From positions 186,001 to 250,000 of the forward strand of contig NZ_RCZK01000003.1 of assembly GCF_006438955.1 (NCBI RefSeq): a stretch of DNA of 64,000 nt. The letters are read 5' to 3'. Below, piece after piece: positions 1 to 64,000 of the stretch. The notes under the pieces are model-generated. The model was not told where the DNA came from and did not search any database. It saw only the letters and a list, made by a program, of their open reading frames with translations. The position numbers were made by a program, and so were the translations under genes. Within the stretch, counting starts at the first letter, position 1. Each line of letters begins with the position of its first letter. The DNA comes from Sphingomonas oligophenolica. GTDB lineage: Bacteria; Pseudomonadota; Alphaproteobacteria; Sphingomonadales; Sphingomonadaceae.

Positions 1-2025
1 GTCGACCATGCGGTGCTCGTCAACCTTGACGGATCGGTGGTCGGCTCGGCGGGACGCCTTACCGCGATGATGGCGACGATGCCGCATCGGCTACGTGGGG
101 GTCGCCAGGATGCCGTTGTGAATGCGGGCGGAGCGACCTTCAGGGTCGTCGTGTCGCCGATCCTCGCCCCGACCGAAATCGGCTGGGTGGTATTCGTCGT
201 TCCACTCGACGCGCCTGAAATGCGTACCTTGGCACGGTTGTCGGCGATTCCTCTCACCGTAACCATCCTGCGTTTGGGAGCAGGAGGGCATTGGACATCG
301 GGCGATGGAACGGTAATCGCGGACAAGGCGGTTGATCAACTCGTCGCCGCATCGACGCGTGAACGTCCACTCGCGACGGTCTCGCTCCCCGATGGCCGCG
401 CGTTTGCGTCGGCCAAGCCGCTGATCGGCGTCGGCGGACGCCCCCAGGCGGCGCTGTTGCTGCGGTACCCGCTCAGCGCCGCGCTCGCGCCCTATATGCC
501 GCTGGAGGTCGGATTGGCGCTCGCGGGGATCATCGGCATCCTTCTCGTCGTGATGGGTAGCATCAGGCTGGCGCGGGGCATCGCGGGGCCGATCGCGGCG
601 CTCGATGCTGCCGCGCGTGCGCTCGAGGAGGGATCGCGCACCGAACTCGCGGTCGTCGGCGACGACGAGATCGGTCGCCTAGCGCATAGTTTCAACCGCA
701 TGTCGGCAGGTATCCTCGAACGCGAACATCGCATCTCGCACCTCGCGTTTCACGATTCGCTCACTGGCCTGCCCAATCGTTCCTATTTCCGCCAGTCGCT
801 CGACCAAGCGATCGCGCGGGCCCCGCGCGCGGGCGAGCAGGTCGCGGTCCTGTGTCTCGATCTCGACGGGTTCAAGGGCGTCAACGACACGCTCGGCCAC
901 CCCGTCGGCGATTCGCTGCTTCGCGAGCTGGGCGATATCCTGACCGAACTCGCGCCCGACGGGCTCGTATCGCGGCTTGGCGGTGACGAATACGCGATCA
1001 TCCTCCAGGGCCGGTTCGACCCCGATCGCCCGCGCGCGCTGGCGCAAGCGATCCTCGATCGCACGTCGCAGCCGATGAAGACCGATGGCCACCAGATCGC
1101 GACCGGGTTCAGCATCGGCATCGCATTCGGCCCCGACGACGGCGACGATCCCGACCAGTTGCTCAAGAATGCCGACCTCGCGCTCTATCGCGCCAAGCGT
1201 GACGGGCGGGGGGTCTTTCGCTTTTTCGAACCCGCGCTCGACGCCGCCGCGCGCAAGCGTCGCCAACTCGAACTCGACCTGCGCGAGGCGATCCAGACCG
1301 GGCAGTTCCGCCTTAATTTTCAACCCGTCTTCAATCTCAAGGAAAACCGGATCGCGGGATTCGAGGCGCTATTGCGCTGGAATCATCCGACCCGCGGCGA
1401 GGTCGGCCCCACCGAATTCATCCCCGTCGCCGAGGAAACCGGGATGATCGTCGCGATCGGCGAATGGGTGATGCAGGAGGCGTGTCGACAGGCGGCGGCG
1501 TGGCCCGAGGATGTCCGCGTTGCCGTCAACGTCTCGCCGCTGCAGTTCCGCAACCTAAGATTCAAGGCGGTGATTCTCCAGGCGCTGGCGCACAGCGGCC
1601 TCGCGCCGCACCGGCTGGAGGTGGAGATTACCGAGACCGTGTTCCTCGACGGCGAGGATCATGTGCTCGACTTGCTGCATGGCCTGCGCGAAATCGGGGT
1701 CCGCGTCGCGCTCGACGACTTTGGCACCGGCTATTCGTCGCTGAGCTACCTGCGTAGTTTTCCATTCGACAAGATCAAGATCGATCGGTCGTTCATCACG
1801 GGAGTCGCGACCGACGATGGCGCCGCGGCGATCGTGCGCGCGATCGTTGATCTCGCCGGTGCGCTCCACATGGAAACCACCGCGGAGGGCGTCGAGGACG
1901 GCGACCAACTCGCGCTGCTGCGTGGGCAGGGCTGCGGCAATATCCAGGGCTATTTCTTCAGCCGCCCGGTCGAGGGGGCAGGGGTCGCAGCGCTGCTCAG
2001 CACCGTGTTCGCGCAGGCTGCCTGA
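1..2025 (+). CDS. GGDEF-EAL cyclic-di-GMP turnover protein, 5' end outside the window
   Basis: This membrane-bound protein probably makes and/or breaks cyclic di-GMP. The frame is open from base 1, so the N-terminus is missing; the first possible start inside the window (GTG at 13) is not the true one. Counting from that GTG, residues 1-160 are what remains of a periplasmic sensor region, a membrane segment lies near 165-187, and a HAMP linker follows to about 235. A GGDEF domain comes next, with the signature GGDEY at 323-327, so the cyclase site looks usable. An EAL domain follows with FEALLRW near residue 450 and DDFGTGYSS further on, typical of active phosphodiesterases. Both halves look intact and the net activity cannot be read from sequence. 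The ligand of the sensor region is unknown. Confidence 0.93.
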   Translation, partial: VDHAVLVNLDGSVVGSAGRLTAMMATMPHRLRGGRQDAVVNAGGATFRVVVSPILAPTEIGWVVFVVPLDAPEMRTLARLSAIPLTVTILRLGAGGHWTSGDGTVIADKAVDQLVAASTRERPLATVSLPDGRAFASAKPLIGVGGRPQAALLLRYPLSAALAPYMPLEVGLALAGIIGILLVVMGSIRLARGIAGPIAALDAAARALEEGSRTELAVVGDDEIGRLAHSFNRMSAGILEREHRISHLAFHDSLTGLPNRSYFRQSLDQAIARAPRAGEQVAVLCLDLDGFKGVNDTLGHPVGDSLLRELGDILTELAPDGLVSRLGGDEYAIILQGRFDPDRPRALAQAILDRTSQPMKTDGHQIATGFSIGIAFGPDDGDDPDQLLKNADLALYRAKRDGRGVFRFFEPALDAAARKRRQLELDLREAIQTGQFRLNFQPVFNLKENRIAGFEALLRWNHPTRGEVGPTEFIPVAEETGMIVAIGEWVMQEACRQAAAWPEDVRVAVNVSPLQFRNLRFKAVILQALAHSGLAPHRLEVEITETVFLDGEDHVLDLLHGLREIGVRVALDDFGTGYSSLSYLRSFPFDKIKIDRSFITGVATDDGAAAIVRAIVDLAGALHMETTAEGVEDGDQLALLRGQGCGNIQGYFFSRPVEGAGVAALLSTVFAQAA

Positions 2026-2077
2026 CCCGTCGGTAGCCGACAATCCGGCGCGCGTCGCCGCGGAGCTATTTCCTACC

Positions 2078-2099
2078 GGGGGCGGAGCGAAAAGCCCCC
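2078..2099 (+). terminator. Weak hairpin after the GGDEF-EAL gene
   Basis: Six-base arms GGGGGC (2078-2083) and GCCCCC (2094-2099) flank a ten-base loop, about 50 bases after the stop codon. No T run follows, so termination is only possible. Confidence 0.3.
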
Positions 2100-2100
2100 T

Positions 2101-2496
2101 CAGCCACGCGCCGCATACAGCGCGCGCGTCCGCCTTGATGCCGTTACCGAGGCGCTCGATACCGGCGATGCGCTGGCGGGGGCGCGCCGCGCCTTCCTGG
2201 CGGATCATGGCCGGGTGTTCCGCATCCTCGACCTCCTTCAAGCGGGGTGGTACCGCAACGACTGGCTGCGCGAACGCTTCGTGTCGATGTGCCGCGATCC
2301 TGACGTCCAGCGGCTGACATGGGAGGCGTATATGAACAAGGAGCTGGTGACGGCGCAGCCCGAGGCGCATCTGCGGCTGTTCTTCGCCAATGTCGGCAAT
2401 GTCGTCACAGCGCGGTTCGGGAAGCGGCCATCGCCGCCCGCGAACGATCAGTCTGTGGCAGGCAGTGGCGCGGCGATCGCGCGATCGATCGCCTGA
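2101..2496 (+). pseudogene. 3' remnant of an FAD-dependent oxidoreductase (geranylgeranyl reductase-like)
   Basis: The frame is open from the preceding stop codon to 2496. From about 2116 it encodes a stretch that reads like the C-terminal end of NAD(P)/FAD-dependent oxidoreductases of the geranylgeranyl reductase type. Recognisable pieces are FRILDLLQAGWY, RERFVSMCRDPDVQRLTWE and AYMNKELV. No FAD-binding Rossmann motif, start codon or upstream part of such a gene is present. The likeness fades near 2420, after which the frame runs into the convergent DUF2254 gene, whose 3' end it overlaps by 49 bases. I infer a deletion or rearrangement that left only the last hundred or so codons. The family name is from memory of the C-terminal motif and is moderately sure. 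Confidence 0.55.
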
Positions 2497-3737
2497 CCAT
2501 CGGGCGCGAACACTGCGACCTGCACGCCATGCGCGCGCGTTGCTTCGGCGTGCGCCGCCAGCAGGTCGCGCACGGTCGGATCGCCGACCAATTGGCGCGC
2601 GCGGCACAGCATCAGGATCAGGTGGATCGCGACTACGGGATACTGTGCCGCGGCATGGCGCAGCGCCTTTAGCGGCGCATCGAACAGATCCTCGAACGGT
2701 TCGATTGCGACATGAACGCGCGCGGTGCCAGCCTCGTCGCCTAGCCACGGGGCATCTTGGGATAATTGACCCTGGGCGGTCATCGCCGACCCGAGCGCAT
2801 CGACGCACGCGAGCGCGGTGTAGAAATCGTTTACCGCGGGGGACAGCGCGCGCGCCGCGATCTCGACGAGCAGCCGGACGGTGAAGCTCGATCCTTCCGA
2901 CGCCGAGCGATAACCGCTGAGCGCGAAGTGCTTGGTCAAGTGCTCGTCATCGGTGCGCGCGCCGACAATGCGTCCCAACGCCTCGCCCTTGATCCGGTAA
3001 TCACCGGGGAGTGCCGACACCTCGATCCGCACATCGAGCCGCTGTGCCGCGCGCACCAGCGAGCCGAAGTCGATCGATTCGACGAACCCCGATCGCGGCG
3101 CTGCGATCACCGCGCCACGCGTCCAGTCGGTGTCGACGGGCGGCGCGACGACGTCCGAAAACGCGCTGGCATCGTCGACGATGCGCCGCCTGAGATAAGC
3201 GATCACGGTATCGATATGGATCGTCCGCGCCAGGTCGTGCAACGCCATTGCGAGCCAGCCGAGCAGCAAGATCGTCGCCGCAGTCAGCACGACCAGCGTC
3301 AGTCGCGCGACGTGCGCGCCGCTCGCGTCGGGGTCGACCGCCAGCAGCGCGATCAGCGACGCCGCCAGTCCCGACAGCAGCAGCCCCAGCGTCACACGCG
3401 TCAACCGCCGTGCAATCCAGATGTCGATCAGCCGCACCCCGAGCGTGCCCCCCGCCAGCGTCAGCACGAGTAGCGTGATCGAAAAATACAGTGCGATCAG
3501 CGCGACATGGACGGCGACCAGCGAACTAGCCAGTTCCTGCGCGGCCTTGCCCGGAATCGCGAGCGGCCAGCCCTGGTTGGCCAGCGCCGTCGACGCACCC
3601 ACGGCATCGAGCCACAGCAAGACCGCGACGATCACCAGGGTCGCGACCAGCATCGCGATCGGCACGCTCCAGAAGCTTCCCCATGCGACGCTGCCGAGCC
3701 GCCGCAGCGGCGATCGCGCCCACGACACTGGTTTCAT
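2448..3737 (-). CDS. DUF2254 family membrane protein
   Basis: A 429-residue protein of the DUF2254 family, whose function is not established. The N-terminal third carries four hydrophobic segments (around residues 15-40, 60-90, 110-130 and 140-170). A long soluble C-terminal part follows; its motif RALSPAVNDFYTA resembles the conserved 'ALSPAxNDPxTA' of the family. The start ATG at 3737 was chosen because it overlaps the stop codon of the upstream tspO gene by four bases (ATGA), the usual sign of translational coupling. An in-frame start further upstream would lie inside tspO. Its pairing with tspO suggests a shared membrane or stress role, but that is only inference. Confidence 0.85.
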   Translation of the reverse strand: MKPVSWARSPLRRLGSVAWGSFWSVPIAMLVATLVIVAVLLWLDAVGASTALANQGWPLAIPGKAAQELASSLVAVHVALIALYFSITLLVLTLAGGTLGVRLIDIWIARRLTRVTLGLLLSGLAASLIALLAVDPDASGAHVARLTLVVLTAATILLLGWLAMALHDLARTIHIDTVIAYLRRRIVDDASAFSDVVAPPVDTDWTRGAVIAAPRSGFVESIDFGSLVRAAQRLDVRIEVSALPGDYRIKGEALGRIVGARTDDEHLTKHFALSGYRSASEGSSFTVRLLVEIAARALSPAVNDFYTALACVDALGSAMTAQGQLSQDAPWLGDEAGTARVHVAIEPFEDLFDAPLKALRHAAAQYPVVAIHLILMLCRARQLVGDPTVRDLLAAHAEATRAHGVQVAVFAPDGQAIDRAIAAPLPATD

Positions 3738-4210
3738 GCAACATGCCCAAACGGCTGGTTGAGCCGCACGATCGCCCGGTTGAGCACCGCGGCGAAGCTG
3801 ACCCAGACGAAATAGGGCACGATCAGCCACCCCGCCAGCGAGGACAGGCTGCCGAGTCCCAGCATCATCGCGCCCACCGACACCCACAGGAAGACGACCT
3901 CAATGAGCGACCAATCGGGGCGCTTCCACTTGAAGAATAGTGGCGACCAGAGAAGGTGGAGTATCCCGTTTACTGCAAAGAAGAGGATCACGTCGGTGTG
4001 CGCCGCCGCAGTGGGCGCGGCACGCCAGGCAAGCACCCCCGCCCAGGCAGCAAGACCGAGGATGATGGTCCAGGCAGGGCCGAACAACCAACTGGGTGGC
4101 TGAAACGAAGGCTTCTTCAGCCCGTGGTACCACGCACCGATCTCGGTCAACACGCCGCCGGCGCCGCCGAGTACCAACGCCCATGCCACTGCGGCGATCG
4201 TCTCTGTCAT
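3734..4210 (-). CDS. tspO: TspO/MBR family tryptophan-rich sensory protein
   Basis: TspO proteins are five-helix membrane proteins that bind porphyrins and related ligands; in alphaproteobacteria they have been linked to tetrapyrrole and light/oxygen responses. This one has 158 residues, the usual size, with the family's tryptophan-rich pattern: the PSFQPPSWLFGPAW block near residues 35-48 and WSPLFFKWKRPDW near 90-102. Two ATG codons compete: the one at 4219 touches its Shine-Dalgarno-like GAGG, whereas the one at 4210 has it nine bases upstream, so 4210 is preferred. The stop codon overlaps the start of the DUF2254 gene, so the two are probably one operon. Confidence 0.92.
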   Translation of the reverse strand: MTETIAAVAWALVLGGAGGVLTEIGAWYHGLKKPSFQPPSWLFGPAWTIILGLAAWAGVLAWRAAPTAAAHTDVILFFAVNGILHLLWSPLFFKWKRPDWSLIEVVFLWVSVGAMMLGLGSLSSLAGWLIVPYFVWVSFAAVLNRAIVRLNQPFGHVA

Positions 4211-4308
4211 GGCGATCATCCTCGCTGGCTTGGGATAGGTTGAATGCGCTCAGCGTAGGTCGCGGTTACTGAAAATGGCAAGGCGGGGATCAGCTCATCG
4301 CGATTGGA

Positions 4309-5901
4309 TCAGGTGATCAATCGCTTGAGCGTCGCGAGCTGGTCCGCCTCCGCGGCGGGTTTGTCGGTGCGGATCCGCGCGATGCGGGGGAAGCGCATCG
4401 CGATGCCCGATTTGTGGCGTTTCGATTCGTGGATCGAATCGAACGCAATCTCCAGCACGAGCGATTTTTCGACCTCGCGGACCGGTCCGAACCGATTCAG
4501 CGTGTGGTTGCGGACGAACTTGTCGAGCATCTTGAGCTCCTCGTCGGTAATGCCCGAATACGCCTTGCCGACCGGTAGCAGTTCGCCCTCATCGGTCCAG
4601 CAGCCGAAAGTATAGTCGCTGTACCAGCTCGACCGTCGTCCATTGCCGCGCTGCGCGTACATCATCACGCAGTCGGCGGTCAGCGGATCGCGCTTCCATT
4701 TGTACCACAGTCCCGCGCGACGCCCGCCGGTGTACGCCGAATCGCGGCGCTTGAGCATCACGCCCTCGATCGCGGCGTCGCGGCTGCCCGCGCGGATCGT
4801 CTCGAGGTCGGTAAAGTCGGTGGCCTCGATCACCGGGCTGATGTCGAACCGATCGGGGTCGAGGCGGGGGAAGAAGGCTTCGAGCCGACCGCGGCGCTCG
4901 GTCCAGGGCAGCGCGCGCAGGTCTTCCTCGCCATCGACCAGGATGTCGTAGAGCCGGACGAATGCGGGATAATCGGCGAGCATTTTTTGGCTTACCACCT
5001 TGCGGCCCAGCCGTTGCTGGAGCGCGTTGAAGCTGGCCGCCCCAGCGCCATCATCGAGCGCGCCGCCCTGCGCGTCGCCCTTCACCAGCAGTTCGCCATC
5101 GACCGCGCCGGGTTCGGTAAAGGCCGCGGCCACATCAGGGAAGCTGCCGGTCACATCGTCGCCGGTGCGGCTGTAGAGCCGGGTCTGACCCGCAACGTGG
5201 ACGATCTGGACGCGGATGCCGTCCCATTTCCACTCGGCGGCATAGTCGGCGAGATCGACGCGAACGTCTTCCAATGGGTGTGCGAGCATGAACGGGCGGA
5301 AGACGGGAACGTCATGCGCGGTGGGCTGCGGCGCGGTGCCCGCGCCCCAGGCGAACAGCGCGGCATAGGGCGGATCGATGCCGTGCCACACCTCCTCGAC
5401 CGCCTCGACATCGAGCTCGAATGCCTGCGCGAGCGCGGTTTTGGCGAGCCGCGCGGACACCCCGATCCGCATGCCCCCGGTCGCCATCTTGAGGAGCGCA
5501 TAGCGTTCCTCGGCATCCGATCGATCGAGCATCGCGGCGAGCGCGGCGGGGGCATCCGAGCGTGACAGCCGCAACAACCGCTCGACCGCTTGCGTGATTG
5601 TGAGCGGGTCGTCCGCGGGGGCGGGGGCGGGGTTCGGCCAGAGCAACGCCACGGTTTCGGCGGTGTCGCCGACATAGTCGCGGCTCATCCGGAACAGCAC
5701 CGGATCGACCCGCGCCTCGATCAGCGCCCGGATCACCGCGGGCTTGACCCCGGGGATGTCGATCTCCCCGGTCAGCGCGGCCATCGCCCAGCCGCGATCG
5801 GGATCAGGCGTGGCGCGCAGATAGTCGGCGATCAGCTTCAGCTTGGCATTGCGGCTGCGCGTGTAGATCAGCGAATCGAGAAGCGCGGCGAAAGCGTGCA
5901 T
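4309..5901 (-). CDS. ATP-dependent DNA ligase of the Lhr/exonuclease-associated repair system
   Basis: This 530-residue ATP-dependent ligase seals nicks through an enzyme-AMP intermediate. The adenylated lysine is K225 in the motif KWDG (225-228). It is preceded by an N-terminal DNA-binding domain of about 200 residues and followed by motif IV-like EGVMLKRRDS and motif V-like YKWKRD, then an OB-fold domain. Length and domain order match the bacterial 'cisplatin damage response' ligase (LigB/LigC-like), not the much longer LigD. In many proteobacteria it is encoded beside an Lhr-type helicase and a metallo-beta-lactamase exonuclease. Both are present in this window but about 28 kb away (33.4-37.0 kb). 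The next gene downstream on the strand is tspO; upstream is the dps/DUF1328 pair. Confidence 0.93.
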   Translation of the reverse strand: MHAFAALLDSLIYTRSRNAKLKLIADYLRATPDPDRGWAMAALTGEIDIPGVKPAVIRALIEARVDPVLFRMSRDYVGDTAETVALLWPNPAPAPADDPLTITQAVERLLRLSRSDAPAALAAMLDRSDAEERYALLKMATGGMRIGVSARLAKTALAQAFELDVEAVEEVWHGIDPPYAALFAWGAGTAPQPTAHDVPVFRPFMLAHPLEDVRVDLADYAAEWKWDGIRVQIVHVAGQTRLYSRTGDDVTGSFPDVAAAFTEPGAVDGELLVKGDAQGGALDDGAGAASFNALQQRLGRKVVSQKMLADYPAFVRLYDILVDGEEDLRALPWTERRGRLEAFFPRLDPDRFDISPVIEATDFTDLETIRAGSRDAAIEGVMLKRRDSAYTGGRRAGLWYKWKRDPLTADCVMMYAQRGNGRRSSWYSDYTFGCWTDEGELLPVGKAYSGITDEELKMLDKFVRNHTLNRFGPVREVEKSLVLEIAFDSIHESKRHKSGIAMRFPRIARIRTDKPAAEADQLATLKRLIT

Positions 5902-5911
5902 GGTCGCTGCG

Positions 5912-6097
5912 TCAGTCGACGATGTCCTTGACCGCTTTCCCCGCGAGCAGGCCCAAAACGAGGAATATCACGAACAGCGCGATCGCGATGAAGAACAGGA
6001 TCTTGGCGATGCCGATGAAGGCACCACCGATGCCGCCGAAGCCGAGCAACGCAAGGACCAGACCGATGACGAGGAACAGGACGGCGAATTTCAACAT
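5912..6097 (-). CDS. DUF1328 small membrane protein
   Basis: A 61-residue protein that is almost entirely two hydrophobic helices separated by a glycine-rich turn (GFGGIGGAF), the standard form of the DUF1328/UPF0391 family. Its function is unknown; family members are often stress-induced. The start at 6097 has a GGAGA ribosome binding site upstream and follows the dps stop codon by 28 bases, so it is probably co-transcribed with dps. Confidence 0.9.
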
Positions 6098-6125
6098 CGA
6101 TGGTCTCCGGTAGAGAGGCGGTAGA

Positions 6126-6623
6126 TCAGCCCTTGCGGCTGGCTTCGAACAGGAACCAGGCGCGTTCCTCGGCCTGGTCGGTCCATTCGTCGACGATCCC
6201 GCTGGTGGCGTTGTCCTTCGCATCTTCGGCGGCGTCCTTCACCGCGCGAAAGGCTTCGACGAGCTTGAGATTGTCGTCGCGCAACTCGGCGAGCATCGTG
6301 GCAGGCGCGACAAACTCGCTGTCGTTGTCCGCGATCGTCTGCCGGCGGGCGATTTCGCCGATCGAGCGCAGCGTGGTGTTGCCGGTCTTACGGACGCGCT
6401 CGGCGATCGCGTCCGTAACACCCAGAATCTGCGCGGCCTGCGCGTCGAGCAGCAGGTGGTAGTCGCGGAAATGCGGGCCGGAGACGTGCCAGTGGAAATT
6501 CTTGGTCTTGAGGTAGAGCGCGAAACAATCGGCGAGGCTCGCGTTGAGCGCATCGGCAACGCTGCGGGTATTGCCAAGGCTCGTCGGGGTGTCGAGCGCG
6601 GGGTTGGGCTTCTTTTTGGTCAT
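6126..6623 (-). CDS. dps: Dps/ferritin-like DNA-protecting protein
   Basis: Dps proteins form hollow 12-mers that oxidise and store iron and coat DNA during starvation or oxidative stress. The 165 residues form a ferritin-like four-helix protein. The Dps signature [16 protein letters not shown] near residues 42-57, followed by the acidic LLLDAQA block, supplies the inter-subunit ferroxidase ligands. A lysine-rich N-terminus (MTKKKPNP) is suited to DNA contact. It leads a likely two-gene unit with the DUF1328 gene. No OxyR or ECF-sigma site could be recognised in the 85 bases upstream. katG, another peroxide-defence gene, lies in the same window at 48.3 kb. Confidence 0.95.
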
Positions 6624-6708
6624 GGTCGCTCCAGCGATGGTCGGTTCGCTGGATGAACGTCACGGTTGCGAAATGGGTCCGTGGCCAACTGATTTCTGGT
6701 GAGGGACC

Positions 6709-7275
6709 TCAGAGCAGTCCGAGCGCGCTCATCGCGACCCCGACGCCCGCGACGATGAACAGCGCCGCGATGATGCGCCGCGCGATCACCAGCGGTAGCG
6801 CGATCCAGGCATTCTCCCCCAGGCTCGCCGCGGTCGCGACGACCGCGAGCGAGCCGAGCGTCGCGCCGACGACCGCGAGCGACGGCAGCGGTGACCGCGC
6901 GGCGAGCGCGAGGACCACGAACTGGATGCCGTCGCCGAACGCCAAGATGAAGAACCCCAGGAAACTGGTCGCGGTGGCACCGATCCGCCACCCGGTCAGC
7001 CGGTCGGGAGGCTTGACCGTGCCGACGACCCCGGTGCCGAGCAGGAGCAGGGCGATCGCGACGAACAGTTGTTTCGCTTCCGGTGTCAGCCTGGGCGCCA
7101 GCCATGTACCGAAGGTCGCGGCGATCGCGCTTGCAGCCGCCAGCGCCAACGCCGCCATCGCGACGATGAGCCATGGTTTGCGGTAACGATCGGCGAGGAT
7201 CGCGGCGAGCCAGGGGATGCGATCGCCGATCTGGGCGAGCGCGGCCACGACCAGCGCCGCCATCAAGGCGTCCAT
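6709..7275 (-). CDS. TMEM165/GDT1 (UPF0016) family membrane protein
   Basis: A 188-residue polytopic membrane protein with about six hydrophobic segments arranged as two similar halves, as in the GDT1 family of Mn2+/Ca2+ transporters. The family's paired E-x-G-D-(K/R)-(T/S) motifs are present only in degenerate form: AQIGDRIPW near residue 13 and AFGDGIQF near 108. Cation transport is therefore uncertain. ATG 7275 shares one base with the stop codon of the upstream small gene (TAATG), so the two are translationally coupled. Confidence is high that it is a membrane protein and moderate for the family. Confidence 0.75.
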   Translation of the reverse strand: MDALMAALVVAALAQIGDRIPWLAAILADRYRKPWLIVAMAALALAAASAIAATFGTWLAPRLTPEAKQLFVAIALLLLGTGVVGTVKPPDRLTGWRIGATATSFLGFFILAFGDGIQFVVLALAARSPLPSLAVVGATLGSLAVVATAASLGENAWIALPLVIARRIIAALFIVAGVGVAMSALGLL

Positions 7276-7595
7276 TATCCCGCCAGGCGCACCGAACAGG
7301 CGGCGGCGAACGAATCGCACGCGGCCAGGTCCTGGCGCTCGCTCGTCACCGCGTCGTGGAGGACCGACAGCCAGCCATGGACCAGCGCGCCATGTTCGCC
7401 GCGTGACAGCGCCGAATCGAGGAAATGCGCGACCGTCACCGCGGGATTGAGCCCGTTGCGATGCGCAATTGCGCGGATCGCATCGACGTCCAACGCCAGT
7501 TCGCAGGCCCGCGCATAGGGGGCCTTCACGTCAAGCGCGGCGATTCGCGCCGCCAAATCCGCCTTTACCCCGTCGATGTCGATGCTCTGCCCCAT
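7275..7595 (-). CDS. Hypothetical protein upstream of the GDT1-like gene
   Basis: A 106-residue soluble protein that I do not recognise. It is predicted to be mostly helical and has two cysteines near the C-terminus (ACDSFAAACS). The chosen start, ATG 7595 (MGQSIDID), is the first methionine where the codon pattern looks coding; in-frame sequence further upstream runs into the rpmG leader and reads as arginine-rich noise. Its stop overlaps the start of the GDT1-like gene, so they form a two-gene unit transcribed divergently from rpmG. Confidence 0.7.
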   Translation of the reverse strand: MGQSIDIDGVKADLAARIAALDVKAPYARACELALDVDAIRAIAHRNGLNPAVTVAHFLDSALSRGEHGALVHGWLSVLHDAVTSERQDLAACDSFAAACSVRLAG

Positions 7596-7770
7596 GGTCC
7601 CGCTCCCGTTGTCGTGCCCCCGTCTGAGGAAGCTGCGCCTCGAAGGGTAAACAGGCGGTAAAGCGTGTCGTCCGGTTGACTTCGCGCGAGGCTTGCGCCA
7701 TGCGCCGCCCCTGATCGAGGGGCCGCGCCTTTGCTGCCGCTCTCGTCGTTTTATGCAGGATTGAGGGCTC

Positions 7771-7938
7771 ATGGCCAAGCCAACCACCGTCAAGATCAAA
7801 CTCGTCAGCTCCGCGGACACCGGCTTCTTCTACGTCACCAAGAAGAACCCGCGGACCAAGACCGAGAAGCTGAGCTTCAAGAAATACGATCCCGTCGTGC
7901 GCAAGCATGTCGAGTTCAAGGAAGCCAAGATCAAGTGA
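7771..7938 (+). CDS. rpmG: 50S ribosomal protein L33
   Basis: A 55-residue ribosomal protein of the large subunit near the E site. It reads [18 protein letters not shown] followed by [16 protein letters not shown], the proteobacterial L33 pattern. It is of the cysteine-free type, so it does not need zinc. The ATG at 7771 follows a GAGGG Shine-Dalgarno-like sequence. A strong intrinsic terminator follows within 40 bases, so it is a single-gene unit. Confidence 0.97.
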
Positions 7939-7974
7939 GGCGCGGCCCCGCGGGGCCGTCCGGCTGGAGTGTGG

Positions 7975-8005
7975 GAGCCGCAAGCGATTCGCTTGCGGCT
8001 CTTTT
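7975..8005 (+). terminator. Intrinsic terminator of rpmG
   Basis: Eleven-base arms GAGCCGCAAGC (7975-7985) and GCTTGCGGCTC (7991-8001) around a five-base loop are followed directly by TTTT. Confidence 0.9.
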
Positions 8006-8022
8006 CACGCGTCTGACGTGAA

Positions 8023-8148
8023 ATTCCTCCCCGGCACGGGGAGGGGGACCGCGCCGAAGGCGTGGTGGAGGGGCAGCCCGAATGCTAGCCCTGCTTGGCT
8101 ACCCCTCCACCGGCGTTGCCGGTCCCCCTCCCCCAATGGGGGAGGAAT
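8023..8148. repeat. Palindromic intergenic repeat (family 1, copy 1)
   Basis: A long imperfect inverted repeat, beginning ATTCCTCC (8023-8030) and ending GGAGGAAT (8141-8148), with internal GGTGGAGGGG and CCCCTCCACC arms. It lies between rpmG and divK and reaches into the 3' end of divK. Related elements are at 35850-35942, 42309-42450 and 58779-58923. Confidence 0.8.
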
Positions 8149-8518
8149 GTCGCGGGCTAATCAGCGCGCCGACCGCATCCATGAACCGCGCCAAGCTGAT
8201 CGGTTTGGAGACATAGGCGTCCGCGCCCGCCGAACGGATGCGCTCTTCGTCCTCACGCCCGGCATAGGCGGTGACCGCCATGATCGGGATCGCGCGCAGC
8301 GCCTCGTCGGCCTTCAGCTCCAGGATCAGCTCGTAGCCGGTGACGTGCGGCATCTGGATGTCCATCACGATAAGGTCAGGGCATACCTCCCTTGCGCGCG
8401 CCACCGCTTCGCGCCCGTCGCGCACCGGCTCGGCGACGAATTCGTGCGCGCGCAGCAGGTCGCAGAAAAGCTTCAGATTGAGTTCGTTGTCCTCGACAAC
8501 GAGCACCCTTTTTGCCAC
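8099..8518 (-). CDS. divK: DivK-like single-domain response regulator
   Basis: DivK is the essential single-domain response regulator that relays polarity signals to the CtrA cell-cycle network in alphaproteobacteria. The receiver domain is complete: acidic pair E9-D10, phospho-acceptor D53 in VMDIQMP, and the conserved lysine in YVSKPIS. The protein has 139 residues where the family usually has about 120-125. The last 20 or so residues (SPRHSSPIGGGG onwards) are read from the palindromic repeat downstream. The gene is divergent from the DUF3572 operon with 37 bases between the starts and convergent with rpmG. The name rests on the DivK-like sequence and this context. Confidence 0.88.
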   Translation of the reverse strand: MAKRVLVVEDNELNLKLFCDLLRAHEFVAEPVRDGREAVARAREVCPDLIVMDIQMPHVTGYELILELKADEALRAIPIMAVTAYAGREDEERIRSAGADAYVSKPISLARFMDAVGALISPRHSSPIGGGGPATPVEG

Positions 8519-8555
8519 CCGCGCACCGATCCTTTCGTTTCGGGGTGATTAGGCA

Positions 8556-8849
8556 ATGCGCGAGAGCGAAGCAATCGACAGCAAGAAGGGCGCGCGCGAC
8601 GCCGCCGAAGCGTTGGCGCTGCGCGCGCTGGTGTGGACGCTGGTCGAGCCCGATCGAGCGCTGCGGTTGCTCGACGTCACCGGCCTTACCCCCGCCGACC
8701 TGCGCAGTCGCGCCAGCGATCCCGCGGTGTTGACCGCCGCGATTACCTTTCTCGAAGCCCACGAACCCGATCTGATCGCGTGTGCCGAATCGCTCGCGGT
8801 ACGACCCGAGGCACTGGTGCGTGCGCGCGAACTTCTGGAGACGACATGA
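8556..8849 (+). CDS. DUF3572 family protein
   Basis: A 97-residue acidic helical protein of the DUF3572 family, found in alphaproteobacteria, often beside divK as here. The function is unknown. Conserved-looking features are ALALRALVW near residue 20 and the pattern FLEAHEPDLIACAE in the second half. Its stop codon overlaps the start of the HAD-like gene by four bases (ATGA), the first of two such overlaps in this operon. Confidence 0.85.
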   Translation: MRESEAIDSKKGARDAAEALALRALVWTLVEPDRALRLLDVTGLTPADLRSRASDPAVLTAAITFLEAHEPDLIACAESLAVRPEALVRARELLETT

Positions 8850-9493
8850 AATCCCTGCTGATCTGCGACTGCGACGAAGTGTTGCTCCACATGGTCCGCC
8901 ATTTCGGGACCTGGCTCGACGAAGCGCACGATATCGATTTCGACCTGACCGGCGGCAGTTTCGAAAACAGTATGACGCGACGCGATGGCAACTCGGCACC
9001 GACGCGCGACGACATGTGGGCGATGCTGCGGCAATTCTTTCCCGGCGAAATGCATCGCCAGACGCTCGTCCCCCACGCTGCCGAGGCGCTCGCACGGATC
9101 GCGGTGCGCGCCGATATCGTGATCCTCACCAATTTGCAGGACGATTGCCGCCAGCCGCGGATCGAACAGCTCGCCGCGTTCGGGATCGCGCACCGCGTCG
9201 AGTGCAACCAGGGCGGGAAGGGCCGCCCGGTCGCGCGGCTGGTGGCGGAATATGGCGACCCGGTCACGGTGTTCGTCGACGATCTGGCGGTGCATCACGA
9301 ATCGGTGGCGGAGCACGCCCCGGGGGTGTTCCGGCTCCACATGATCGCCGAACCCGAGCTGGCGGGACACGTTCCCCCCGCACCGCACGCCAGTGCGCGG
9401 ATCGACGACTGGCGTGCGGCGGCAGACTGGATCGACGCGCGGTTTGCCGAGGGGTTGACCGCGACCGGCGAGCGACCCAGAGCGGCAGCATGA
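8846..9493 (+). CDS. HAD-superfamily hydrolase-like protein
   Basis: A 215-residue protein that looks like a haloacid dehalogenase-type phosphatase. The N-terminal strand ends in DCDEVLL, with the DxD arrangement of motif I (residues 8-10). ILTNLQ near residue 94 fits motif II, and VTVFVDDLAVHH near 140 fits the acidic motif IV. The substrate is unknown. ATG 8846 overlaps the DUF3572 stop and its own stop overlaps the RidA start, so the three are one tightly coupled operon. Confidence 0.82.
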   Translation: MKSLLICDCDEVLLHMVRHFGTWLDEAHDIDFDLTGGSFENSMTRRDGNSAPTRDDMWAMLRQFFPGEMHRQTLVPHAAEALARIAVRADIVILTNLQDDCRQPRIEQLAAFGIAHRVECNQGGKGRPVARLVAEYGDPVTVFVDDLAVHHESVAEHAPGVFRLHMIAEPELAGHVPPAPHASARIDDWRAAADWIDARFAEGLTATGERPRAAA

Positions 9494-9966
9494 CCGATCG
9501 TATCGATACCAAGCTCGCCGAGCTCGGCCTCTCGCTTCCCGAGGCCGCCGCTCCCGTCGCCGCCTATGTTCCCGTCGTCGAGGCGGGGGGGCTGGTCCAT
9601 CTGTCGGGGCAGTTGCCGTTCAAGGACGGCCAGTTGATCACCGGGCGGCTCGGCGATGACGTCGACCTCGAAGGCGGGCAGGATGCGGCGCGCGCGTGCG
9701 CGCTGATGATCGTGGCGCAGCTCAAGAAATATCTCGGCGATCTAGCGCGGGTCGAGCGGATCGTAAAGCTCGGCGTGTTCGTGAATTCGACCGGCGATTT
9801 CACCGACCAGCCCAAGGTCGCTAACGGCGCGTCCGACCTGATGGTCGCGCTGTTCGGCGATGCTGGCAAGCACGCGCGTTCGGCGGTCGGCGTGCCGACG
9901 CTGCCGCTCGGCGCGGCAGTCGAGATCGACGCGATCGTCCAGGTGTCGGCGAGCACGCTTTCCTGA
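9490..9966 (+). CDS. RidA family protein
   Basis: A 158-residue protein of the YjgF/YER057c/UK114 (RidA) family, whose best-known members hydrolyse reactive enamine/imine intermediates such as 2-aminoacrylate. The family pattern is present: GLVHLSGQLPF near residues 36-46, VKLGVFVNSTGDF around 92-104, and the C-terminal ARSAVGVPTLPLGAAVEID, in which the arginine and the LPLGAAVEI strand normally line the ligand pocket. It is longer than canonical RidA (about 130 residues) and belongs to the 150-residue subgroup often annotated only as 'RidA family'. It is last in the DUF3572-HAD-RidA unit. Confidence 0.93.
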   Translation: MTDRIDTKLAELGLSLPEAAAPVAAYVPVVEAGGLVHLSGQLPFKDGQLITGRLGDDVDLEGGQDAARACALMIVAQLKKYLGDLARVERIVKLGVFVNSTGDFTDQPKVANGASDLMVALFGDAGKHARSAVGVPTLPLGAAVEIDAIVQVSASTLS

Positions 9967-10012
9967 TCCGCCCGGTTGAGTGCAACCCGGTGCGCTCTAT
10001 CTTGAGGCGTAC

Positions 10013-11152
10013 ATGACCTCGCTCACCGCCCGCCTCGCCGATGGCGTCGCCGCGATCCCCGCCGACCAATGGGATGCGTGCGCCGGGCGTGACCATCCGT
10101 TCATGTGTCATGGCTTCCTCACCGCACTCGAGGAATCGGGTAGCGTCGGTGGTCGTTCGGGGTGGCAGCCGATCCCGATCGTCGTTGATGGCGCCGATGG
10201 CGCGCCTGCAGGAATCGCGCCCGCCTATGCGAAGAGCCACAGCCAGGGCGAATATGTCTTCGACCATGCCTGGGCGGATGCGTGGGAGCGCGCCGGCGGC
10301 GCCTATTATCCCAAGCTCCAGCTCGCCGCGCCGTTCAGCCCGGTGCCGGGGCCGCGGCTGTTGCTCCGCGACCCCGCCGCCGCGCCCGCGCTGATCGCGG
10401 CGGTCGAGGCGGTGACCGACCAGCATAATTTCTCGTCGGCGCACGCGACGTTCGTCGAGCCCGATCAACTGCCGCTGTTCGAGGCGGCGGGGTGGCTGGT
10501 GCGCGAGGGGACGCAGTTCCACTGGCGCAACCATGGCTATGCGACGTTCGACGATTTTCTGGGCGCGCTCGCCAGTCGCAAGCGCAAGGCGATCCGCAAG
10601 GAGCGGGCGGCTGCGATCGAGGGGCTGACGATCCGCCACCTGACGGGCGCGGATATCCGCCCCGAACATTGGAACGCGTTCTGGGTCTTCTATCAGGATA
10701 CCGGCAGCCGCAAATGGGGCCAGCCGTATCTCAAGCGCAGCTTCTTCCCGCTGCTGGCGGCTGCCCTTGGCGACAAGGTGTTGCTGATTCTCGCCGAACG
10801 CGACGGCGTGCCGATCGCGGGGGCGCTCAACCTGATCGGTGCGGATACGCTGTATGGGCGCTATTGGGGGTGCATCAAGGAGGTGCCATTCCTTCATTTC
10901 GAGCTTTGCTATTACCAGGCGATCGACGCCGCGATCGCGCGCGGGCTGACGACGGTCGAGGCGGGCGCGCAGGGCGAGCACAAGCTCGCGCGCGGTTATG
11001 TGCCGGTTCCAACCTGGTCGGCACATTACATTCCCGACCTGAATTTTCGCCGCGCGATCGCGGATTTCCTGGTCCGCGAGCGCGCGGGGGTCGAGGCCAA
11101 TCAGGCTTATCTCGGCGAGCTGACGCCCTTCCGCCGGGGGAATAACGGCTGA
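10013..11152 (+). CDS. FemAB-like/DUF482 GNAT-fold acyltransferase
   Basis: A 379-residue protein of the FemAB-like (PF04339, DUF482) family, related to GNAT and peptide-bridge-forming transferases. The acceptor in proteobacteria is not known. Typical segments are HPFMCHGFLTALEESGS near residue 27, PAYAKSHSQGEYVFDHAWA near 75, and GCIKEVPFLHFELCYYQ near 290, followed by EAGAQGEHKLARGY near 320. ATG 10013 is chosen because it has GAGG upstream; the alternative at 9980 lacks support. The last 46 bases overlap the convergent membrane-protein gene. It follows the RidA gene by 46 bases and may be read from the same promoter. Confidence 0.85.
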   Translation: MTSLTARLADGVAAIPADQWDACAGRDHPFMCHGFLTALEESGSVGGRSGWQPIPIVVDGADGAPAGIAPAYAKSHSQGEYVFDHAWADAWERAGGAYYPKLQLAAPFSPVPGPRLLLRDPAAAPALIAAVEAVTDQHNFSSAHATFVEPDQLPLFEAAGWLVREGTQFHWRNHGYATFDDFLGALASRKRKAIRKERAAAIEGLTIRHLTGADIRPEHWNAFWVFYQDTGSRKWGQPYLKRSFFPLLAAALGDKVLLILAERDGVPIAGALNLIGADTLYGRYWGCIKEVPFLHFELCYYQAIDAAIARGLTTVEAGAQGEHKLARGYVPVPTWSAHYIPDLNFRRAIADFLVRERAGVEANQAYLGELTPFRRGNNG

Positions 11153-12735
11153 CCGTTGCCGATCCCTTCGTCGCGTAGCGCCGCGTCGTCTCGGTGGTCG
11201 ACGCGGAACAGTACGTCGGTCCCCGATCGCCAGACGGGAACGAGCCCGCGGTTGAGCGACGGATCATAGGCCGGTGGGTTGAGCAGCCACACATAGTCGA
11301 ACGCGTCGCGCGGGAACCAACGCATCGCCAAATCGATCGGCCGCCACCATTCGCCGCGGCAATACTGGTCGGTGACGATCTGGGATGGGTCGTGCGCGAA
11401 CCCGCCCGCGGGCCAGTAGCGCGCGGTCAACAGCTGCGCGCCGGGCATCGACCATTGGTCGTTGGTGTAGGCGAAGCGCCGCTCTAGCCCGATCGCGGGG
11501 ATGTGTTCGAGCCGCGAATAGGTCCAGTCGTCCTGGCACCGCCGCCCGACAAACGTCACCATCTTCGCGCCGCGTGGGATGTGATCGAGCGCGGGCAGGA
11601 CGCGGTCGTAGCGTTGCGCATACAAGTAATAGCTTGCGGTCGTTGCCGCGATCCGGACCCCGAAGAAAGCAAGGCCCAGCGAGGCGATCACCGCCGCGCC
11701 GCGCATCGACAGTCCCGGCTTGGGCCTAAGCGCAATCAGCGCGATCGCGAACACGAAGGGGGCGAGCCGCATGTCGGCATAGGCCGACCCGAACACGATT
11801 CGCGGCAGCAGCAGATAGACCGCGAACAGGAACAGCGCGGACAGGCCGAGGTTGCGCGAATATTCGACCCGGGTGTCGCGCACTCCCTTGAGCAGGATTA
11901 CGAACAGCACCGTGACCGAGGCGATGTCGAGCGCCATCCAGCGATCACGCAGGACCATCAGCACCCAGTTCATCTTGGCGCGCCAGTGGAACCAGTCCGC
12001 GGTCTGCCCAGTGACATGATCGCCCGATCGCCATACGATCATCAGCACGAACGGCAGCGCGAGCGGCAGGCACCCGAGCCCCGCGCGCACCCAGCTTTCG
12101 AGCCAATGCCCGCTCGCCCGATCCCTGCGCAGGTCGTGCTGTCGGATCATCTCGGCGGAAAAGGCAAGGACACCGAGCACGCCCCAGCCGAAGGTGTGGC
12201 AGACCCACAGCGCGCACGACAATGGCACGAACAGGATCGCGCGCCACCGCAGATGGCCGAGCCGCGCGAGCCGCAGCCACAGCGCGAACAGGTTAAGCGC
12301 CAGCGCGATCGATAGGGCGAAATTTATGAAGCCGAACTGGAATGGATAGCTATATGCCAGCGGCAGCGCGAATAGTGCGGTCGCAGGAATACGGCCGTGA
12401 ACTTCGCGCGATATCCACAGCAGCCCGGATACCGTGAGTGCGGGGATCGCGATCACGATCAGCTTTACCGCGGGTTCGAGCCCGACGATCGGCGCGAGCG
12501 GGACGATCATGAGGTCGATGCCGAGATTGCCGATCAACGACCAGTTGAAGTCGAACCAGTCGGCGAGCCAGGCGTGCGCGTCCCCGTCGAGCTGTACGCG
12601 ATACCGGCCCATGTGGCCGGGCAGGTCGACGAGCGGCGGAATCGTCGGCCAGAGCAGCGGCGCGATCGACATGAGCACCATCAGCAGGACGAACGTCCGC
12701 GTCTGCCACCAGTGCGCCTTCTCCTGCCCCTGCAT
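11107..12735 (-). CDS. Large polytopic membrane protein of unknown function
   Basis: A 542-residue protein with about ten hydrophobic segments spread over residues 15-370, followed by a soluble C-terminal domain of about 150 residues. The layout (multi-spanning membrane part, aspartate in an early loop at LVDLPGHMGR, soluble tail) resembles GT-C-type glycosyltransferases, but I cannot place it in a named family. The gene overlaps the end of the convergent FemAB-like gene by 46 bases. Upstream lies a pseudogene of a different membrane protein. The short tail after GIGNGQPLF, read through the neighbour's 3' end, may not be conserved. Confidence 0.8.
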   Translation of the reverse strand: MQGQEKAHWWQTRTFVLLMVLMSIAPLLWPTIPPLVDLPGHMGRYRVQLDGDAHAWLADWFDFNWSLIGNLGIDLMIVPLAPIVGLEPAVKLIVIAIPALTVSGLLWISREVHGRIPATALFALPLAYSYPFQFGFINFALSIALALNLFALWLRLARLGHLRWRAILFVPLSCALWVCHTFGWGVLGVLAFSAEMIRQHDLRRDRASGHWLESWVRAGLGCLPLALPFVLMIVWRSGDHVTGQTADWFHWRAKMNWVLMVLRDRWMALDIASVTVLFVILLKGVRDTRVEYSRNLGLSALFLFAVYLLLPRIVFGSAYADMRLAPFVFAIALIALRPKPGLSMRGAAVIASLGLAFFGVRIAATTASYYLYAQRYDRVLPALDHIPRGAKMVTFVGRRCQDDWTYSRLEHIPAIGLERRFAYTNDQWSMPGAQLLTARYWPAGGFAHDPSQIVTDQYCRGEWWRPIDLAMRWFPRDAFDYVWLLNPPAYDPSLNRGLVPVWRSGTDVLFRVDHRDDAALRDEGIGNGQPLFPRRKGVSSPR

Positions 12736-12795
12736 GGCGGACGCCTTAGAGCGCGGGGGCAGCCTTCGACAAGCGATTGCGCGTGAAGTTCATGG

Positions 12796-12827
12796 AGCCG
12801 TCGCGCGCGCGCAGCCGCGCGACGGCT
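12796..12827. other. Perfect 12-bp hairpin in the pseudogene region
   Basis: Arms AGCCGTCGCGCG (12796-12807) and CGCGCGACGGCT (12816-12827) flank an eight-base loop. It is extremely GC-rich and has no T run on either strand. It may be a terminator remnant of the decayed gene at 12885-13535. Confidence 0.5.
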
Positions 12828-12884
12828 GGCATGCTCGCGCATGCCATCAAATAATCCACCCGCTACCGATCGGTGCTCGCGCTG

Positions 12885-13535
12885 CGGCGCGCGGTCTCGG
12901 TAAAAGCGATATATCGCCAGATCAGCGGTATCGTTGCGATGATAGGGTGCCGCCACCATATCATGCCGCGTGGCACCGAGAATGCACGACACTGCATCGA
13001 TCGAGACCAGCACGCGCGCGTGCACAAGGGTGGCTAGCGCGGTGATCGCGGCGGGCGATCCGCAATCCCCGTTACGCTTGACGCGCGCGTCGCCGGTAGT
13101 CGTCAGCGCGCTTGCGGCGAGCGGGTAGAGCATTTCCGCCGACGCCAGCCCTGCCGCCGCCATTCGGACGCCGCCGAGGGCGTGCGCCGGCATAGGCACC
13201 GCACAACTGGATCGCGGTTATCGCCAGCGTGGCGATTTGGAGCGCGGCGCTAGGCGCGACCAGTGCATCTGAAGCCCCATGCCCCACCGATGTTGCGCAA
13301 GATCGATCCAGGACTGCCCCTCCAGCCAGTCGCGCACCTGCTGGAGCGGCATGACATCGGCAGTGTCGGGCAAGCGAAGCTGCACGAGGTTTGCCCAGTT
13401 GCGCCACGCCCAGACCATGCTGAGCACAAATGCGAGCGCGGTGGCGATCGGAATGTCGTGGCGCGTGCGCGTGGTCACCCCCGAGGCGTAGCATAGCCGC
13501 GCGTAAGGCTGCGTTAGAGACACATTTACCTTCAC
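12885..13535 (-). pseudogene. Decayed gene of a polytopic membrane protein
   Basis: About 650 bases hold pieces of one protein in three reading frames. The 5' piece (13535 to about 13260) gives a good N-terminus: IPIATALAFVLSMVWAWRN, then DWLEGQSWIDLAQHRWG and MHWSRL. The next piece (about 13260-13200) continues in another frame with LQIATLAITAIQLCGA. The third (13199 to about 12885) ends with CILGATRHDMVAAPYHRN and AIYRFYRD. This looks like the two ends of a long membrane protein with the 'AAPYHRN' C-terminal motif I associate with sphingomonad ArnT/PMT-like proteins, with most of the membrane part deleted. The family assignment is from memory. The 828 bases between the membrane protein gene and argG hold nothing else that looks coding. 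Confidence 0.55.
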
Positions 13536-13563
13536 CCGGAGGTACCCGGGTGTGAGGATGACG

Positions 13564-14784
13564 TCAGCCTTGGTCGCGTCGCCCCAACAGCCGCAGCCGC
13601 AACGCGTTGAGCTTGATGAACCCCGCCGCGTCGCGCTGGTCGTAGGCGCCCTGATCGTCCTCGAACGTCACGACCTTTTCCGAATAGAGCGAGAAGGGTG
13701 ATTTGCGCCCGGTGACAGCAACGCTGCCCTTGTAGAGCTTCAGCCGGACGGTGCCGGTTACCTTTTCCTGGCTGTGGTCGATCGCGGCCTGGAGCATCTC
13801 GCGTTCGGGGCTGAACCAGAAGCCGTTGTAGAGCAGTTCGGCATAGCGCGGCGCGAGTTCGTCCTTGAGGTGCGCGGCCCCGCGGTCGAGCGTAAGCTGC
13901 TCGATCCCGCGATGCGCAAGGTGATAGATCGTTCCGCCCGGCGTCTCGTACATGCCGCGGCTTTTCATGCCGACGAAGCGGTTTTCGACGAGATCGAGTC
14001 GCCCGATGCCGTGCTTGCGACCGAGGTCGTTGAGCGTTTCGAGCAAGGTCGCGGGGCTCATGCCGACGCCGTTGATTGCGACGCCGTCGCCACGCTCGAA
14101 ATCGATCGTGATCGTCTCGGGCTCGTTCGGCGCATCCTCGGGATTGACGGTGCGCGAATAGACATAGTCGGGAACCTCGTCCCACGGATCCTCGAGCACC
14201 TTACCCTCGGATGAGGTGTGGAGCATGTTGGCGTCGGTCGAGAACGGCGCTTCGCCGCGCTTGTCTTTGCTGACCGGAATCTGGTGCTGTTCGGCGAATT
14301 CGATCAGCCTCGTGCGGCTGGTCAAATCCCATTCGCGCCACGGTGCGATCACCCGGATATCCGGGGCGAGCGCGTAGTAGCCGAGTTCGAAGCGGACCTG
14401 ATCGTTACCCTTGCCGGTCGCGCCGTGGCTGACGGCGTCGGCATTGACCTGGCGGGCGATCTCGATCTGGCGTTTGGCGATCAGCGGGCGCGCGATGCTG
14501 GTGCCGAGCAGGTATAGTCCCTCATACAGCGCGTTCGCACGCATCATAGGAAACACGTAATCGCGCACAAATTCTTCGCGCAGATCATCGATGAATATGT
14601 GCTCGGGCTTGACCCCAGCCATCTCCGCCTTCTTCCGCGCGGGCTCGAGTTCCTCGCCCTGACCCAGATCGGCGGTGAAGGTGACAACCTCGCATTGGTA
14701 GGTCTGCTGGAGCCATTTCAGGATCACGCTGGTGTCGAGCCCTCCCGAATAGGCGAGGACGACACGGTTTACGGACTCGGTCAT
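13564..14784 (-). CDS. argG: Argininosuccinate synthase
   Basis: This enzyme joins citrulline and aspartate with ATP to form argininosuccinate, the penultimate step of arginine synthesis. It has 406 residues, the usual size. The N-terminal ATP pyrophosphatase motif [11 protein letters not shown] lies at about residues 9-19, [15 protein letters not shown] near 120, and the synthetase core with [12 protein letters not shown] follows. ATG 14784 has a GGAG ribosome binding site eight bases upstream; an earlier in-frame start at 14838 has no support. No arginine repressor site was recognised. A short hairpin (CACCCGG/CCGGGTG) lies just after the stop codon. Confidence 0.98.
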
Positions 14785-14910
14785 AAAAACAGCTCCTTCG
14801 AAGGCGCGGCGCTTAGGGGGACGACAGCGTATTCGCAACCGTGCGCAGCCGCGTGGAGCTCATCGTGCGGCGCGCCGCGGCGTTCATCCGCGATACAAGT
14901 GGGGGCGTTC

Positions 14911-15318
14911 ATGCGCCCGAGCATGACATCCATGCTCTGTAAATTGCTGACCCTTCTCGCCCTGTCCGGCCTTGCCGTGTCCGCGCTGGCACAGGAAACC
15001 GAAACCTCGGCGGCGGCGAAGTTCAAACGCGAATTCGCGCTCACCGATGCCAACAAGGACGGGGTTTGGAGCCGGTCGGAGGTCAACGCGCGGATCGCGC
15101 GGATGCGGGTCGGCAAGGGCAAGGCGGACCAGGCGCAGGTCAAGAAGCTCGCCGACCTGTGGTTCACGACCGCCGACATCAACGACGATGGCAAGGTCAC
15201 CGAGCCGGAGGCGGAAACGCTGCTCAAGACGATGTTCCATAGATATGACGCCAACCGCGACGGCAAGATCGGCGGTGGCGAGCGCGCTGCGGCGAAAGCG
15301 GATCTAAACAAACGGTGA
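14911..15318 (+). CDS. Secreted EF-hand protein
   Basis: A 135-residue exported calcium-binding protein. A signal peptide (about residues 8-28, ending VSALAQE) precedes three EF-hand loops: DANKDGVWSRSE, DINDDGKVTEPE and DANRDGKIGGGE. Each has acidic or amide residues at positions 1, 3 and 5 and the closing glutamate at 12. Proteins of this layout are common in sphingomonads and have no fixed role. ATG 14911 follows a GGGGGCG sequence; in-frame ATGs at 14923 and 14932 are possible alternatives and would give a shorter signal peptide. It is divergent from argG. Confidence 0.85.
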   Translation: MRPSMTSMLCKLLTLLALSGLAVSALAQETETSAAAKFKREFALTDANKDGVWSRSEVNARIARMRVGKGKADQAQVKKLADLWFTTADINDDGKVTEPEAETLLKTMFHRYDANRDGKIGGGERAAAKADLNKR

Positions 15319-15328
15319 CGCTACCAGT

Positions 15329-16555
15329 CTAAGCGGCGAGTGCCCGTTCCGCCTCCGCGATGTAATCGCGCGTGAGCGGCAGTTCCAACCGGCTGCGCGA
15401 TAGCTGGACCTGATAGTTGCACAGCCCGCCGTGGCGGAATGCCGCGCTCGCGCCGGCCAGATAAAACAGCCACATCCGATAAAACCGCTCGTCGTAGAGA
15501 TCGACGATCGCGTCGCGCGCGGCGACGGTGCGATCGTACCAGTGATCGAGGGTCAGCGCGTAATGGACGCGCAGCACCTCGATGTCGGTGGGGAACATTC
15601 GCAACCCTTCATAGCCCCGCACGATCTCCGACAGCGCGGGGTTGTACCCGCCGGGGAAGATGTATTTCAGCGTGAAATCGTCGGTGACGCCGGGGCCACC
15701 CATGCGCCCGATCGCGTGCATCAGCATCACGCCGTCGGGGGTCATGAGGTCACGGCACTTGGTGAAGAAGGTCTTGTAGTGCGCGGGGCCGACATGTTCG
15801 AACATCCCGACCGACACGATCCGGTCGAACTGCCCGGTGACGGCGCGATAATCGATCAGTTCAAACGTGACCTTGTCGCCGACGCCCGCTTCTTCGGCGC
15901 GGCGGCGCGCCACCTTGATCTGCTCCTCCGACAGCGTGACGCCGAGAACCTCGGCCCCGGTCTTCTGGTGGAGGTACAGCGCCATTCCGCCCCATCCGCA
16001 CCCGATGTCGAGGACGCGCATCCCGGGCTTCAGCGCCAGCTTGGCGGCGATATGCGCCTTCTTGTCGGCCTGCGCCTGTTCGAGCGTGTTCGTCGGGTCG
16101 GTAAAATAGGCGCAGCTATATTGGCGGTCGGCATCGAGGAAGAGATCGTAGAGCCGATCCGACAGATCGTAATGATGCGCGACATTCTTCCTCGATCGGC
16201 GCGCCATGTTCACGCGGTCGATGCGGTGGGTCACCGCCTGGAGCATTCGCCTTCCGCGCGAGGGGACCAGCGCGTTGGCCCCCGCTTCCCACGGATCGTT
16301 CGCGGTCAGCAGGTTAACCAGATCGCGGATATCGCCCTGCTCGACGACCATTCGCGCGTCCATATACGCCTCCGCTGCGCCCATCGCGGGGTTGCGGACG
16401 ATGTAGTTCGCCGCACCCTTGTCGGTGAAGCGGATCGTGACATCGGGGAACGCCGGGTCGGGCGCGCCATGCGTGGCGCGCTTGCCGTTTGCATGGATGA
16501 CAGTGAGTTGCCCGCGCTTGACCCGGCGGGCGAGGAACAAATCGATCAACGCCAT
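15329..16555 (-). CDS. cfa: Cyclopropane-fatty-acyl-phospholipid synthase
   Basis: This enzyme transfers a methylene group from S-adenosylmethionine to double bonds of membrane phospholipid acyl chains, usually at stationary phase or under acid stress. It has 408 residues. The SAM-binding motif VLDIGCGWGGMALYL lies near residue 183, followed by VTLSEEQ and later GYNPALSEI and LRVHYALTLDHWYDR, all typical of the CFA synthase family. The N-terminal 120 residues match the family's membrane-association domain. A role on another acyl substrate cannot be excluded from sequence. It precedes the molybdopterin oxidoreductase on the same strand with an 18-base gap on its upstream side. Confidence 0.93.
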   Translation of the reverse strand: MALIDLFLARRVKRGQLTVIHANGKRATHGAPDPAFPDVTIRFTDKGAANYIVRNPAMGAAEAYMDARMVVEQGDIRDLVNLLTANDPWEAGANALVPSRGRRMLQAVTHRIDRVNMARRSRKNVAHHYDLSDRLYDLFLDADRQYSCAYFTDPTNTLEQAQADKKAHIAAKLALKPGMRVLDIGCGWGGMALYLHQKTGAEVLGVTLSEEQIKVARRRAEEAGVGDKVTFELIDYRAVTGQFDRIVSVGMFEHVGPAHYKTFFTKCRDLMTPDGVMLMHAIGRMGGPGVTDDFTLKYIFPGGYNPALSEIVRGYEGLRMFPTDIEVLRVHYALTLDHWYDRTVAARDAIVDLYDERFYRMWLFYLAGASAAFRHGGLCNYQVQLSRSRLELPLTRDYIAEAERALAA

Positions 16556-16573
16556 GCGCGTGCGCTTAGTCGG

Positions 16574-17329
16574 TCAGATGCCCGCGTACCAATCGTAATC
16601 GACATTGTCTTCCCAATAGCCACCCTTGCCCTTGCCGATGCCCTCGAGGCTCGCGACCGCCTTGACGCCCATCACATACTTGGCGTGCTTGTAGCCGAGC
16701 TGGCGTTCGACCCGCAGCCGCACGGGGGCACCGTGCGCGACCTCGAGCGGGGCACCGTTCATCTTCAGCGCCAGAATCGTCTGCGGGTGGAACGCGTCGA
16801 TCGTGTCGATCGATTCATAATAGGGTTCGCCATTGTAGAGATCGGCGCAGGTGAACACGACGTAGCGCGCCGACCGGCGCACCCCCGCCGCCTTCAGGAC
16901 GGTGCCGAGCATCGGGCCCTGCCACTGGCCGATCGCGCTCCAGCCCTCGACGCAATCGTGTCGCGTGATCTGGGTGCGCGCGGGCATCGCGGCGAGTTGC
17001 GCGATGCCCAGCGACAGCGGGCGGTCGACGAGCCCATCGACGGCAAGCCGGTAATCGGCGAAGCGGTTGGCGACCATCGCGTCGTAGCTGGGGGTGGCGG
17101 GATTGCGAGTACCGTTGGCGCGGAAGATCGGCGACATCTGGTCGGGACGGTATTCTGGCGCGAGCGCACCGCGATCCTGGAGCGCGCGCTGGAGCCCGTA
17201 ATGGATGTCCTCGCCCGAAAACAGGATTTTGCGCGCGGCGGGGATCTGCGCGACCTTGTCGCATCCGGCGAGCAGCAGCCCCGCCCCGCCCGCGATCAGG
17301 GTGCGGCGCTTCACGAGAAGATCAGTCAT
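16574..17329 (-). CDS. Molybdopterin-dependent oxidoreductase, exported lipoprotein
   Basis: A 251-residue protein of the sulfite-oxidase/YedY (MsrP) superfamily. The N-terminus carries both a twin-arginine motif (KRRTLIAGG) and a lipobox (LLLAGC), so it is probably exported folded by Tat and then lipid-anchored. The conserved cysteine that ligates molybdenum is in RHDCVEGWSAIGQWQG near residue 134. The substrate is unknown: YedY-like members reduce methionine sulfoxide, others oxidise sulfite. Its start overlaps the stop of the b-type cytochrome gene by four bases, so the cytochrome is the likely electron partner. Confidence 0.87.
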   Translation of the reverse strand: MTDLLVKRRTLIAGGAGLLLAGCDKVAQIPAARKILFSGEDIHYGLQRALQDRGALAPEYRPDQMSPIFRANGTRNPATPSYDAMVANRFADYRLAVDGLVDRPLSLGIAQLAAMPARTQITRHDCVEGWSAIGQWQGPMLGTVLKAAGVRRSARYVVFTCADLYNGEPYYESIDTIDAFHPQTILALKMNGAPLEVAHGAPVRLRVERQLGYKHAKYVMGVKAVASLEGIGKGKGGYWEDNVDYDWYAGI

Positions 17330-18075
17330 TTGGCGGGCTCCGCGGAGGGGGTGTCGTCGGCGGTGTCGGCGGGGACGCGCCAGCGCCCGGTGATCATCGA
17401 TCGCAGTTCGTTGCCGACCCCTGCCAGGATCACCAGGATCAGGTGGACGACGATGAACAGGCTGATCCCGCTCATCGACAGAAAATGGATCGACCGCGCG
17501 GATTGCCGCCCGCCAAGAATATCGAGCAGCCACGGCCACGCCGCGTCCATTCCGGGCGAAATCGCCAGCCCGGTCAGGATAACCAGCGGCAGCAGGACGA
17601 AGATCACAGCGACATAGGCCAGCTTTTGGAGGATGTTGTACGCGCCCGGGTGGTCGGGATCGTGGAATCGGAAGGCAAGATGCTCCCTGATGTCGTGGAG
17701 CAGCGTTGACGGCTTCAGTTCACCCGCACGGATCCTGAGGTCGCGCTGGATATGCCGGTTGACGAGGCTCACGATCATGAACGCGAGCATGCCGAAGGCG
17801 AGGACTAGCGCGAACAACAGATGCCAGCGGCGCGACAGCGCCAAGTTGTAATGCCCCGGGATCGTCAGCCACGCCGGGAAATGGGGCGGCTGAAACCAAC
17901 TGTAGTCAAAATTCGCGCCGTACGGTCCCCAATAGAGCCGCGGATGCGCATTCGAGATGCCGAGCCCGCTGCCGATCAGGATGAAGATCGCGAGCGCGTT
18001 GATCCAATGCCAGATTCGGGTGGTGAGCGCGTGGCGACGGATCAGCGTGCCAGATGGGGGGGGGGAATCGTCCAT
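17326..18075 (-). CDS. Membrane cytochrome b, partner of the molybdoenzyme
   Basis: A 249-residue membrane protein of the cytochrome b561/Ni-Fe-hydrogenase b-type family with four or five hydrophobic segments. Candidate haem ligands are histidines in RIWHWINA (near residue 23), RRWHLLFA (near 84), SIHFLS and FIVVHLIL (near 194-210). It would pass electrons between the quinone pool and the molybdopterin lipoprotein encoded four bases downstream in overlap. The usual partner of MsrP is MsrQ, a different haem protein, so this pair is a separate arrangement. The start follows a strong G run and the gene is first in a probable three-gene unit with the molybdoenzyme and cfa. Confidence 0.87.
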   Translation of the reverse strand: MDDSPPPSGTLIRRHALTTRIWHWINALAIFILIGSGLGISNAHPRLYWGPYGANFDYSWFQPPHFPAWLTIPGHYNLALSRRWHLLFALVLAFGMLAFMIVSLVNRHIQRDLRIRAGELKPSTLLHDIREHLAFRFHDPDHPGAYNILQKLAYVAVIFVLLPLVILTGLAISPGMDAAWPWLLDILGGRQSARSIHFLSMSGISLFIVVHLILVILAGVGNELRSMITGRWRVPADTADDTPSAEPAK

Positions 18076-18127
18076 GGGCTCCCGTTCGCTCTAGCCAGTG
18101 CCGCGGTTACATAGCAGAGATTGCGGT

Positions 18128-18745
18128 ATGAGCGACTGGCATTTCTATGAACCCCGCGACGGCCACAGGCTGCCGCACGATCCCTTCAACGCGATCGTCG
18201 CACCGCGCCCGATCGGATGGATCAGCACGGTGTCGGCCACGGGGGCTCACAACCTCGCCCCTTACAGCTTCTTCAACGCGCTGAATTATCACCCGCCGCT
18301 GATCGGCTTTTCGTCGACGGGGCGCAAGGACAGCCTGGCGAACGCGGAGGCGACCGGCGAATTCGTCTGGAATCTGGCCACACTCGGCTTGGCCGACGCG
18401 ATGAACGCCAGTTCTGCCACGGTTGACGCCGATGTCGACGAATTCGCGCTGGCCGGTCTGGAGACCGCGCCGTCCCGGCTCGTCGCGCCGCTGCGGGTCG
18501 CGAACAGTCCGGTATCGTTCGAATGCAAGGTGACCCAGATCGTCCGCCTGACGACGAAGGAAGGCACCGAGCTCGACCAGTGGTTCGTCGTCGGCGAGGC
18601 GACCGGCATTCATATCGATACCGCGATGCTGGAGGATGGCGTCTACCAGACCGCGCGTGCGCGCCCGATCATGCGCGGCGGTGGCCCCGCGGATTACTTT
18701 TCGATCGCCGAGGAGCAGTTGTTTCGGATGCGCCGCCCCGCCTGA
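18128..18745 (+). CDS. Flavin reductase-like FMN-binding protein
   Basis: A 205-residue protein of the flavin reductase-like family (split-barrel FMN fold). Typical segments are VAPRPIGWISTVSATGAHNLAP near residues 24-45 and FSSTGRKDSLANAEATGEF near 61-79, the FMN-contacting region. It probably uses NAD(P)H to reduce FMN or a flavin-linked substrate; the partner is unknown. The start ATG 18128 (MSDWHFYEP) matches the family's usual N-terminus better than the upstream start at 18098. It is divergent from the cytochrome gene and lies just upstream of the UdgX fusion. Confidence 0.88.
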   Translation: MSDWHFYEPRDGHRLPHDPFNAIVAPRPIGWISTVSATGAHNLAPYSFFNALNYHPPLIGFSSTGRKDSLANAEATGEFVWNLATLGLADAMNASSATVDADVDEFALAGLETAPSRLVAPLRVANSPVSFECKVTQIVRLTTKEGTELDQWFVVGEATGIHIDTAMLEDGVYQTARARPIMRGGGPADYFSIAEEQLFRMRRPA

Positions 18746-18784
18746 TCGGTGCAACCAATCCGCGCGCGACACGTCGTTTGACCG

Positions 18785-20170
18785 ATGCGTGTCGTGACCT
18801 TGCCCGAACCCGATGATTTCGACGCCTGGCGCGATGCGGCGCGCGCGCTTATCGCCGACGCGGTGCCGCCCGAGGATGTCGTCTGGCAGGTCGGCGATGC
18901 GCCCACCGACCTGTTCGCGGGCGAAGCCGAATCGCGCGCGACCGCGCCATCGACCGGATTCGTGGTGCCGCGCGCATTCCTCGATCTGGCGCGCACCGTC
19001 GTGCTGGGCAGCGACCCCGAACGCTTCGCCCTGCTCTACACCTTGCTCGACCGGCTGCGCCGCGAGCCCCGGCTCGTCGAGGACAAGGCCGATCCGCTGG
19101 TGCGGCGGCTTGAGCGAATCGCCAAGGACGTCCGCCGCGACATCCACAAGATGCGGGCGTTCCTACGTTTCCGCGAGGTCGAGGAAGCAGCAGGCAAGCG
19201 CTTCGTGGCGTGGTTCGAGCCCGACCATCACATCGTCCGCGCCAACGCCGCCTTCTTCGTCAACCGGTTCGCCAGCATGCGCTTTTCGATCCTGACCCCG
19301 ACGGTGTCGCTCCACTGGGATGGAAAGAACCTGAGCGAAGGCCCGGGTGCCAGCAAGGCGGACGCGCCCGACGGCGACCCGATCGAAGCGGTGTGGAAGA
19401 CGTATTACGCCAGCATCTTCAACCCCGCGCGCGTGAAGATCGGCGCAATGCTGAAGGAAATGCCGCGCAAATACTGGAAGAACATGCCAGAAACCACGCT
19501 GATCCCGGCGTTGATCGCGGGCGCACAGGGACGCGAGAGCGGGATGATCGAGGCCGCGCACGGTGCCATCGGGGGGAACAGCGTGATCGCGTGGGACGCG
19601 TTGCGCGAAGAGGCGATGGGGTGCACCCGCTGCCCGCTCTACCGGCCCGCGACGCAGACTGTGTTCGGCGAAGGCCCGGTCGATGCCGCGCTGATGTTCG
19701 TCGGCGAACAACCCGGCGACCAAGAGGATATTGCCGGACGCCCCTTCGTCGGCCCCGCGGGACAGGTGTTCGACCGGGCGCTGGGCGAAGCGGGGATCGA
19801 CCGCAGCCTCAGCTACGTCACCAACGCAGTGAAGCATTTCAAGTTCGAACAGCGCGGCAAGCGCCGCATCCACGCCAAACCCGGCACCGGTGAGATCGAG
19901 GCGTGCCGCTGGTGGATCGAACAGGAGCAGGCGCTGGTGAAGCCGCGGATGACGGTGGCGCTCGGCGCGACCGCGGCGCGATCGCTGTTCGGCCGGACGA
20001 TGACGATCGGCCGCGAACGCGGGCGCGTGCTGGAACTGCCCGCAGGCGGAGCGGCGTGGATCACGGTGCATCCGAGCTACTTGTTGCGACTGCCCGACGA
20101 GGCGCAGAGGGCCGACGAGTTCGCGCGGTTCGTCGACGACCTGCGCGGAGCGCACGCGGCAATCGGTTAG
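18785..20170 (+). CDS. udgX: DUF4130-UdgX fusion, uracil-DNA-binding protein
   Basis: A 461-residue two-domain DNA-repair protein. The N-terminal half (about 1-250) is a DUF4130 domain of the type found with radical-SAM repair enzymes. The C-terminal half is a UdgX-type family-4-like uracil-DNA glycosylase. It carries motif A as GEQPGDQED from residue 307, an iron-sulfur cysteine pair CTRC at 280-283 with a further cysteine at 374, and the UdgX-specific loop KRRIH at 359-363. In characterised UdgX the loop histidine (here H363) becomes covalently linked to the abasic site after uracil removal, so the protein stays cross-linked to DNA. The HPSYLLRL motif near 423 supplies the second catalytic segment. 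The radical-SAM partner often encoded alongside is not in this window. Start ATG 18785. Confidence 0.93.
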   Translation: MRVVTLPEPDDFDAWRDAARALIADAVPPEDVVWQVGDAPTDLFAGEAESRATAPSTGFVVPRAFLDLARTVVLGSDPERFALLYTLLDRLRREPRLVEDKADPLVRRLERIAKDVRRDIHKMRAFLRFREVEEAAGKRFVAWFEPDHHIVRANAAFFVNRFASMRFSILTPTVSLHWDGKNLSEGPGASKADAPDGDPIEAVWKTYYASIFNPARVKIGAMLKEMPRKYWKNMPETTLIPALIAGAQGRESGMIEAAHGAIGGNSVIAWDALREEAMGCTRCPLYRPATQTVFGEGPVDAALMFVGEQPGDQEDIAGRPFVGPAGQVFDRALGEAGIDRSLSYVTNAVKHFKFEQRGKRRIHAKPGTGEIEACRWWIEQEQALVKPRMTVALGATAARSLFGRTMTIGRERGRVLELPAGGAAWITVHPSYLLRLPDEAQRADEFARFVDDLRGAHAAIG

Positions 20171-20335
20171 CCGACGACGCGCCGATTGACCGCGTTGCAT
20201 CGGCGTTGCGACGCGGATTTGATTCGGAACGAAACCGGAATCATGCTAGGGGTTATCCATCATCGGACATGTTTCCGCAGGCCCCTTATGACCGTGAGCG
20301 CGCGACGCTCTCGCCTGCCCATCAAGTTGAACTCT

Positions 20336-20509
20336 ATGGATACCAATTACCTCCTCCAACGCGAACAGGTGTCGCTGTGGATGGCCGTGAACGCTGACTG
20401 CCGTGAGGCGCGCTATGCGCATCGCGGGCTGGCGCGGGGCTATGGCGCGCTGCTCGCTCAGCGCGATTTCCCGCACCGCCATCCGACTGGTCGGGTGACC
20501 CGGGCGTGA
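20336..20509 (+). CDS. Small sphingomonad-type conserved protein (57 aa)
   Basis: A 57-residue helical protein starting MDTNYLLQREQVSLWMA, with C-x-E-A-R-x-A-H-R-G-L-A-x-G-Y in the middle, a pattern I recall from short hypothetical proteins of sphingomonads. The function is unknown. The GTGA overlap with the next gene (20506) supports a real, translated pair. The 165 bases upstream after the UdgX gene hold a possible promoter (TTGATT at 20219 and ATGCTA about 18 bases later), which is weak evidence. Confidence 0.6.
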   Translation: MDTNYLLQREQVSLWMAVNADCREARYAHRGLARGYGALLAQRDFPHRHPTGRVTRA

Positions 20510-20754
20510 CCGACGGTACGACCTCGCCCCAAGTCTCGCCGCAGCCCACGACGTCACCACCGCCCTCCAACCACCGACCGTCGACGATCGAACGCGCCTA
20601 TCAACTGGCGCGGTCGGGCAGTTGCGGTAGTGTCGACGACGTGCGTCGCTCGCTGGTGGCGGAGGGTCATGACAGCGTCCTCGCGCATCTCAGCGGCCCG
20701 ACGATCAGGCGCGCGCTCGCGGCGCTGTGCAAGAGCGCGGTCGAGACGCGCTAG
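20506..20754 (+). CDS. Small conserved protein (82 aa), coupled to the preceding gene
   Basis: An 82-residue protein. The first 24 residues are a proline/serine/threonine-rich disordered stretch. The rest (STIERAYQLARSG, DDVRRSLVAEGH, SGPTIRRAL) forms a compact helical unit of a type widespread in alphaproteobacteria as a short uncharacterised protein. The GTG start overlaps the previous stop (GTGA). The function is unknown; the helical part could bind nucleic acid, but no known motif shows it. Confidence 0.62.
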   Translation: MTDGTTSPQVSPQPTTSPPPSNHRPSTIERAYQLARSGSCGSVDDVRRSLVAEGHDSVLAHLSGPTIRRALAALCKSAVETR

Positions 20755-20766
20755 CCGCGCCGTCGG

Positions 20767-21564
20767 TCACATCGATCGCGGATCGGGTCCCATCCGGCCG
20801 TCGGCGCGATCGAGCGCGTCGATTGCGGTCATATCCTCGTCGTCCAGCGTCAGATCGAGCGCAGCGACATTGTCGCTGAGGTGATCGGGGCTCGACGCCT
20901 TGGGGATCGGCGCCAGCCCGTGCGCGAGGTGCCAGGCGATGACCACCTGCGCCGCCGATCGCGCATGCTTATCCGCGATCCCGACAATCGTACCATTGTC
21001 GAGCAGCGTCTTGCCCTGGCCGATCGGGCTCCAGCTCTGCGTCACGATCGCGTGGTCGGCATGATAGGCGCGCAGTTCGCGCTGCTGGAAATCGGGATGC
21101 AGCTCGATCTGGTTGACGACCGGCGTCACCCCGGTCGCACCGATGATCGCGTCGAGATGGTCGGGCAGGAAGTTCGACACGCCGATTGACCGCGTCTTGC
21201 CCGCCGCACGCAGGTCGATCAGCGCCTTCCACGCACCGACGTACTGCGCCTGTCCGGGGGCGGGCCAATGGATCAGATAGAGATCGACCGCGTCGACCCC
21301 GAGCAGCGCCAGGCTTTCGTCGAGCGCGGCGGCCGGGTCGCCTTGACGATCGTTCCACAGCTTGGTCGTCAGGAACACGTCGGTGCCCTGCATCCCCTGT
21401 CCGACGCCGCGTTCGTTACCGTAGATCGCGGCGGTGTCGACCAGCCGAAAGCCGGTATCGAGCCCCTGACGGACCACCATCGCGGCCTGGGTTTCGGGGA
21501 CTTGGTAGGTGCCCATGCCAAGCTGGGGCATGGTGCGGCCATCGTTGAGGGTCAGGTTGATCAT
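20767..21564 (-). CDS. Aldo/keto reductase
   Basis: A 265-residue NADPH-dependent reductase of the AKR5-like group (2,5-diketo-D-gluconate reductase type). The catalytic tetrad is readable: aspartate in LVDTA, tyrosine in AAIYGNE, lysine in LTTKLW, and histidine in LIHWPAPG. The NADPH-binding end IPKASSPDHLSDN is present near residue 220. The preferred start is ATG 21564 (MINLTLNDGR); an upstream in-frame ATG adds a 14-residue arginine-rich stretch without family likeness. The substrate is unknown. It converges with the two small genes on the other strand. Confidence 0.93.
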   Translation of the reverse strand: MINLTLNDGRTMPQLGMGTYQVPETQAAMVVRQGLDTGFRLVDTAAIYGNERGVGQGMQGTDVFLTTKLWNDRQGDPAAALDESLALLGVDAVDLYLIHWPAPGQAQYVGAWKALIDLRAAGKTRSIGVSNFLPDHLDAIIGATGVTPVVNQIELHPDFQQRELRAYHADHAIVTQSWSPIGQGKTLLDNGTIVGIADKHARSAAQVVIAWHLAHGLAPIPKASSPDHLSDNVAALDLTLDDEDMTAIDALDRADGRMGPDPRSM

Positions 21565-21714
21565 GCTCCCGTGAACCCGCCGCGCCGCAGCAATGTTCCG
21601 CATCATCGCGGCCGTGCGCCCCCAGCCGCAGAGGCCCCGTTGAGGAGGTCATCGCTCGCATCCTTGCCGCTTTGGGCTTTTCATCGCACGCACGATGGCC
21701 CAAGTCGCAGCCCC

Positions 21715-22350
21715 ATGATCGACAAATTCCTGGCCGCAATTGCCACCTTCGTGATTGGCGTCATTTCCAGCGGGGGGTATCTCGGCATCGCGCTGCTGAT
21801 GGCGATCGAGAGCGCGTGCATTCCGTTGCCGTCCGAGATCATCATGCCGTTCGCGGGCTATCTGGTCTCGACCGGGCAGTTCAACCTGTACCTCGCCGCG
21901 ACCGCGGGGGCGATCGGGTGCAACATCGGATCGCTCGTCGCGTACGAGGTCGGCAAGCATGGCGGGCGACCGTTCGTCGAACGCTGGGGCAAGTATCTGC
22001 TGATCGGCCCCGACGAGATCGACCGCGCCGACCGGTTCTTCGACCGGTTCGGCTCCGCGGCGGTGCTGATCGGGCGGCTGTTGCCGGTGATCCGGACCTT
22101 CATCGCGTTTCCCGCAGGGGTCGCGCGGATGCGCTACGTGCCGTTCCATCTGTATACCTTCATCGGATCGTGGCCGTTCTGCTTCGCGCTGACCTGGATC
22201 GGGATGAAGCTGGGCGACAAGTGGAACACCGATCCCAGGATCAAGGCGGCGTTCCATTCGGCGGACGTGGTCATCGTCGCGGTGCTGGCGGTGCTGATCG
22301 CGCTGTACGTCTGGCACCGGATCAGCGCGATTCGGAAGAGCCGCGCCTGA
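21715..22350 (+). CDS. DedA family membrane protein
   Basis: A 211-residue inner-membrane protein of the DedA/VTT family, members of which act as lipid (undecaprenyl phosphate) flippases and support membrane homeostasis. Typical features are ESACIPLPSEIIMPFAGYL near residues 31-50, the FDRFG segment near 115, and the re-entrant motif GRLLPVIRTFIAFPAG near 122-137. About five hydrophobic segments are seen. The start ATG 21715 (MIDKFLAAI) gives the standard N-terminus; the long open frame upstream on this strand is antisense to the aldo/keto reductase. Confidence 0.92.
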   Translation: MIDKFLAAIATFVIGVISSGGYLGIALLMAIESACIPLPSEIIMPFAGYLVSTGQFNLYLAATAGAIGCNIGSLVAYEVGKHGGRPFVERWGKYLLIGPDEIDRADRFFDRFGSAAVLIGRLLPVIRTFIAFPAGVARMRYVPFHLYTFIGSWPFCFALTWIGMKLGDKWNTDPRIKAAFHSADVVIVAVLAVLIALYVWHRISAIRKSRA

Positions 22351-22372
22351 GCGGATTTACTGCGGCGCCGGG

Positions 22373-22765
22373 TCAGGCGATGACCGTGTCGCTCGACCGG
22401 TCGCCATAGTGGAGCACGCCAAGCACGACCGCGACGAGCAGCAGCGCGGGCACGTCGCCTGCCAGATGCCCCATCCGCATCGGATCGGTCCACGATTGCA
22501 CCGCCATGATCACCGCATGGACCAGGCTGGACCAGATCGTGAATTCGATCAGCGCGGCGTGCGTGGCGGGGGCACGCGCGGCGCGGATCAGGAACACGCC
22601 GAGCGTCGCGTAGATGCCGACGATCATCATGAAATAATGCGACGCGGCGGGCGGGCCTTCATGCCACGCCCAGCCCGACGGCCACACCATCGCGAGCGGA
22701 TAGACCAGGCAGAACACGATGCCGAACGCGATCAGCGCGGCCTGCAATAGTTGGTGACGAGACAT
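22373..22765 (-). CDS. Small four-helix membrane protein (DUF6632-like)
   Basis: A 130-residue integral membrane protein with four hydrophobic segments. The block YPLAMVWPSGWAWHEGPPA near residue 22, followed by YFMMIVGIYATLGVFLI, resembles the family I know as DUF6632, of unknown function. The family name is from memory. It converges with dedA with only 22 bases between stop codons and diverges from the DUF427 gene. Confidence 0.75.
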   Translation of the reverse strand: MSRHQLLQAALIAFGIVFCLVYPLAMVWPSGWAWHEGPPAASHYFMMIVGIYATLGVFLIRAARAPATHAALIEFTIWSSLVHAVIMAVQSWTDPMRMGHLAGDVPALLLVAVVLGVLHYGDRSSDTVIA

Positions 22766-22914
22766 GGTACTGCTCCCCCGGGATGGTTGGACGCGACCTG
22801 TTACTGAGCATCAAGATTATAACGGATGCGAACCGAACGCAATCAGGGGGTCAGAACCCGGCGAGAGGGAGCCAGCCGCCGCGCCAATGGTTATGCCCTC
22901 CGAAGGAGACGATG

Positions 22915-23196
22915 ATGACCCAGGCCAAGTGGAACGACACGCTGATCGCGGAGAGCGACGATATCGTCACGGTGGAGGGGAATGCGTATTTCCCGAAGGA
23001 GGCGATTGCGCCCGCGATGCTGAAGGACAGCGCGACGACGAGCGTGTGCCCGTGGAAGGGGACCGCGCATTACTACACGCTGGTGGTCGACGGCGCCGAG
23101 AACAAGGACGCGGCGTGGTATTATCCCGAGCCCAAGGATGCCGCGAAGGAGATCAAGGGGCGGGTCGCGTTCTGGAAGGGCGTAACGGTGGGGTGA
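22915..23196 (+). CDS. DUF427 family protein
   Basis: A 93-residue protein of the DUF427 family (small beta-rich fold, function unknown). The signature is clear: WNDTLIAESDDIVTVEGNAYFP at the N-terminus, then SVCPWKGTAHYYTL, with the family's C-P-W-K-G-x-A core. Two adjacent ATGs follow GAAGGAGA; the second, at 22915, has the better six-base spacing from GGAG. Confidence 0.93.
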   Translation: MTQAKWNDTLIAESDDIVTVEGNAYFPKEAIAPAMLKDSATTSVCPWKGTAHYYTLVVDGAENKDAAWYYPEPKDAAKEIKGRVAFWKGVTVG

Positions 23197-23213
23197 GGCG
23201 CGGGGGGGCGCCT

Positions 23214-23298
23214 AAAGTTCACATAAGGTCACGACCGTACGCATTGCGCGCGGGGGCCGCGCGGGGGGCGATGTGCCCAAAGTTCACAAAAGGTCACG
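23214..23298. repeat. Direct repeat of 20 bases, 65 bases apart
   Basis: AAAGTTCACATAAGGTCACG at 23214-23233 recurs with one change at 23279-23298. The second copy contains the stop codon of the following minus-strand gene (23284). The first lies just beyond it, so the 3' end of that gene may have been duplicated and then decayed. Confidence 0.7.
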
Positions 23299-24255
23299 CC
23301 ACGACGTGATGCGCGTGCGGTCGGCGTCCATGTCGTCAACATCGTCAATGTCGTCCAACTCGTCCAAGTCGTCCAGGTCGTCCAGATCGTCCAACTCGTC
23401 GTCGTCGTCATCGTCGTCGTCGAGGTCGGCGTCGGGATCGAGCGACCGTTTCACCGCCTCGATCCGGGCCTCGATCCGCGCCTGGGATTCGGCGTCGGGG
23501 ACGAGCGCGTCGTCGCCCGCTTGTCGCCGCCGCAGCCAGGGGGGCAGCTCGCCGCCGCTCAGGTCGGCGATCGTCAGCGCGGCATTGAGATCGTCGGCAT
23601 CGAGCAATGCGGCGGGATCGGCGGGGCGCGGCGGCGAGAGCGATTCGATCCGGTCGGCGAGCGCCGCGCGCGGCGGTCGCGCGCGGATCGCCCCCGCGGC
23701 GGGGGCGTCGCGCCCGGCATCGCCGAACCGTTCGGGCTGGAGTTTCCGCAGCAGGAACATCAGCAGTCGGTCGTTCTGGCGAAAGCGCCGCCCGACGCGG
23801 CGGCCGTCGCGATCGAACACGGGTTCCTCGCTGCCGTGGATCGCGCGATCGAACGCGGTCGCGATGAGCACGTGCGCGCCCTGTTCGAGCGCGGCGTCCC
23901 ACGCGGCGGCGAACGCCGCCCCGTCGCGCGCGCGGCGCAACCGATAGGCGGACGACGCCGACATCCCCACCGCCTCCGCCGCGGTGGTGACGCACGCGGT
24001 GTCGGCGAGCGTTTCAACGAACAGCCGCTGTTTGTCGGGCGACCAGCCATCGGGCCGCCGCCGCCGCAGCACCGGCACCCAGTCGTAATCGTCGGGGTTC
24101 GGCCCGCCGTGCGCATCGGCGGGGATCGGTAACGCTGGCGGCGCGGTCGTCACGAGCGCCGCGGCGCGCGGGGGCGGATCGGCGAGGATCGGGATGGCGA
24201 AGGCGCCGGTCGGCAAAGCGTCGACGGTGCGGCGAAGCGGGCGTCGGTGGGTCAT
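23284..24255 (-). CDS. Helix-turn-helix-like protein with an aspartate-rich tail
   Basis: A 323-residue protein not assigned to a named family. Residues 70-180 look like a DNA-binding unit: FVETLADTACVTTAAEAVGMSAS and then AYRLRRARDG fit a helix-turn-helix, followed by NDRLLMFLLRKLQPERFG. I have seen this layout in many sphingomonad 'hypothetical' proteins and in small-terminase-like regulators. The last 45 residues are extremely acidic: a run of eight aspartates, then repeated DDLD/DELD/DIDD units. They are encoded by a GTC/GTC-CTC-like microsatellite at 23330-23430. The middle is alanine/arginine/proline-rich and probably disordered. A role in DNA binding is an inference. There is no phage gene nearby to support a terminase. 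Confidence 0.7.
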   Translation of the reverse strand: MTHRRPLRRTVDALPTGAFAIPILADPPPRAAALVTTAPPALPIPADAHGGPNPDDYDWVPVLRRRRPDGWSPDKQRLFVETLADTACVTTAAEAVGMSASSAYRLRRARDGAAFAAAWDAALEQGAHVLIATAFDRAIHGSEEPVFDRDGRRVGRRFRQNDRLLMFLLRKLQPERFGDAGRDAPAAGAIRARPPRAALADRIESLSPPRPADPAALLDADDLNAALTIADLSGGELPPWLRRRQAGDDALVPDAESQARIEARIEAVKRSLDPDADLDDDDDDDDELDDLDDLDDLDELDDIDDVDDMDADRTRITSWRDLL

Positions 24256-24326
24256 CGACGAGGATAAGCCATAACCGCGGCGTGTAGGACAGCGGTTTTT
24301 TCGAGGTGGCAGGGGTAGGGGAGTCG

Positions 24327-24362
24327 CTGTGTGACTTGCGTTGTTCGACTGTGTGTATCACA
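24327..24362 (+). promoter_or_regulatory. Candidate operator upstream of the brnT gene
   Basis: CTGTGTGA at 24327-24334 recurs as CTGTGTGT at 24349-24356, 22 bases apart (two helical turns). The second copy runs into a small palindrome TGTG-TAT-CACA (24352-24362). This lies just before the GTG start at 24372 and would suit autoregulation by the Xre-type antitoxin. No binding evidence is available. Confidence 0.35.
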
Positions 24363-24371
24363 TAGCTAGTT

Positions 24372-24656
24372 GTGATCGTCGACTTCGATCCGGCGAAGGA
24401 CGCCATCAATCGCGCCAAGCACGGCGTGTCCTTGGCGTTCGGTGTGCGGGTGTTCGAGGATCGCGAGATGTCGATCGTGCCGACGGTGCGGATCGGCGAT
24501 GAGGAAGAACGGTTCAAGGCGATCGGGCTGATCGACGGCAAGCTGTGGACGGCGATCCACGTCTGGCGCGGCGCGGTCGTGCGGCTGATCTCGGTAAGAC
24601 GGAGCAATGTAGGTGAACAAAGAGACTATGATCGCGATTCCGGCGGACCCGAATGA
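24372..24656 (+). CDS. brnT: BrnT family toxin
   Basis: A 94-residue RelE-like toxin of the BrnT family, which cleaves RNA and arrests growth. It shows the family plan: an N-terminal F-D-P-x-K-D segment, N-R-A-K-HGVSLAFGVRVFED (residues 13-30), an R-x-x-x-G strand, and the C-terminal VVRLISVRRSN followed by E-Q-R-D-Y. The start is GTG 24372, with a weak ribosome binding site. The 3' end overlaps the Xre-type gene by 44 bases, the usual tight toxin-antitoxin layout. The typical partner is the ribbon-helix-helix protein BrnA; here it is replaced. Confidence 0.85.
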   Translation: MIVDFDPAKDAINRAKHGVSLAFGVRVFEDREMSIVPTVRIGDEEERFKAIGLIDGKLWTAIHVWRGAVVRLISVRRSNVGEQRDYDRDSGGPE

Positions 24657-24897
24657 TCCCGAAGACCGCGATGTCAGCGTCGCGGGGGTCGAGCGTGGCC
24701 TGATGGGGCGGCGTATCCGGCGGCTGCGGCACCGGCTGGAGCTGAGCCAGGAGGCATTCGCGGCTGCCTATGGCATCCCGCTCGCCAACATCCGCCAATA
24801 TGAGATCGGTCGCCACATGCCCCCGCCCGCGGTGCGCGCGTATCTGAAGGTGATCGAGGCGGAGCCAGAAGCGGCGGCGCGCGCGGTGGCGGCGTGA
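24613..24897 (+). CDS. Xre-type helix-turn-helix antitoxin paired with BrnT
   Basis: A 94-residue protein. Residues 33-75 form a classical Xre/Cro helix-turn-helix: RIRRLRHRLELSQEAFAAAY, then IPLANIRQYEIGRHMPP. The first 30 residues are acidic and could wrap the toxin. GTG 24613 has a GGAG ribosome binding site, and the gene starts inside brnT. By analogy with type II modules it should neutralise BrnT and repress the pair. The assignment as antitoxin rests on position and domain only. Confidence 0.8.
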   Translation: MNKETMIAIPADPNDPEDRDVSVAGVERGLMGRRIRRLRHRLELSQEAFAAAYGIPLANIRQYEIGRHMPPPAVRAYLKVIEAEPEAAARAVAA

Positions 24898-25145
24898 ACG
24901 AGAGCCGCCGCCATTCCCCGTTCGTGGGCAACACGACCGCCCCGAGCGACAAGCCGTGGAAGCAGCAGCATGCGCGGCGCGTTCGGCGGGCGACGCATCA
25001 GGCGCTCGGTCAGACGCTCGGTCAGACGGGGGACGGCGATGCGGTGTCCGCCAGCCGCTATGCGTTCGGGAGCGCGGCGTGGGATGGCATCAAGGACGGC
25101 AAGCAGCGCGTGGTCGACCCGGCCTCTAGGTGGCTGCGGAAGTAG
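24894..25145 (+). CDS. Small sphingomonad-type conserved protein (83 aa)
   Basis: An 83-residue basic protein with the N-terminal motif PFVGNTTAPSDKPWKQQHAR, an internal region ALGQTLGQT, and the C-terminal SAAWDGIKDGKQRV. I recall this 'GNTTAPSDK...W..NKDGK' layout from short hypothetical proteins across sphingomonads. Its function is unknown. The GTG start overlaps the antitoxin stop codon (GTGA), so it is read with the toxin-antitoxin pair, although its wide occurrence suggests it is older than that pair. The 129 bases after it, before the NADAR gene end, show nothing recognisable. Confidence 0.68.
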   Translation: MNESRRHSPFVGNTTAPSDKPWKQQHARRVRRATHQALGQTLGQTGDGDAVSASRYAFGSAAWDGIKDGKQRVVDPASRWLRK

Positions 25146-25274
25146 CGGTTGCTGCGTCGGCGTATTGCAGGTGGTGCCGTGCGGGTATCATTATTGAGGG
25201 CGATGCGCCGCAGCGAGTTTCGTGCATTTAATAAGCTGTGAACGTAATTCGTAACAAACCCAAACTGCGCCGAG

Positions 25275-25928
25275 CTAAAAACCAATTCCATTTTGCAACT
25301 CGGCAAACTTGTCAAAACCACTAATCGCTTCATCCAGCTTACCTCGACGTTCAAGGGCGACGAAGAAGGCGCAAGAGCGCGCTTGGCAGTTAATCGATTT
25401 TTCCGGATTGAATTCAATATCTGTGAAGCCGTCTACTTTGAAAAGCCTCTGCAGCCATGCCCGCTCTGGTAGAATAGCGTTGACATACAACCAGTCATAG
25501 AAAACGCTTTTAGGACATAGCGGAAAAATCTCTCCCTCAAAATCGAAGCGCGTCAAATTTCCTGATTCTTTTAATCTATTATCTCGCTTGGCATCTCGCG
25601 GATCAATGTAATAAAGGTCATTATAAGGGCCGCCATCTTCGAAAACCTTGCTGCCTTGAAATGCACATTCCAGCGGAACAAGTAGTCCATCTTTCAGGCG
25701 TACCTTTTGATGAAATGCGCTCAAGCGTCTGCCAATTTCACGATCAGATTTACTCGAAACTTCCAGCAGATATGTCAGACCGCGAGAATGCGCCGCTTCA
25801 TGCAAGGCCTCGACATTCTTCCGTTTTTGGCTGGCAGCCATTCCAGGATGCCATTTGAACGCAATTGGCATCTCGAGCACAAGGCTTTTGCCTGACAGAT
25901 TAGGCACAAAAACTGGTCGTTCAGCCAT
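25275..25928 (-). CDS. NADAR-family antitoxin associated with DarT1
   Basis: A 217-residue protein that I read as the NADAR-type antitoxin (the group formerly called DUF6977) found beside DarT1 toxins. NADAR enzymes remove ADP-ribose from guanine in DNA, undoing the toxin. Conserved blocks are FKWHPGMAASQKRKN (residues 24-38), EVSSKS (56-61), FQGSKVFEDGGPY (90-102), FYDWLY (143-148), FTDIEFNP (168-175) and SINCQA (178-183). Its ATG overlaps the last eight bases of the toxin gene (ATGGCTGA), so the two are coupled. The base composition is clearly richer in A and T than its neighbours, a sign of recent transfer. The family is recalled from sequence pattern, without a search. Confidence 0.85.
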   Translation of the reverse strand: MAERPVFVPNLSGKSLVLEMPIAFKWHPGMAASQKRKNVEALHEAAHSRGLTYLLEVSSKSDREIGRRLSAFHQKVRLKDGLLVPLECAFQGSKVFEDGGPYNDLYYIDPRDAKRDNRLKESGNLTRFDFEGEIFPLCPKSVFYDWLYVNAILPERAWLQRLFKVDGFTDIEFNPEKSINCQARSCAFFVALERRGKLDEAISGFDKFAELQNGIGF

Positions 25929-26454
25929 TGGGAATGTTCGTTATTAGGTTGATAGGGATGTGGCTGGGCACCAGTATCTCACATTTTTTTGCTGCTTTAA
26001 GCCGTTCTTGTACGGCGGGATCCTTCCAGTCGGTACGAGTATATATGACTTTGAGGTCCAAATTTCTAATCATCTCTTCAGCAGGTCGCGGTACTGCGTC
26101 TGCACGGTTTGAAACCGTATCAACGATCAGTGTGTCGGGGATACGTAGCACTTGGGGCGATATTTTCAGGAACAGAGAGTCCGCAATCCGCCCCTGCTGG
26201 CGCGCAATCCATTCCATCGGGTGATCGTCGAAGAAACAAAGGTGAACGAAGGCATCCATGCCGCTCCGCCGATCGGCATCAAGACTCCAGTCATTTCCCC
26301 CAGGAGCAATCGCAACGCGCTCCTTTTCTTTTTGCGCTCGCGTATATAGAAGGCCGCTTGCTCTAATTAGAGCCAAGTTTCGCGTGTCGGTAAAATGATA
26401 AAAGCCACCCCGGATCTTCGTCAGTATCTCAATCAGCTTATCGATATCGCTCAC
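25921..26454 (-). CDS. darT: DarT-like DNA ADP-ribosyltransferase toxin
   Basis: A 177-residue protein of the DarT (DUF4433) family, NAD-dependent toxins that attach ADP-ribose to bases in single-stranded DNA; the DarT1 branch targets guanine. Visible features: FYHFTDTRNLALIRASGLL (residues 18-36), the NAD-binding start of the fold; DAFVHLCFFDDHPM (67-80), matching the family's 'YVPFYFxxxSPM' region; and KCEILVPSHIP (157-167), whose E159 fits the catalytic glutamate. The start is taken as GTG 26454, which has AGGAG/GAGGAAG upstream and lies 20 bases after the thiC stop; the longer in-frame form starts inside thiC. Together with the downstream NADAR gene it forms a toxin-antitoxin and possible anti-phage module. 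Confidence 0.85.
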   Translation of the reverse strand: MSDIDKLIEILTKIRGGFYHFTDTRNLALIRASGLLYTRAQKEKERVAIAPGGNDWSLDADRRSGMDAFVHLCFFDDHPMEWIARQQGRIADSLFLKISPQVLRIPDTLIVDTVSNRADAVPRPAEEMIRNLDLKVIYTRTDWKDPAVQERLKAAKKCEILVPSHIPINLITNIPNG

Positions 26455-26473
26455 CTTCCTCTCCTCTCTTGAA

Positions 26474-28525
<2,052 letters not shown>

Positions 28526-28535
<10 letters not shown>

Positions 28536-28560
28536 CGCGCAACATAGGCGCATCCCCGGG
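28526..28560 (-). terminator. 13-bp perfect hairpin upstream of the riboswitch
   Basis: Arms CCCGGGGATGCGC (28526-28538) and GCGCATCCCCGGG (28548-28560) around a nine-base loop. It lies between the mipA-like gene and thiC, both on the minus strand, so it may end mipA transcription, though no T run follows. Its inner arm overlaps the 5' edge of the TPP aptamer. Confidence 0.45.
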
Positions 28561-28574
28561 CGGGGCAAGCATCA

Positions 28575-29462
28575 TCAGAAGGTGTAGGCGAGCCCGACGG
28601 TGCCGAGCCACTGGTCGCGCGAGCCCGCGACGCTGACGATCGGGCTGTCGCCGAAATCGTTGAGCAGCCGCGAATAGGTGCCGCCCGCGACGATCTTGAA
28701 GCCATGGAGCAGGTCGCCGCTCAGCGCATAGGTGCCGATCGCGCCGAGCGTGTAGTTCTTCCAACCGCCGCGCGCGGTATAGGCGGGCAGGCCGCTCGCG
28801 ACGCTCTGCGCCTGGGTGACGGTGAAATAGCTGCGCGCATAGCCGTCGCCGACATGCTCGCCGGACACGAACAGCCCGACCGCCGCCTTGGTGCTGAGCG
28901 GGGTGAAATAGTTGATCGTCGGCTGCCAGATCCCGCTCTTGTGGACGCCGTTAACGTCGTAGCGATAGCTGAGCGACAGCGAGAGCCGGTCATAGGGGCT
29001 GGTGATGACGCCGGTTTTGCCGATCCCGACGAAGCCGCCGAGTTCGATCGCGGTGCCGAGTTCGCCGAGCGCGCGGACGCGGCGATCGTCGATGCTCTTG
29101 ATGCTCGATCGGTTGAAGTTGACGACCCCGATCGGCCCCGCCTGGAAATCGATCGTGTCGCCCGCGCGGTTGGGGATCAGGTCGACGCTGGCGCGGTTGC
29201 CCGCGAGCGTGAACGCGAACCCGTCGTACGACCCGATCGCGCCCGGCGCGGGGGTGAAGCGATAGTCGTTCGAGCCTTCGTAATCGGGCAGATAGACGCC
29301 GCCCGCGCCGATCGTGATCGAATCGCCGTCGACATCGAAATCGGCCGCGGTGCTTGCGGTCGCGCCTGCATCGGGGGGTGACCCCGGTGACGACTGGGCA
29401 AGGGCGGGGGTGGCGACGCCAGCGGCGGCGAGCGCCAGCAGGGCAGTGGGGAAAAGGCGCAA
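28575..29462 (-). CDS. MipA/OmpV family outer membrane protein
   Basis: An outer-membrane beta-barrel of the MipA/OmpV family, members of which scaffold peptidoglycan enzymes or respond to osmotic and antibiotic stress. A signal peptide (LRLFPTALLALAAAGVATPALA) precedes a barrel of alternating strands; YLPDYEGSNDYRFTPAPG near residue 55 is the family's N-terminal motif, and the last residues LGTVGLAYTF end in phenylalanine, the sorting signal for outer-membrane barrels. I take TTG 29462 as the start because GGAG lies eight bases upstream and the signal peptide begins there; the alternative ATG 29501 would add 13 residues. The gene is followed by a strong hairpin and the thiC leader. Confidence 0.87.
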   Translation of the reverse strand: MRLFPTALLALAAAGVATPALAQSSPGSPPDAGATASTAADFDVDGDSITIGAGGVYLPDYEGSNDYRFTPAPGAIGSYDGFAFTLAGNRASVDLIPNRAGDTIDFQAGPIGVVNFNRSSIKSIDDRRVRALGELGTAIELGGFVGIGKTGVITSPYDRLSLSLSYRYDVNGVHKSGIWQPTINYFTPLSTKAAVGLFVSGEHVGDGYARSYFTVTQAQSVASGLPAYTARGGWKNYTLGAIGTYALSGDLLHGFKIVAGGTYSRLLNDFGDSPIVSVAGSRDQWLGTVGLAYTF

Positions 29463-29531
29463 GGGGGGTGGCTCCAAACCTGTTACGTGCGCGCAACGCA
29501 CGGGGATGACATTCTTTCCGTCGGCGATACT

Positions 29532-29957
29532 CTAGAAGATGTAGCGCATCCGCACCGGTTGCGTGTCGGTATCGCTGGCGATGTCGAACTGCGCGGCGGT
29601 GAAGCGCGGCGGGCCGAACGTCACCGCGGGATTGCGCGAAAAGCCGAAGCCTTCGCGCGGGATGCCGGCAAAGGTATCGAGCTTGGCATTGCCGTTCTCG
29701 TCATGGATCACCGCGATCGCGTATCGACCGTGAGGCAGCCCGGCGAAGCGAATCGTGCGGACGTTGGCGGCGACCGATCGGGTGGCGGCATCGCCGTCGT
29801 CGACACAGGCGGGGAAATTGTCGGGGTCGGCGGTCAGGCAGACGCGGATCAGCCCCTTGGCATTGCGCAGGTGATCGACATCGACGTCAAGCGTCGCGAT
29901 CGGTGCCGCCCCTACCGCGAGCAACCCCGACCCCAGCGCGCCGATCGTCACCAGCAC
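29532..29957 (-). CDS. DUF2141 secreted protein
   Basis: A 141-residue exported protein of the DUF2141 family, beta-sandwich proteins of unknown function. The signal peptide (VLVTIGALGSGLLAVGAAPI) is followed by GLIRVCLTADPDNFPAC near 40-56, GRYAIAVIHDENGNAKLDT near 85-103 and GIPREGFGFSRNP, the family signature. The start is uncertain: GTG 29957 lies inside the 3' end of the sterol desaturase-like gene, and the only ATG upstream in frame is at 30047, deeper in that gene. Coupling to the upstream gene is likely. Confidence 0.85.
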   Translation of the reverse strand: MLVTIGALGSGLLAVGAAPIATLDVDVDHLRNAKGLIRVCLTADPDNFPACVDDGDAATRSVAANVRTIRFAGLPHGRYAIAVIHDENGNAKLDTFAGIPREGFGFSRNPAVTFGPPRFTAAQFDIASDTDTQPVRMRYIF

Positions 29958-30801
29958 GGCGCGCCGCGCGCGCGTGCGCCGCGGCGAAGTTGCCGAGCCC
30001 CCGGTCGGTGGCGCATAGTCGGTCCCAGAAGCGGAAATACAGGCCATAATTGCATCCGTACTGATCGTGATGCCGCTGATGGTGGCTCGCGGTGATCAGC
30101 CAGCCCCCGAACGGCCCACCCCACAGAAAACGCGGGAAGATTTCCCATCCCATGTGATTGGTCACGCCCATAACCGTCATGATCGCCAACACCAAGCCGA
30201 GAGCGGCGACGTGGATCGGAATGACGAGCACGAGTAGCGGAATTATCACAGCCCCGGTCAGCGCCTCGATCGGATGGAACGCCATCGCCGCCCAGGCGGT
30301 GGGCGGGCGGCTGGCGTGGTGGACCGCGTGCGCGAGGCGGAACGGGCGCGGGCGGTGCATCCAGCGGTGGGTCCAGTAGAACCAGGTGTCGTGCGCGAAG
30401 AGATAGACCAGCACCGATACGGGCAGATACCAAAGCGGCATCGCTTCGATCGCGGTATAGACGCGGGTCCAGCCATGCGCCCGCCAGCCCCAGGCGAGGA
30501 TGCCGGCGGGGATGCCGTAGATCGCGGCGGACGCGAGGCTCCACAGCACCTCGCGCCGCATCTGCGCATCCAGTCCGCGATAGAGGCCGGGGTGGCGCAG
30601 TCGCGTCGCCAGCGCAAAGCCCCCGCTCGCCACCAAGTAGCGCACGCCGACGATCGCGGTCATCGCCAGCGCAGAAAGCAGGAGGGGCAGCCAGACCGAC
30701 ATCGGCCACTGATACGCATCGGTGAAGCGTGACGCCAGCACCGTCGCGCCCGCGTGACGCACGAGGCGTTGCGGGGCCGGGGGCGAAACAGGCGCCGCCA
30801 T
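29887..30801 (-). CDS. Sterol desaturase/fatty acid hydroxylase family protein
   Basis: A membrane di-iron enzyme of the fatty acid hydroxylase superfamily. Three histidine clusters are readable: HDTWFYWTHRWMHR, HAVHHASRPPTAW and HHQRHHDQYGCNYG, giving the eight or more histidines that bind the two irons. Several hydrophobic segments lie between. The conserved end is FRFWDRLCATDRGLGNFA; after it the frame continues for about 35 residues of arginine/alanine-rich sequence overlapping the DUF2141 gene, so the true C-terminus may be altered. In sphingomonads such enzymes act in carotenoid or sphingolipid hydroxylation; the substrate here is unknown. ATG 30801 is preferred; a GTG at 30837 is an alternative. 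Confidence 0.87.
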   Translation of the reverse strand: MAAPVSPPAPQRLVRHAGATVLASRFTDAYQWPMSVWLPLLLSALAMTAIVGVRYLVASGGFALATRLRHPGLYRGLDAQMRREVLWSLASAAIYGIPAGILAWGWRAHGWTRVYTAIEAMPLWYLPVSVLVYLFAHDTWFYWTHRWMHRPRPFRLAHAVHHASRPPTAWAAMAFHPIEALTGAVIIPLLVLVIPIHVAALGLVLAIMTVMGVTNHMGWEIFPRFLWGGPFGGWLITASHHQRHHDQYGCNYGLYFRFWDRLCATDRGLGNFAAAHARAARRAGDDRRAGVGVARGRGGTDRDA

Positions 30802-30985
30802 GCGCTTTACGCCATTTGGGGTAGCGCACGCGTTCACATATCGCCTACGCGTGGGAGCGTGACTGCGTGATCGGGCACCCGGCTTTATCCGATTTTTGTG
30901 GAGCCCGCCGCATCCGCGTCGGGCATGCGGCTCAAGGGACGGGCATGAAGCACTTCATTGGGCGATTTCTGCAGGAGGCAGCGGG

Positions 30986-32128
30986 TTGAGCATCGTCGCC
31001 GTCGGCGCCGCGATGCTGATCGCGAACGCCTATCAGCCACTGGTCATCGTCGGCATCGATCCTGCCCCGCCGCCGATCGCCCCGCTGCCGATCGCGGCGC
31101 CGCCGCGCGAAGCGCAGGCAAGCGCCGCGGCGGAGGGGATGGCTGCGGAGGTCGAGCCACAAACCGCGCCGGGCGAGCGGGCCGCGGCGGCGGTGCCTCG
31201 GCCCCCGATCACGATCCCCGCGCCGACGCCCCCGTCCGCCCCGGCGACGATGGATGCCGATCCGCCGATCACGATCCAACCGCCGACGCCCCCGCCCGTA
31301 CCGCTGACGATGTACGCGGATCCTCCGGCGCAGCAGGCGCTCGCGCCCGTGAGCGATGGCGAACCATCGATGATCCAGGGTGCGCAGGCGGATATCGTGG
31401 TCGTCGGGCGCGCCGGTCACCCGCCGGGAGACCCCTTAGAGGCGATCAACGAACAATCATTTGCGTTGACGCAGAAGGCGGACACGGCGGTGGTCGGACC
31501 GATCTCGCGGGTGTACCGCAGCATCGCGCCCCAACCGCTGCGCGACGGGTTGCGCAATGTATTTCGCAACCTCCACGAACCCGACAATTTCCTGAATTTC
31601 GTGCTGCAACACAAGATCGGCAAGGCCGCCGAAACCGTGGCGCGTTTCGCGATCAATTCGACGCTGGGCGTGTTGGGGCTGTTCGATATTGCACGGCGCA
31701 AGCCGTTCAAGCTGAAGCCGCGGACCAACTCGCTCTCCAACACGCTCGGCTTCTACGGGGTCGGACCCGGCCCGTTCTTCTTTCTGCCGCTGATCGGGCC
31801 GACGACGCTACGCGACGCGCTCGGCAATGCGGTGGACGGGCTGGTGCTACCGACCGCGGTCGGGAAACCGTTTACCGGGACGACCTATACGGTGCCGAGC
31901 AGCGCGTTCCGGTCGCTCGACCACCGGGTACGGATCGACGACAAGTTGAAGGACATCAAGGCGGCGCCCAATCCCTATGCCGCGGCGCGAACCTATTATC
32001 TGGCGCGTCGCCAGGCCGAGATCGACCAATTACGAGGCCGGAATACGCCGAAAGCGGACGGCAACACGCTTCCCGGCGGCACGCCGCCTCCCGCGACCGA
32101 CAGCGAAGGCGGGGGCACACCACCATAA
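30986..32128 (+). CDS. MlaA/VacJ family protein with a proline-rich N-terminal region
   Basis: A 380-residue protein whose C-terminal two thirds is an MlaA (VacJ) domain, the outer-membrane component that removes misplaced phospholipids. The domain begins GDPLEAINEQSFALTQKAD near residue 145; DNFLNFVLQHKI and RFAINSTLGVLGLFDIA follow, then the family's GVGPGPFFFLPLIGPTTLRD. The N-terminus is one hydrophobic segment without a lipobox cysteine, then about 110 residues rich in proline and alanine with a tandem 20-residue repeat starting PPITI. TTG 30986 was chosen: AGGAGG lies seven bases upstream. Canonical MlaA is a lipoprotein, so anchoring here differs. The C-terminal tail is glycine/proline-rich. 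Confidence 0.85.
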   Translation: MSIVAVGAAMLIANAYQPLVIVGIDPAPPPIAPLPIAAPPREAQASAAAEGMAAEVEPQTAPGERAAAAVPRPPITIPAPTPPSAPATMDADPPITIQPPTPPPVPLTMYADPPAQQALAPVSDGEPSMIQGAQADIVVVGRAGHPPGDPLEAINEQSFALTQKADTAVVGPISRVYRSIAPQPLRDGLRNVFRNLHEPDNFLNFVLQHKIGKAAETVARFAINSTLGVLGLFDIARRKPFKLKPRTNSLSNTLGFYGVGPGPFFFLPLIGPTTLRDALGNAVDGLVLPTAVGKPFTGTTYTVPSSAFRSLDHRVRIDDKLKDIKAAPNPYAAARTYYLARRQAEIDQLRGRNTPKADGNTLPGGTPPPATDSEGGGTPP

Positions 32129-32205
32129 GATGAGTGGCTTGGCTGCCACGGCGGCGGCGGTAGTCGACGCGATTGCTGCAGTGCCCAGGAACCAGCGAGC
32201 GCGGG

Positions 32206-33159
32206 TCACACCCCGGAGGGGAACGAGCCGATCGCAATGCCGTTGCGCGGCAGTTTGAAGCGGATTTCGCGGTTGGCGAAATCGATCGCGACCGAGCGGA
32301 ACAGGCGGAGCGAATCCATCCCCAGCAGCACTGCGGGGCGCTTTTCGAGCCCGAACCGCTTGAACGGCGGCGCATCGGCGAACGCGATCTGGAAATTCTG
32401 GAAGCCAATGCCGCCGATCTCGATCCCGTCGACGCTGAACGAATTGGCGACGAGCGTACCCCCGGTCGCCGACAGCATCGAGATCGGGCCGAGCGGGCGC
32501 AGCTTGCTGGCCATCATCGTCTGGAGCGCGATGTTGCCGACGCTCATCGCCGAGCCGGTGTCGATCACGACCGCGATCTTCTTGCCGCGATAGCGCGCGT
32601 CGGTGACGATCAACTGGCCGTAGAGCGATTGCGCGGTGATAACGATGTCGTCGGAATTGCGGCGGATCGTGGAACTGCGCTTGCGCGACGGCCGGAGCAC
32701 CATGCGGTTGCGATCGAAATCGATGTCGACGCTATGCCCCTGGAGCGCGTCGATCCCGAGCATACCGGGCGCACCGAGGTTGCGAGTTTCGAGCGCGGGG
32801 GCGTCGATCGTTTCGTGGCTGATCGTGCTGACGCTGAGTTCGGGGACGATCACGGTGGCGACGCTGGTGGTGCCCGTCATCGCGATCACGCGGACGCCGG
32901 GCCCGGCGGGAAGGCCGAGGATTCCCGCGAGTTCACGGCTGACGACGGTGCGTTCGGCGCCGGTGTCGATGATGAAATTCCACGGCCCCCGGTCCTTGAT
33001 CGACACGGGGACGGTCAGCCGGGTCTGCGCATTGCCCAGCGCGATGTCGAAATCGGACAGCGGGGCGACGGGATCGGTCGGCGGGGGGATGACGATCTGC
33101 GCAGACATCACCGTCGCCGCCGCAGCGGCCAGCGTGGCCAGGATCGCTCCGTTGATCAT
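32206..33159 (-). CDS. Double retropepsin-like aspartyl protease, exported
   Basis: A 317-residue exported protein with a signal peptide (MINGAILATLAAAAATVMSA). Two retropepsin-like aspartyl-protease units lie in tandem: FIIDTGAERTVVS with DTG at 65-67 and VVIDTGSAMSVG with DTG at 200-202. Each is followed by a hydrophobic glycine strand (GMLGIDAL near 133 and VLLGMDSL near 280). Two such motifs in one chain can form an internal dimer, unlike single-domain family members that must dimerise. The substrate is unknown. The start at 33159 fits the signal peptide; longer in-frame starts run through an intergenic repeat. Confidence 0.83.
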   Translation of the reverse strand: MINGAILATLAAAAATVMSAQIVIPPPTDPVAPLSDFDIALGNAQTRLTVPVSIKDRGPWNFIIDTGAERTVVSRELAGILGLPAGPGVRVIAMTGTTSVATVIVPELSVSTISHETIDAPALETRNLGAPGMLGIDALQGHSVDIDFDRNRMVLRPSRKRSSTIRRNSDDIVITAQSLYGQLIVTDARYRGKKIAVVIDTGSAMSVGNIALQTMMASKLRPLGPISMLSATGGTLVANSFSVDGIEIGGIGFQNFQIAFADAPPFKRFGLEKRPAVLLGMDSLRLFRSVAIDFANREIRFKLPRNGIAIGSFPSGV

Positions 33160-33297
33160 GATCCGCGGAGGATGCGCCCGATCCGGGCCTTTGGCAAGGC
33201 GTGCGTTTCGTTCGCCCTTCGCCCCACCTTCCGGCGGAGGCCGGGGCGACATGAAGGAGGCTGGCGCGCGCCGACGTAAGGTCGATCCGGTTTTGGA

Positions 33298-33403
33298 ACC
33301 GTTCGCCCTGAGCTTGTCGGGCTCCCATGAAAGTATCACTTTCATGGGGCCGGGTCGAAGGGCTTCAGTCTCGCCGTGCTTCGACAAGCTCAGCACGAAC
33401 GGA
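33298..33403. repeat. Palindromic repeat (family 2) interrupted by a nested hairpin
   Basis: The outer arms CCGTTCGCCCTGAGCTTGTCG and TTCGACAAGCTCAGCACGAA are those of repeat family 2. The left arm is split by 38 bases (33320-33357) that contain a perfect 11-bp hairpin CCCATGAAAGT/ACTTTCATGGG (33324-33334 and 33338-33348). GTCG stands on both sides of the inserted piece. Confidence 0.8.
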
Positions 33404-33424
33404 TCAACGTAACGTCATCGCGCA

Positions 33425-35833
33425 CTAATCCAGCCGCATCGCCTCCGCCGCGAGCGCTTCGGCCTCGATCAGCAGCGCGTCGTCGGCGGTGTTGGTGGCG
33501 ACCTTTTCGCGGCCGATCAGCGTCAGCACGGGCACCGCGAGCGGGGTGACGCGGTCGCGGTCGACATGGACCATCGTGTCGGCGGCGCGATCGAGCAGGT
33601 GCGCGAGCCGCCCGACGTCGGTCATTTTCGCGCGGGCATCGTCCCATGCGGCCTGGAGGAGGAGGTGCGACGGTTCGTATTTGCGCAGGACGTCGTAGAT
33701 CAGGTCGGTCGAGAAGGTGACTTGTTTGCCGGTCTTGCGCTTGCCGGGGTGCTGGCGCTCGACGAGGCCGCCGATCACCGCGACTTCGCGGAACGCGCGC
33801 TTCAAGAGGTGCGATTGCTGGACCCAGTCGACGAATTCATGTTCGAGGATGTCGGGGTTGAACAGGCTCGCGGGATCGGTGACCGGGTCGATCGAATAGG
33901 TCGCGAACGCATAGTCGTTGGCGACGAATCCCAGCGGTTTGAGCCCCTGCGTCTCCATCCGCCGCGTGATCAGCATCCCCAATGACTGGTGCGCGTTCCA
34001 GCCTTCGAAGCTGTAGGCGACCATGTAATGCCGCCCCTCGCGCGGGAAGGTCTCGACGAGCAACTGCCCCGGCCCCGGCAGGACCGACCGATACGCCTGG
34101 AATTCGAGCCATTCGCGCACGTCGTCGGGAAAGCGCGCCCATTCCTGCGGGCTGGCCAGGAAGCCGCGGACGCGGTCGGCGAGGTTGGTCGACAGCGGCA
34201 TCCGGCTGCCGCCATAGGTCGGGATGCGCGCCGGTTTCGACGAGGCGCGGACGATGACGTCGGCGGTGTCGATCTTCATCACCTCGCAGCTCAGCCCCGC
34301 GAAGAAGAAGGTGTCGCCGATCGACAGCGACGCCGCAAATCCCTCCTCGACCTTGCCGAGGTTGCGCCCGTTCTTGAAGCGGACGGCGAGCATCGTCGAT
34401 TCGACGATGATCCCCGCGTTGAGACGGTGTTGCGTCACGAATTTGGGGTGGCTGACCCGCCAGAGTCCGTCGGCGTCCCGGGTCAGCCGCTTGAACCGGT
34501 CGTAGGCCTTGAGGCTGTAGCCGCCGTCGCTGATGAACTGGAGCACACGGTCGAACAGCGCGTCGGTCAGCGCCGAATAGGGGAGGGCGGAGCGCACCTC
34601 GTCGAGCAGCGCCGCCTGGTCGAACGGGGCCGCACACGCGCACGCCATGACGTGCTGCGCGAGGACGTCGAGCGCGCCGAGGCGGAAGATGTCGGGATCG
34701 AGCTCGCCCGCCTCGACCGCGTCGAGCGCGGCGCGCGCCTCGAGATATTCGAAGCGGTTGCCGGGGACGACGATCGCCTCGCTGGGTTCGTCGAGCCGGT
34801 GGTTGCTGCGCCCGATCCGCTGGAGCAGGCGGCTCGATCCCTTGGGTGCGCCCATCTGAATGACGCAATCGACATCGCCCCAGTCGACCCCGAGATCGAG
34901 GCTCGCGGTCGCCACGAGCGCGCGCAACCGCCCCGCCGCCATCGCGCCCTCCACCTTGCGCCGCGCCTCCAACGCGAGGCTGCCGTGGTGGACCCCGATC
35001 GGAAGGCTCATGTCGTTGACCTTCCACAGATCCTGGAAGATCAGCTCGGCAAGGCTGCGGGTGTTGCAGAACACGATCGTCGTCTTGTGGGTCTCGATCT
35101 CCGCCATCACCTGTTCGGCCGCATAGCGCCCCGAATGCCCCGACCAGGGGACGCGCCCCTGCGGCAACAGGATCGCGATGTCGGGGTCGGCGCCCTTGTC
35201 GCCGATGACGAGGTCGACGGTGTCGATGTCGCCGTCGGGGGCGAGCCACGCGCGATAGCCGTCGGCGTCGGCGACGGTTGCGGACAGCGCGACGCGGCGC
35301 AGGTCGGGGCTGATCCGCTGCAACCGCGCCATGCACAGGTTGAGCAAATCGCCGCGCTTGCCGGTTGCGAAGGCGTGGACTTCGTCGATCACGATCGTCC
35401 TGAGCCCGGCGAACATCGTGAAACTGTCGGGGTAGCTGAGCAGCAGCGACAGCGATTCGGGGGTGGTGAGCAGGATCTGCGGCGGCTTGACGCGTTGGCG
35501 CGCCTTGCGGTCCGACGGGGTGTCGCCGGTGCGGGTTTCGACACGCAGATCGACCCCCATCTCGTCGAGCGGGGTGACGAGGTTGCGCTGGATGTCGACC
35601 GCGAGCGCCTTCAACGGCGAGACGTAGAGCGTGTGGAGGCCGTCCCTTGGGTGGTCGATCAGGTCGGCGAGGGTGGGGAGGAACCCGGCGAGCGTCTTGC
35701 CCGCCCCGGTGCTCGCGACGAGCAGCGCGTGGTGACCGGCGCGCGCGGCGTCGAGCATTGCGAGCTGGTGGCGGCGGGGTTGCCAGCCGCGGGTCGCGAA
35801 CCAGTCGGTGAGGGGTTGGGGGAGGGCGGTCAA
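33425..35833 (-). CDS. Ligase-associated Lhr-type DEXH-box helicase
   Basis: An 802-residue superfamily 2 helicase of the Lhr-core type that belongs with an ATP-dependent ligase and a metallo-beta-lactamase exonuclease in a DNA-damage response set. Motif I is STGAGKT (41-47); motif II is DEVH near residue 149 in VIDEVHAF; LSATV follows as motif III, and QRIGRSNHR near 340 as motif VI. The C-terminal part matches the long winged-helix/beta-barrel region of Lhr-core proteins. The start is TTG 35833 without a clear ribosome binding site, but its N-terminus aligns with the family. It is divergent from the exonuclease gene across a 149-base gap holding a palindromic repeat. Confidence 0.92.
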   Translation of the reverse strand: MTALPQPLTDWFATRGWQPRRHQLAMLDAARAGHHALLVASTGAGKTLAGFLPTLADLIDHPRDGLHTLYVSPLKALAVDIQRNLVTPLDEMGVDLRVETRTGDTPSDRKARQRVKPPQILLTTPESLSLLLSYPDSFTMFAGLRTIVIDEVHAFATGKRGDLLNLCMARLQRISPDLRRVALSATVADADGYRAWLAPDGDIDTVDLVIGDKGADPDIAILLPQGRVPWSGHSGRYAAEQVMAEIETHKTTIVFCNTRSLAELIFQDLWKVNDMSLPIGVHHGSLALEARRKVEGAMAAGRLRALVATASLDLGVDWGDVDCVIQMGAPKGSSRLLQRIGRSNHRLDEPSEAIVVPGNRFEYLEARAALDAVEAGELDPDIFRLGALDVLAQHVMACACAAPFDQAALLDEVRSALPYSALTDALFDRVLQFISDGGYSLKAYDRFKRLTRDADGLWRVSHPKFVTQHRLNAGIIVESTMLAVRFKNGRNLGKVEEGFAASLSIGDTFFFAGLSCEVMKIDTADVIVRASSKPARIPTYGGSRMPLSTNLADRVRGFLASPQEWARFPDDVREWLEFQAYRSVLPGPGQLLVETFPREGRHYMVAYSFEGWNAHQSLGMLITRRMETQGLKPLGFVANDYAFATYSIDPVTDPASLFNPDILEHEFVDWVQQSHLLKRAFREVAVIGGLVERQHPGKRKTGKQVTFSTDLIYDVLRKYEPSHLLLQAAWDDARAKMTDVGRLAHLLDRAADTMVHVDRDRVTPLAVPVLTLIGREKVATNTADDALLIEAEALAAEAMRLD

Positions 35834-35849
35834 CGCGCGCCGCGCTCGC

Positions 35850-35942
35850 TGCCCTCACCCCGTGGCGGCGATGCCGCCTTGCCCCTCTCCCGGTGGGAGA
35901 GGGGAGGAGCGCCGCAGGGTTCTGCGGCGTGGGGGGGTGAGG
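35850..35942. repeat. Palindromic intergenic repeat (family 1, copy 2)
   Basis: A GC-rich inverted repeat (CCCTCACCCC ... GGGGGGTGAGG) with an internal CTCTCCCGGTGGGAGAG hairpin. It fills most of the divergent promoter region between the helicase and exonuclease genes. Confidence 0.75.
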
Positions 35943-35982
35943 ACAGGATGGAACCGGGCGTCATCCCAACCATATAGTCACG

Positions 35983-36993
35983 ATGGCAAAGCTCGGCGAC
36001 TGGATCGAACCGCATCCGCACGGAATCTACGTCAAGCCCGCCGATGCGTGGATCGATCCGTCGATTCCGTCGGCCAGGGCGCTCGTCACCCACGGCCATG
36101 CCGACCACGCCCGCGGCGGCCATGCCGCGGTCTGGGCGACGCCGGAAACCCTCGCGATCATGGACGCGCGTTATGGCGAACAGGCGGGGCATCCGGTCGG
36201 TTATGGCGAGACGATTCGGCTGGGGCCCAAGGACAACGGGGTCGATGTCGGCTTCGTCCCTGCTGGGCATGTGCTGGGATCGGCGCAGATCGTGCTCGAT
36301 TATCGCGGCGAGCGCGTGGTCGTGTCGGGCGACTATAAGCGCCGCGCCGACCCGACCTGCGCGCCGTTCGAGCCGGTGAAATGCGACGTCTTCGTGACCG
36401 AGGCGACGTTCGGGCTGCCGGTGTTCCGCCATCCCGAGACGGGGGACGAGATCGACAAGCTGGTCGCTGCGCTCCACGCCAATCCCGATCGCTGCATCCT
36501 CGTCGGCGCCTATGCGCTCGGCAAGGCGCAGCGGGTGATCGCCGAGCTGCGCGAACGCGGGCATGAAGCACCGATCTATATCCACGGTGCGCTGCAGCGG
36601 CTGTGTACGCTGTATGCCGAGCATGGCGTTCGGCTCGGCGAGCTGATCCCGACCGCGGACGTGCCCAAGGCGGCGATGATGGGGCATGTCGTGATGTGTC
36701 CGCCGGGCGCGCTCAACGATCGCTGGTCGCGGCGGCTGCCCGATCCGATCACCGCGATGGCGAGCGGGTGGATGCGCGTCCGCCAGCGCGCGCGGCAGAA
36801 GAATGTCGAGCTGCCGCTGATCCTGTCGGACCATGCCGACTGGGATGAACTGACCGCGACGCTGATCGAGATCGCGCCGAAGGAGGTGTGGGTGACGCAT
36901 GGCCGCGACGATGCGCTGGTCCATTGGTGCATGACCCGCCAGATCAAGGCGCGCGCGCTGGCGCTGGTCGGGTTCGAGGACGAGGACGATTGA
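35983..36993 (+). CDS. Ligase-associated DNA-damage-response exonuclease
   Basis: A 336-residue metallo-beta-lactamase-fold nuclease of the CPSF/SNM1-like type that works with the Lhr helicase and ATP-dependent ligase. The metal-binding motif HGHADHA lies at residues 37-43. GHVLGSAQI (near 93) and VSGDYKRRAD (near 110) supply the other histidine and aspartate ligands, and LSDHADWDEL near 285 is the beta-CASP-like motif. ATG 35983 is the natural family start. The fourth member of the set, the phosphoesterase PdeM, was not found in this window. Confidence 0.93.
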   Translation: MAKLGDWIEPHPHGIYVKPADAWIDPSIPSARALVTHGHADHARGGHAAVWATPETLAIMDARYGEQAGHPVGYGETIRLGPKDNGVDVGFVPAGHVLGSAQIVLDYRGERVVVSGDYKRRADPTCAPFEPVKCDVFVTEATFGLPVFRHPETGDEIDKLVAALHANPDRCILVGAYALGKAQRVIAELRERGHEAPIYIHGALQRLCTLYAEHGVRLGELIPTADVPKAAMMGHVVMCPPGALNDRWSRRLPDPITAMASGWMRVRQRARQKNVELPLILSDHADWDELTATLIEIAPKEVWVTHGRDDALVHWCMTRQIKARALALVGFEDEDD

Positions 36994-37033
36994 GGGCTAG
37001 CGATCGAGGGGCTCCCCGGCAGCAGGCGATAAT

Positions 37034-37116
37034 CCGTTCGTCCTGAGCTGGTCGAAGGACGCGTGACGCGAGACTCGCGATTGGGGCACGTGCTTCGACA
37101 GGCTCAGTACGAACGG
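37034..37116. repeat. Palindromic intergenic repeat (family 2)
   Basis: Arms CCGTTCGTCCTGAGCTGGTC and CTTCGACAGGCTCAGTACGA face each other across about 40 bases. It lies between the exonuclease and S10 peptidase genes, both on the plus strand. Confidence 0.8.
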
Positions 37117-37207
37117 AAGTTTGGGGTGCTGGCTGGACAAGCGCTCTTGCGCAGGCCCGAAACTGCGGCATGATGCTTGCCCTACCGCTTTTGACCGAGG
37201 ACCTTTC

Positions 37208-38863
37208 ATGCATCGTTCGCTGCTGCTTCTCCCGTTGCTGTCGCTCGCCCTCAGTCCTGCGGTCGCGCAGGACATGCCCCAATCCGGCGGCAAAGGTGGC
37301 GACAAGTCGGTGATGGAACAGGCGAACGAGACCGCCAAGGACGAGGCCGCGGCGGGGGTCGCGCTGGCGCCGGTCGCCGAGCGCGAGGAAAAGTCGAAGG
37401 GCGCGGTGACGGTCGACGGGCGGCGATTGGGCTATACCGCGACCGCGGGAACGCTCACCGTCCGCGATACCGAGGGCAAGCCGACCGCGAGCATGTTCTA
37501 CGTCGCCTATACGCTCGACGGGGTGAAGCCGGGGACGAAGCGACCGATCACGTTTTTCTACAACGGCGGACCGGGCAGCCCCAGTTTCTGGCTCCACATG
37601 GGGTCGTTCGCGCCGGTGCGGCTGCGCACCGCCAACCCCGAATTCATCAAGCCCGCGCCGTTCGATTTCGGGCCGAACCCCGACACGTTGCTCGACAAGA
37701 CCGACATCGTGTTCCTCGATGCGATGGGCGCGGGCTATTCGCGCAGTCTGGGCGATACCAAGCCCGCGGCCTTTTATGGCGTCGACGAGGACGCCGACAT
37801 CTTCGCCAAGGCGATCATCCGCTATTCGACCAAGTTCGGGCGGTGGAACAGCCCGAAGTTCATTTTCGGCGAAAGCTATGGGACGACGCGGTCGGGGGCG
37901 CTGGCGTATCAGTTGCAGGACCGCGGGATGGCGCTGAACGGCGTCGTGCTGCTGAGCTCGATCATGAACTATGGCTATCGCCAGCCGGGGCTCGACCAGG
38001 TGTATATCAACTATTTGCCGAGCTATGCCGCGACCGCCTGGTATCACAATCGCCTCCAGAATCGCCCGGCCGACGTCGCGACGATCGTGGCGCAGGCGCG
38101 CGCGTTTGCGAACGGACCCTATATGGCCGCGCTCGCCAAGGGGCAGACGATTTCGCCGGTCGAGCGCGACGCGGTGGCGACTCAGATGAGCCAGCTGACC
38201 GGGCTGTCGGCGGACTTCATCAAGCGCGCCAACCTGCGCGTCGATCTGGCGCGATTCCAGAAGGAATTGCTCCGCGACAGCCGCCAGACGATCGGGCGGT
38301 TCGATTCGCGCTACATGGGGGTCGATGCCGACGCGGCGGGCGAGCGCCCCGAAACCGACGCGTCGTCGGACGCGATCTCGGGCGCGTTCATCGGCACCTT
38401 CATGGACTATGTGACGCACACCTTGGGGTACAAGACCGAGATGCCGTACCGCCTCAGCGCGCGCGATTCGGCGGGATGGGCGTGGAACTGGAAGCACGAG
38501 GCACCGGGGCGCGGCGGCGAACAGAACAACCCCAATACCGCGGTCGACCTGGGCGCGGCGATGCGCGGCAATCCGTATCTGAAAGTGCTGTCGCTCAACG
38601 GCTATTACGACATGGCGACGCCGTTCTTCGGGACCGAGTTCGATCTCAACCACATGCTGCTCGAGCCGGGGCAGCAGGGTAATCTGGCGTTCCGCTATTA
38701 TCCCGCGGGGCACATGACGTATCTCAACCCCGAGGCGCTCCACGCGATGAAGCGCGACCTGTCGGCGTGGTACGACGAGGCGGTGTCCGACGCCAGGCGT
38801 GCGACGCCGCCGCAGGCACCGTCGCTGTCGGGTGACGTCGCGGGGGATACGCCGCCGGGGTGA
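37208..38863 (+). CDS. Exported S10-type serine carboxypeptidase-like protein
   Basis: A 551-residue exported peptidase of the S10 (carboxypeptidase Y-like) family. The signal peptide HRSLLLLPLLSLALSPAVA is followed by the family's N-terminal FFYNGGPGSPSFWLHMGSF near residue 116. The nucleophile is S223 in GESYG; the aspartate is in LNGYYDMATPF and the histidine in YYPAGHMTYL near 500. The catalytic triad is therefore complete. It acts in the periplasm or outside the cell, trimming peptides from the C-terminus. The start ATG 37208 gives a standard signal peptide. Confidence 0.92.
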   Translation: MHRSLLLLPLLSLALSPAVAQDMPQSGGKGGDKSVMEQANETAKDEAAAGVALAPVAEREEKSKGAVTVDGRRLGYTATAGTLTVRDTEGKPTASMFYVAYTLDGVKPGTKRPITFFYNGGPGSPSFWLHMGSFAPVRLRTANPEFIKPAPFDFGPNPDTLLDKTDIVFLDAMGAGYSRSLGDTKPAAFYGVDEDADIFAKAIIRYSTKFGRWNSPKFIFGESYGTTRSGALAYQLQDRGMALNGVVLLSSIMNYGYRQPGLDQVYINYLPSYAATAWYHNRLQNRPADVATIVAQARAFANGPYMAALAKGQTISPVERDAVATQMSQLTGLSADFIKRANLRVDLARFQKELLRDSRQTIGRFDSRYMGVDADAAGERPETDASSDAISGAFIGTFMDYVTHTLGYKTEMPYRLSARDSAGWAWNWKHEAPGRGGEQNNPNTAVDLGAAMRGNPYLKVLSLNGYYDMATPFFGTEFDLNHMLLEPGQQGNLAFRYYPAGHMTYLNPEALHAMKRDLSAWYDEAVSDARRATPPQAPSLSGDVAGDTPPG

Positions 38864-38974
38864 CCCGCCGCCGTGGTCGCGCAAGCCGCCGAGATCGCTT
38901 GACAAGTCGGGTCGTTCGGCTGACGCGGCGGGGCTGCCAGCCGCTCACAGGCTGGACGTCCTGGGGGAGATGTC

Positions 38975-40792
38975 ATGCTTCGTTGTTCGCGCGCGCTACT
39001 GCCGCTGTTGTTGGTCTCGGTCGCCACCCCGGCGCTGGCGCAGACCCAGCCGCAAGCGAGGGCGGGGACAACCGCCACCGCCGCAAAAGAACCGGTCGAC
39101 CGGATCATCGTGTTCGGCGACAGCCTGGCCGACGGCGGCTTTTTCGTACCGCTGATCCCGAACCTGCCCGCGGGGGCGGGCAGTTTCACGACCAATCCCG
39201 ATCCGGTCGCACCCGAAGTCATGGCGGCGCGGCTCGGCATCGACCTGAAGACCGCCTATGGTACCACCGCCGCGATCGGCACGAACTACGCGATCGGTGG
39301 CGCGCGCGTCACCGCCGCCAATGGCGCGAGCATTCCGATCGCGAGCCAATTGTCGGGCTATCTGGCGCGCGGCGGCACCTTCGGCCCGCGCGATCTGGTC
39401 TATATCCAGGGCGGGGGTAACGATTATTTCGCGTACAACGCGCTGGGCGCGAACAACGATGCGATCCTGACTACCGCGGCGACCCAGCTGGCAGCGGTCG
39501 TCCAGCGGGCGCAGGCCGCGGGCGCGCAGCGGATCGTGACGCTGGCGGTGCAGAGCGGCGGCGCACCCGCGCTCCAGCTGTTCAACCGCACCTATGCCGC
39601 CGCGCTCGCCGGCGCGAACGTCAACGCGCTGTATTTCGACACCAACAAGCTGTTCAACGAGATCGTCGCCAACGCCGCTGCGTTCGGTATCACCAACGTG
39701 ACGGGGCAGGCGTGTACCGTGTCGTCGTCGCTCTTTTGCACGCAAGCGACTTTGGTCTCGCCCAATGCGAACCGCACCTATGTCCTCGCCGACAGCGTCC
39801 ACCCGAGCGGGATCGTGCAGGAAATCCAGGGCAATGCGATCGCCAGCCTGGTGCGCGCGCCCGAACAGGTCGCGGGCCTCGGCTATGCCGCGCAATCGAT
39901 GTTCCGCGCGCAGCGTGACCTGATCGAGGGCGCCGAACGCGGCAATGCGGCGCGCGCGGACCAGCGGCTCGCGCTGTTCGGCAGCGTCGGCTATCATTAT
40001 TACAGCAAGACCGGCAGCAACCAGGTCATCGGGATCACCGAACGCGGCTTTGCGGCGACGCTGGGGGCCGACCTGTCGCTGAATGACACATCGGGGATCG
40101 GCATCGCTGGCGGCTATGGCGACGGCCATGGCGATTTCTCGCTCGGCACGGGCAGCTATCGCGCCAAGACCTGGACGGTGAACGGCTATGCCCGCGCCGG
40201 GGTAGGGCCGTTTCGCGTCATCGCCGACGGCACCTATGGCAGGATCAACTACGACCGGATCTCGCGCCGGGTGCAGCTGGGGCCGGTGTCGCGGACCAAC
40301 CGGGGTGAAACCGACGGCGATTATGTCGCTGGACGCGTCAGCGCGGCGGTCGACCTGTTCAGGGCGGCGGGCGTCGGCGTCGGCCCCGATGTCGCGGTGC
40401 AATACGAGAAACTGACGATCGATGGCTATGCGGAAGGCGGCACGACATCGACCGATGTGGCGTTCGGTCGCCAGCGGATTCAAGGCTGGACGGGGCGGGC
40501 GGGGATGGTCGCGCGGGCGCTGCCGGGATCGCCGGTCGGCTTCTTCGCGCGCGCCGATTACGAGCGCAATTTCACCGACGATCCGCGCCGGTTCACGATC
40601 ACGCCCGCGGGCGCGCCGATCAGCTATACCACCAGCGTGACCAGAGCGGATCGTGAATATATGAGCTATGCGATGGGGGTCGATGGCCAGTTGATCGGCC
40701 CGCTATCGGCCCGGGCGGGGGTCAGCGGCTACGCGCTGCGCGACGATCGCGATATCGTCACCGCCTTTGCCGGATTGTCGATGGCGTTCTGA
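38975..40792 (+). CDS. GDSL esterase/lipase autotransporter
   Basis: A 605-residue type V secreted enzyme. A signal peptide (ends ATPALAQ) is followed by a GDSL/SGNH hydrolase domain with the serine in GDSL (S50), the block I-x-x-GGNDYFAYN near 148 and the acid-base pair in DSVHPSG near 273. From about residue 310 an autotransporter beta-barrel runs to the terminal FAGLSMAF, which ends in phenylalanine. The layout matches the EstA/ApeE esterases that stay anchored in the outer membrane. ATG 38975 has GGGGGAGA upstream. Substrates are probably short or medium acyl esters. Confidence 0.93.
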   Translation: MLRCSRALLPLLLVSVATPALAQTQPQARAGTTATAAKEPVDRIIVFGDSLADGGFFVPLIPNLPAGAGSFTTNPDPVAPEVMAARLGIDLKTAYGTTAAIGTNYAIGGARVTAANGASIPIASQLSGYLARGGTFGPRDLVYIQGGGNDYFAYNALGANNDAILTTAATQLAAVVQRAQAAGAQRIVTLAVQSGGAPALQLFNRTYAAALAGANVNALYFDTNKLFNEIVANAAAFGITNVTGQACTVSSSLFCTQATLVSPNANRTYVLADSVHPSGIVQEIQGNAIASLVRAPEQVAGLGYAAQSMFRAQRDLIEGAERGNAARADQRLALFGSVGYHYYSKTGSNQVIGITERGFAATLGADLSLNDTSGIGIAGGYGDGHGDFSLGTGSYRAKTWTVNGYARAGVGPFRVIADGTYGRINYDRISRRVQLGPVSRTNRGETDGDYVAGRVSAAVDLFRAAGVGVGPDVAVQYEKLTIDGYAEGGTTSTDVAFGRQRIQGWTGRAGMVARALPGSPVGFFARADYERNFTDDPRRFTITPAGAPISYTTSVTRADREYMSYAMGVDGQLIGPLSARAGVSGYALRDDRDIVTAFAGLSMAF

Positions 40793-40818
40793 CCCGACGT
40801 GCTGGAGGGGCGCGTCGG

Positions 40819-42303
40819 CTACCCCTCCAGCGCGCGTTGGCGGCGGCGCTGGACCGAGCTGCCGATTCCCAGCGCCTCGCGATATTTGGCGACGGTGCGG
40901 CGCGCGATGTCGAAGCCCTTGGCGTTGAGCAGGTCGACCAGCGTGTCGTCGGAGAGGATCTTGGTGCCCTCGGTCGCGATCAGCGATCGGATCGCGGCCT
41001 TGACCGCCTCTGCCGACACCGCGTCGCCGCCGTCCGCCGCCTGAATCGCGCTGGTGAAGAAATATTTGAGCTCGAACTGGCCGCGCGCGCAGCTCAAATA
41101 TTTGTTGCTGGTGACGCGGCTGACGGTCGATTCGTGCATCTCGATCGCGTCGGCGACGCGCGCGAGGGTGAGCGGTTTGAGGTGCGCGACGCCGTGGAGG
41201 AAGAACGCCTCCTGCTGTTTCACGATCTCGGTCGCGACCTTGATGATCGTGCGCTGGCGCTGGTCGAGTGCCTTGACCAGCCAGTTGGCGGACGCGAGCG
41301 CGTCGGACAGCCAGGCCTTCGACGATTTGTCCTGCGGGCCGGTGCTGAGTTCGTTGTAATAGCGGCGGTTGACGAGGACGCGGGGCAGTGTCGCGCCGTT
41401 GAGTTCGATGCCCCACCCAGCGACCGTCCGGACGACGAACAGGTCGGGAGTCACCGCCTGCGCGGGTTCGCCGCCATAGCGGCAGCCGGGCTTGGGGTCA
41501 TAGCCGCGCAGTTCGCGGATCATGTCGGCCATGTCCTCGTCGTCGACGCCGCACAGCCGCTTGAGCCGCGCGAGATCGCCGCGCGCGAGCCAATCGAGGT
41601 TCGCGATCAGCTTGGCCATGCACGGGTCGTAGCGATCGGCTTCCTTGGCCTGGAGCGCGAGGCATTCGGCGAGGTCGCGCGCGCCGACCCCGGTGGGATC
41701 GAGCGTGTGGATCAGCGCCAGCACCTGTTCGACCCGCGCGAGCGCGACCCCGAGCCGGGTCGCGACATCGAGCAGCGGGACGGTGAGATACCCCGCCTCG
41801 TCGATCTGGTCGATCAGATGCTGCGCGATGAACCAGTCGCCGCCGCTGACCACCGCGCCCGCCTGCGCGAACAGATGGTCGGCGAGCGTCGCGCCGGTAT
41901 CCGCGAGGGCGTCGAGATCGGGCGCCTCGCCGCCCATCGACCCGGTCGCGCCGCCGGTCATCGAGAGGCCGCCGTCGAAGCTGCCCCCGCCATCGGCGAC
42001 GCTGTCCTGCTGATGGCTTTCGGTTGCGTAGTCGAGGTCGAGCGGTTCGGCCGCGGCGGTGCCCGCGGCGGACCCCGCGACCAGTTCGTCGGCACCCGCG
42101 GGATCGGGCGCCTCGGCGCGTTCGGGGCGGACGATTTCGTTGGTCTGCGCCGCCTCGAGCAGCGGGTTCTTCTCGACCTCTTCGGCGATGAACCCTTCGA
42201 TTTCGAGGTTCGACAGCGCCAGCAGCTTGATCGCCTGCTGGAGCTGGGGGGTCATCACCAGCGATTGCGACTGGCGCAGGTCGAGGCGGGGGGCGAGACT
42301 CAT
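40819..42303 (-). CDS. rpoN: RNA polymerase sigma-54 factor
   Basis: Sigma-54 directs polymerase to -24/-12 promoters that need an enhancer-binding activator. The 494 residues show the activator-interacting, glutamine-rich N-terminus (RQSQSLVMTPQLQQAIKLL), an acidic region II, the core-binding domain, a helix-turn-helix (TLARVADAIEMHESTVSRVT) and the RpoN box ARRTVAKYRE near residue 473. It is last in the block rnd-lptC-lptA-lptB-rpoN, an order common in alphaproteobacteria. A palindromic repeat separates it from lptB, so it may have its own promoter or be tuned by that element. Confidence 0.97.
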   Translation of the reverse strand: MSLAPRLDLRQSQSLVMTPQLQQAIKLLALSNLEIEGFIAEEVEKNPLLEAAQTNEIVRPERAEAPDPAGADELVAGSAAGTAAAEPLDLDYATESHQQDSVADGGGSFDGGLSMTGGATGSMGGEAPDLDALADTGATLADHLFAQAGAVVSGGDWFIAQHLIDQIDEAGYLTVPLLDVATRLGVALARVEQVLALIHTLDPTGVGARDLAECLALQAKEADRYDPCMAKLIANLDWLARGDLARLKRLCGVDDEDMADMIRELRGYDPKPGCRYGGEPAQAVTPDLFVVRTVAGWGIELNGATLPRVLVNRRYYNELSTGPQDKSSKAWLSDALASANWLVKALDQRQRTIIKVATEIVKQQEAFFLHGVAHLKPLTLARVADAIEMHESTVSRVTSNKYLSCARGQFELKYFFTSAIQAADGGDAVSAEAVKAAIRSLIATEGTKILSDDTLVDLLNAKGFDIARRTVAKYREALGIGSSVQRRRQRALEG

Positions 42304-42308
42304 AAAGT

Positions 42309-42450
42309 CCTTCTCCCCTTGTGGGAGAAGGAGGGAGCGGTGCGCAGCGCCGCGGAAGGATGAGGGGGAGTGGTGGGAGGTGACGTCCCCCTCACCCTTC
42401 CCACTGCCTTCCGCAGCGGGCCCCTTCCCTCTCCCACAAGGGGAGAGGGA
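42309..42450. repeat. Palindromic intergenic repeat (family 1, copy 3)
   Basis: CTTCTCCCCTTGTGGGAGAAG at the left faces CCCTCTCCCACAAGGGGAGA at the right. The inner arms are GAGGGGGAG and CCCCCTCACC. It fills the gap between lptB and rpoN. Confidence 0.85.
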
Positions 42451-42483
42451 GAACTTGGCCGAGGCGCATGTTCCCTCATGATC

Positions 42484-43263
42484 CTACAGCGAAAATCCCT
42501 CGCCCAGATACAGGCGGCGGACGTTGGCGTCGGCGACGAGTTCGGCGGGGCTGCCGCTGAACAGCACGCGGCCGTCGTAGATGATGTACGCGCGATCGAC
42601 GATGTCGAGCGTCTCGCGGACATTGTGGTCGGTGATCAGCACGCCGATGTCGCGCCGCTTCAGATCGATCACGAGGTCGCGGATGTCGGCGATCGAGATC
42701 GGGTCGATCCCCGCGAACGGTTCGTCGAGCAGCATGATCTTGGGATCGGCGGCGAGCGCGCGCGCGATTTCGGCGCGGCGGCGTTCGCCCCCCGACAGCG
42801 CCATCGCGGGGCTGGCGCGCAACTTGGTCAGCCCGAAATCGTCGAGCAAGGTTTCCAGCTTGCGCGCGCGTACGGCCTTGTCGGGTTCGGAGAGTTCGAG
42901 GACGGTGAGGATGTTCTTTTCGATCGACAGCCCGCGAAAGATGCTGGTTTCCTGGGGCAGATACCCCAGCCCCATGATCGCGCGGCGGTACATCGGCAGC
43001 CCGGTGATATTCTCGCCATCGAGCATGATCCGGCCCGAATCGGGCTTCACCAGCCCCATCACCGAATAGAAGCACGTCGTCTTGCCCGCGCCATTGGGGC
43101 CGAGCAGCCCGACGACCTCGCCCTGGCCGACCGTGACCGACACGTCGGTGAGGACGGTGCGCTTGTCGTACGACTTGGCGATCGAGACGACCTGGAGCCC
43201 GACGCTGACGGGGGCTTCGTGGATCGGTTCGGCGTGGTCCAGTGTCTCGGTGACTGCGTCCAT
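42484..43263 (-). CDS. lptB: LPS export ABC transporter ATP-binding protein
   Basis: LptB is the cytoplasmic ATPase of the LptB2FGC complex that extracts lipopolysaccharide from the inner membrane and drives it along the Lpt bridge. The 259 residues hold Walker A GPNGAGKT near 49, the signature LSGGERRR near 147, and Walker B MLLDEPFAGIDP near 167. The characteristic LptB region SIFRGLSIEKNI is present. ATG 43263 (MDAVTETLD) is chosen over an in-frame start seven residues upstream. LptF and LptG are not in the window. Confidence 0.97.
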   Translation of the reverse strand: MDAVTETLDHAEPIHEAPVSVGLQVVSIAKSYDKRTVLTDVSVTVGQGEVVGLLGPNGAGKTTCFYSVMGLVKPDSGRIMLDGENITGLPMYRRAIMGLGYLPQETSIFRGLSIEKNILTVLELSEPDKAVRARKLETLLDDFGLTKLRASPAMALSGGERRRAEIARALAADPKIMLLDEPFAGIDPISIADIRDLVIDLKRRDIGVLITDHNVRETLDIVDRAYIIYDGRVLFSGSPAELVADANVRRLYLGEGFSL

Positions 43264-43390
43264 GGATCGGATGCCTCGCAACAAAGGGTTACCGGATGCT
43301 TACCGCATCGGTGGTTGGCAGGAAACGTGCATGGCGCATGTCCGGCCTGAGCGAAACCCCCGAAACGGTGGAACGCCGACCGGCGTGCGA

Positions 43391-43942
43391 TCAGTTGCTG
43401 CGGTCGGGAACCGAAAAGGTGCCGGTGACCCGGCCACCGCGCTGGGTGACGCCGCTGCCCGCGCCGCTCGACCCCGCGACCGAGGATCCGTCGATCACCG
43501 CGCGACCGGAATCGAGGTTGAGCGTCAGCCGCCCGCCGTTGACGGTGTTGCCGCCCTGGTCGAGCGTCACCGCGCCGAGCATCGTAACGACGCGGCGGTT
43601 GAGGTCGTAGATCGCATATTGGCTGCGCGCGGTCTGATCGGGGCGGTGGACGATCACCCCGCCCGCGGCATCGAGCCGCGAGACCTGCGGATTGCCGCCG
43701 ACGACCTGGCCGGTGTAGCTCACCGTCATCCGCGCCGCGTTGAGCGTCATTTCCGCCTGCTTGACCGCGACGCTGCCCGACAGGACCGCACGATTCGCCT
43801 TGTCCTGCAGTTCGATATGGTCGGCGGAGAAGTCGATCGGCGCGCGCGAATTATGCGCGCGCTGCGCCAGCGCAGGCGACACCGCGATCAGCGCGCCGAG
43901 CGCGAGGGTCAGGATCGGGGCGGGGAGAGGGAAGACGCGCAT
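43391..43942 (-). CDS. lptA: LPS transport periplasmic protein
   Basis: LptA is the periplasmic beta-jellyroll that forms the bridge carrying lipopolysaccharide between the two membranes. The 183-residue protein has a signal peptide (LTLALGALIAVSPALA) and the OstA/LptA pattern: PIDFSADHIELQDKANRAVLSG near residues 35-56, then MTLNAARMTVSYTG, and later GGRLTLNLDSGRAVIDGS. The serine/glycine-rich end is not conserved. It starts five bases after the lptC stop codon and is followed by lptB after 127 bases. Confidence 0.95.
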   Translation of the reverse strand: MRVFPLPAPILTLALGALIAVSPALAQRAHNSRAPIDFSADHIELQDKANRAVLSGSVAVKQAEMTLNAARMTVSYTGQVVGGNPQVSRLDAAGGVIVHRPDQTARSQYAIYDLNRRVVTMLGAVTLDQGGNTVNGGRLTLNLDSGRAVIDGSSVAGSSGAGSGVTQRGGRVTGTFSVPDRSN

Positions 43943-43947
43943 CGCAG

Positions 43948-44586
43948 CTATTTCGTGCGTCCGGGGACGATCCGCAAGCGGGCATGGCCATCGAGCGTCA
44001 CGGTGCGATTTTCGAGGTTCGCGCTCATGCTGTTGGCGCTGAACGTCCCCTGCGGCACGGTGCCGGTCGCGGCACCCTCGCTCTGCATCCGGCGCTGCTT
44101 GAGGTCGATCGTCGCGTCGCTGGTCTGGAGCCGGTAATTGTCGGGGGCGCGGACGACGACGGGGCCGTCGATCTTCACCCGTTCGGTGTCCATGTCGTAG
44201 CGCCCGGTGTTCGCCTTGATCTGCGCGGGGCCGTCGGGCAGCTGGATTTCGGCGGCGAGCTGGTTCAATTGGACGATCGGTTCGGCCGAGCTCTGCTGGA
44301 TCGCGGAGCCCGCGTTCAGCGCGAACTTCTGGCCCTTGGCATCCTGGCCGCGATAGGTGGCGGACTGGATCTTGAGGCGTTCCTTGGCGACGGCGACCTT
44401 GTTCTTGTCGAGCACGAACGACACATCGCCGCCCGCGGTGAGCGGCGCCATGACGAGGAACGCCGCCAGCACCCCGATCGCGATCGGCAGCGCGACGCCG
44501 AGCACGCCGACGAGCTTATCGTGGCTCGATCCCGGCGCGGCCCAGGACTGGCGCCCCGACCGGTCGCGCTGCGTTATCGTCGACAT
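43948..44586 (-). CDS. lptC: LPS export protein LptC
   Basis: LptC is a single-pass inner-membrane protein that receives lipopolysaccharide from LptB2FG and passes it to LptA. The 212 residues show one membrane helix (VGVLGVALPIAIGVLAAFLV, near residues 27-46) and a periplasmic beta-jellyroll with the family pattern QSATYRGQDAKGQKFALNAG and later LKQRRMQSEGAATG and FSANSMSANLE. It lies six bases downstream of the rnd stop and five upstream of the lptA start. Confidence 0.95.
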   Translation of the reverse strand: MSTITQRDRSGRQSWAAPGSSHDKLVGVLGVALPIAIGVLAAFLVMAPLTAGGDVSFVLDKNKVAVAKERLKIQSATYRGQDAKGQKFALNAGSAIQQSSAEPIVQLNQLAAEIQLPDGPAQIKANTGRYDMDTERVKIDGPVVVRAPDNYRLQTSDATIDLKQRRMQSEGAATGTVPQGTFSANSMSANLENRTVTLDGHARLRIVPGRTK

Positions 44587-44592
44587 CGCGGG

Positions 44593-45213
44593 CTACGCAT
44601 GCGCGAAAATGTCGGTTTCGGGCCAGCCCGCCAGATCGAGCGCGGCGCGCGCGGGGAGGAAATCGAAGCACGCCTGCGCAATCCCCATCCGGCCTTCGCG
44701 AACCAGCCGCCGGTCGAGTTCCGCACGGAGGCGGTGGAGGAAGCGCACGTCGCTGGCGGCATAGTCCTTTTGCGCGTCGCTCAACTCGGGCGCGCCCCAG
44801 TCGGACGATTGCTGTTGTTTCGAGATATCCTGGCCGAGCAGTTCGCGGACGAGTTCCTTCAGGCCGTGGCGATCGGTATAGGTCCGCACCAGCCGCGAGG
44901 CGATTTTGGTGCAATACACCGGCGCCGCGACGACGCCGAGATAATATTGGATCGCGGCGATATCGAACCGGCCGAAATGATAGAGTTTGACGCGCGCCGG
45001 GTCGGCCAGCAGCGACTTGAGGTGGGGCGCGGCATAGTCGCTGCCGGGGCTGAAGCGGACCAGATGCTCGTCGGCGCCGCCATCGGATAGCTGGACCACG
45101 CAGAGCCGGTCGCGCGGGGTCAAAAGCCCCATCGTCTCGGTATCCACCGCGATCGCGGCGCCGGGCGCGAACAGATCGGCGGGGATGTCTTCTTCGTGGA
45201 AATGGACGGTCAT
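44593..45213 (-). CDS. rnd: Ribonuclease D-type 3'-5' exonuclease
   Basis: A 206-residue DEDDy exonuclease domain without the HRDC domains of E. coli RNase D. Motif I is AVDTETMG (residues 22-29), motif II HFGRFDIAAIQYYLG near 80, and motif III YAASDVRFLHRL near 150, with the tyrosine that defines the DEDDy class. The short form is the usual one in alphaproteobacteria, where it is encoded just before lptC. It probably trims tRNA or other RNA ends. Confidence 0.93.
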   Translation of the reverse strand: MTVHFHEEDIPADLFAPGAAIAVDTETMGLLTPRDRLCVVQLSDGGADEHLVRFSPGSDYAAPHLKSLLADPARVKLYHFGRFDIAAIQYYLGVVAAPVYCTKIASRLVRTYTDRHGLKELVRELLGQDISKQQQSSDWGAPELSDAQKDYAASDVRFLHRLRAELDRRLVREGRMGIAQACFDFLPARAALDLAGWPETDIFAHA

Positions 45214-45261
45214 CGTCGCGCCCTACGCCACGTTGCCTGATCGCTCAATGGGCCTGATCGC

Positions 45262-46074
45262 TCAATGCGTCGTCGGGGGCCGGGGCGTTGGGCTGCGGGC
45301 CACCTTGCGCCGCCGGGCGACGATGTTGAGCGTCTCGACCAGCGCGGAGAACGCCATCGCGGCGTAGATATAGCCCTTGGGCACATGCACCCCAAAGCCA
45401 TCGGCGATCAGCACCAGCCCGATCATCAGCAGGAACGACAGCGCGAGCATCACGACGGTGGGGTTGCGGTTGATGAAATTGGCGAGCGGATCGGCGGCGA
45501 CCATCATCGCTCCGACCGCGACGATCACCGCGACGATCATGATCGGCAACTCGTCGGTCATCCCGACCGCGGTCAGGATCGAATCGATCGAGAACACCAT
45601 GTCGAGCAGCAGGATCTGGACGAGCGCGCTGCCCACCGTCATCGCCGCCTTTCCGGGAACGCCGGGAGCGGTATCGCCGGTGTCGGTATCGTGATCGACA
45701 TTGTGGTGAATTTCCTTGGTCGCCTTCCAGACCAGGAACAGCCCGCCCGCGATCAGGATCAGGTCGCGCCATGAAAATGCGGTGTCGAAGGTCGGTTCGC
45801 CATGCGGACCCGGCGCGCCGACGAGGCCGAGGTCGATCACCGGCGCGGTCAGCCCGACCAGCCACGCGATCATCGACAACAGGATGAGCCGGAGGATCAA
45901 GGCGAGCCCGATCCCGAGTCGCCGAACCTTGCTGCGCTGCGCCGCGGGGAGCTTGTTCGACAGGATCGAAATGAAGATCAGATTGTCGATCCCGAGCACC
46001 ACCTCCAGCACGATCAGGGTGAGGAGCGCGGCCCAGGCGGCGGGGCTGGCAAGGAGGATAAACAGGGCGTCCAT
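45262..46074 (-). CDS. TerC family membrane protein
   Basis: A 270-residue polytopic membrane protein of the TerC family, linked to metal (manganese) export and tellurite resistance. The first 20-residue helix and the motif [21 protein letters not shown] near 20-40 are the family signature; the mirror motif [20 protein letters not shown] near 153-172 is in the second half. Both carry the acidic residues thought to bind the ion. ATG 46074 ([10 protein letters not shown]) gives the standard start. It is divergent from the cold-shock gene and upstream of rnd on the same strand, with 48 bases between. Confidence 0.93.
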
Positions 46075-46285
46075 CGCTACCCTGTGCCGTCTGCGCCACA
46101 AGGTGGCAAGTATTCGTGGCGAACCCGCGCGCAGACCACCGAATTTACATGCAGCGTCTTGCATATTGCGCTATGGCGATTCTCAAGGCGCAAAAGGTTT
46201 CGCGCCCGGGGGTCCGCGTTCGTCGTCCGGCGCGTGGGGTTTCGACGGGATGGATTGCGGGCGAACCGGGAAGACGAACAGGGTT

Positions 46286-47143
46286 ATGGGTTTTGATAAA
46301 GGTGGCCGCGGAAATCGTGGCGGGCGCGGTCGCGACAAGCGTGACAATTTCGGTGGCGACGAATTCGGCGGCGGCGGAAGCAGTTTCGGCGGCGGTGATC
46401 GCGGCGGCTTCGGTGGCGGTGGCGGTGGCGGCGGCTTTGGTGGCGGCGATCGTGGCGGCTTCGGCGGCGGCGGCAGCAGCTTCGGGGGCGGCGGTGATCG
46501 CGGCGGCTTCGGTGGCGGCGGTGGCGGCGGTGGCTTCCGCAGTGGCGGCGGCGGCGGCGGCGGCTTCAGTGGCGGCGGTGGCGGCGGTGGCCGCGGCATG
46601 CCCCCCCAGGTGGTCGGCGAAGGCACCGGCATCGTCAAATTCTTCAACGGGCAAAAGGGCTTCGGCTTCGTCGTGCGCGATGATGGCGGCGAGGACGTGT
46701 TCGTGCATATCTCGGCGGTCGAACAGGCGGGGCTCACGGGTCTCGCCGAGGGTCAGCCCCTGGGCTTCACGCTCGTCGATCGCGGTGGCCGGATCTCCGC
46801 GACCGACCTCAAGATCGACGGCGAGCCGATGGCGGTCACCGATCGCGGTCCGCCGCGCGAGCGTGAAGAGCGCGGCGGCGGCGGCGGCGGCGGCAATGCC
46901 GGTGGCCCACAGCGCGAGCTGACGGGCGAGAAGGCGACGGGCACGGTCAAGTTCTTCAACGCGATGAAGGGTTTCGGCTTCATTCAGCGCGACGATGGAC
47001 AGCCCGATGCGTTCGTCCACATCTCGGCGGTCGAACGCGCGGGGATGCAGACGCTCAACGAGGGTGACCGGCTCGAATTCGAGCTCGAGGTCGATCGGCG
47101 CGGCAAATATGCGGCGGTCAACCTGCAGGGCGCGTCGTCGTAA
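46286..47143 (+). CDS. Double cold-shock-domain protein with a glycine-rich N-terminus
   Basis: A 285-residue RNA-binding protein. Residues 1-105 are a low-complexity region of GGDRGGFGGG-type repeats, probably disordered. Two cold-shock domains follow. Domain 1 (about 112-178) has GIVKFFNGQKGFGFV and VFVHISAVE; domain 2 (about 218-283) has GTVKFFNAMKGFGFI and AFVHISAVERAG. Both carry intact RNP1 and RNP2 motifs. A second glycine run (ERGGGGGGGN) links them. ATG 46286 was chosen as the first methionine after the terC-divergent gap; the leader of about 200 bases could hold a cold-responsive structure, but none was recognised. It likely acts as an RNA chaperone. Confidence 0.92.
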   Translation: MGFDKGGRGNRGGRGRDKRDNFGGDEFGGGGSSFGGGDRGGFGGGGGGGGFGGGDRGGFGGGGSSFGGGGDRGGFGGGGGGGGFRSGGGGGGGFSGGGGGGGRGMPPQVVGEGTGIVKFFNGQKGFGFVVRDDGGEDVFVHISAVEQAGLTGLAEGQPLGFTLVDRGGRISATDLKIDGEPMAVTDRGPPREREERGGGGGGGNAGGPQRELTGEKATGTVKFFNAMKGFGFIQRDDGQPDAFVHISAVERAGMQTLNEGDRLEFELEVDRRGKYAAVNLQGASS

Positions 47144-47186
47144 CGACCGACTCGTAAAGCGCGGGTTCACCCGCGATCATCGAACG

Positions 47187-47222
47187 AACGGCCCGCCCGG
47201 CATCGTCCCGGCGGGCCGTTTG
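47187..47222 (+). terminator. Terminator-like hairpin after the cold-shock gene
   Basis: Arms AACGGCCCGCC (47187-47197) and GGCGGGCCGTT (47210-47220) flank a 12-base loop; GTTTG follows. Confidence 0.7.
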
Positions 47223-47287
47223 CGTCTTGGCGTGGACGGCGAGCCGTTTGCGGATGGCGCCGATGGCGAACAGCGAAGGATGAGCGG

Positions 47288-48118
47288 ATGACGAAGCGCG
47301 GATGGGGATGGCTGACGGCGGGGCTGGCATTGTTGCCCGCCGCGGCGATGATCCCGCGCGCGCAGCAGGCTACGCCCGCGATCACATCTGCTCCCGCGCC
47401 CACGCCAGCCACGACGCCCGCGCCGGTCCCGTTGCTGACCGCGCGCGTCGTCCACCGCTATCCGCACGATCCTGCCGCCTTCACCGAAGGGCTGATCTGG
47501 CACGACGGCGCGCTCTACGAGAGCGTCGGGCTGGAGGGACGGTCGGAGGTGCGCCGCGTCCGGCTCGCCGATGGCATGGTCGAACGCCGCGCGACGATTC
47601 CCGCGAGCCAGTTCGGCGAAGGGCTGGCGGCATGGGGCGACCAGCTCGTCAGCCTGACGTGGCACGATGGCGTCGCGCACCGCTGGAGCGCCGCGACGCT
47701 GACACCGGTGGGGACCGCGCGTTATACCGGCGAAGGCTGGGGGCTGACCGCCGACGCGACCTCGCTGATCCGTTCCGACGGCAGCGCGACGCTGACCTTC
47801 CACGATCCCGCGACGCTGGCGGTGCGTCGCCGCGTGAATGTCACCGTCGGTGGCCGCGCGCTGACCGAGGTCAACGAACTCGAATGGGTCGACGGCGCGA
47901 TCCTCGCCAATGTCTGGCACCAGCCATTCCTGATCCGGGTCGACCCCGCCGACGGTCATGTCACCGCGGTGATCGACCTCAGGCCGATCGTCGCCGAGGT
48001 GAAGGCGCGCGACCCCGAGGCAGTCGCCAACGGGATCGCATGGGACGCCAAAGGGCGACGGCTGTTCGTGACGGGCAAGCTGTGGCCGATGCTGTTCGAG
48101 ATCGCGATCGAGGGGTGA
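47288..48118 (+). CDS. Glutaminyl-peptide cyclotransferase
   Basis: A 276-residue exported enzyme of the plant-type glutaminyl cyclase family (PF05096), which cyclises N-terminal glutamine to pyroglutamate. After a signal-like hydrophobic start and a proline/threonine-rich linker, the five-bladed propeller begins at HRYPHDPAAFTEGLIWHDGALYES near residue 57-80, a diagnostic block. FGEGLAAWGDQLVSLTW near 107 and GEGWGLTADATSLI near 148 follow, then VNELEWVDGAILANVWHQ near 196. The enzyme probably acts on periplasmic or secreted peptides. Confidence 0.92.
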   Translation: MTKRGWGWLTAGLALLPAAAMIPRAQQATPAITSAPAPTPATTPAPVPLLTARVVHRYPHDPAAFTEGLIWHDGALYESVGLEGRSEVRRVRLADGMVERRATIPASQFGEGLAAWGDQLVSLTWHDGVAHRWSAATLTPVGTARYTGEGWGLTADATSLIRSDGSATLTFHDPATLAVRRRVNVTVGGRALTEVNELEWVDGAILANVWHQPFLIRVDPADGHVTAVIDLRPIVAEVKARDPEAVANGIAWDAKGRRLFVTGKLWPMLFEIAIEG

Positions 48119-48150
48119 GCGATCAATAACGGGAGAGTCTGATCGACCCG

Positions 48151-48181
48151 CCCTCAGCGCCGACAGGCTCAGCACGAACGG
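48151..48181. repeat. Half copy of repeat family 2
   Basis: GCCGACAGGCTCAGCACGAA with flanking bases is the right arm of the family-2 element; its left arm is almost gone. Confidence 0.65.
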
Positions 48182-48283
48182 GTTATGGTGGTGCGATCAA
48201 CTATGATCGCGCCCTACACGCCGACGACCTTGGTGATCGGTGATCGTCTCAGTCACTCACGATGCACGAGTTTAATCGTTTTT

Positions 48284-50564
<2,281 letters not shown>

Positions 50565-50591
50565 GCCGCTCACCCGATCGGTTCGATGAGA

Positions 50592-50624
50592 TCGGCCCCT
50601 CGCGGTAACGCGGGGGGCCGGTTT
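50592..50624 (+). terminator. Intrinsic terminator of katG
   Basis: CGGCCCCTCGC (50593-50603) pairs with GCGGGGGGCCG (50610-50620), with one G-U pair, and GTTT follows. Confidence 0.8.
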
Positions 50625-50690
50625 CATGTCAGCGTGGCACGCGGCGATGGTGACGGGAGCGAACCGGTCGATCGGGCGTTTGGCCTTCAC

Positions 50691-52265
50691 ATGACCATCA
50701 CACCCCGCACTATCGTCGCCGGAGCCGCGCTTGCCGCCGCGCTGGCATCTCTCACCGCCTCGCCCGCGCTGGGCGCTCAATCGACCCCGAATGCGGCGGT
50801 TGCGCCATCGCCGATCGACGCCGCCGCGCTGAAGTCCGCCGCGTCGGAGTCGGCGACGCAGGCATTCTACCAGCGCAACGGGTGGCGGCCAGTGTGGACC
50901 ACCGACGCGGCGCAGGCGTTTGATGCGGCACTTGCCGATCGCGCGCAGCACGGGCTCGACAAGGTCGAGTTCCTCCAGAATCCCGACAGCCAGAACAAGG
51001 CCGTGCAGGAAGTCGCGCGCACCGGGGCCGCGCTGCGCTATGCCTCGGCGCTGGCCAAGGGCGTGGTCGACCCCTCGACGCTGCACGACGTCTATACCAT
51101 CCCGCGCCCCGGCCCCGATCTGATCGGCGGGCTCACGAAGGCGGTGGCGGAGGGGAATCTCGGGGCGTGGTTCGCGAGCCTCGTCCCGCAGGATGGTGAT
51201 TATGCCGCGCTGTCGAGCGCGTACCGCCGTTATGCGGAGCAATCGGGCGGTGGCACTGCAGCGATCGCGGATAACGGGCTGATCCATATCGGCGACCGCG
51301 ACCCGCGCGTTCCCGCGATCGTCCAGCAGTTGCGCGGCGGCGGTTATTATTCGACCGCCGGTGGCTCGACGGGGCAGGGCGCGAGTGCTCCCGCGACTGG
51401 CGGCGCTGCGTCCGGGAACCAGTATACCGCGCGGATCGCCACCGCGATGAAGCAGCTTCAGCGCGATTATGGGATCCGGGCGGATGGCGTCGTCGGCCCC
51501 GATACGCTTACCGTGCTGAACCTGAGGCCGGGCGACCGCGCCCGCGCGCTCGCGGTGGCGATGGAACGGCTGCGCTGGCTGCGTCGGGCCCCGCCCGCGA
51601 CTCGGATCGACGTCAACACCGCGGCGGCGAGCCTGAACTATTATCGCGACGGCACGCTGGTCGACACCCGCAAGGTGATCGTCGGGCAGCCGGGCCGGGA
51701 AACCCCGTCGTTGCTGGCGCCGATCTATCGCTTGGTCGCCAACCCGACCTGGACGGTCCCGAAGTCGATCGAGAAGGCGGAGATGGCGCACGTCGGGGCG
51801 AGCTATCTCAAGAGCCACAATATGGTCCGCCGCGGTGGCTATATCGTCCAGCTGTCGGGGCCGACCAACGCGCTCGGGCTGGTGAAGTTCGACATGAAGG
51901 ACGATCAGGCGATCTATCTCCACGATACCGAAGCGCCATCGCTGTTCGATCGCAGCCAGCGGCAGCTCAGCCACGGCTGCGTCCGGGTGTACGATGCGCT
52001 CGGCTTCGCGCAGATGATCGCGGCGGACGAGGGCGTCACCGAGGCCTGGGACAAGGCGCACGCGGGCAGCGACCAGAGCTTCGTCGCGCTGCCGCACGAA
52101 ATTCCGGTGCGGTTGCTCTACCACAATGTGTTCGTCGATGCGGGGGGCGACATCGCGTTCCGCACCGATCCCTATGGCTGGAACGCGCCGATCGCCAAGG
52201 CGCTCGGGTTTCGCGATACGTCGAATGCGCGCGCGCACGCAGACGCGATCGACCTGGGGCCGTAG
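50691..52265 (+). CDS. L,D-transpeptidase
   Basis: A 524-residue periplasmic enzyme of the YkuD/YcbB type that forms 3-3 cross-links in peptidoglycan or attaches proteins to it. A signal peptide ends near LTASPALGAQ. A scaffold region (PF20142-like) and a peptidoglycan-binding helix bundle (MKQLQRDYGIRADGVVGPDTL near 253-273) precede the catalytic domain. The active site is SHGCVRV with nucleophile C430 and histidine H428; the partner histidine is in IYLHDTEAPSLF near 405. The start ATG 50691 gives the signal peptide. It is separated from katG by that gene's terminator. Confidence 0.93.
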   Translation: MTITPRTIVAGAALAAALASLTASPALGAQSTPNAAVAPSPIDAAALKSAASESATQAFYQRNGWRPVWTTDAAQAFDAALADRAQHGLDKVEFLQNPDSQNKAVQEVARTGAALRYASALAKGVVDPSTLHDVYTIPRPGPDLIGGLTKAVAEGNLGAWFASLVPQDGDYAALSSAYRRYAEQSGGGTAAIADNGLIHIGDRDPRVPAIVQQLRGGGYYSTAGGSTGQGASAPATGGAASGNQYTARIATAMKQLQRDYGIRADGVVGPDTLTVLNLRPGDRARALAVAMERLRWLRRAPPATRIDVNTAAASLNYYRDGTLVDTRKVIVGQPGRETPSLLAPIYRLVANPTWTVPKSIEKAEMAHVGASYLKSHNMVRRGGYIVQLSGPTNALGLVKFDMKDDQAIYLHDTEAPSLFDRSQRQLSHGCVRVYDALGFAQMIAADEGVTEAWDKAHAGSDQSFVALPHEIPVRLLYHNVFVDAGGDIAFRTDPYGWNAPIAKALGFRDTSNARAHADAIDLGP

Positions 52266-52302
52266 GAATGGCCGTGGCACCACCGCATGGGAGTTTGAGA
52301 GC

Positions 52303-52962
52303 ATGACCCGCCTGACCATCGATTTCGTCTCCGACGTCGTCTGCCCGTGGTGCGTGATCGGGCTGCGCGGGCTCGAGATCGCGCTCGACCGGATCGACGA
52401 TGTCGAGGCGGATATCCGGCTCCATCCGTTCGAACTCAATCCCGCGATGGGGCCTGAGGGGCAGGACATCGGCGAACATATCGCCGAGAAATATGGTGCG
52501 ACGCCGCAGCAATCGGCGGCCAACCGCGACGCGATCCGGCAGCGCGCGGCGGAAGTGGGCTTCACGATGAGCGCCGCGCCGGGTGGGCGGATCTACAACA
52601 GCTTTGACGCGCACCGGTTGCTCGATTGGGCCGGGGAACAGGGTAAGGCGCTCGCGTTGAAGCACGCGCTCTTCACCACCTATTTCACCGAGCGGCGCGA
52701 CATCGGCGATCACGCGGTGCTGGTCGACGCGGCGCAGGTCGCGGGGCTCGATGCCGACGCGGCGCGGGAAATCCTGTCCAGCGATGCGCATGGCGACCGC
52801 GTCCGCGAGGAAGAAGCGCGCTGGCGGCGCGAGGGCGTCACCGCGGTGCCGACAATCGTGATCGACGACCGCTATATGATCTCGGGCGGGCAGCCCGCCG
52901 ACGCGTTCGAACGCGCGCTCCGCCAGATCGCCGCCGAGGTCGAAGCGCGCGCCCCGGCCTGA
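52303..52962 (+). CDS. DsbA family (FrnE-like) oxidoreductase
   Basis: A 219-residue thioredoxin-fold protein without a signal peptide, so probably cytoplasmic. The redox motif CPWC is at residues 14-17, preceded by DFVSDVV. Other family blocks are FELNPAMGPEGQDI near 47-60, NSFDAHRLLDWAGEQGK near 102, and the cis-proline loop GVTAVPTIVIDDRY near 183-196. FrnE-like members have been tied to stress defence and polyketide chemistry; here the role is unknown. Confidence 0.93.
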   Translation: MTRLTIDFVSDVVCPWCVIGLRGLEIALDRIDDVEADIRLHPFELNPAMGPEGQDIGEHIAEKYGATPQQSAANRDAIRQRAAEVGFTMSAAPGGRIYNSFDAHRLLDWAGEQGKALALKHALFTTYFTERRDIGDHAVLVDAAQVAGLDADAAREILSSDAHGDRVREEEARWRREGVTAVPTIVIDDRYMISGGQPADAFERALRQIAAEVEARAPA

Positions 52963-52993
52963 GCGTGATGACATGCGATCGATCAACTCCCAA

Positions 52994-53059
52994 CCGTTCG
53001 CCCTGAGCTTGTCGAAGGGCGTGAGTCTCACCGTGCTTCGACAGGCTCAGCACGAACGG
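52994..53059. repeat. Palindromic intergenic repeat (family 2)
   Basis: CCGTTCGCCCTGAGCTTGTC and CTTCGACAGGCTCAGCACGA form the two arms around a short centre. It lies between the DsbA-like and transporter genes. Confidence 0.85.
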
Positions 53060-53153
53060 GTCGGTGAACGTGTCCGCGCGCTACGATGAGCGCGTAAGGT
53101 TGGCGCTTCCCCCGATTGCCGATAAGCCTCCGCGTCAAACGGGGAGGGGGACG

Positions 53154-54449
53154 ATGAGCGCCACGATCGATGATACCGCGCGGAGGCGCCACGGGCGGCT
53201 GTTTTCGATCATCGGCGGGTCGGCGGGCAATCTCGTCGAATGGTATGATTTCTACGCCTATGCCGCGTTCGCGATCTATTTCGCGCGGGTGTTCTTCCCC
53301 GCGGGCGACCGGACCTCGGCGCTGCTCGGCACCGCGGCGATCTTCGCGGTCGGGTTCTTCATGCGGCCGCTCGGCGCGTGGATCATGGGCATCTATGGCG
53401 ATCGGCATGGGCGCAAGGCGGGGCTGACGCTGTCGCTGGTGCTGATGGCGGGCGGGTCGCTGATGGTCGCGGTCGCGCCGACCCACGCGATGGCAGGGGT
53501 AGGGGCGCCCGCGATGCTGCTGGTCGCGCGGATGCTGCAGGGGCTGAGCGTCGGCGGCGAATATGGGGCCAGCGCGACCTATCTGTCGGAAATGGCGACC
53601 GACCGGAACCGGGGTTTCTGGGCGAGTTTTCAATATGTCACGCTGATCGGGGGCCAGTTGTGCGCGCTGCTCGTCGCGTTGTTGCTGGGTGCGGTGCTCA
53701 GCGAAGCGCAGCTCCAGGCGTGGGGGTGGCGGATCCCGTTCGCGCTCGGCGCGGTGCTCGCGCTCGGCGTCTATCTGATCCGGCGGCGGCTCGACGAGAC
53801 CGACGCGTTTCGCGCGATGCCCGCGGATCGGCCCGCATCCTCGCTCGGCAGGCTGTGGCGCGAACACCCGCGCGAATTCCTGCTGGTCGTCGTCATCAGC
53901 GCGGGCGGCGGGCTCGGCTTCTATGCGTACACGACGTACATGCAGAAGTTCCTGGTCAACACCACCGGCTTCGCGCGCGACACCGCGACCCAGATCATGA
54001 CCGCGGCGCTGGTCGTCTACATGCTCGCGCAGCCCGCGTTCGGCGCGCTGTCCGACCGGGTCGGGCGCAAGCCGCTGCTGCTGTTCTTCGGGATTGGCGG
54101 GATGATCGCGACGATTCCCGCCTTCTCGCTGCTCAGCCATGCCGGCTCGCCGCTCGTGGCATTCGCGGCGATCGTCGGGCTGCTGATGCTGTTGTCGGGC
54201 TACACCGCGATCAGCGGGCTGATCAAGGCGGAGCTGTTCCCCTCGCACATCCGCAATCTGGGGGTGGCATTCCCCTATGCGATCGGCAACGCGCTGTTCG
54301 GCGGGACCGCCGAATATGCCGCGCTGTTCGCCAAATCGCGGGGGTATGAGAGCGGCTTCTACTGGTATGTCGCGGTGATGCTCGCGATCACCAGTTATGC
54401 CTTCTGGCGGCTCCCCGAAACCCGGTCGAGTGCGCTGGTCGGGCGCTGA
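53154..54449 (+). CDS. MHS-family MFS transporter (alpha-ketoglutarate permease-like)
   Basis: A 431-residue proton symporter of the metabolite:H+ symporter branch of the major facilitator superfamily. The family signature NLVEWYDFYAYAAFAIYFA is at about residues 24-42, the loop 2-3 motif GIYGDRHGRKAGL near 83, and RMLQGLSVGGEYGASATYLSE near 124-144. Twelve hydrophobic segments are expected. Likeness is to KgtP/ShiA-like carriers, so the substrate is probably an organic acid. ATG 53154 is preferred because GGAGGGGG lies upstream; an in-frame ATG 30 codons earlier lies in an intergenic repeat. Confidence 0.92.
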   Translation: MSATIDDTARRRHGRLFSIIGGSAGNLVEWYDFYAYAAFAIYFARVFFPAGDRTSALLGTAAIFAVGFFMRPLGAWIMGIYGDRHGRKAGLTLSLVLMAGGSLMVAVAPTHAMAGVGAPAMLLVARMLQGLSVGGEYGASATYLSEMATDRNRGFWASFQYVTLIGGQLCALLVALLLGAVLSEAQLQAWGWRIPFALGAVLALGVYLIRRRLDETDAFRAMPADRPASSLGRLWREHPREFLLVVVISAGGGLGFYAYTTYMQKFLVNTTGFARDTATQIMTAALVVYMLAQPAFGALSDRVGRKPLLLFFGIGGMIATIPAFSLLSHAGSPLVAFAAIVGLLMLLSGYTAISGLIKAELFPSHIRNLGVAFPYAIGNALFGGTAEYAALFAKSRGYESGFYWYVAVMLAITSYAFWRLPETRSSALVGR

Positions 54450-54498
54450 TTTTGCGCCTAGTCTGGCGACATAAAAGATAACGGGGACGGACCAATCG

Positions 54499-57400
54499 AT
54501 GCGTAACGACGTGACCGCGGTAATCGCGATGCTGCTGGCTGCCCCCGCGACCGCGCAGACCGCACCGCCGCAACAGACCGAGAAGCCCGCACAATCGCAG
54601 GCTCCCGAAAACCAGGTGCTCAACCCCGATCAGCGCGTCACGGGATCGTTGCCGCTGCCGACTCCCGCGCCGACGCCGACCCCCGCCGCGGCGAAGAAGC
54701 CCGACAAATGGAACGTCGAGGCGCCGCGCGGCCTCACCACGCACACCGTGCCGATCGCGGTCGACGAGGGGACGTGGATGAACGTCGACGTCGCACGAGA
54801 CGGGCAGCGAATCGCGTTCGACCTGCTCGGCGACATCTACACGATGCCGATCGCGGGCGGGACGCCGCGCCGGATCGCAGCTGGGCTGAGCTACGAACAC
54901 CAGCCGCGCTTTTCCCCCGACGGCAGGCGGATCGCGTTCGTCTCCGATCGCGCAGGGGGCGACAATATCTGGATCATGAACGTCGACGGCAGCGACAAGC
55001 GCCAGCTGACCAAGGAGGATTTTCGCCTCCTCAACCAGCCGAGCTGGAGCCCCGACGGGCGGTTTATCGTCGCCAAGAAGCATTTCACGACCGGGCGGTC
55101 ATTGGGCACCGGCGAGGTGTGGTTATACTCGGTCGCGGGCGGCGGCGGGGTGCCGCTCGTCAAGAAGCCCGACGAGGTATTCCAGAAAGAACTCGGCGAG
55201 CCGATCTACGCCGCCGACGGCAAATCGGTGTTCTTCACCAAGAACGTCACCCCCGGCCCAATCTTCGAATATGCGCAGAACAGCTATACCGACCTGTTCG
55301 ACATCCTGCGCTACGACATGGACACCGGCGAGACGACGACCGCGGTGTCGGGGGCAGGCGGGTCGGTCCGCCCGACGCCCTCGCCCGACGGCAAGCGGAT
55401 CGCGTTCGTCCGGCGCGAGGCGGGCCGCTCGAAGCTCTACGTCAAGGATATGGCGAGCGGCGAGGAGCGCAAGATCTACGACGCGCTCGACCAGGACGTC
55501 CAGGAAACCTGGGCGGTCACCGGGGTCTATCCCAACATGGCGTGGACCCCCGACAATCGCAGCGTCGTGTTCTGGGCGGGCGGCAAGATCCGCCGCGCGA
55601 ACGCCGATGGCGCCGAGTCCAGCGTGATCCCGTTTGCGGTCAACGACGAGCGTGTCGTGATCGATGCGACCCACCCGCAGGTCGCGGTGTCGCCCGACAG
55701 CGTCATTACGAAGATGCCGCGCTGGGCGAGCGTGTCGCCCGACGGGCGCACGGTGGTGTTCGAAACGCTCGGCAAATTGTGGACCAAGCCGGTCGCGGGC
55801 GGTGCGCCCAAACGGCTCGTCAGCGGCGACGGCGACGCGTTCGAGATGTGGCCGAGCTGGTCGCGCGACGGCAGCCGGATCGCGTTTATCGGCTGGACCG
55901 ATGCGGGGCTGGGGCAGGTCCGCACCGTGGCGGCGGGGGGCGGATCGGCGAAGGACGTGACCAGCCTCGCCGGGCATTACAGCTTCCCGCGCTTTGCGCC
56001 CGACGGCAAGACGATCGTCTTCCAGCGGACCGAGGGCGGCTTCCTCACCGCGGCGCGCGGCAGCGAAAATCCCGGCATCTACAAGGTCGCAGCCACTGGC
56101 GGTACCGCCGGCCTCGTCATCGCCAAGGGCAGCGAGCCGCAATTCGCGACCGCGAGCGACCGCGTGTTCTTCATCGCGACCGAAAAGGGTAAGCGCCAGC
56201 TCGTCAGCACCGACATGAGCGGCCAGGCCAAACGCGTCCATGCCTCGGGCGAGCTCGTCAACGATTACCAGGTGTCGCCCGACGGACGCTTCGTCGCGTT
56301 CCGCCAGAATTACGAGGCGTTCGTGATGCCGCTGATGCCCGGCGCGCAGGAGGTGAGCGTCGAAACCAAGAAGGGGGCGCTCCCCGTGACCCGCGCGAGC
56401 GGCGAGGGCGCGGACTTCATCAACTGGTCGAACGGCGGCGACCGATTGCACTGGTCGCTCGGCCCGACGCTCTACACCGTCGCGACCGACACGCTGTTCC
56501 GCGACGCCCCGGTCGCCGACGATGCGCCGAAGTTCGTGCCCCCCGCGACCGGGGTGTCGCTGTCGATGGACGTCGCCGCCGACAAGCCGACCGGGACGAT
56601 CGCGCTGACCGGCGCGCGGATCGTGACGATGTCCGACACGGCAGGCGGGATCGTCGATGACGGCGTCATCGTCATCCGCGGCGACCGCATCGTCGCGGTC
56701 GGCCCGCGCGCGGCGGTGGCGATCCCCGCGGGCGCGAAGACGATCGATGTCGCGGGCAAGACGATCATCCCCGGCCTGGTCGACGCGCACGCGCACGGGC
56801 CGCAGGGCGAGGACGACCTCGTCCCGCAACAGAATTGGGTATCGCTGCTCAACCTGGCGATGGGGGCGACGACGATCCACGATCCCTCCGCGCGCGCCGC
56901 CGAAATCTTCGTCGCGTCGGAAATGCAGCGCGCGGGCAAGATTGTCGCGCCCCGCATCTTCTCGACCGGGGAGATCATCTACGGCGCGAAATCGCCCGAT
57001 GTGTATGCGGAGATCGACAGTTATGAGGACGCGCTCGCCGATGTCCGCCGCCTCAAGGCGGAGGGCGCGCATAGCGTCAAGAACTACAACCAGCCGCGCC
57101 GCGAACAGCGCCAGATGGTCGTCGCTGCCGCGCAGGCGGAGGGGATGGAGGTCGTGCCCGAGGGCGGATCCTTGTACCAGATGGACATCAGCCTGATCCA
57201 GGACGGCAATTCGACGCTCGAACATAATCTGCCGGTCGAGCATTTCTACAAGGACGTGGTCGATCTGTGGACGCAGACCAAGACCAACTACACGCCGACG
57301 CTCGTCGTGACGTACGGCGGGCTCGCGGGCGATCCGTATTGGCGCCAGCACATGGACGTGTGGAAGCACCCGATCGTCTCGAAATACGAGCCGCCGGCGA

Positions 57401-57888
57401 TGCTGCTCGCGCAGAACGCACGGCGGACGATGGCGCCCGAGGATGCGTTCGTCGACGACGAGAGCGCACGCGAGGCCAAGAAGCTCGCCGACAAGGGCGT
57501 CCAGGTGTCGATCGGCGCGCACGGCCAGCAATCGGGGCTGGGCCCGCATTGGGAGATGTGGAGTTTCGTGCGTGGTGGCTGGTCGCCGGTCGAGGCGCTG
57601 CGGGCGGGGACGATCATGCCCGCGACCTCATTGGGCTATGCCAAGGACGTCGGCTCGCTCGAAGTCGGCAAGCTCGCCGATCTGGTCGTGCTCAACGCCG
57701 ATCCGACCGTCGACATCCGCAATTCGGACAAGATCGAGTCGGTCATGCTCGGCGGGCGGCTCTATGATTCGGCGACGATGAACGAGGTCGCGACCGGCAC
57801 CCGCAAGACCGCGCCGTTGTGGTGGCAGCAGGCGGGCAACGGCCTCGGCGGGATGCCCGCGGTGGAGAGTGCGACCGGCGGGGATTGA
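54499..57888 (+). CDS. PD40 beta-propeller-amidohydrolase fusion, exported
   Basis: A 1129-residue exported protein. After a signal peptide (MLLAAPATAQ) and a proline-rich linker, residues 90-690 hold at least six TolB-like PD40 repeats of the form RFSPDGRRIAFVSDR, SWSPDGRFIVAKK, PSPDGKRIAFVRR and RFAPDGKTIVFQR. Residues 700-1115 form an amidohydrolase domain. The metal site begins with VDAHAHG near 758, then STGEIIYG and EHNLPVEHFY near 912, and the late GAHGQQSGLGPHWEMWSF near 1012. This domain order is known in imidazolonepropionase-like exported enzymes of unknown substrate. It may cut peptides or amides in the periplasm. Confidence 0.92.
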   Translation: MRNDVTAVIAMLLAAPATAQTAPPQQTEKPAQSQAPENQVLNPDQRVTGSLPLPTPAPTPTPAAAKKPDKWNVEAPRGLTTHTVPIAVDEGTWMNVDVARDGQRIAFDLLGDIYTMPIAGGTPRRIAAGLSYEHQPRFSPDGRRIAFVSDRAGGDNIWIMNVDGSDKRQLTKEDFRLLNQPSWSPDGRFIVAKKHFTTGRSLGTGEVWLYSVAGGGGVPLVKKPDEVFQKELGEPIYAADGKSVFFTKNVTPGPIFEYAQNSYTDLFDILRYDMDTGETTTAVSGAGGSVRPTPSPDGKRIAFVRREAGRSKLYVKDMASGEERKIYDALDQDVQETWAVTGVYPNMAWTPDNRSVVFWAGGKIRRANADGAESSVIPFAVNDERVVIDATHPQVAVSPDSVITKMPRWASVSPDGRTVVFETLGKLWTKPVAGGAPKRLVSGDGDAFEMWPSWSRDGSRIAFIGWTDAGLGQVRTVAAGGGSAKDVTSLAGHYSFPRFAPDGKTIVFQRTEGGFLTAARGSENPGIYKVAATGGTAGLVIAKGSEPQFATASDRVFFIATEKGKRQLVSTDMSGQAKRVHASGELVNDYQVSPDGRFVAFRQNYEAFVMPLMPGAQEVSVETKKGALPVTRASGEGADFINWSNGGDRLHWSLGPTLYTVATDTLFRDAPVADDAPKFVPPATGVSLSMDVAADKPTGTIALTGARIVTMSDTAGGIVDDGVIVIRGDRIVAVGPRAAVAIPAGAKTIDVAGKTIIPGLVDAHAHGPQGEDDLVPQQNWVSLLNLAMGATTIHDPSARAAEIFVASEMQRAGKIVAPRIFSTGEIIYGAKSPDVYAEIDSYEDALADVRRLKAEGAHSVKNYNQPRREQRQMVVAAAQAEGMEVVPEGGSLYQMDISLIQDGNSTLEHNLPVEHFYKDVVDLWTQTKTNYTPTLVVTYGGLAGDPYWRQHMDVWKHPIVSKYEPPAMLLAQNARRTMAPEDAFVDDESAREAKKLADKGVQVSIGAHGQQSGLGPHWEMWSFVRGGWSPVEALRAGTIMPATSLGYAKDVGSLEVGKLADLVVLNADPTVDIRNSDKIESVMLGGRLYDSATMNEVATGTRKTAPLWWQQAGNGLGGMPAVESATGGD

Positions 57889-57900
57889 CGCCGTCGTGCG

Positions 57901-58365
57901 CTACGAATCAAACAGCATCACCGCGGCGGGGCGTTTCGCGGCGGGGATGGCGCGGCGTTCCTTGACGAAACCGGCGCGCGCATAGGCGCGGCGCGCGCGG
58001 TAGTTGCCGATCGCGGGGTCGATCGCGACGATCGGCACGCCGCGGCCGCGCAGATGCTGCGCGAGCAGCCGGACATAGGCGCTGCCATGCCCCATCCCGA
58101 TCATCGCGGGATCGCCGATGAAGGTGTCGATCGCGCGGGTGCCGCGGGGCAGGTGCGCGAACTGCGGCGAAGGCCAGGTATGGACCGCATAATGCTGCGC
58201 GAAGGCGAACGGCGTGCCGTGATGCGCGACGATCAGCATCGCCATCGCGGGTTCGTCGAGATCCTCGGTCAGCAACCCCGCCTCGCGTTCGGGTTCGCCC
58301 CACCAGCGCCGCGCGCCGGGCGTGTCGAGCCAGCGCCTGACCATCGGCAGGTCCGCGCGGATCAT
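57901..58365 (-). CDS. GNAT-family acetyltransferase (AAC(6')-like)
   Basis: A 154-residue acetyltransferase of the GNAT fold, resembling aminoglycoside 6'-N-acetyltransferase-like proteins. MIRADLPMVRRWLDTPGARRWWGEP is the N-terminal helix region, IDTFIGDPAMIGMGHGSAYVRLL near residue 73 the acetyl-CoA loop, and AIGNYRARRAYARAGFVKE near 118 the fourth motif. The start is uncertain: ATG 58365 cuts into the first beta strand, because the preceding YSFRA also fits the family, yet no start codon was found between it and the rbfA stop. It is encoded 19 bases after rbfA. Confidence 0.78.
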   Translation of the reverse strand: MIRADLPMVRRWLDTPGARRWWGEPEREAGLLTEDLDEPAMAMLIVAHHGTPFAFAQHYAVHTWPSPQFAHLPRGTRAIDTFIGDPAMIGMGHGSAYVRLLAQHLRGRGVPIVAIDPAIGNYRARRAYARAGFVKERRAIPAAKRPAAVMLFDS

Positions 58366-58384
58366 CGCGCGGAAGCTGTAGCGG

Positions 58385-58765
58385 TCACCTAAGATCGCGC
58401 GCGACCTTGGGATCGCGCAGCAAGCCGTCGATGTGGCTGCCCTCGTCGAAGCTGTCGTCGGCAAGGAATTTCAGCTTCGCGGCATATTTGTTCTGGACGC
58501 GGCCCGCGACCTCGCGCTGGAGGTAGGCGGTGTTGGTCCTGAGCGCCTTCAGCACCGTCGCCTCGTCCTTGCCGAGCAGCGGCTTCACGAACACCGTGGC
58601 GTGGCGCAGATCGGGCGACATCCGCACCTCTGTGACCGAGACCATGTGTTTCGCGAGCGTTTCGTCATGCACGTCGCCGCGCGCGAGGATTTCGGACAGC
58701 ACGTGACGCACCTGTTCGCCGACGCGCAGCGTGCGGACCGACTTTTCCTGGGGTTCCTTGTTCAT
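58385..58765 (-). CDS. rbfA: 30S ribosome-binding factor A
   Basis: RbfA helps mature the 5' end of 16S rRNA in the small ribosomal subunit. The 126-residue protein has the KH-like core: [17 protein letters not shown] near residues 14-30, [22 protein letters not shown] near 43-64, and [15 protein letters not shown] near 77-91, followed by [16 protein letters not shown] 58765 has GGAGG upstream. A palindromic repeat separates it from infB. Confidence 0.96.
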
Positions 58766-58778
58766 TTCATCCTCCAAT

Positions 58779-58923
58779 CCCTCTCCCCCTGTGGGAGAGG
58801 GAGGGAGCCGACCCGGAGTCGGCGGAAGGGTGAGGGGGAGTAAGGGGGTCGCAACGTCCCCCTCACCCTTCCCACTCGCTAACGCGAGCGGACCCCTTCC
58901 CTCTCCCACAAGGGGAGAGGGAG
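58779..58923. repeat. Palindromic intergenic repeat (family 1, copy 4)
   Basis: CCCTCTCCCCCTGTGGGAGA on the left faces CCCTCTCCCACAAGGGGAGA on the right, with inner arms GGGTGAGGGGGAG and CCCCCTCACCC. It fills the gap between infB and rbfA, inside the operon. Confidence 0.85.
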
Positions 58924-58927
58924 ATTC

Positions 58928-61642
58928 CTACAGCGTGCGTTCGCGCATCTCGACTTCGAAGGTTTCGAGATAATCCCCGGCCTTGATGTCGGTGAAGTTC
59001 TGCGTGAACGTGACACCGCATTCGAGCCCGGTGCGGACCTCGGCGACATCATCCTTGAAGCGACGCAGCGACGCGATTTCGCCCTGGTAGATGATGACAT
59101 CGTCGCGGGTGATGCGCGCCTTGAGCGCCTTGCGGATGACGCCTTCGGTGACGAGGATACCCGCCGCCTTGCCGTGCTTGCCCGCGGAGAACACGTCCTT
59201 GATCTCGGCGCGGCCGACGACGGTTTCGAACGCTTCGGGGCCGAGTTCGCCCGCCATCCCGGCGCGGATCTCGTCGATCAGGTCGTAGATGACATCGTAA
59301 TATTTCAACGCCACCTTGTGCCGATCGGCGATCTCGCGCGCCTTGGCGTTGGCGCGGACGTTGAAGCCGATGATCGGCGCGCCGCTGGCACCCGCCAGCG
59401 TCACGTCGCTCTCGGTGATCCCGCCGACGCCCGAATGAAGCACGCGCGCGCGGATGAGATCGGTCGAGATCTTGTTGATCGACGCGACGATCGCCTCGAC
59501 CGTCCCTTGGGTATCCGCCTTGACGACGAGCGGATATTCGATCGCCTGCTTGTCCTTGAGCGCGGAGAACATCGTCTCCAGGCTGGCGGGCGCGGTCGTG
59601 GTGCGCTTTTCGAGCAGCACGCCCTGGCGATATTCGGCGACCTCGCGCGCACGGCCCTCGTTCTCGACGACCTGCATCGGATCGCCCGCCGACGGCACGC
59701 CCGACAGGCCGAGCACCTCGACCGGCATCGACGGACCGGCTTCCTTGACCTGGCGACCCTTGTCGTCGACCAGCGCGCGGACCTTGCCGCTTTCGGCGCC
59801 GACGACGAACACGTCGCCGACCTTCAGCGTGCCGCGGTTGATCAGGACGGTCGCGACCGGGCCACGGCCCTTGTCGAGCTTCGCCTCGATCACGGTGCCT
59901 TCGGCGGCGCGATCGGGGTTGGCCTTCAGTTCGAGCAGTTCGGCCTGAAGCTGGATCTTTTCGATCAGCGTATCGAGCCCGGTTTTCTTGAGCGCCGAGA
60001 CCTCGACGTCCTGGACGTCGCCGCCCATGCCCTCGACCACGACGTCTTCGCTGAGCAGGCGTTCGCGGATCTTCTTTGCGTTGGCCTCGTGCTTGTCGAT
60101 CTTGTTGATCGCGACGATCATCGGGACGCCCGCGGCCTTGGTGTGCGCGATCGCCTCGATCGTCTGCGGCATCAGCCCGTCGTCGGCGGCGACGACCAGC
60201 ACGACGATGTCGGTGACGTCGGCACCACGCGCGCGCATCTGCGTGAACGCTTCATGCCCAGGCGTATCGAGGAAGGTGACCTGGCTCTTGTCCTTGAGCG
60301 TCACCTGATACGCGCCGATGTGCTGAGTGATGCCACCCGCTTCGCCGCGCACCACGTCGGTGCCGCGCAATGCATCGAGCAGGCTGGTCTTGCCGTGATC
60401 GACATGGCCCATGATCGTGACCACCGGCGCCCGCGGCTTGAGCGATTCGGGCGAATCGTCGGTGGTGTCGAGCACCAGGTCGATGTCGCTGTCGCTGACG
60501 CGGACGATATTGTGGCCGAATTCGGTGACCAGCAATTCGGCGGTATCCTGGTCGATCGTCTGGTTGACGGTAACCGGCATTCCCATCTTGAACAGCGTCT
60601 TGACAAGGTCCGCGCCCTTTTCCGCCATGCGGTTGGCGAGTTCCTGGACGGTGATCGTGTCGGGGACCTGGACGTCGCGGACCTGTTTGATCTGCGGTTC
60701 GCGCGGACCGCCATAGGACCGCTTTTCCTTTTCACGCGCACGCTTCAGCGCGGCGAGGCTGCGCGAGCGCGCGCCATCGTCGCCGAGCGCGCGGTTGACG
60801 GTCAGCTTGCCGCCGCGCCGTTCGTCGCCCTTGCGGTCGCGCGGTTGCGCCCGGCTGGCAGGCGCGTTGTTGCGCGGGGTCGCGACGCCGCTGGGCAGCG
60901 CACGATCCCTGGACCCCGCCGCACCCGCCGCGACGGGTTGCGCCGCGGGTTCGGGCGCAGGCTTGGGTTGCGGCTTGGGAATATCGGGACGCGCGACCGG
61001 CGAGAAGCGGCGCGGCGCGGGCATCGAGGGATCGAGACCGAGGCCTGCGAGCGGTGCGGGCTCAGGCGCTGGCACTGGCTCGGGGGCAGCCGTTGCCACC
61101 GGTTCCGCGGCCTTGCCGACCTCGGGCTCGGGCGTCGCAGCCTTGGGCGCAACCGATTCGGGCTTGGCGGGCGCGGGGGCGGCAGCGGCAGGCTCTGCCT
61201 TGGCGGGCGCCTTGGCGGCTTCCTCCTCGGCGCGCTTGTTCTCGTCGGCGCGGCGGCGTTCCTCGTCCGCGCTGGCGGCGCGTTCGGCGTCCTGACGACG
61301 GCGCGCGTCTTCCTGCGCGTTCATCCGCTGCTCTTCGGCTTCGCGCAACAGCTTGGTCTGGCGTTCCTGCGCCGACAGATTGTCGGTGGGCGCGCGCGGC
61401 GTCGGCGCGGGCGCGGGGGCCTTGGCCTCGACCGGGGCGGGCGTCGGTTCGGGCGCGACCTCGGCGGCAGCAGGCGCAGCGTCACCCGGGCGCAGCACGC
61501 GGCGACGCTTGGTCTCCACGATCACCGTGTTCGAGCGGCCGTGGCTGAAGCTCTGCTTCACCTGGCCGGTCTCGACCGTGCGCTTCAGCCCGAGGGGCGC
61601 GCGCATGCCAAGCTTCGGCTTCTCGTTGTCGGTCTCGCTCAC
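58928..61642 (-). CDS. infB: Translation initiation factor IF-2
   Basis: IF-2 is the GTPase that brings initiator tRNA to the small subunit. It has 904 residues with the long alanine/proline-rich and charged N-terminal region typical of alphaproteobacteria (residues 1-310). The GTPase domain has [16 protein letters not shown] near 412, [15 protein letters not shown] near 458 and NKIDKHEAN near 513. Domains II-IV follow to the end at [15 protein letters not shown]. The ATG overlaps the DUF448/YlxR gene stop by four bases. Confidence 0.98.
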
Positions 61643-62400
61643 TCAAGTTCCTCGTATTCGTCTGTGCCCATGGGGGCCGTGTCGGGGCCGGACGATTCCG
61701 GCGCGGATGAACCTCGCGAGGGGGATTCGCGGGGCACGCAGGGCAGGTCAGGTCCGATAAAATGCAGCCAGCGAGCGAGCGCCTTGCTCACCCGCTCCGC
61801 TGCAGCGCGGTCGGTCAGACCGATATGTACCACATTCTCGCGGCCTAGCGCCAACGACAATATGGGTCGCGGGATCGGCAGTGCCAAGCCCCTGAGGTCG
61901 GACCCCTCGCGATCCGACCCGACGCGCCATGCCTGGTCGAGTTTGCGGTTGCCGTCGACCGCCGCATCGGCGGCGTGATAGAGCGCGGCGAGCTGCCCCG
62001 ATCGCGCCGCGGCGGCGATCTTGTCCGACCCGGTCAGCAGCGTGCCGCTTTTCGATTCGAGGCCGAGCCGATCCATCGCGTTGCGGTGGAGCGCGGTCTC
62101 GATCAGCGTCGGCAGGTCGTCGGGAATCGTGAAGGGCTCCCCCTTGAACGCGCGCGCCAACGCTCCGCGCAAGCGCTTCTTGGCGATTGCGGCTTCGAGT
62201 TCGGTGCGGGTCACCCCGATCCACGCGCCGCGCCCGGGGGCCTTGGCGCGGACGTCGGGCCACACCTGACCGTCGGGCGCGAGCGCGAGCCGCACGAGAT
62301 GATCGCGCGCCTCGCGGTCGCGGGTCAGGATGCACGAGCGGATGGGGTCGCCCCCATCGCGGTCGGTTACCGTCAGCGCCTCATCGGTCGGGTGCCGCAT
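61639..62400 (-). CDS. DUF448/YlxR-type RNA-binding protein
   Basis: A 253-residue protein encoded between nusA and infB. The N-terminal part is a YlxR (DUF448) domain: PIRSCILTRDREARDHLVRLAL near residues 20-41, then KAPGRGAWIGVTRTEL near 53-68. The middle part (about 95-185) resembles the L7Ae-like RNA-binding domain fused to YlxR in alphaproteobacteria: SGTLLTGSDKIAAAARSGQLAALYHAADA. The end is low in complexity. It is thought to bind RNA or the RNase P RNA. ATG 62400 (MRHPTDEAL) starts inside the tautomerase gene, with a 20-base overlap. Confidence 0.88.
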   Translation of the reverse strand: MRHPTDEALTVTDRDGGDPIRSCILTRDREARDHLVRLALAPDGQVWPDVRAKAPGRGAWIGVTRTELEAAIAKKRLRGALARAFKGEPFTIPDDLPTLIETALHRNAMDRLGLESKSGTLLTGSDKIAAAARSGQLAALYHAADAAVDGNRKLDQAWRVGSDREGSDLRGLALPIPRPILSLALGRENVVHIGLTDRAAAERVSKALARWLHFIGPDLPCVPRESPSRGSSAPESSGPDTAPMGTDEYEELE

Positions 62401-62611
62401 GCGCGTCCTCCCGACTTCCCGGCGCATCGCGGTCGGCGATCAGTTGGCCGCCCGCGGCGTAGTTTTCGGTCGAGACTTCCTCGATCACGATCTGCACCGC
62501 CGCCGGATTCTTGCCCAGCCGATCGACGAGCGAGCGCGTGACGTCCGCGACGACGGCGGCCTTCTGGTCCTTCGTCGCGGACCCCGAGATGCGGATCGAG
62601 ACGAACGGCAT
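62381..62611 (-). CDS. Tautomerase family protein
   Basis: A 76-residue protein of the 4-oxalocrotonate tautomerase family, starting with the catalytic Pro (M-PFVSIRISGS). After that come ATKDQKAAVVADVTRSLVDR, with the helix typical of this fold, and VQIVIEEVSTENYAAGG, where the family's C-terminal strand and arginine/tyrosine lie. ATG 62611 shares one base with the nusA stop codon (TGATG), and its end overlaps the DUF448 start. Its place in the nusA operon is unusual. Confidence 0.85.
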   Translation of the reverse strand: MPFVSIRISGSATKDQKAAVVADVTRSLVDRLGKNPAAVQIVIEEVSTENYAAGGQLIADRDAPGSREDAHAAPDR

Positions 62612-64000
62612 CAGGCTTCGTCGCCCTCCGCGGTTTCGGTCTCGCTGGTGTCGGCAGGCTCGGCGGCATCGGACGGCGCGGCGGCGGGTTCTTCGTCGAA
62701 CCAGTGCGCGCGCGCGGCCATGATGATCTCGTTGCCCTGTTCGTCGCTGAGACCATAATCGCTGAGGATGCCACCCTTGGGCTCGGGGCGCTTGGGGGCG
62801 TCCTCGTTGCGGCGGCGCGGTTCGACGCGCTTCTTCTCGACCAGTTCGTCGGTCGCGAGATCGGCGAGATCGTCGAGCGTCTTGATCCCCGCCTTGCCGA
62901 GCGTCACCAGCATCGCCTCGGTGATGTACGGCATGTCGGCGAGCGCATCCTCGACGCCCATCGCCTGGCGTTCTTCGCGCGCGACGGCTTCGCGGCGGTC
63001 GAGCGCTTCCTGCGCGCGGCTCTGGAGCTCCTGGCCCAGATCCTCGTCGAAGCCTTCGATTCCCGCGATCTCGTTGAGTTCGACATAGGCGACCTCTTCG
63101 AGGCTGCCGAAGCCTTCGGCGACGAGCAGCTGCGCGAGCGTCTCGTCGACGTCGAGCTCGCCCTGGAACAATTCGGTGTTGGTCGTGAATTCCTTCTGGC
63201 GCTTTTCGGACGCGTCCTGTTCGGTCAGGATGTCGATCGCCTTGCCGGTGAGCTGGCTGGCGAGGCGGACGTTCTGGCCGCGGCGACCGATCGCGAGCGA
63301 CAGCTGGTCATCGGGAACGACGACCTCGATCCGGTCCTCTTCCTCGTCGATCACGACGCGGCTGACCGATGCGGGCTGCAACGCGTTGACGACGAAAGTC
63401 GCGGTGTCTTCGGACCACGGGATGATGTCGATCTTCTCGCCCTGCATTTCCTGGACGACCGCCTGAACGCGGCTGCCCTTCATGCCGACGCACGCGCCGA
63501 CCGGGTCGATCGACGAATCGCGGCTGATCACGCCGATCTTCGCGCGGCTGCCGGGATCGCGGGCGGCGGCCATGATCGTGATGATGCCGTCGTAGATTTC
63601 GGGGACTTCCTGCGCGAACAGCTTTTTCATGAAATCGGGGTGCGCGCGGCTGAGGAAGATCTGCGGGCCGCGGTTTTCGCGGACGACCTTCAGGATCAGG
63701 CTGCGGATGCGATCGTTGACGCGGACGACTTCGCGCGGGATCTGCGCGTCGCGGCGGATGACGCCTTCGGCGCGGCCGAGGTCGACGACGACGTGGCCGA
63801 ATTCGACGCGCTTGACGACGCCGGTGATGATCTCACCTGCGCGGTCCTTATATTCCTCATACTGGCGCTCGCGCTCGGCATCGCGGACCTTCTGGAAGAT
63901 CACCTGCTTGGCGGCTTGCGCGGCGATCCGCCCGAATTCGATCGGGGGCAGCGGATCGACGATATAGTCGCCGATCGCGGCACCCGGCTGGAGTTTTTCG
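62611..64000 (-). CDS. nusA: Transcription termination/antitermination protein NusA, 5' end outside the window
   Basis: NusA binds RNA polymerase and controls pausing, termination and antitermination. The 463 residues in the window begin in the N-terminal domain (EFGRIAAQAAKQVIFQKVRDA). The S1 domain (GEIITGVVKRVEFGHVVVDLG), two KH domains (DPVGACVGMKGSRVQAVVQE and LAIGRRGQNVRLASQLTGKAI) and the two acidic repeats near the C-terminus (FGSLEEVAYVELNEIAGIEG; then DALADMPYITEAML) follow. The reading frame is open to base 64000, so the true start lies beyond. The alternative GTG at 63903 is internal. A C-terminal acidic tail is present. Confidence 0.97.
   Translation of the reverse strand, partial: EKLQPGAAIGDYIVDPLPPIEFGRIAAQAAKQVIFQKVRDAERERQYEEYKDRAGEIITGVVKRVEFGHVVVDLGRAEGVIRRDAQIPREVVRVNDRIRSLILKVVRENRGPQIFLSRAHPDFMKKLFAQEVPEIYDGIITIMAAARDPGSRAKIGVISRDSSIDPVGACVGMKGSRVQAVVQEMQGEKIDIIPWSEDTATFVVNALQPASVSRVVIDEEEDRIEVVVPDDQLSLAIGRRGQNVRLASQLTGKAIDILTEQDASEKRQKEFTTNTELFQGELDVDETLAQLLVAEGFGSLEEVAYVELNEIAGIEGFDEDLGQELQSRAQEALDRREAVAREERQAMGVEDALADMPYITEAMLVTLGKAGIKTLDDLADLATDELVEKKRVEPRRRNEDAPKRPEPKGGILSDYGLSDEQGNEIIMAARAHWFDEEPAAAPSDAAEPADTSETETAEGDEA

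Follow-up and report, generated by a model that had tools for sequence, protein, structure and literature searches.

A protein in which a UdgX domain is joined to a DUF4130 domain raises the question of whether such a fusion acts alone, as a suicide-type mark on uracil-DNA, or serves as one component of a larger repair system. The case considered here lies in a 64,000-nucleotide stretch of the Sphingomonas oligophenolica genome (the window), where a preliminary description had proposed a DUF4130-UdgX fusion that may cross-link to uracil-DNA and had recorded its radical-SAM partner as missing.

DUF4130 and UdgX are joined in a single chain

The fusion gene (18785..20170, + strand) is an open reading frame starting at ATG, with no internal stop, and encodes 461 amino acids plus stop. 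Its N-terminal half matched the NCBIfam model TIGR03915 at residues 9-237 (18809..19495, + strand; 217.8 bits against a cut-off of 112.25, E 1.8e-64), with Pfam DUF4130 at residues 78-236 (135.2 against a cut-off of 27). The remainder matched the NCBIfam UdgX model TIGR03914 at residues 239-454 (19499..20146, + strand; 315.4 bits against a cut-off of 189.95, E 2.3e-94), with Pfam UDG at residues 294-454. When compared with solved chains, the UdgX half was closest to Mycobacterium smegmatis UdgX (6ail and others, E 1.5e-52), and the CxxC, GEQPG, KRRIH and HPS motifs of the two proteins aligned. The two-domain chain and the motif positions given in the preliminary description (CTRC at 280-283, GEQPGDQED from 307, KRRIH at 359-363) were thus borne out, and as read from the predicted protein these domain and motif matches are far beyond chance.

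The architecture is already catalogued, as shown by the NCBIfam models for both halves and by plasmid gene annotations, and the fusion is an ordinary one with a name in public annotation. It matched 442 plasmid records, in 144 cases along 80% or more of the protein, and of the 15 plasmid fusions listed among these matches, 12 are called "UdgX family uracil-DNA binding protein". A counterpart on the Paracoccus yeei plasmid NZ_CP020441 has the same two domains (52.4% identity over 94% of the query) and carries that name directly after a "putative DNA modification/repair radical SAM protein"; this partner adjoins its fusion, whereas the partner in our source genome is on another contig. A sequencing chimera was ruled out as the origin of the fusion, since the DUF4130-UdgX joining recurs in relatives. 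The record holding the closest fusion among the best 80 of 587 relatives (L067, 83% identity) bears the title Microvirga sp. SRT01, which may be wrong, as nearly all others among the listed relatives are titled as sphingomonads.

The UdgX half retains the published catalytic residues and the expected cluster ligands

The published work on M. smegmatis UdgX names E52, Q53, D56, D59, F65, N91, K94, R107, H109, H178 and R184 (PMC10359453, PMC10776899). All of them are kept in the fusion, as E308, Q309, D312, D315, F321, N347, K350, R361, H363, H429 and R435, respectively. The first two and the two aspartates fall in GEQPGDQED (residues 307-315; 19703..19729, + strand), the motif holding the E52, Q53, D56 and D59 equivalents, whose roles are taken from the same reports (PMC10359453, PMC10776899). 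The KRRIH loop (residues 359-363; 19859..19873, + strand) ends in H363, the residue expected to bond to the abasic sugar, and motif B, HPSYLLR (residues 429-435; 20069..20089, + strand), holds the H178 and R184 equivalents.

We then aligned 81 fusions (our own and the best 80 of 587 relatives), of which 79 remained after two cut-off sequences were dropped. E308, Q309, F321, N347, K350, R361 and H363 were present in all 79; D312 was found in 78, the remaining fusion having E, and D315 in 75, with E replacing it in the other four; 78 fusions had H429 and R435 (a gap in one), 77 had K359 and 73 had R360. R361 and H363 were also invariant in another set of 31 fusions, and loop variants occurred in three of 30 relatives (KWRIH, TRRIH and PRRIH). 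Because the published catalytic residues are present in the fusion, its UdgX half likely traps uracil-DNA covalently through H363.

The expected ligands of a 4Fe-4S cluster are all there as well: C280 and C283, the expected first two cysteine ligands, in CTRC (residues 280-283; 19622..19633, + strand), the third cysteine, C374 (19904..19906, + strand), and the candidate fourth ligand H351 (19835..19837, + strand). Each of the four positions was conserved in 78 of the 79 aligned fusions. The sole exception at all four was a fusion from a metagenome-assembled Sphingomonas (L128, 4001-5392), where R, A, R and Y stand instead and the R361 and H363 equivalents are retained. Since this one sequence lost H351 together with the three cysteines, it suggests that H351 is the fourth ligand, and it likewise suggests a natural UdgX variant without a cluster.

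M. smegmatis UdgX (6ail, 6ajo, 8iie; PMC10359453, PMC10776899) shares with the fusion the fold region, GEQPG, the KRRIH loop, the HPS motif, the cysteines of the iron-sulfur cluster and the catalytic residues listed above; its solved chains have 205-229 residues, whereas the fusion has the DUF4130 half in front. The family 4 uracil-DNA glycosylases (UDGa) have the same fold and cluster region, and the fusion differs from them in two sequence features, GEQPG for GE(A/G)PG and an additional KRRIH loop, and would be expected to trap instead of turning over. That the UdgX half is nevertheless an ordinary turnover glycosylase is very improbable: the fusion did pass the family 4 model TIGR00758, narrowly (127.1 bits against a cut-off of 125.3), but its TIGR03914 score is far above this value, NF040953 stayed far under its cut-off (113.8 of 250), and it has both features that distinguish UdgX, GEQPG and the KRRIH loop.

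The radical-SAM partner is encoded elsewhere in the genome

The partner is absent from the window, as the preliminary description had it, and present in the genome: the search of the genome returned a TIGR03916 radical-SAM gene (G000:C1:257006-258193; 563.7 bits against a cut-off of 343.5), which rules out its loss. With the partner present, the system looks complete in the source genome. The TIGR03916 enzyme is, we assume, the same as COG4277.

We scored TIGR03916 and TIGR03915 matches over their cut-offs in a family sample of 149 genomes and a phylum sample of 299 genomes, which share some genomes. Both were found in 100 genomes of the family and 53 of the phylum sample, DUF4130 only in one (G046) and three (G350, G366 and G434, all of one genus), and the partner only in none of either. 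The corresponding Fisher p values (1.5e-38 for the family, 9.8e-56 for the phylum) come from related genomes and are not true probabilities. These counts leave out TIGR03916 matches under the cut-off, namely six of 106 in the family (five below 20 bits and a fragment of 296.3 bits in G116, a genome lacking a DUF4130 above the cut-off) and 13 of 66 in the phylum (all below 30 bits), as well as a TIGR03915 remnant in one phylum genome (G225). Among the four genomes with DUF4130 and no partner, the TIGR03915 match in G046 spans only positions 3-193 of 243, and most of the DUF4130 domain aligned in the other three. Across the sampled genomes, the co-occurrence of DUF4130 and partner is near-absolute by these model matches. 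Caulobacter vibrioides, one of the control genomes, matches both TIGR03916 and TIGR03915. In the neighbourhood of the fusion itself, the partner was within the stretch, in some cases only partly, at 73 of 80 loci (best 80 of 587 confirmed relatives); for the remaining seven, of which one (L077) is at a contig edge, it was elsewhere in the genome in every case.

The NCBIfam model identifies the partner as a radical-SAM protein, as do a Pfam Radical_SAM match just short of its cut-off (26.5 of 29.5 bits) and, loosely, a predicted model of the L067 partner. A helix-hairpin-helix match at residues 332-360 was far under its cut-off (15.7 of 27 bits). In 21 partners (our own and 20 from the phylum) six cysteines were invariant, CxxxCxxC at 70-77 plus those at 23, 49 and 58. 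Since the latter three lie outside and ahead of CxxxCxxC, they leave room for, and suggest, a second iron-sulfur cluster, presumably as in lipoyl synthase. The structure matches listed for a poor model of the L067 partner (pLDDT 67.7) were headed by lipoyl synthase, NifB, biotin synthase and HydE, with lipoyl synthase at the head of the VIA list; the matches listed for this poor model did not include spore photoproduct lyase, an absence that excludes nothing. A comparison of the partner sequence with the PDB gave one match only, HydG, at E 0.68.

UdgX is an optional part of the module

To describe how UdgX is distributed in the phylum sample, we counted only TIGR03914 matches over the cut-off (175 of 227 matching genomes were dropped) and defined as fused a DUF4130 gene within 60 bases of such a UdgX domain. 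By this definition, DUF4130 was fused to UdgX in 40 of 56 DUF4130 genomes; UdgX was further off or on another contig in two, and no UdgX was over the cut-off in 14. Seen from the partner/DUF4130 pair, 13 of 53 genomes had no UdgX over the cut-off; seen from UdgX, 10 of 52 genomes had neither DUF4130 nor partner over theirs. In three of these 10 (L239, L240 and L241) a short C-terminal remnant of DUF4130, whose best piece spans 14 to 37 residues, stands before a stop-free UdgX, and no remnant was found before UdgX in the other seven. As judged from these matches, UdgX is optional in the radical-SAM/DUF4130 module, and where the radical-SAM enzyme is gone DUF4130 tends to be gone too, with UdgX still present.

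A UdgX that stands alone and scores over the cut-off was observed in a genome of the same genus (L244, G430:C1:138092-138733), where neither DUF4130 nor the radical-SAM enzyme was over the cut-off.

These distributions bear on what the fusion does, and we consider it probable that it is a component of a known SOS-linked DNA-repair module, in which the UdgX half traps and DUF4130 partners the radical-SAM enzyme. The UdgX half would excise uracil and then bond to the abasic sugar via H363. The DUF4130 half, as the partner of the radical-SAM enzyme, would probably be a docking or DNA-handling subunit, and by way of the fusion radical chemistry would reach uracil or abasic damage in the SOS response. 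The lesion treated by the pair is probably not the UdgX cross-link alone. The fusion is an addition to a known kind, with likely chemistry and with its missing partner found.

A different proposal casts the radical-SAM enzyme, with DUF4130 as its guide, as the means by which the UdgX-DNA cross-link is reversed or resolved. The three parts do co-occur, and 94 of 100 family genomes share a common operon, but such resolution cannot be the sole function given the 13 pair genomes without UdgX and the 10 UdgX genomes without the partner, and we regard this proposal as improbable. In view of the same two counts, the function of the pair probably extends beyond making or resolving a UdgX cross-link.

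The original suggestion of a suicide-type mark keeps its chemical part, as the UdgX catalytic residues are there, and is not the whole story, since the 13 genomes just mentioned hold the module without UdgX. In its strict form, in which the fusion alone is the mark, UdgX cross-links abasic sites and DUF4130 only aids binding or recruits general repair. The retained catalytic residues speak for it, as do the 10 genomes showing that UdgX can act alone, but the partner never occurs without DUF4130, DUF4130 without partner is confined to one of 101 family and three of 56 phylum genomes, and the partner is retained even where the fusion is unlinked (7/7). On balance this strict form is unlikely, and we continue with the fusion as a component of the SOS-linked module, for which the near-constant company of the TIGR03916 enzyme gives DUF4130 a concrete setting for its role.

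Structural leads for the DUF4130 half

Not one of the 29 solved-chain sequences that matched the fusion covered its DUF4130 half, and a predicted model of this half was of fair quality (pLDDT 82.6, pTM 0.74). The model bears on a further alternative, that DUF4130 is an enzyme or DNA-binding domain with a DHH/RecJ-like fold, processing the DNA end or abasic site after UdgX. In the VIA comparison the best match had Z 8.1 (8a8k, 179 aligned, rmsd 4.6) and RecJ (1ir6) had Z 7.7 (171 aligned, rmsd 3.8), ranks 1-25 being occupied by PAP phosphatase, RecJ and Cdc45, where we assume the assignment of some chains to Cdc45 and take the others from their titles. Foldseek was led in the PDB by family II pyrophosphatases and among viral models by several named phosphohydrolases, but neither collection gave a match at E <=0.001, and a best Z of 8.1 falling to 4.7 at rank 50 is typical of models without a match (best 7-8, rank 50 4-5).

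DUF4130 sequence comparisons with Pfam, a PDB profile search and hhalign against RecJ gave no DHH support either. On 72 DUF4130 members, Pfam returned, besides DUF4130, only ACAS_N (4/72, best E 0.0096) and two single weak matches; the profile of the 72 sequences matched solved chains at chance level only (best E 0.039, a designed Bcl2 inhibitor); and hhalign against Sphingomonadales RecJ gave a probability of at most 0.1, with shallow alignments (Neff 2.1 and 3.1). From the phylum DUF4130 alignment, six of 20 regions were dropped. A DHH-type fold, as suggested by the model, is a lead only, and the alternative built on it is improbable.

A variant of the module reading makes DUF4130 the obligate subunit of a two-cluster radical-SAM repair enzyme, possibly itself degenerate DHH/RecJ-like, and UdgX an optional covalent tether at uracil sites in the SOS response. 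We hold this variant to be rather unlikely; if it were true, with UdgX as an optional anchor, the "suicide" adduct would be a tether and not a dead end.

The ancestral operon is split in the source genome

Counting as adjacent a fusion directly downstream of the partner, at most 2 kb away on the same strand, we found adjacency in 94 of 100 family genomes, the six exceptions being the source genome, G005, G027, G010, G028 and G084. Adjacency to the partner is thus usual and not defining, and its absence weakens a claim of an operon, not that of a module. In close relatives (e.g., L068, L071, L074 and L079) the order is SMC-like gene, partner, fusion, aldo/keto reductase. In the source genome the SMC-like gene and the partner are still together, with a purK-like gene next (the SMC and purK names come from reading the ORFs), while the fusion and the aldo/keto reductase gene (20767..21606, - strand), which lies downstream of it here as in these four relatives, are on another contig. 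Given this distribution over two contigs, the ancestral order, as reconstructed from the relatives, is broken between its second gene, the partner, and its third, the fusion, and the aldo/keto reductase beside the fusion is, on the same reconstruction, a trace of that order. On its other side, a flavin-reductase-like gene (18098..18745, + strand) ends 39 bases before the fusion; since it had no match at E 1e-8 in 80 related loci (best 80 of 587 relatives), it may be a neighbour acquired after the split.

The split is not an effect of contig ends, as both genes are well inside contigs of 514,385 and 273,348 bases; a misassembly within a contig could still be its cause.

Between partner and fusion, 31 of 73 linked loci have a hemerythrin-like gene of about 160 amino acids (L083:3507-3989, L121:3493-3972 and others; PF01814, 62.1 bits for the L083 protein), which also stands directly before the fusion in three of six unlinked loci (L072, L080 and L093). 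It is absent from the 64-kb window, and the three PF01814 matches over the cut-off in the source genome yielded no ortholog of it (24% identity to the operon hemerythrin over 114 residues, 30% over 46 residues, the third unaligned). As a guess, the hemerythrin-like protein may protect oxygen-sensitive clusters.

A LexA-type box is kept at the partner

PMC8565304 gives the alphaproteobacterial LexA motif as GTTC-N7-GTTC. A box of this type, GAACGTAAAGAGAAC, stands two bases before the ATG of the partner ORF (L002:1483-2730), and an exact one was found just upstream of the partner at all 31 loci of a first sample (our own and the best-scoring 30 TIGR03916 matches). In a second sample, overlapping the first in species and reduced from 73 to 71 by dropping two partners cut by the locus end, 69 loci had an exact box upstream of the partner, as compared with 28 of 1420 random stretches of equal length; of the two loci without it, one is cut by a contig end and one has a single mismatch. 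The seven partners from genomes whose fusion locus is without partner all had an exact box upstream.

The 64-kb window, by comparison, has no exact GTTC-N7-GTTC box (1.67 expected by chance). Within 400 bases upstream of the fusion there is one box with a single mismatch, at about 18411, inside the flavin-reductase-like ORF, and the 400 bases upstream of six other unlinked fusions have none with one mismatch allowed. By this motif search, the LexA-type box is kept in the source genome only at the radical-SAM gene and not at the fusion, from which it follows that predicted co-regulation of partner and fusion is not universal. The same arrangement, unlinked genes with a box only at the partner, is a further point for the fusion acting alone as a suicide mark, set against the retention of the partner described above. 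Under the module reading, which we still prefer, the source genome and the few relatives with a split pair are natural experiments on how tight co-regulation needs to be.

The SOS link of such an operon is not new and has already been published. According to PMC8565304, a COG1573-COG4277 operon of Bacteroidetes is predicted to be SOS-controlled, and the paper cites the same kind of regulation for Verrucomicrobia and Alphaproteobacteria. In that operon, as presented there, a glycosylase and a second gene are under LexA and base excision repair is predicted; unlike it, the source genome has its box only at the radical-SAM gene.

A tighter pattern, GAACNTANNNNGAAC, has four copies in the source genome and none in a reversed control; the three copies other than the one at the partner are beside an rmuC-like gene, an rlmN-like/GFA pair and a SplB-like radical-SAM gene (names from reading the ORFs). 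The genome's own lexA has two overlapping copies of the box. The boxes by the SplB-like radical-SAM gene and by the rmuC-like gene, both named from their ORFs, are at L066:1501-1515 and L064:1501-1515, respectively.
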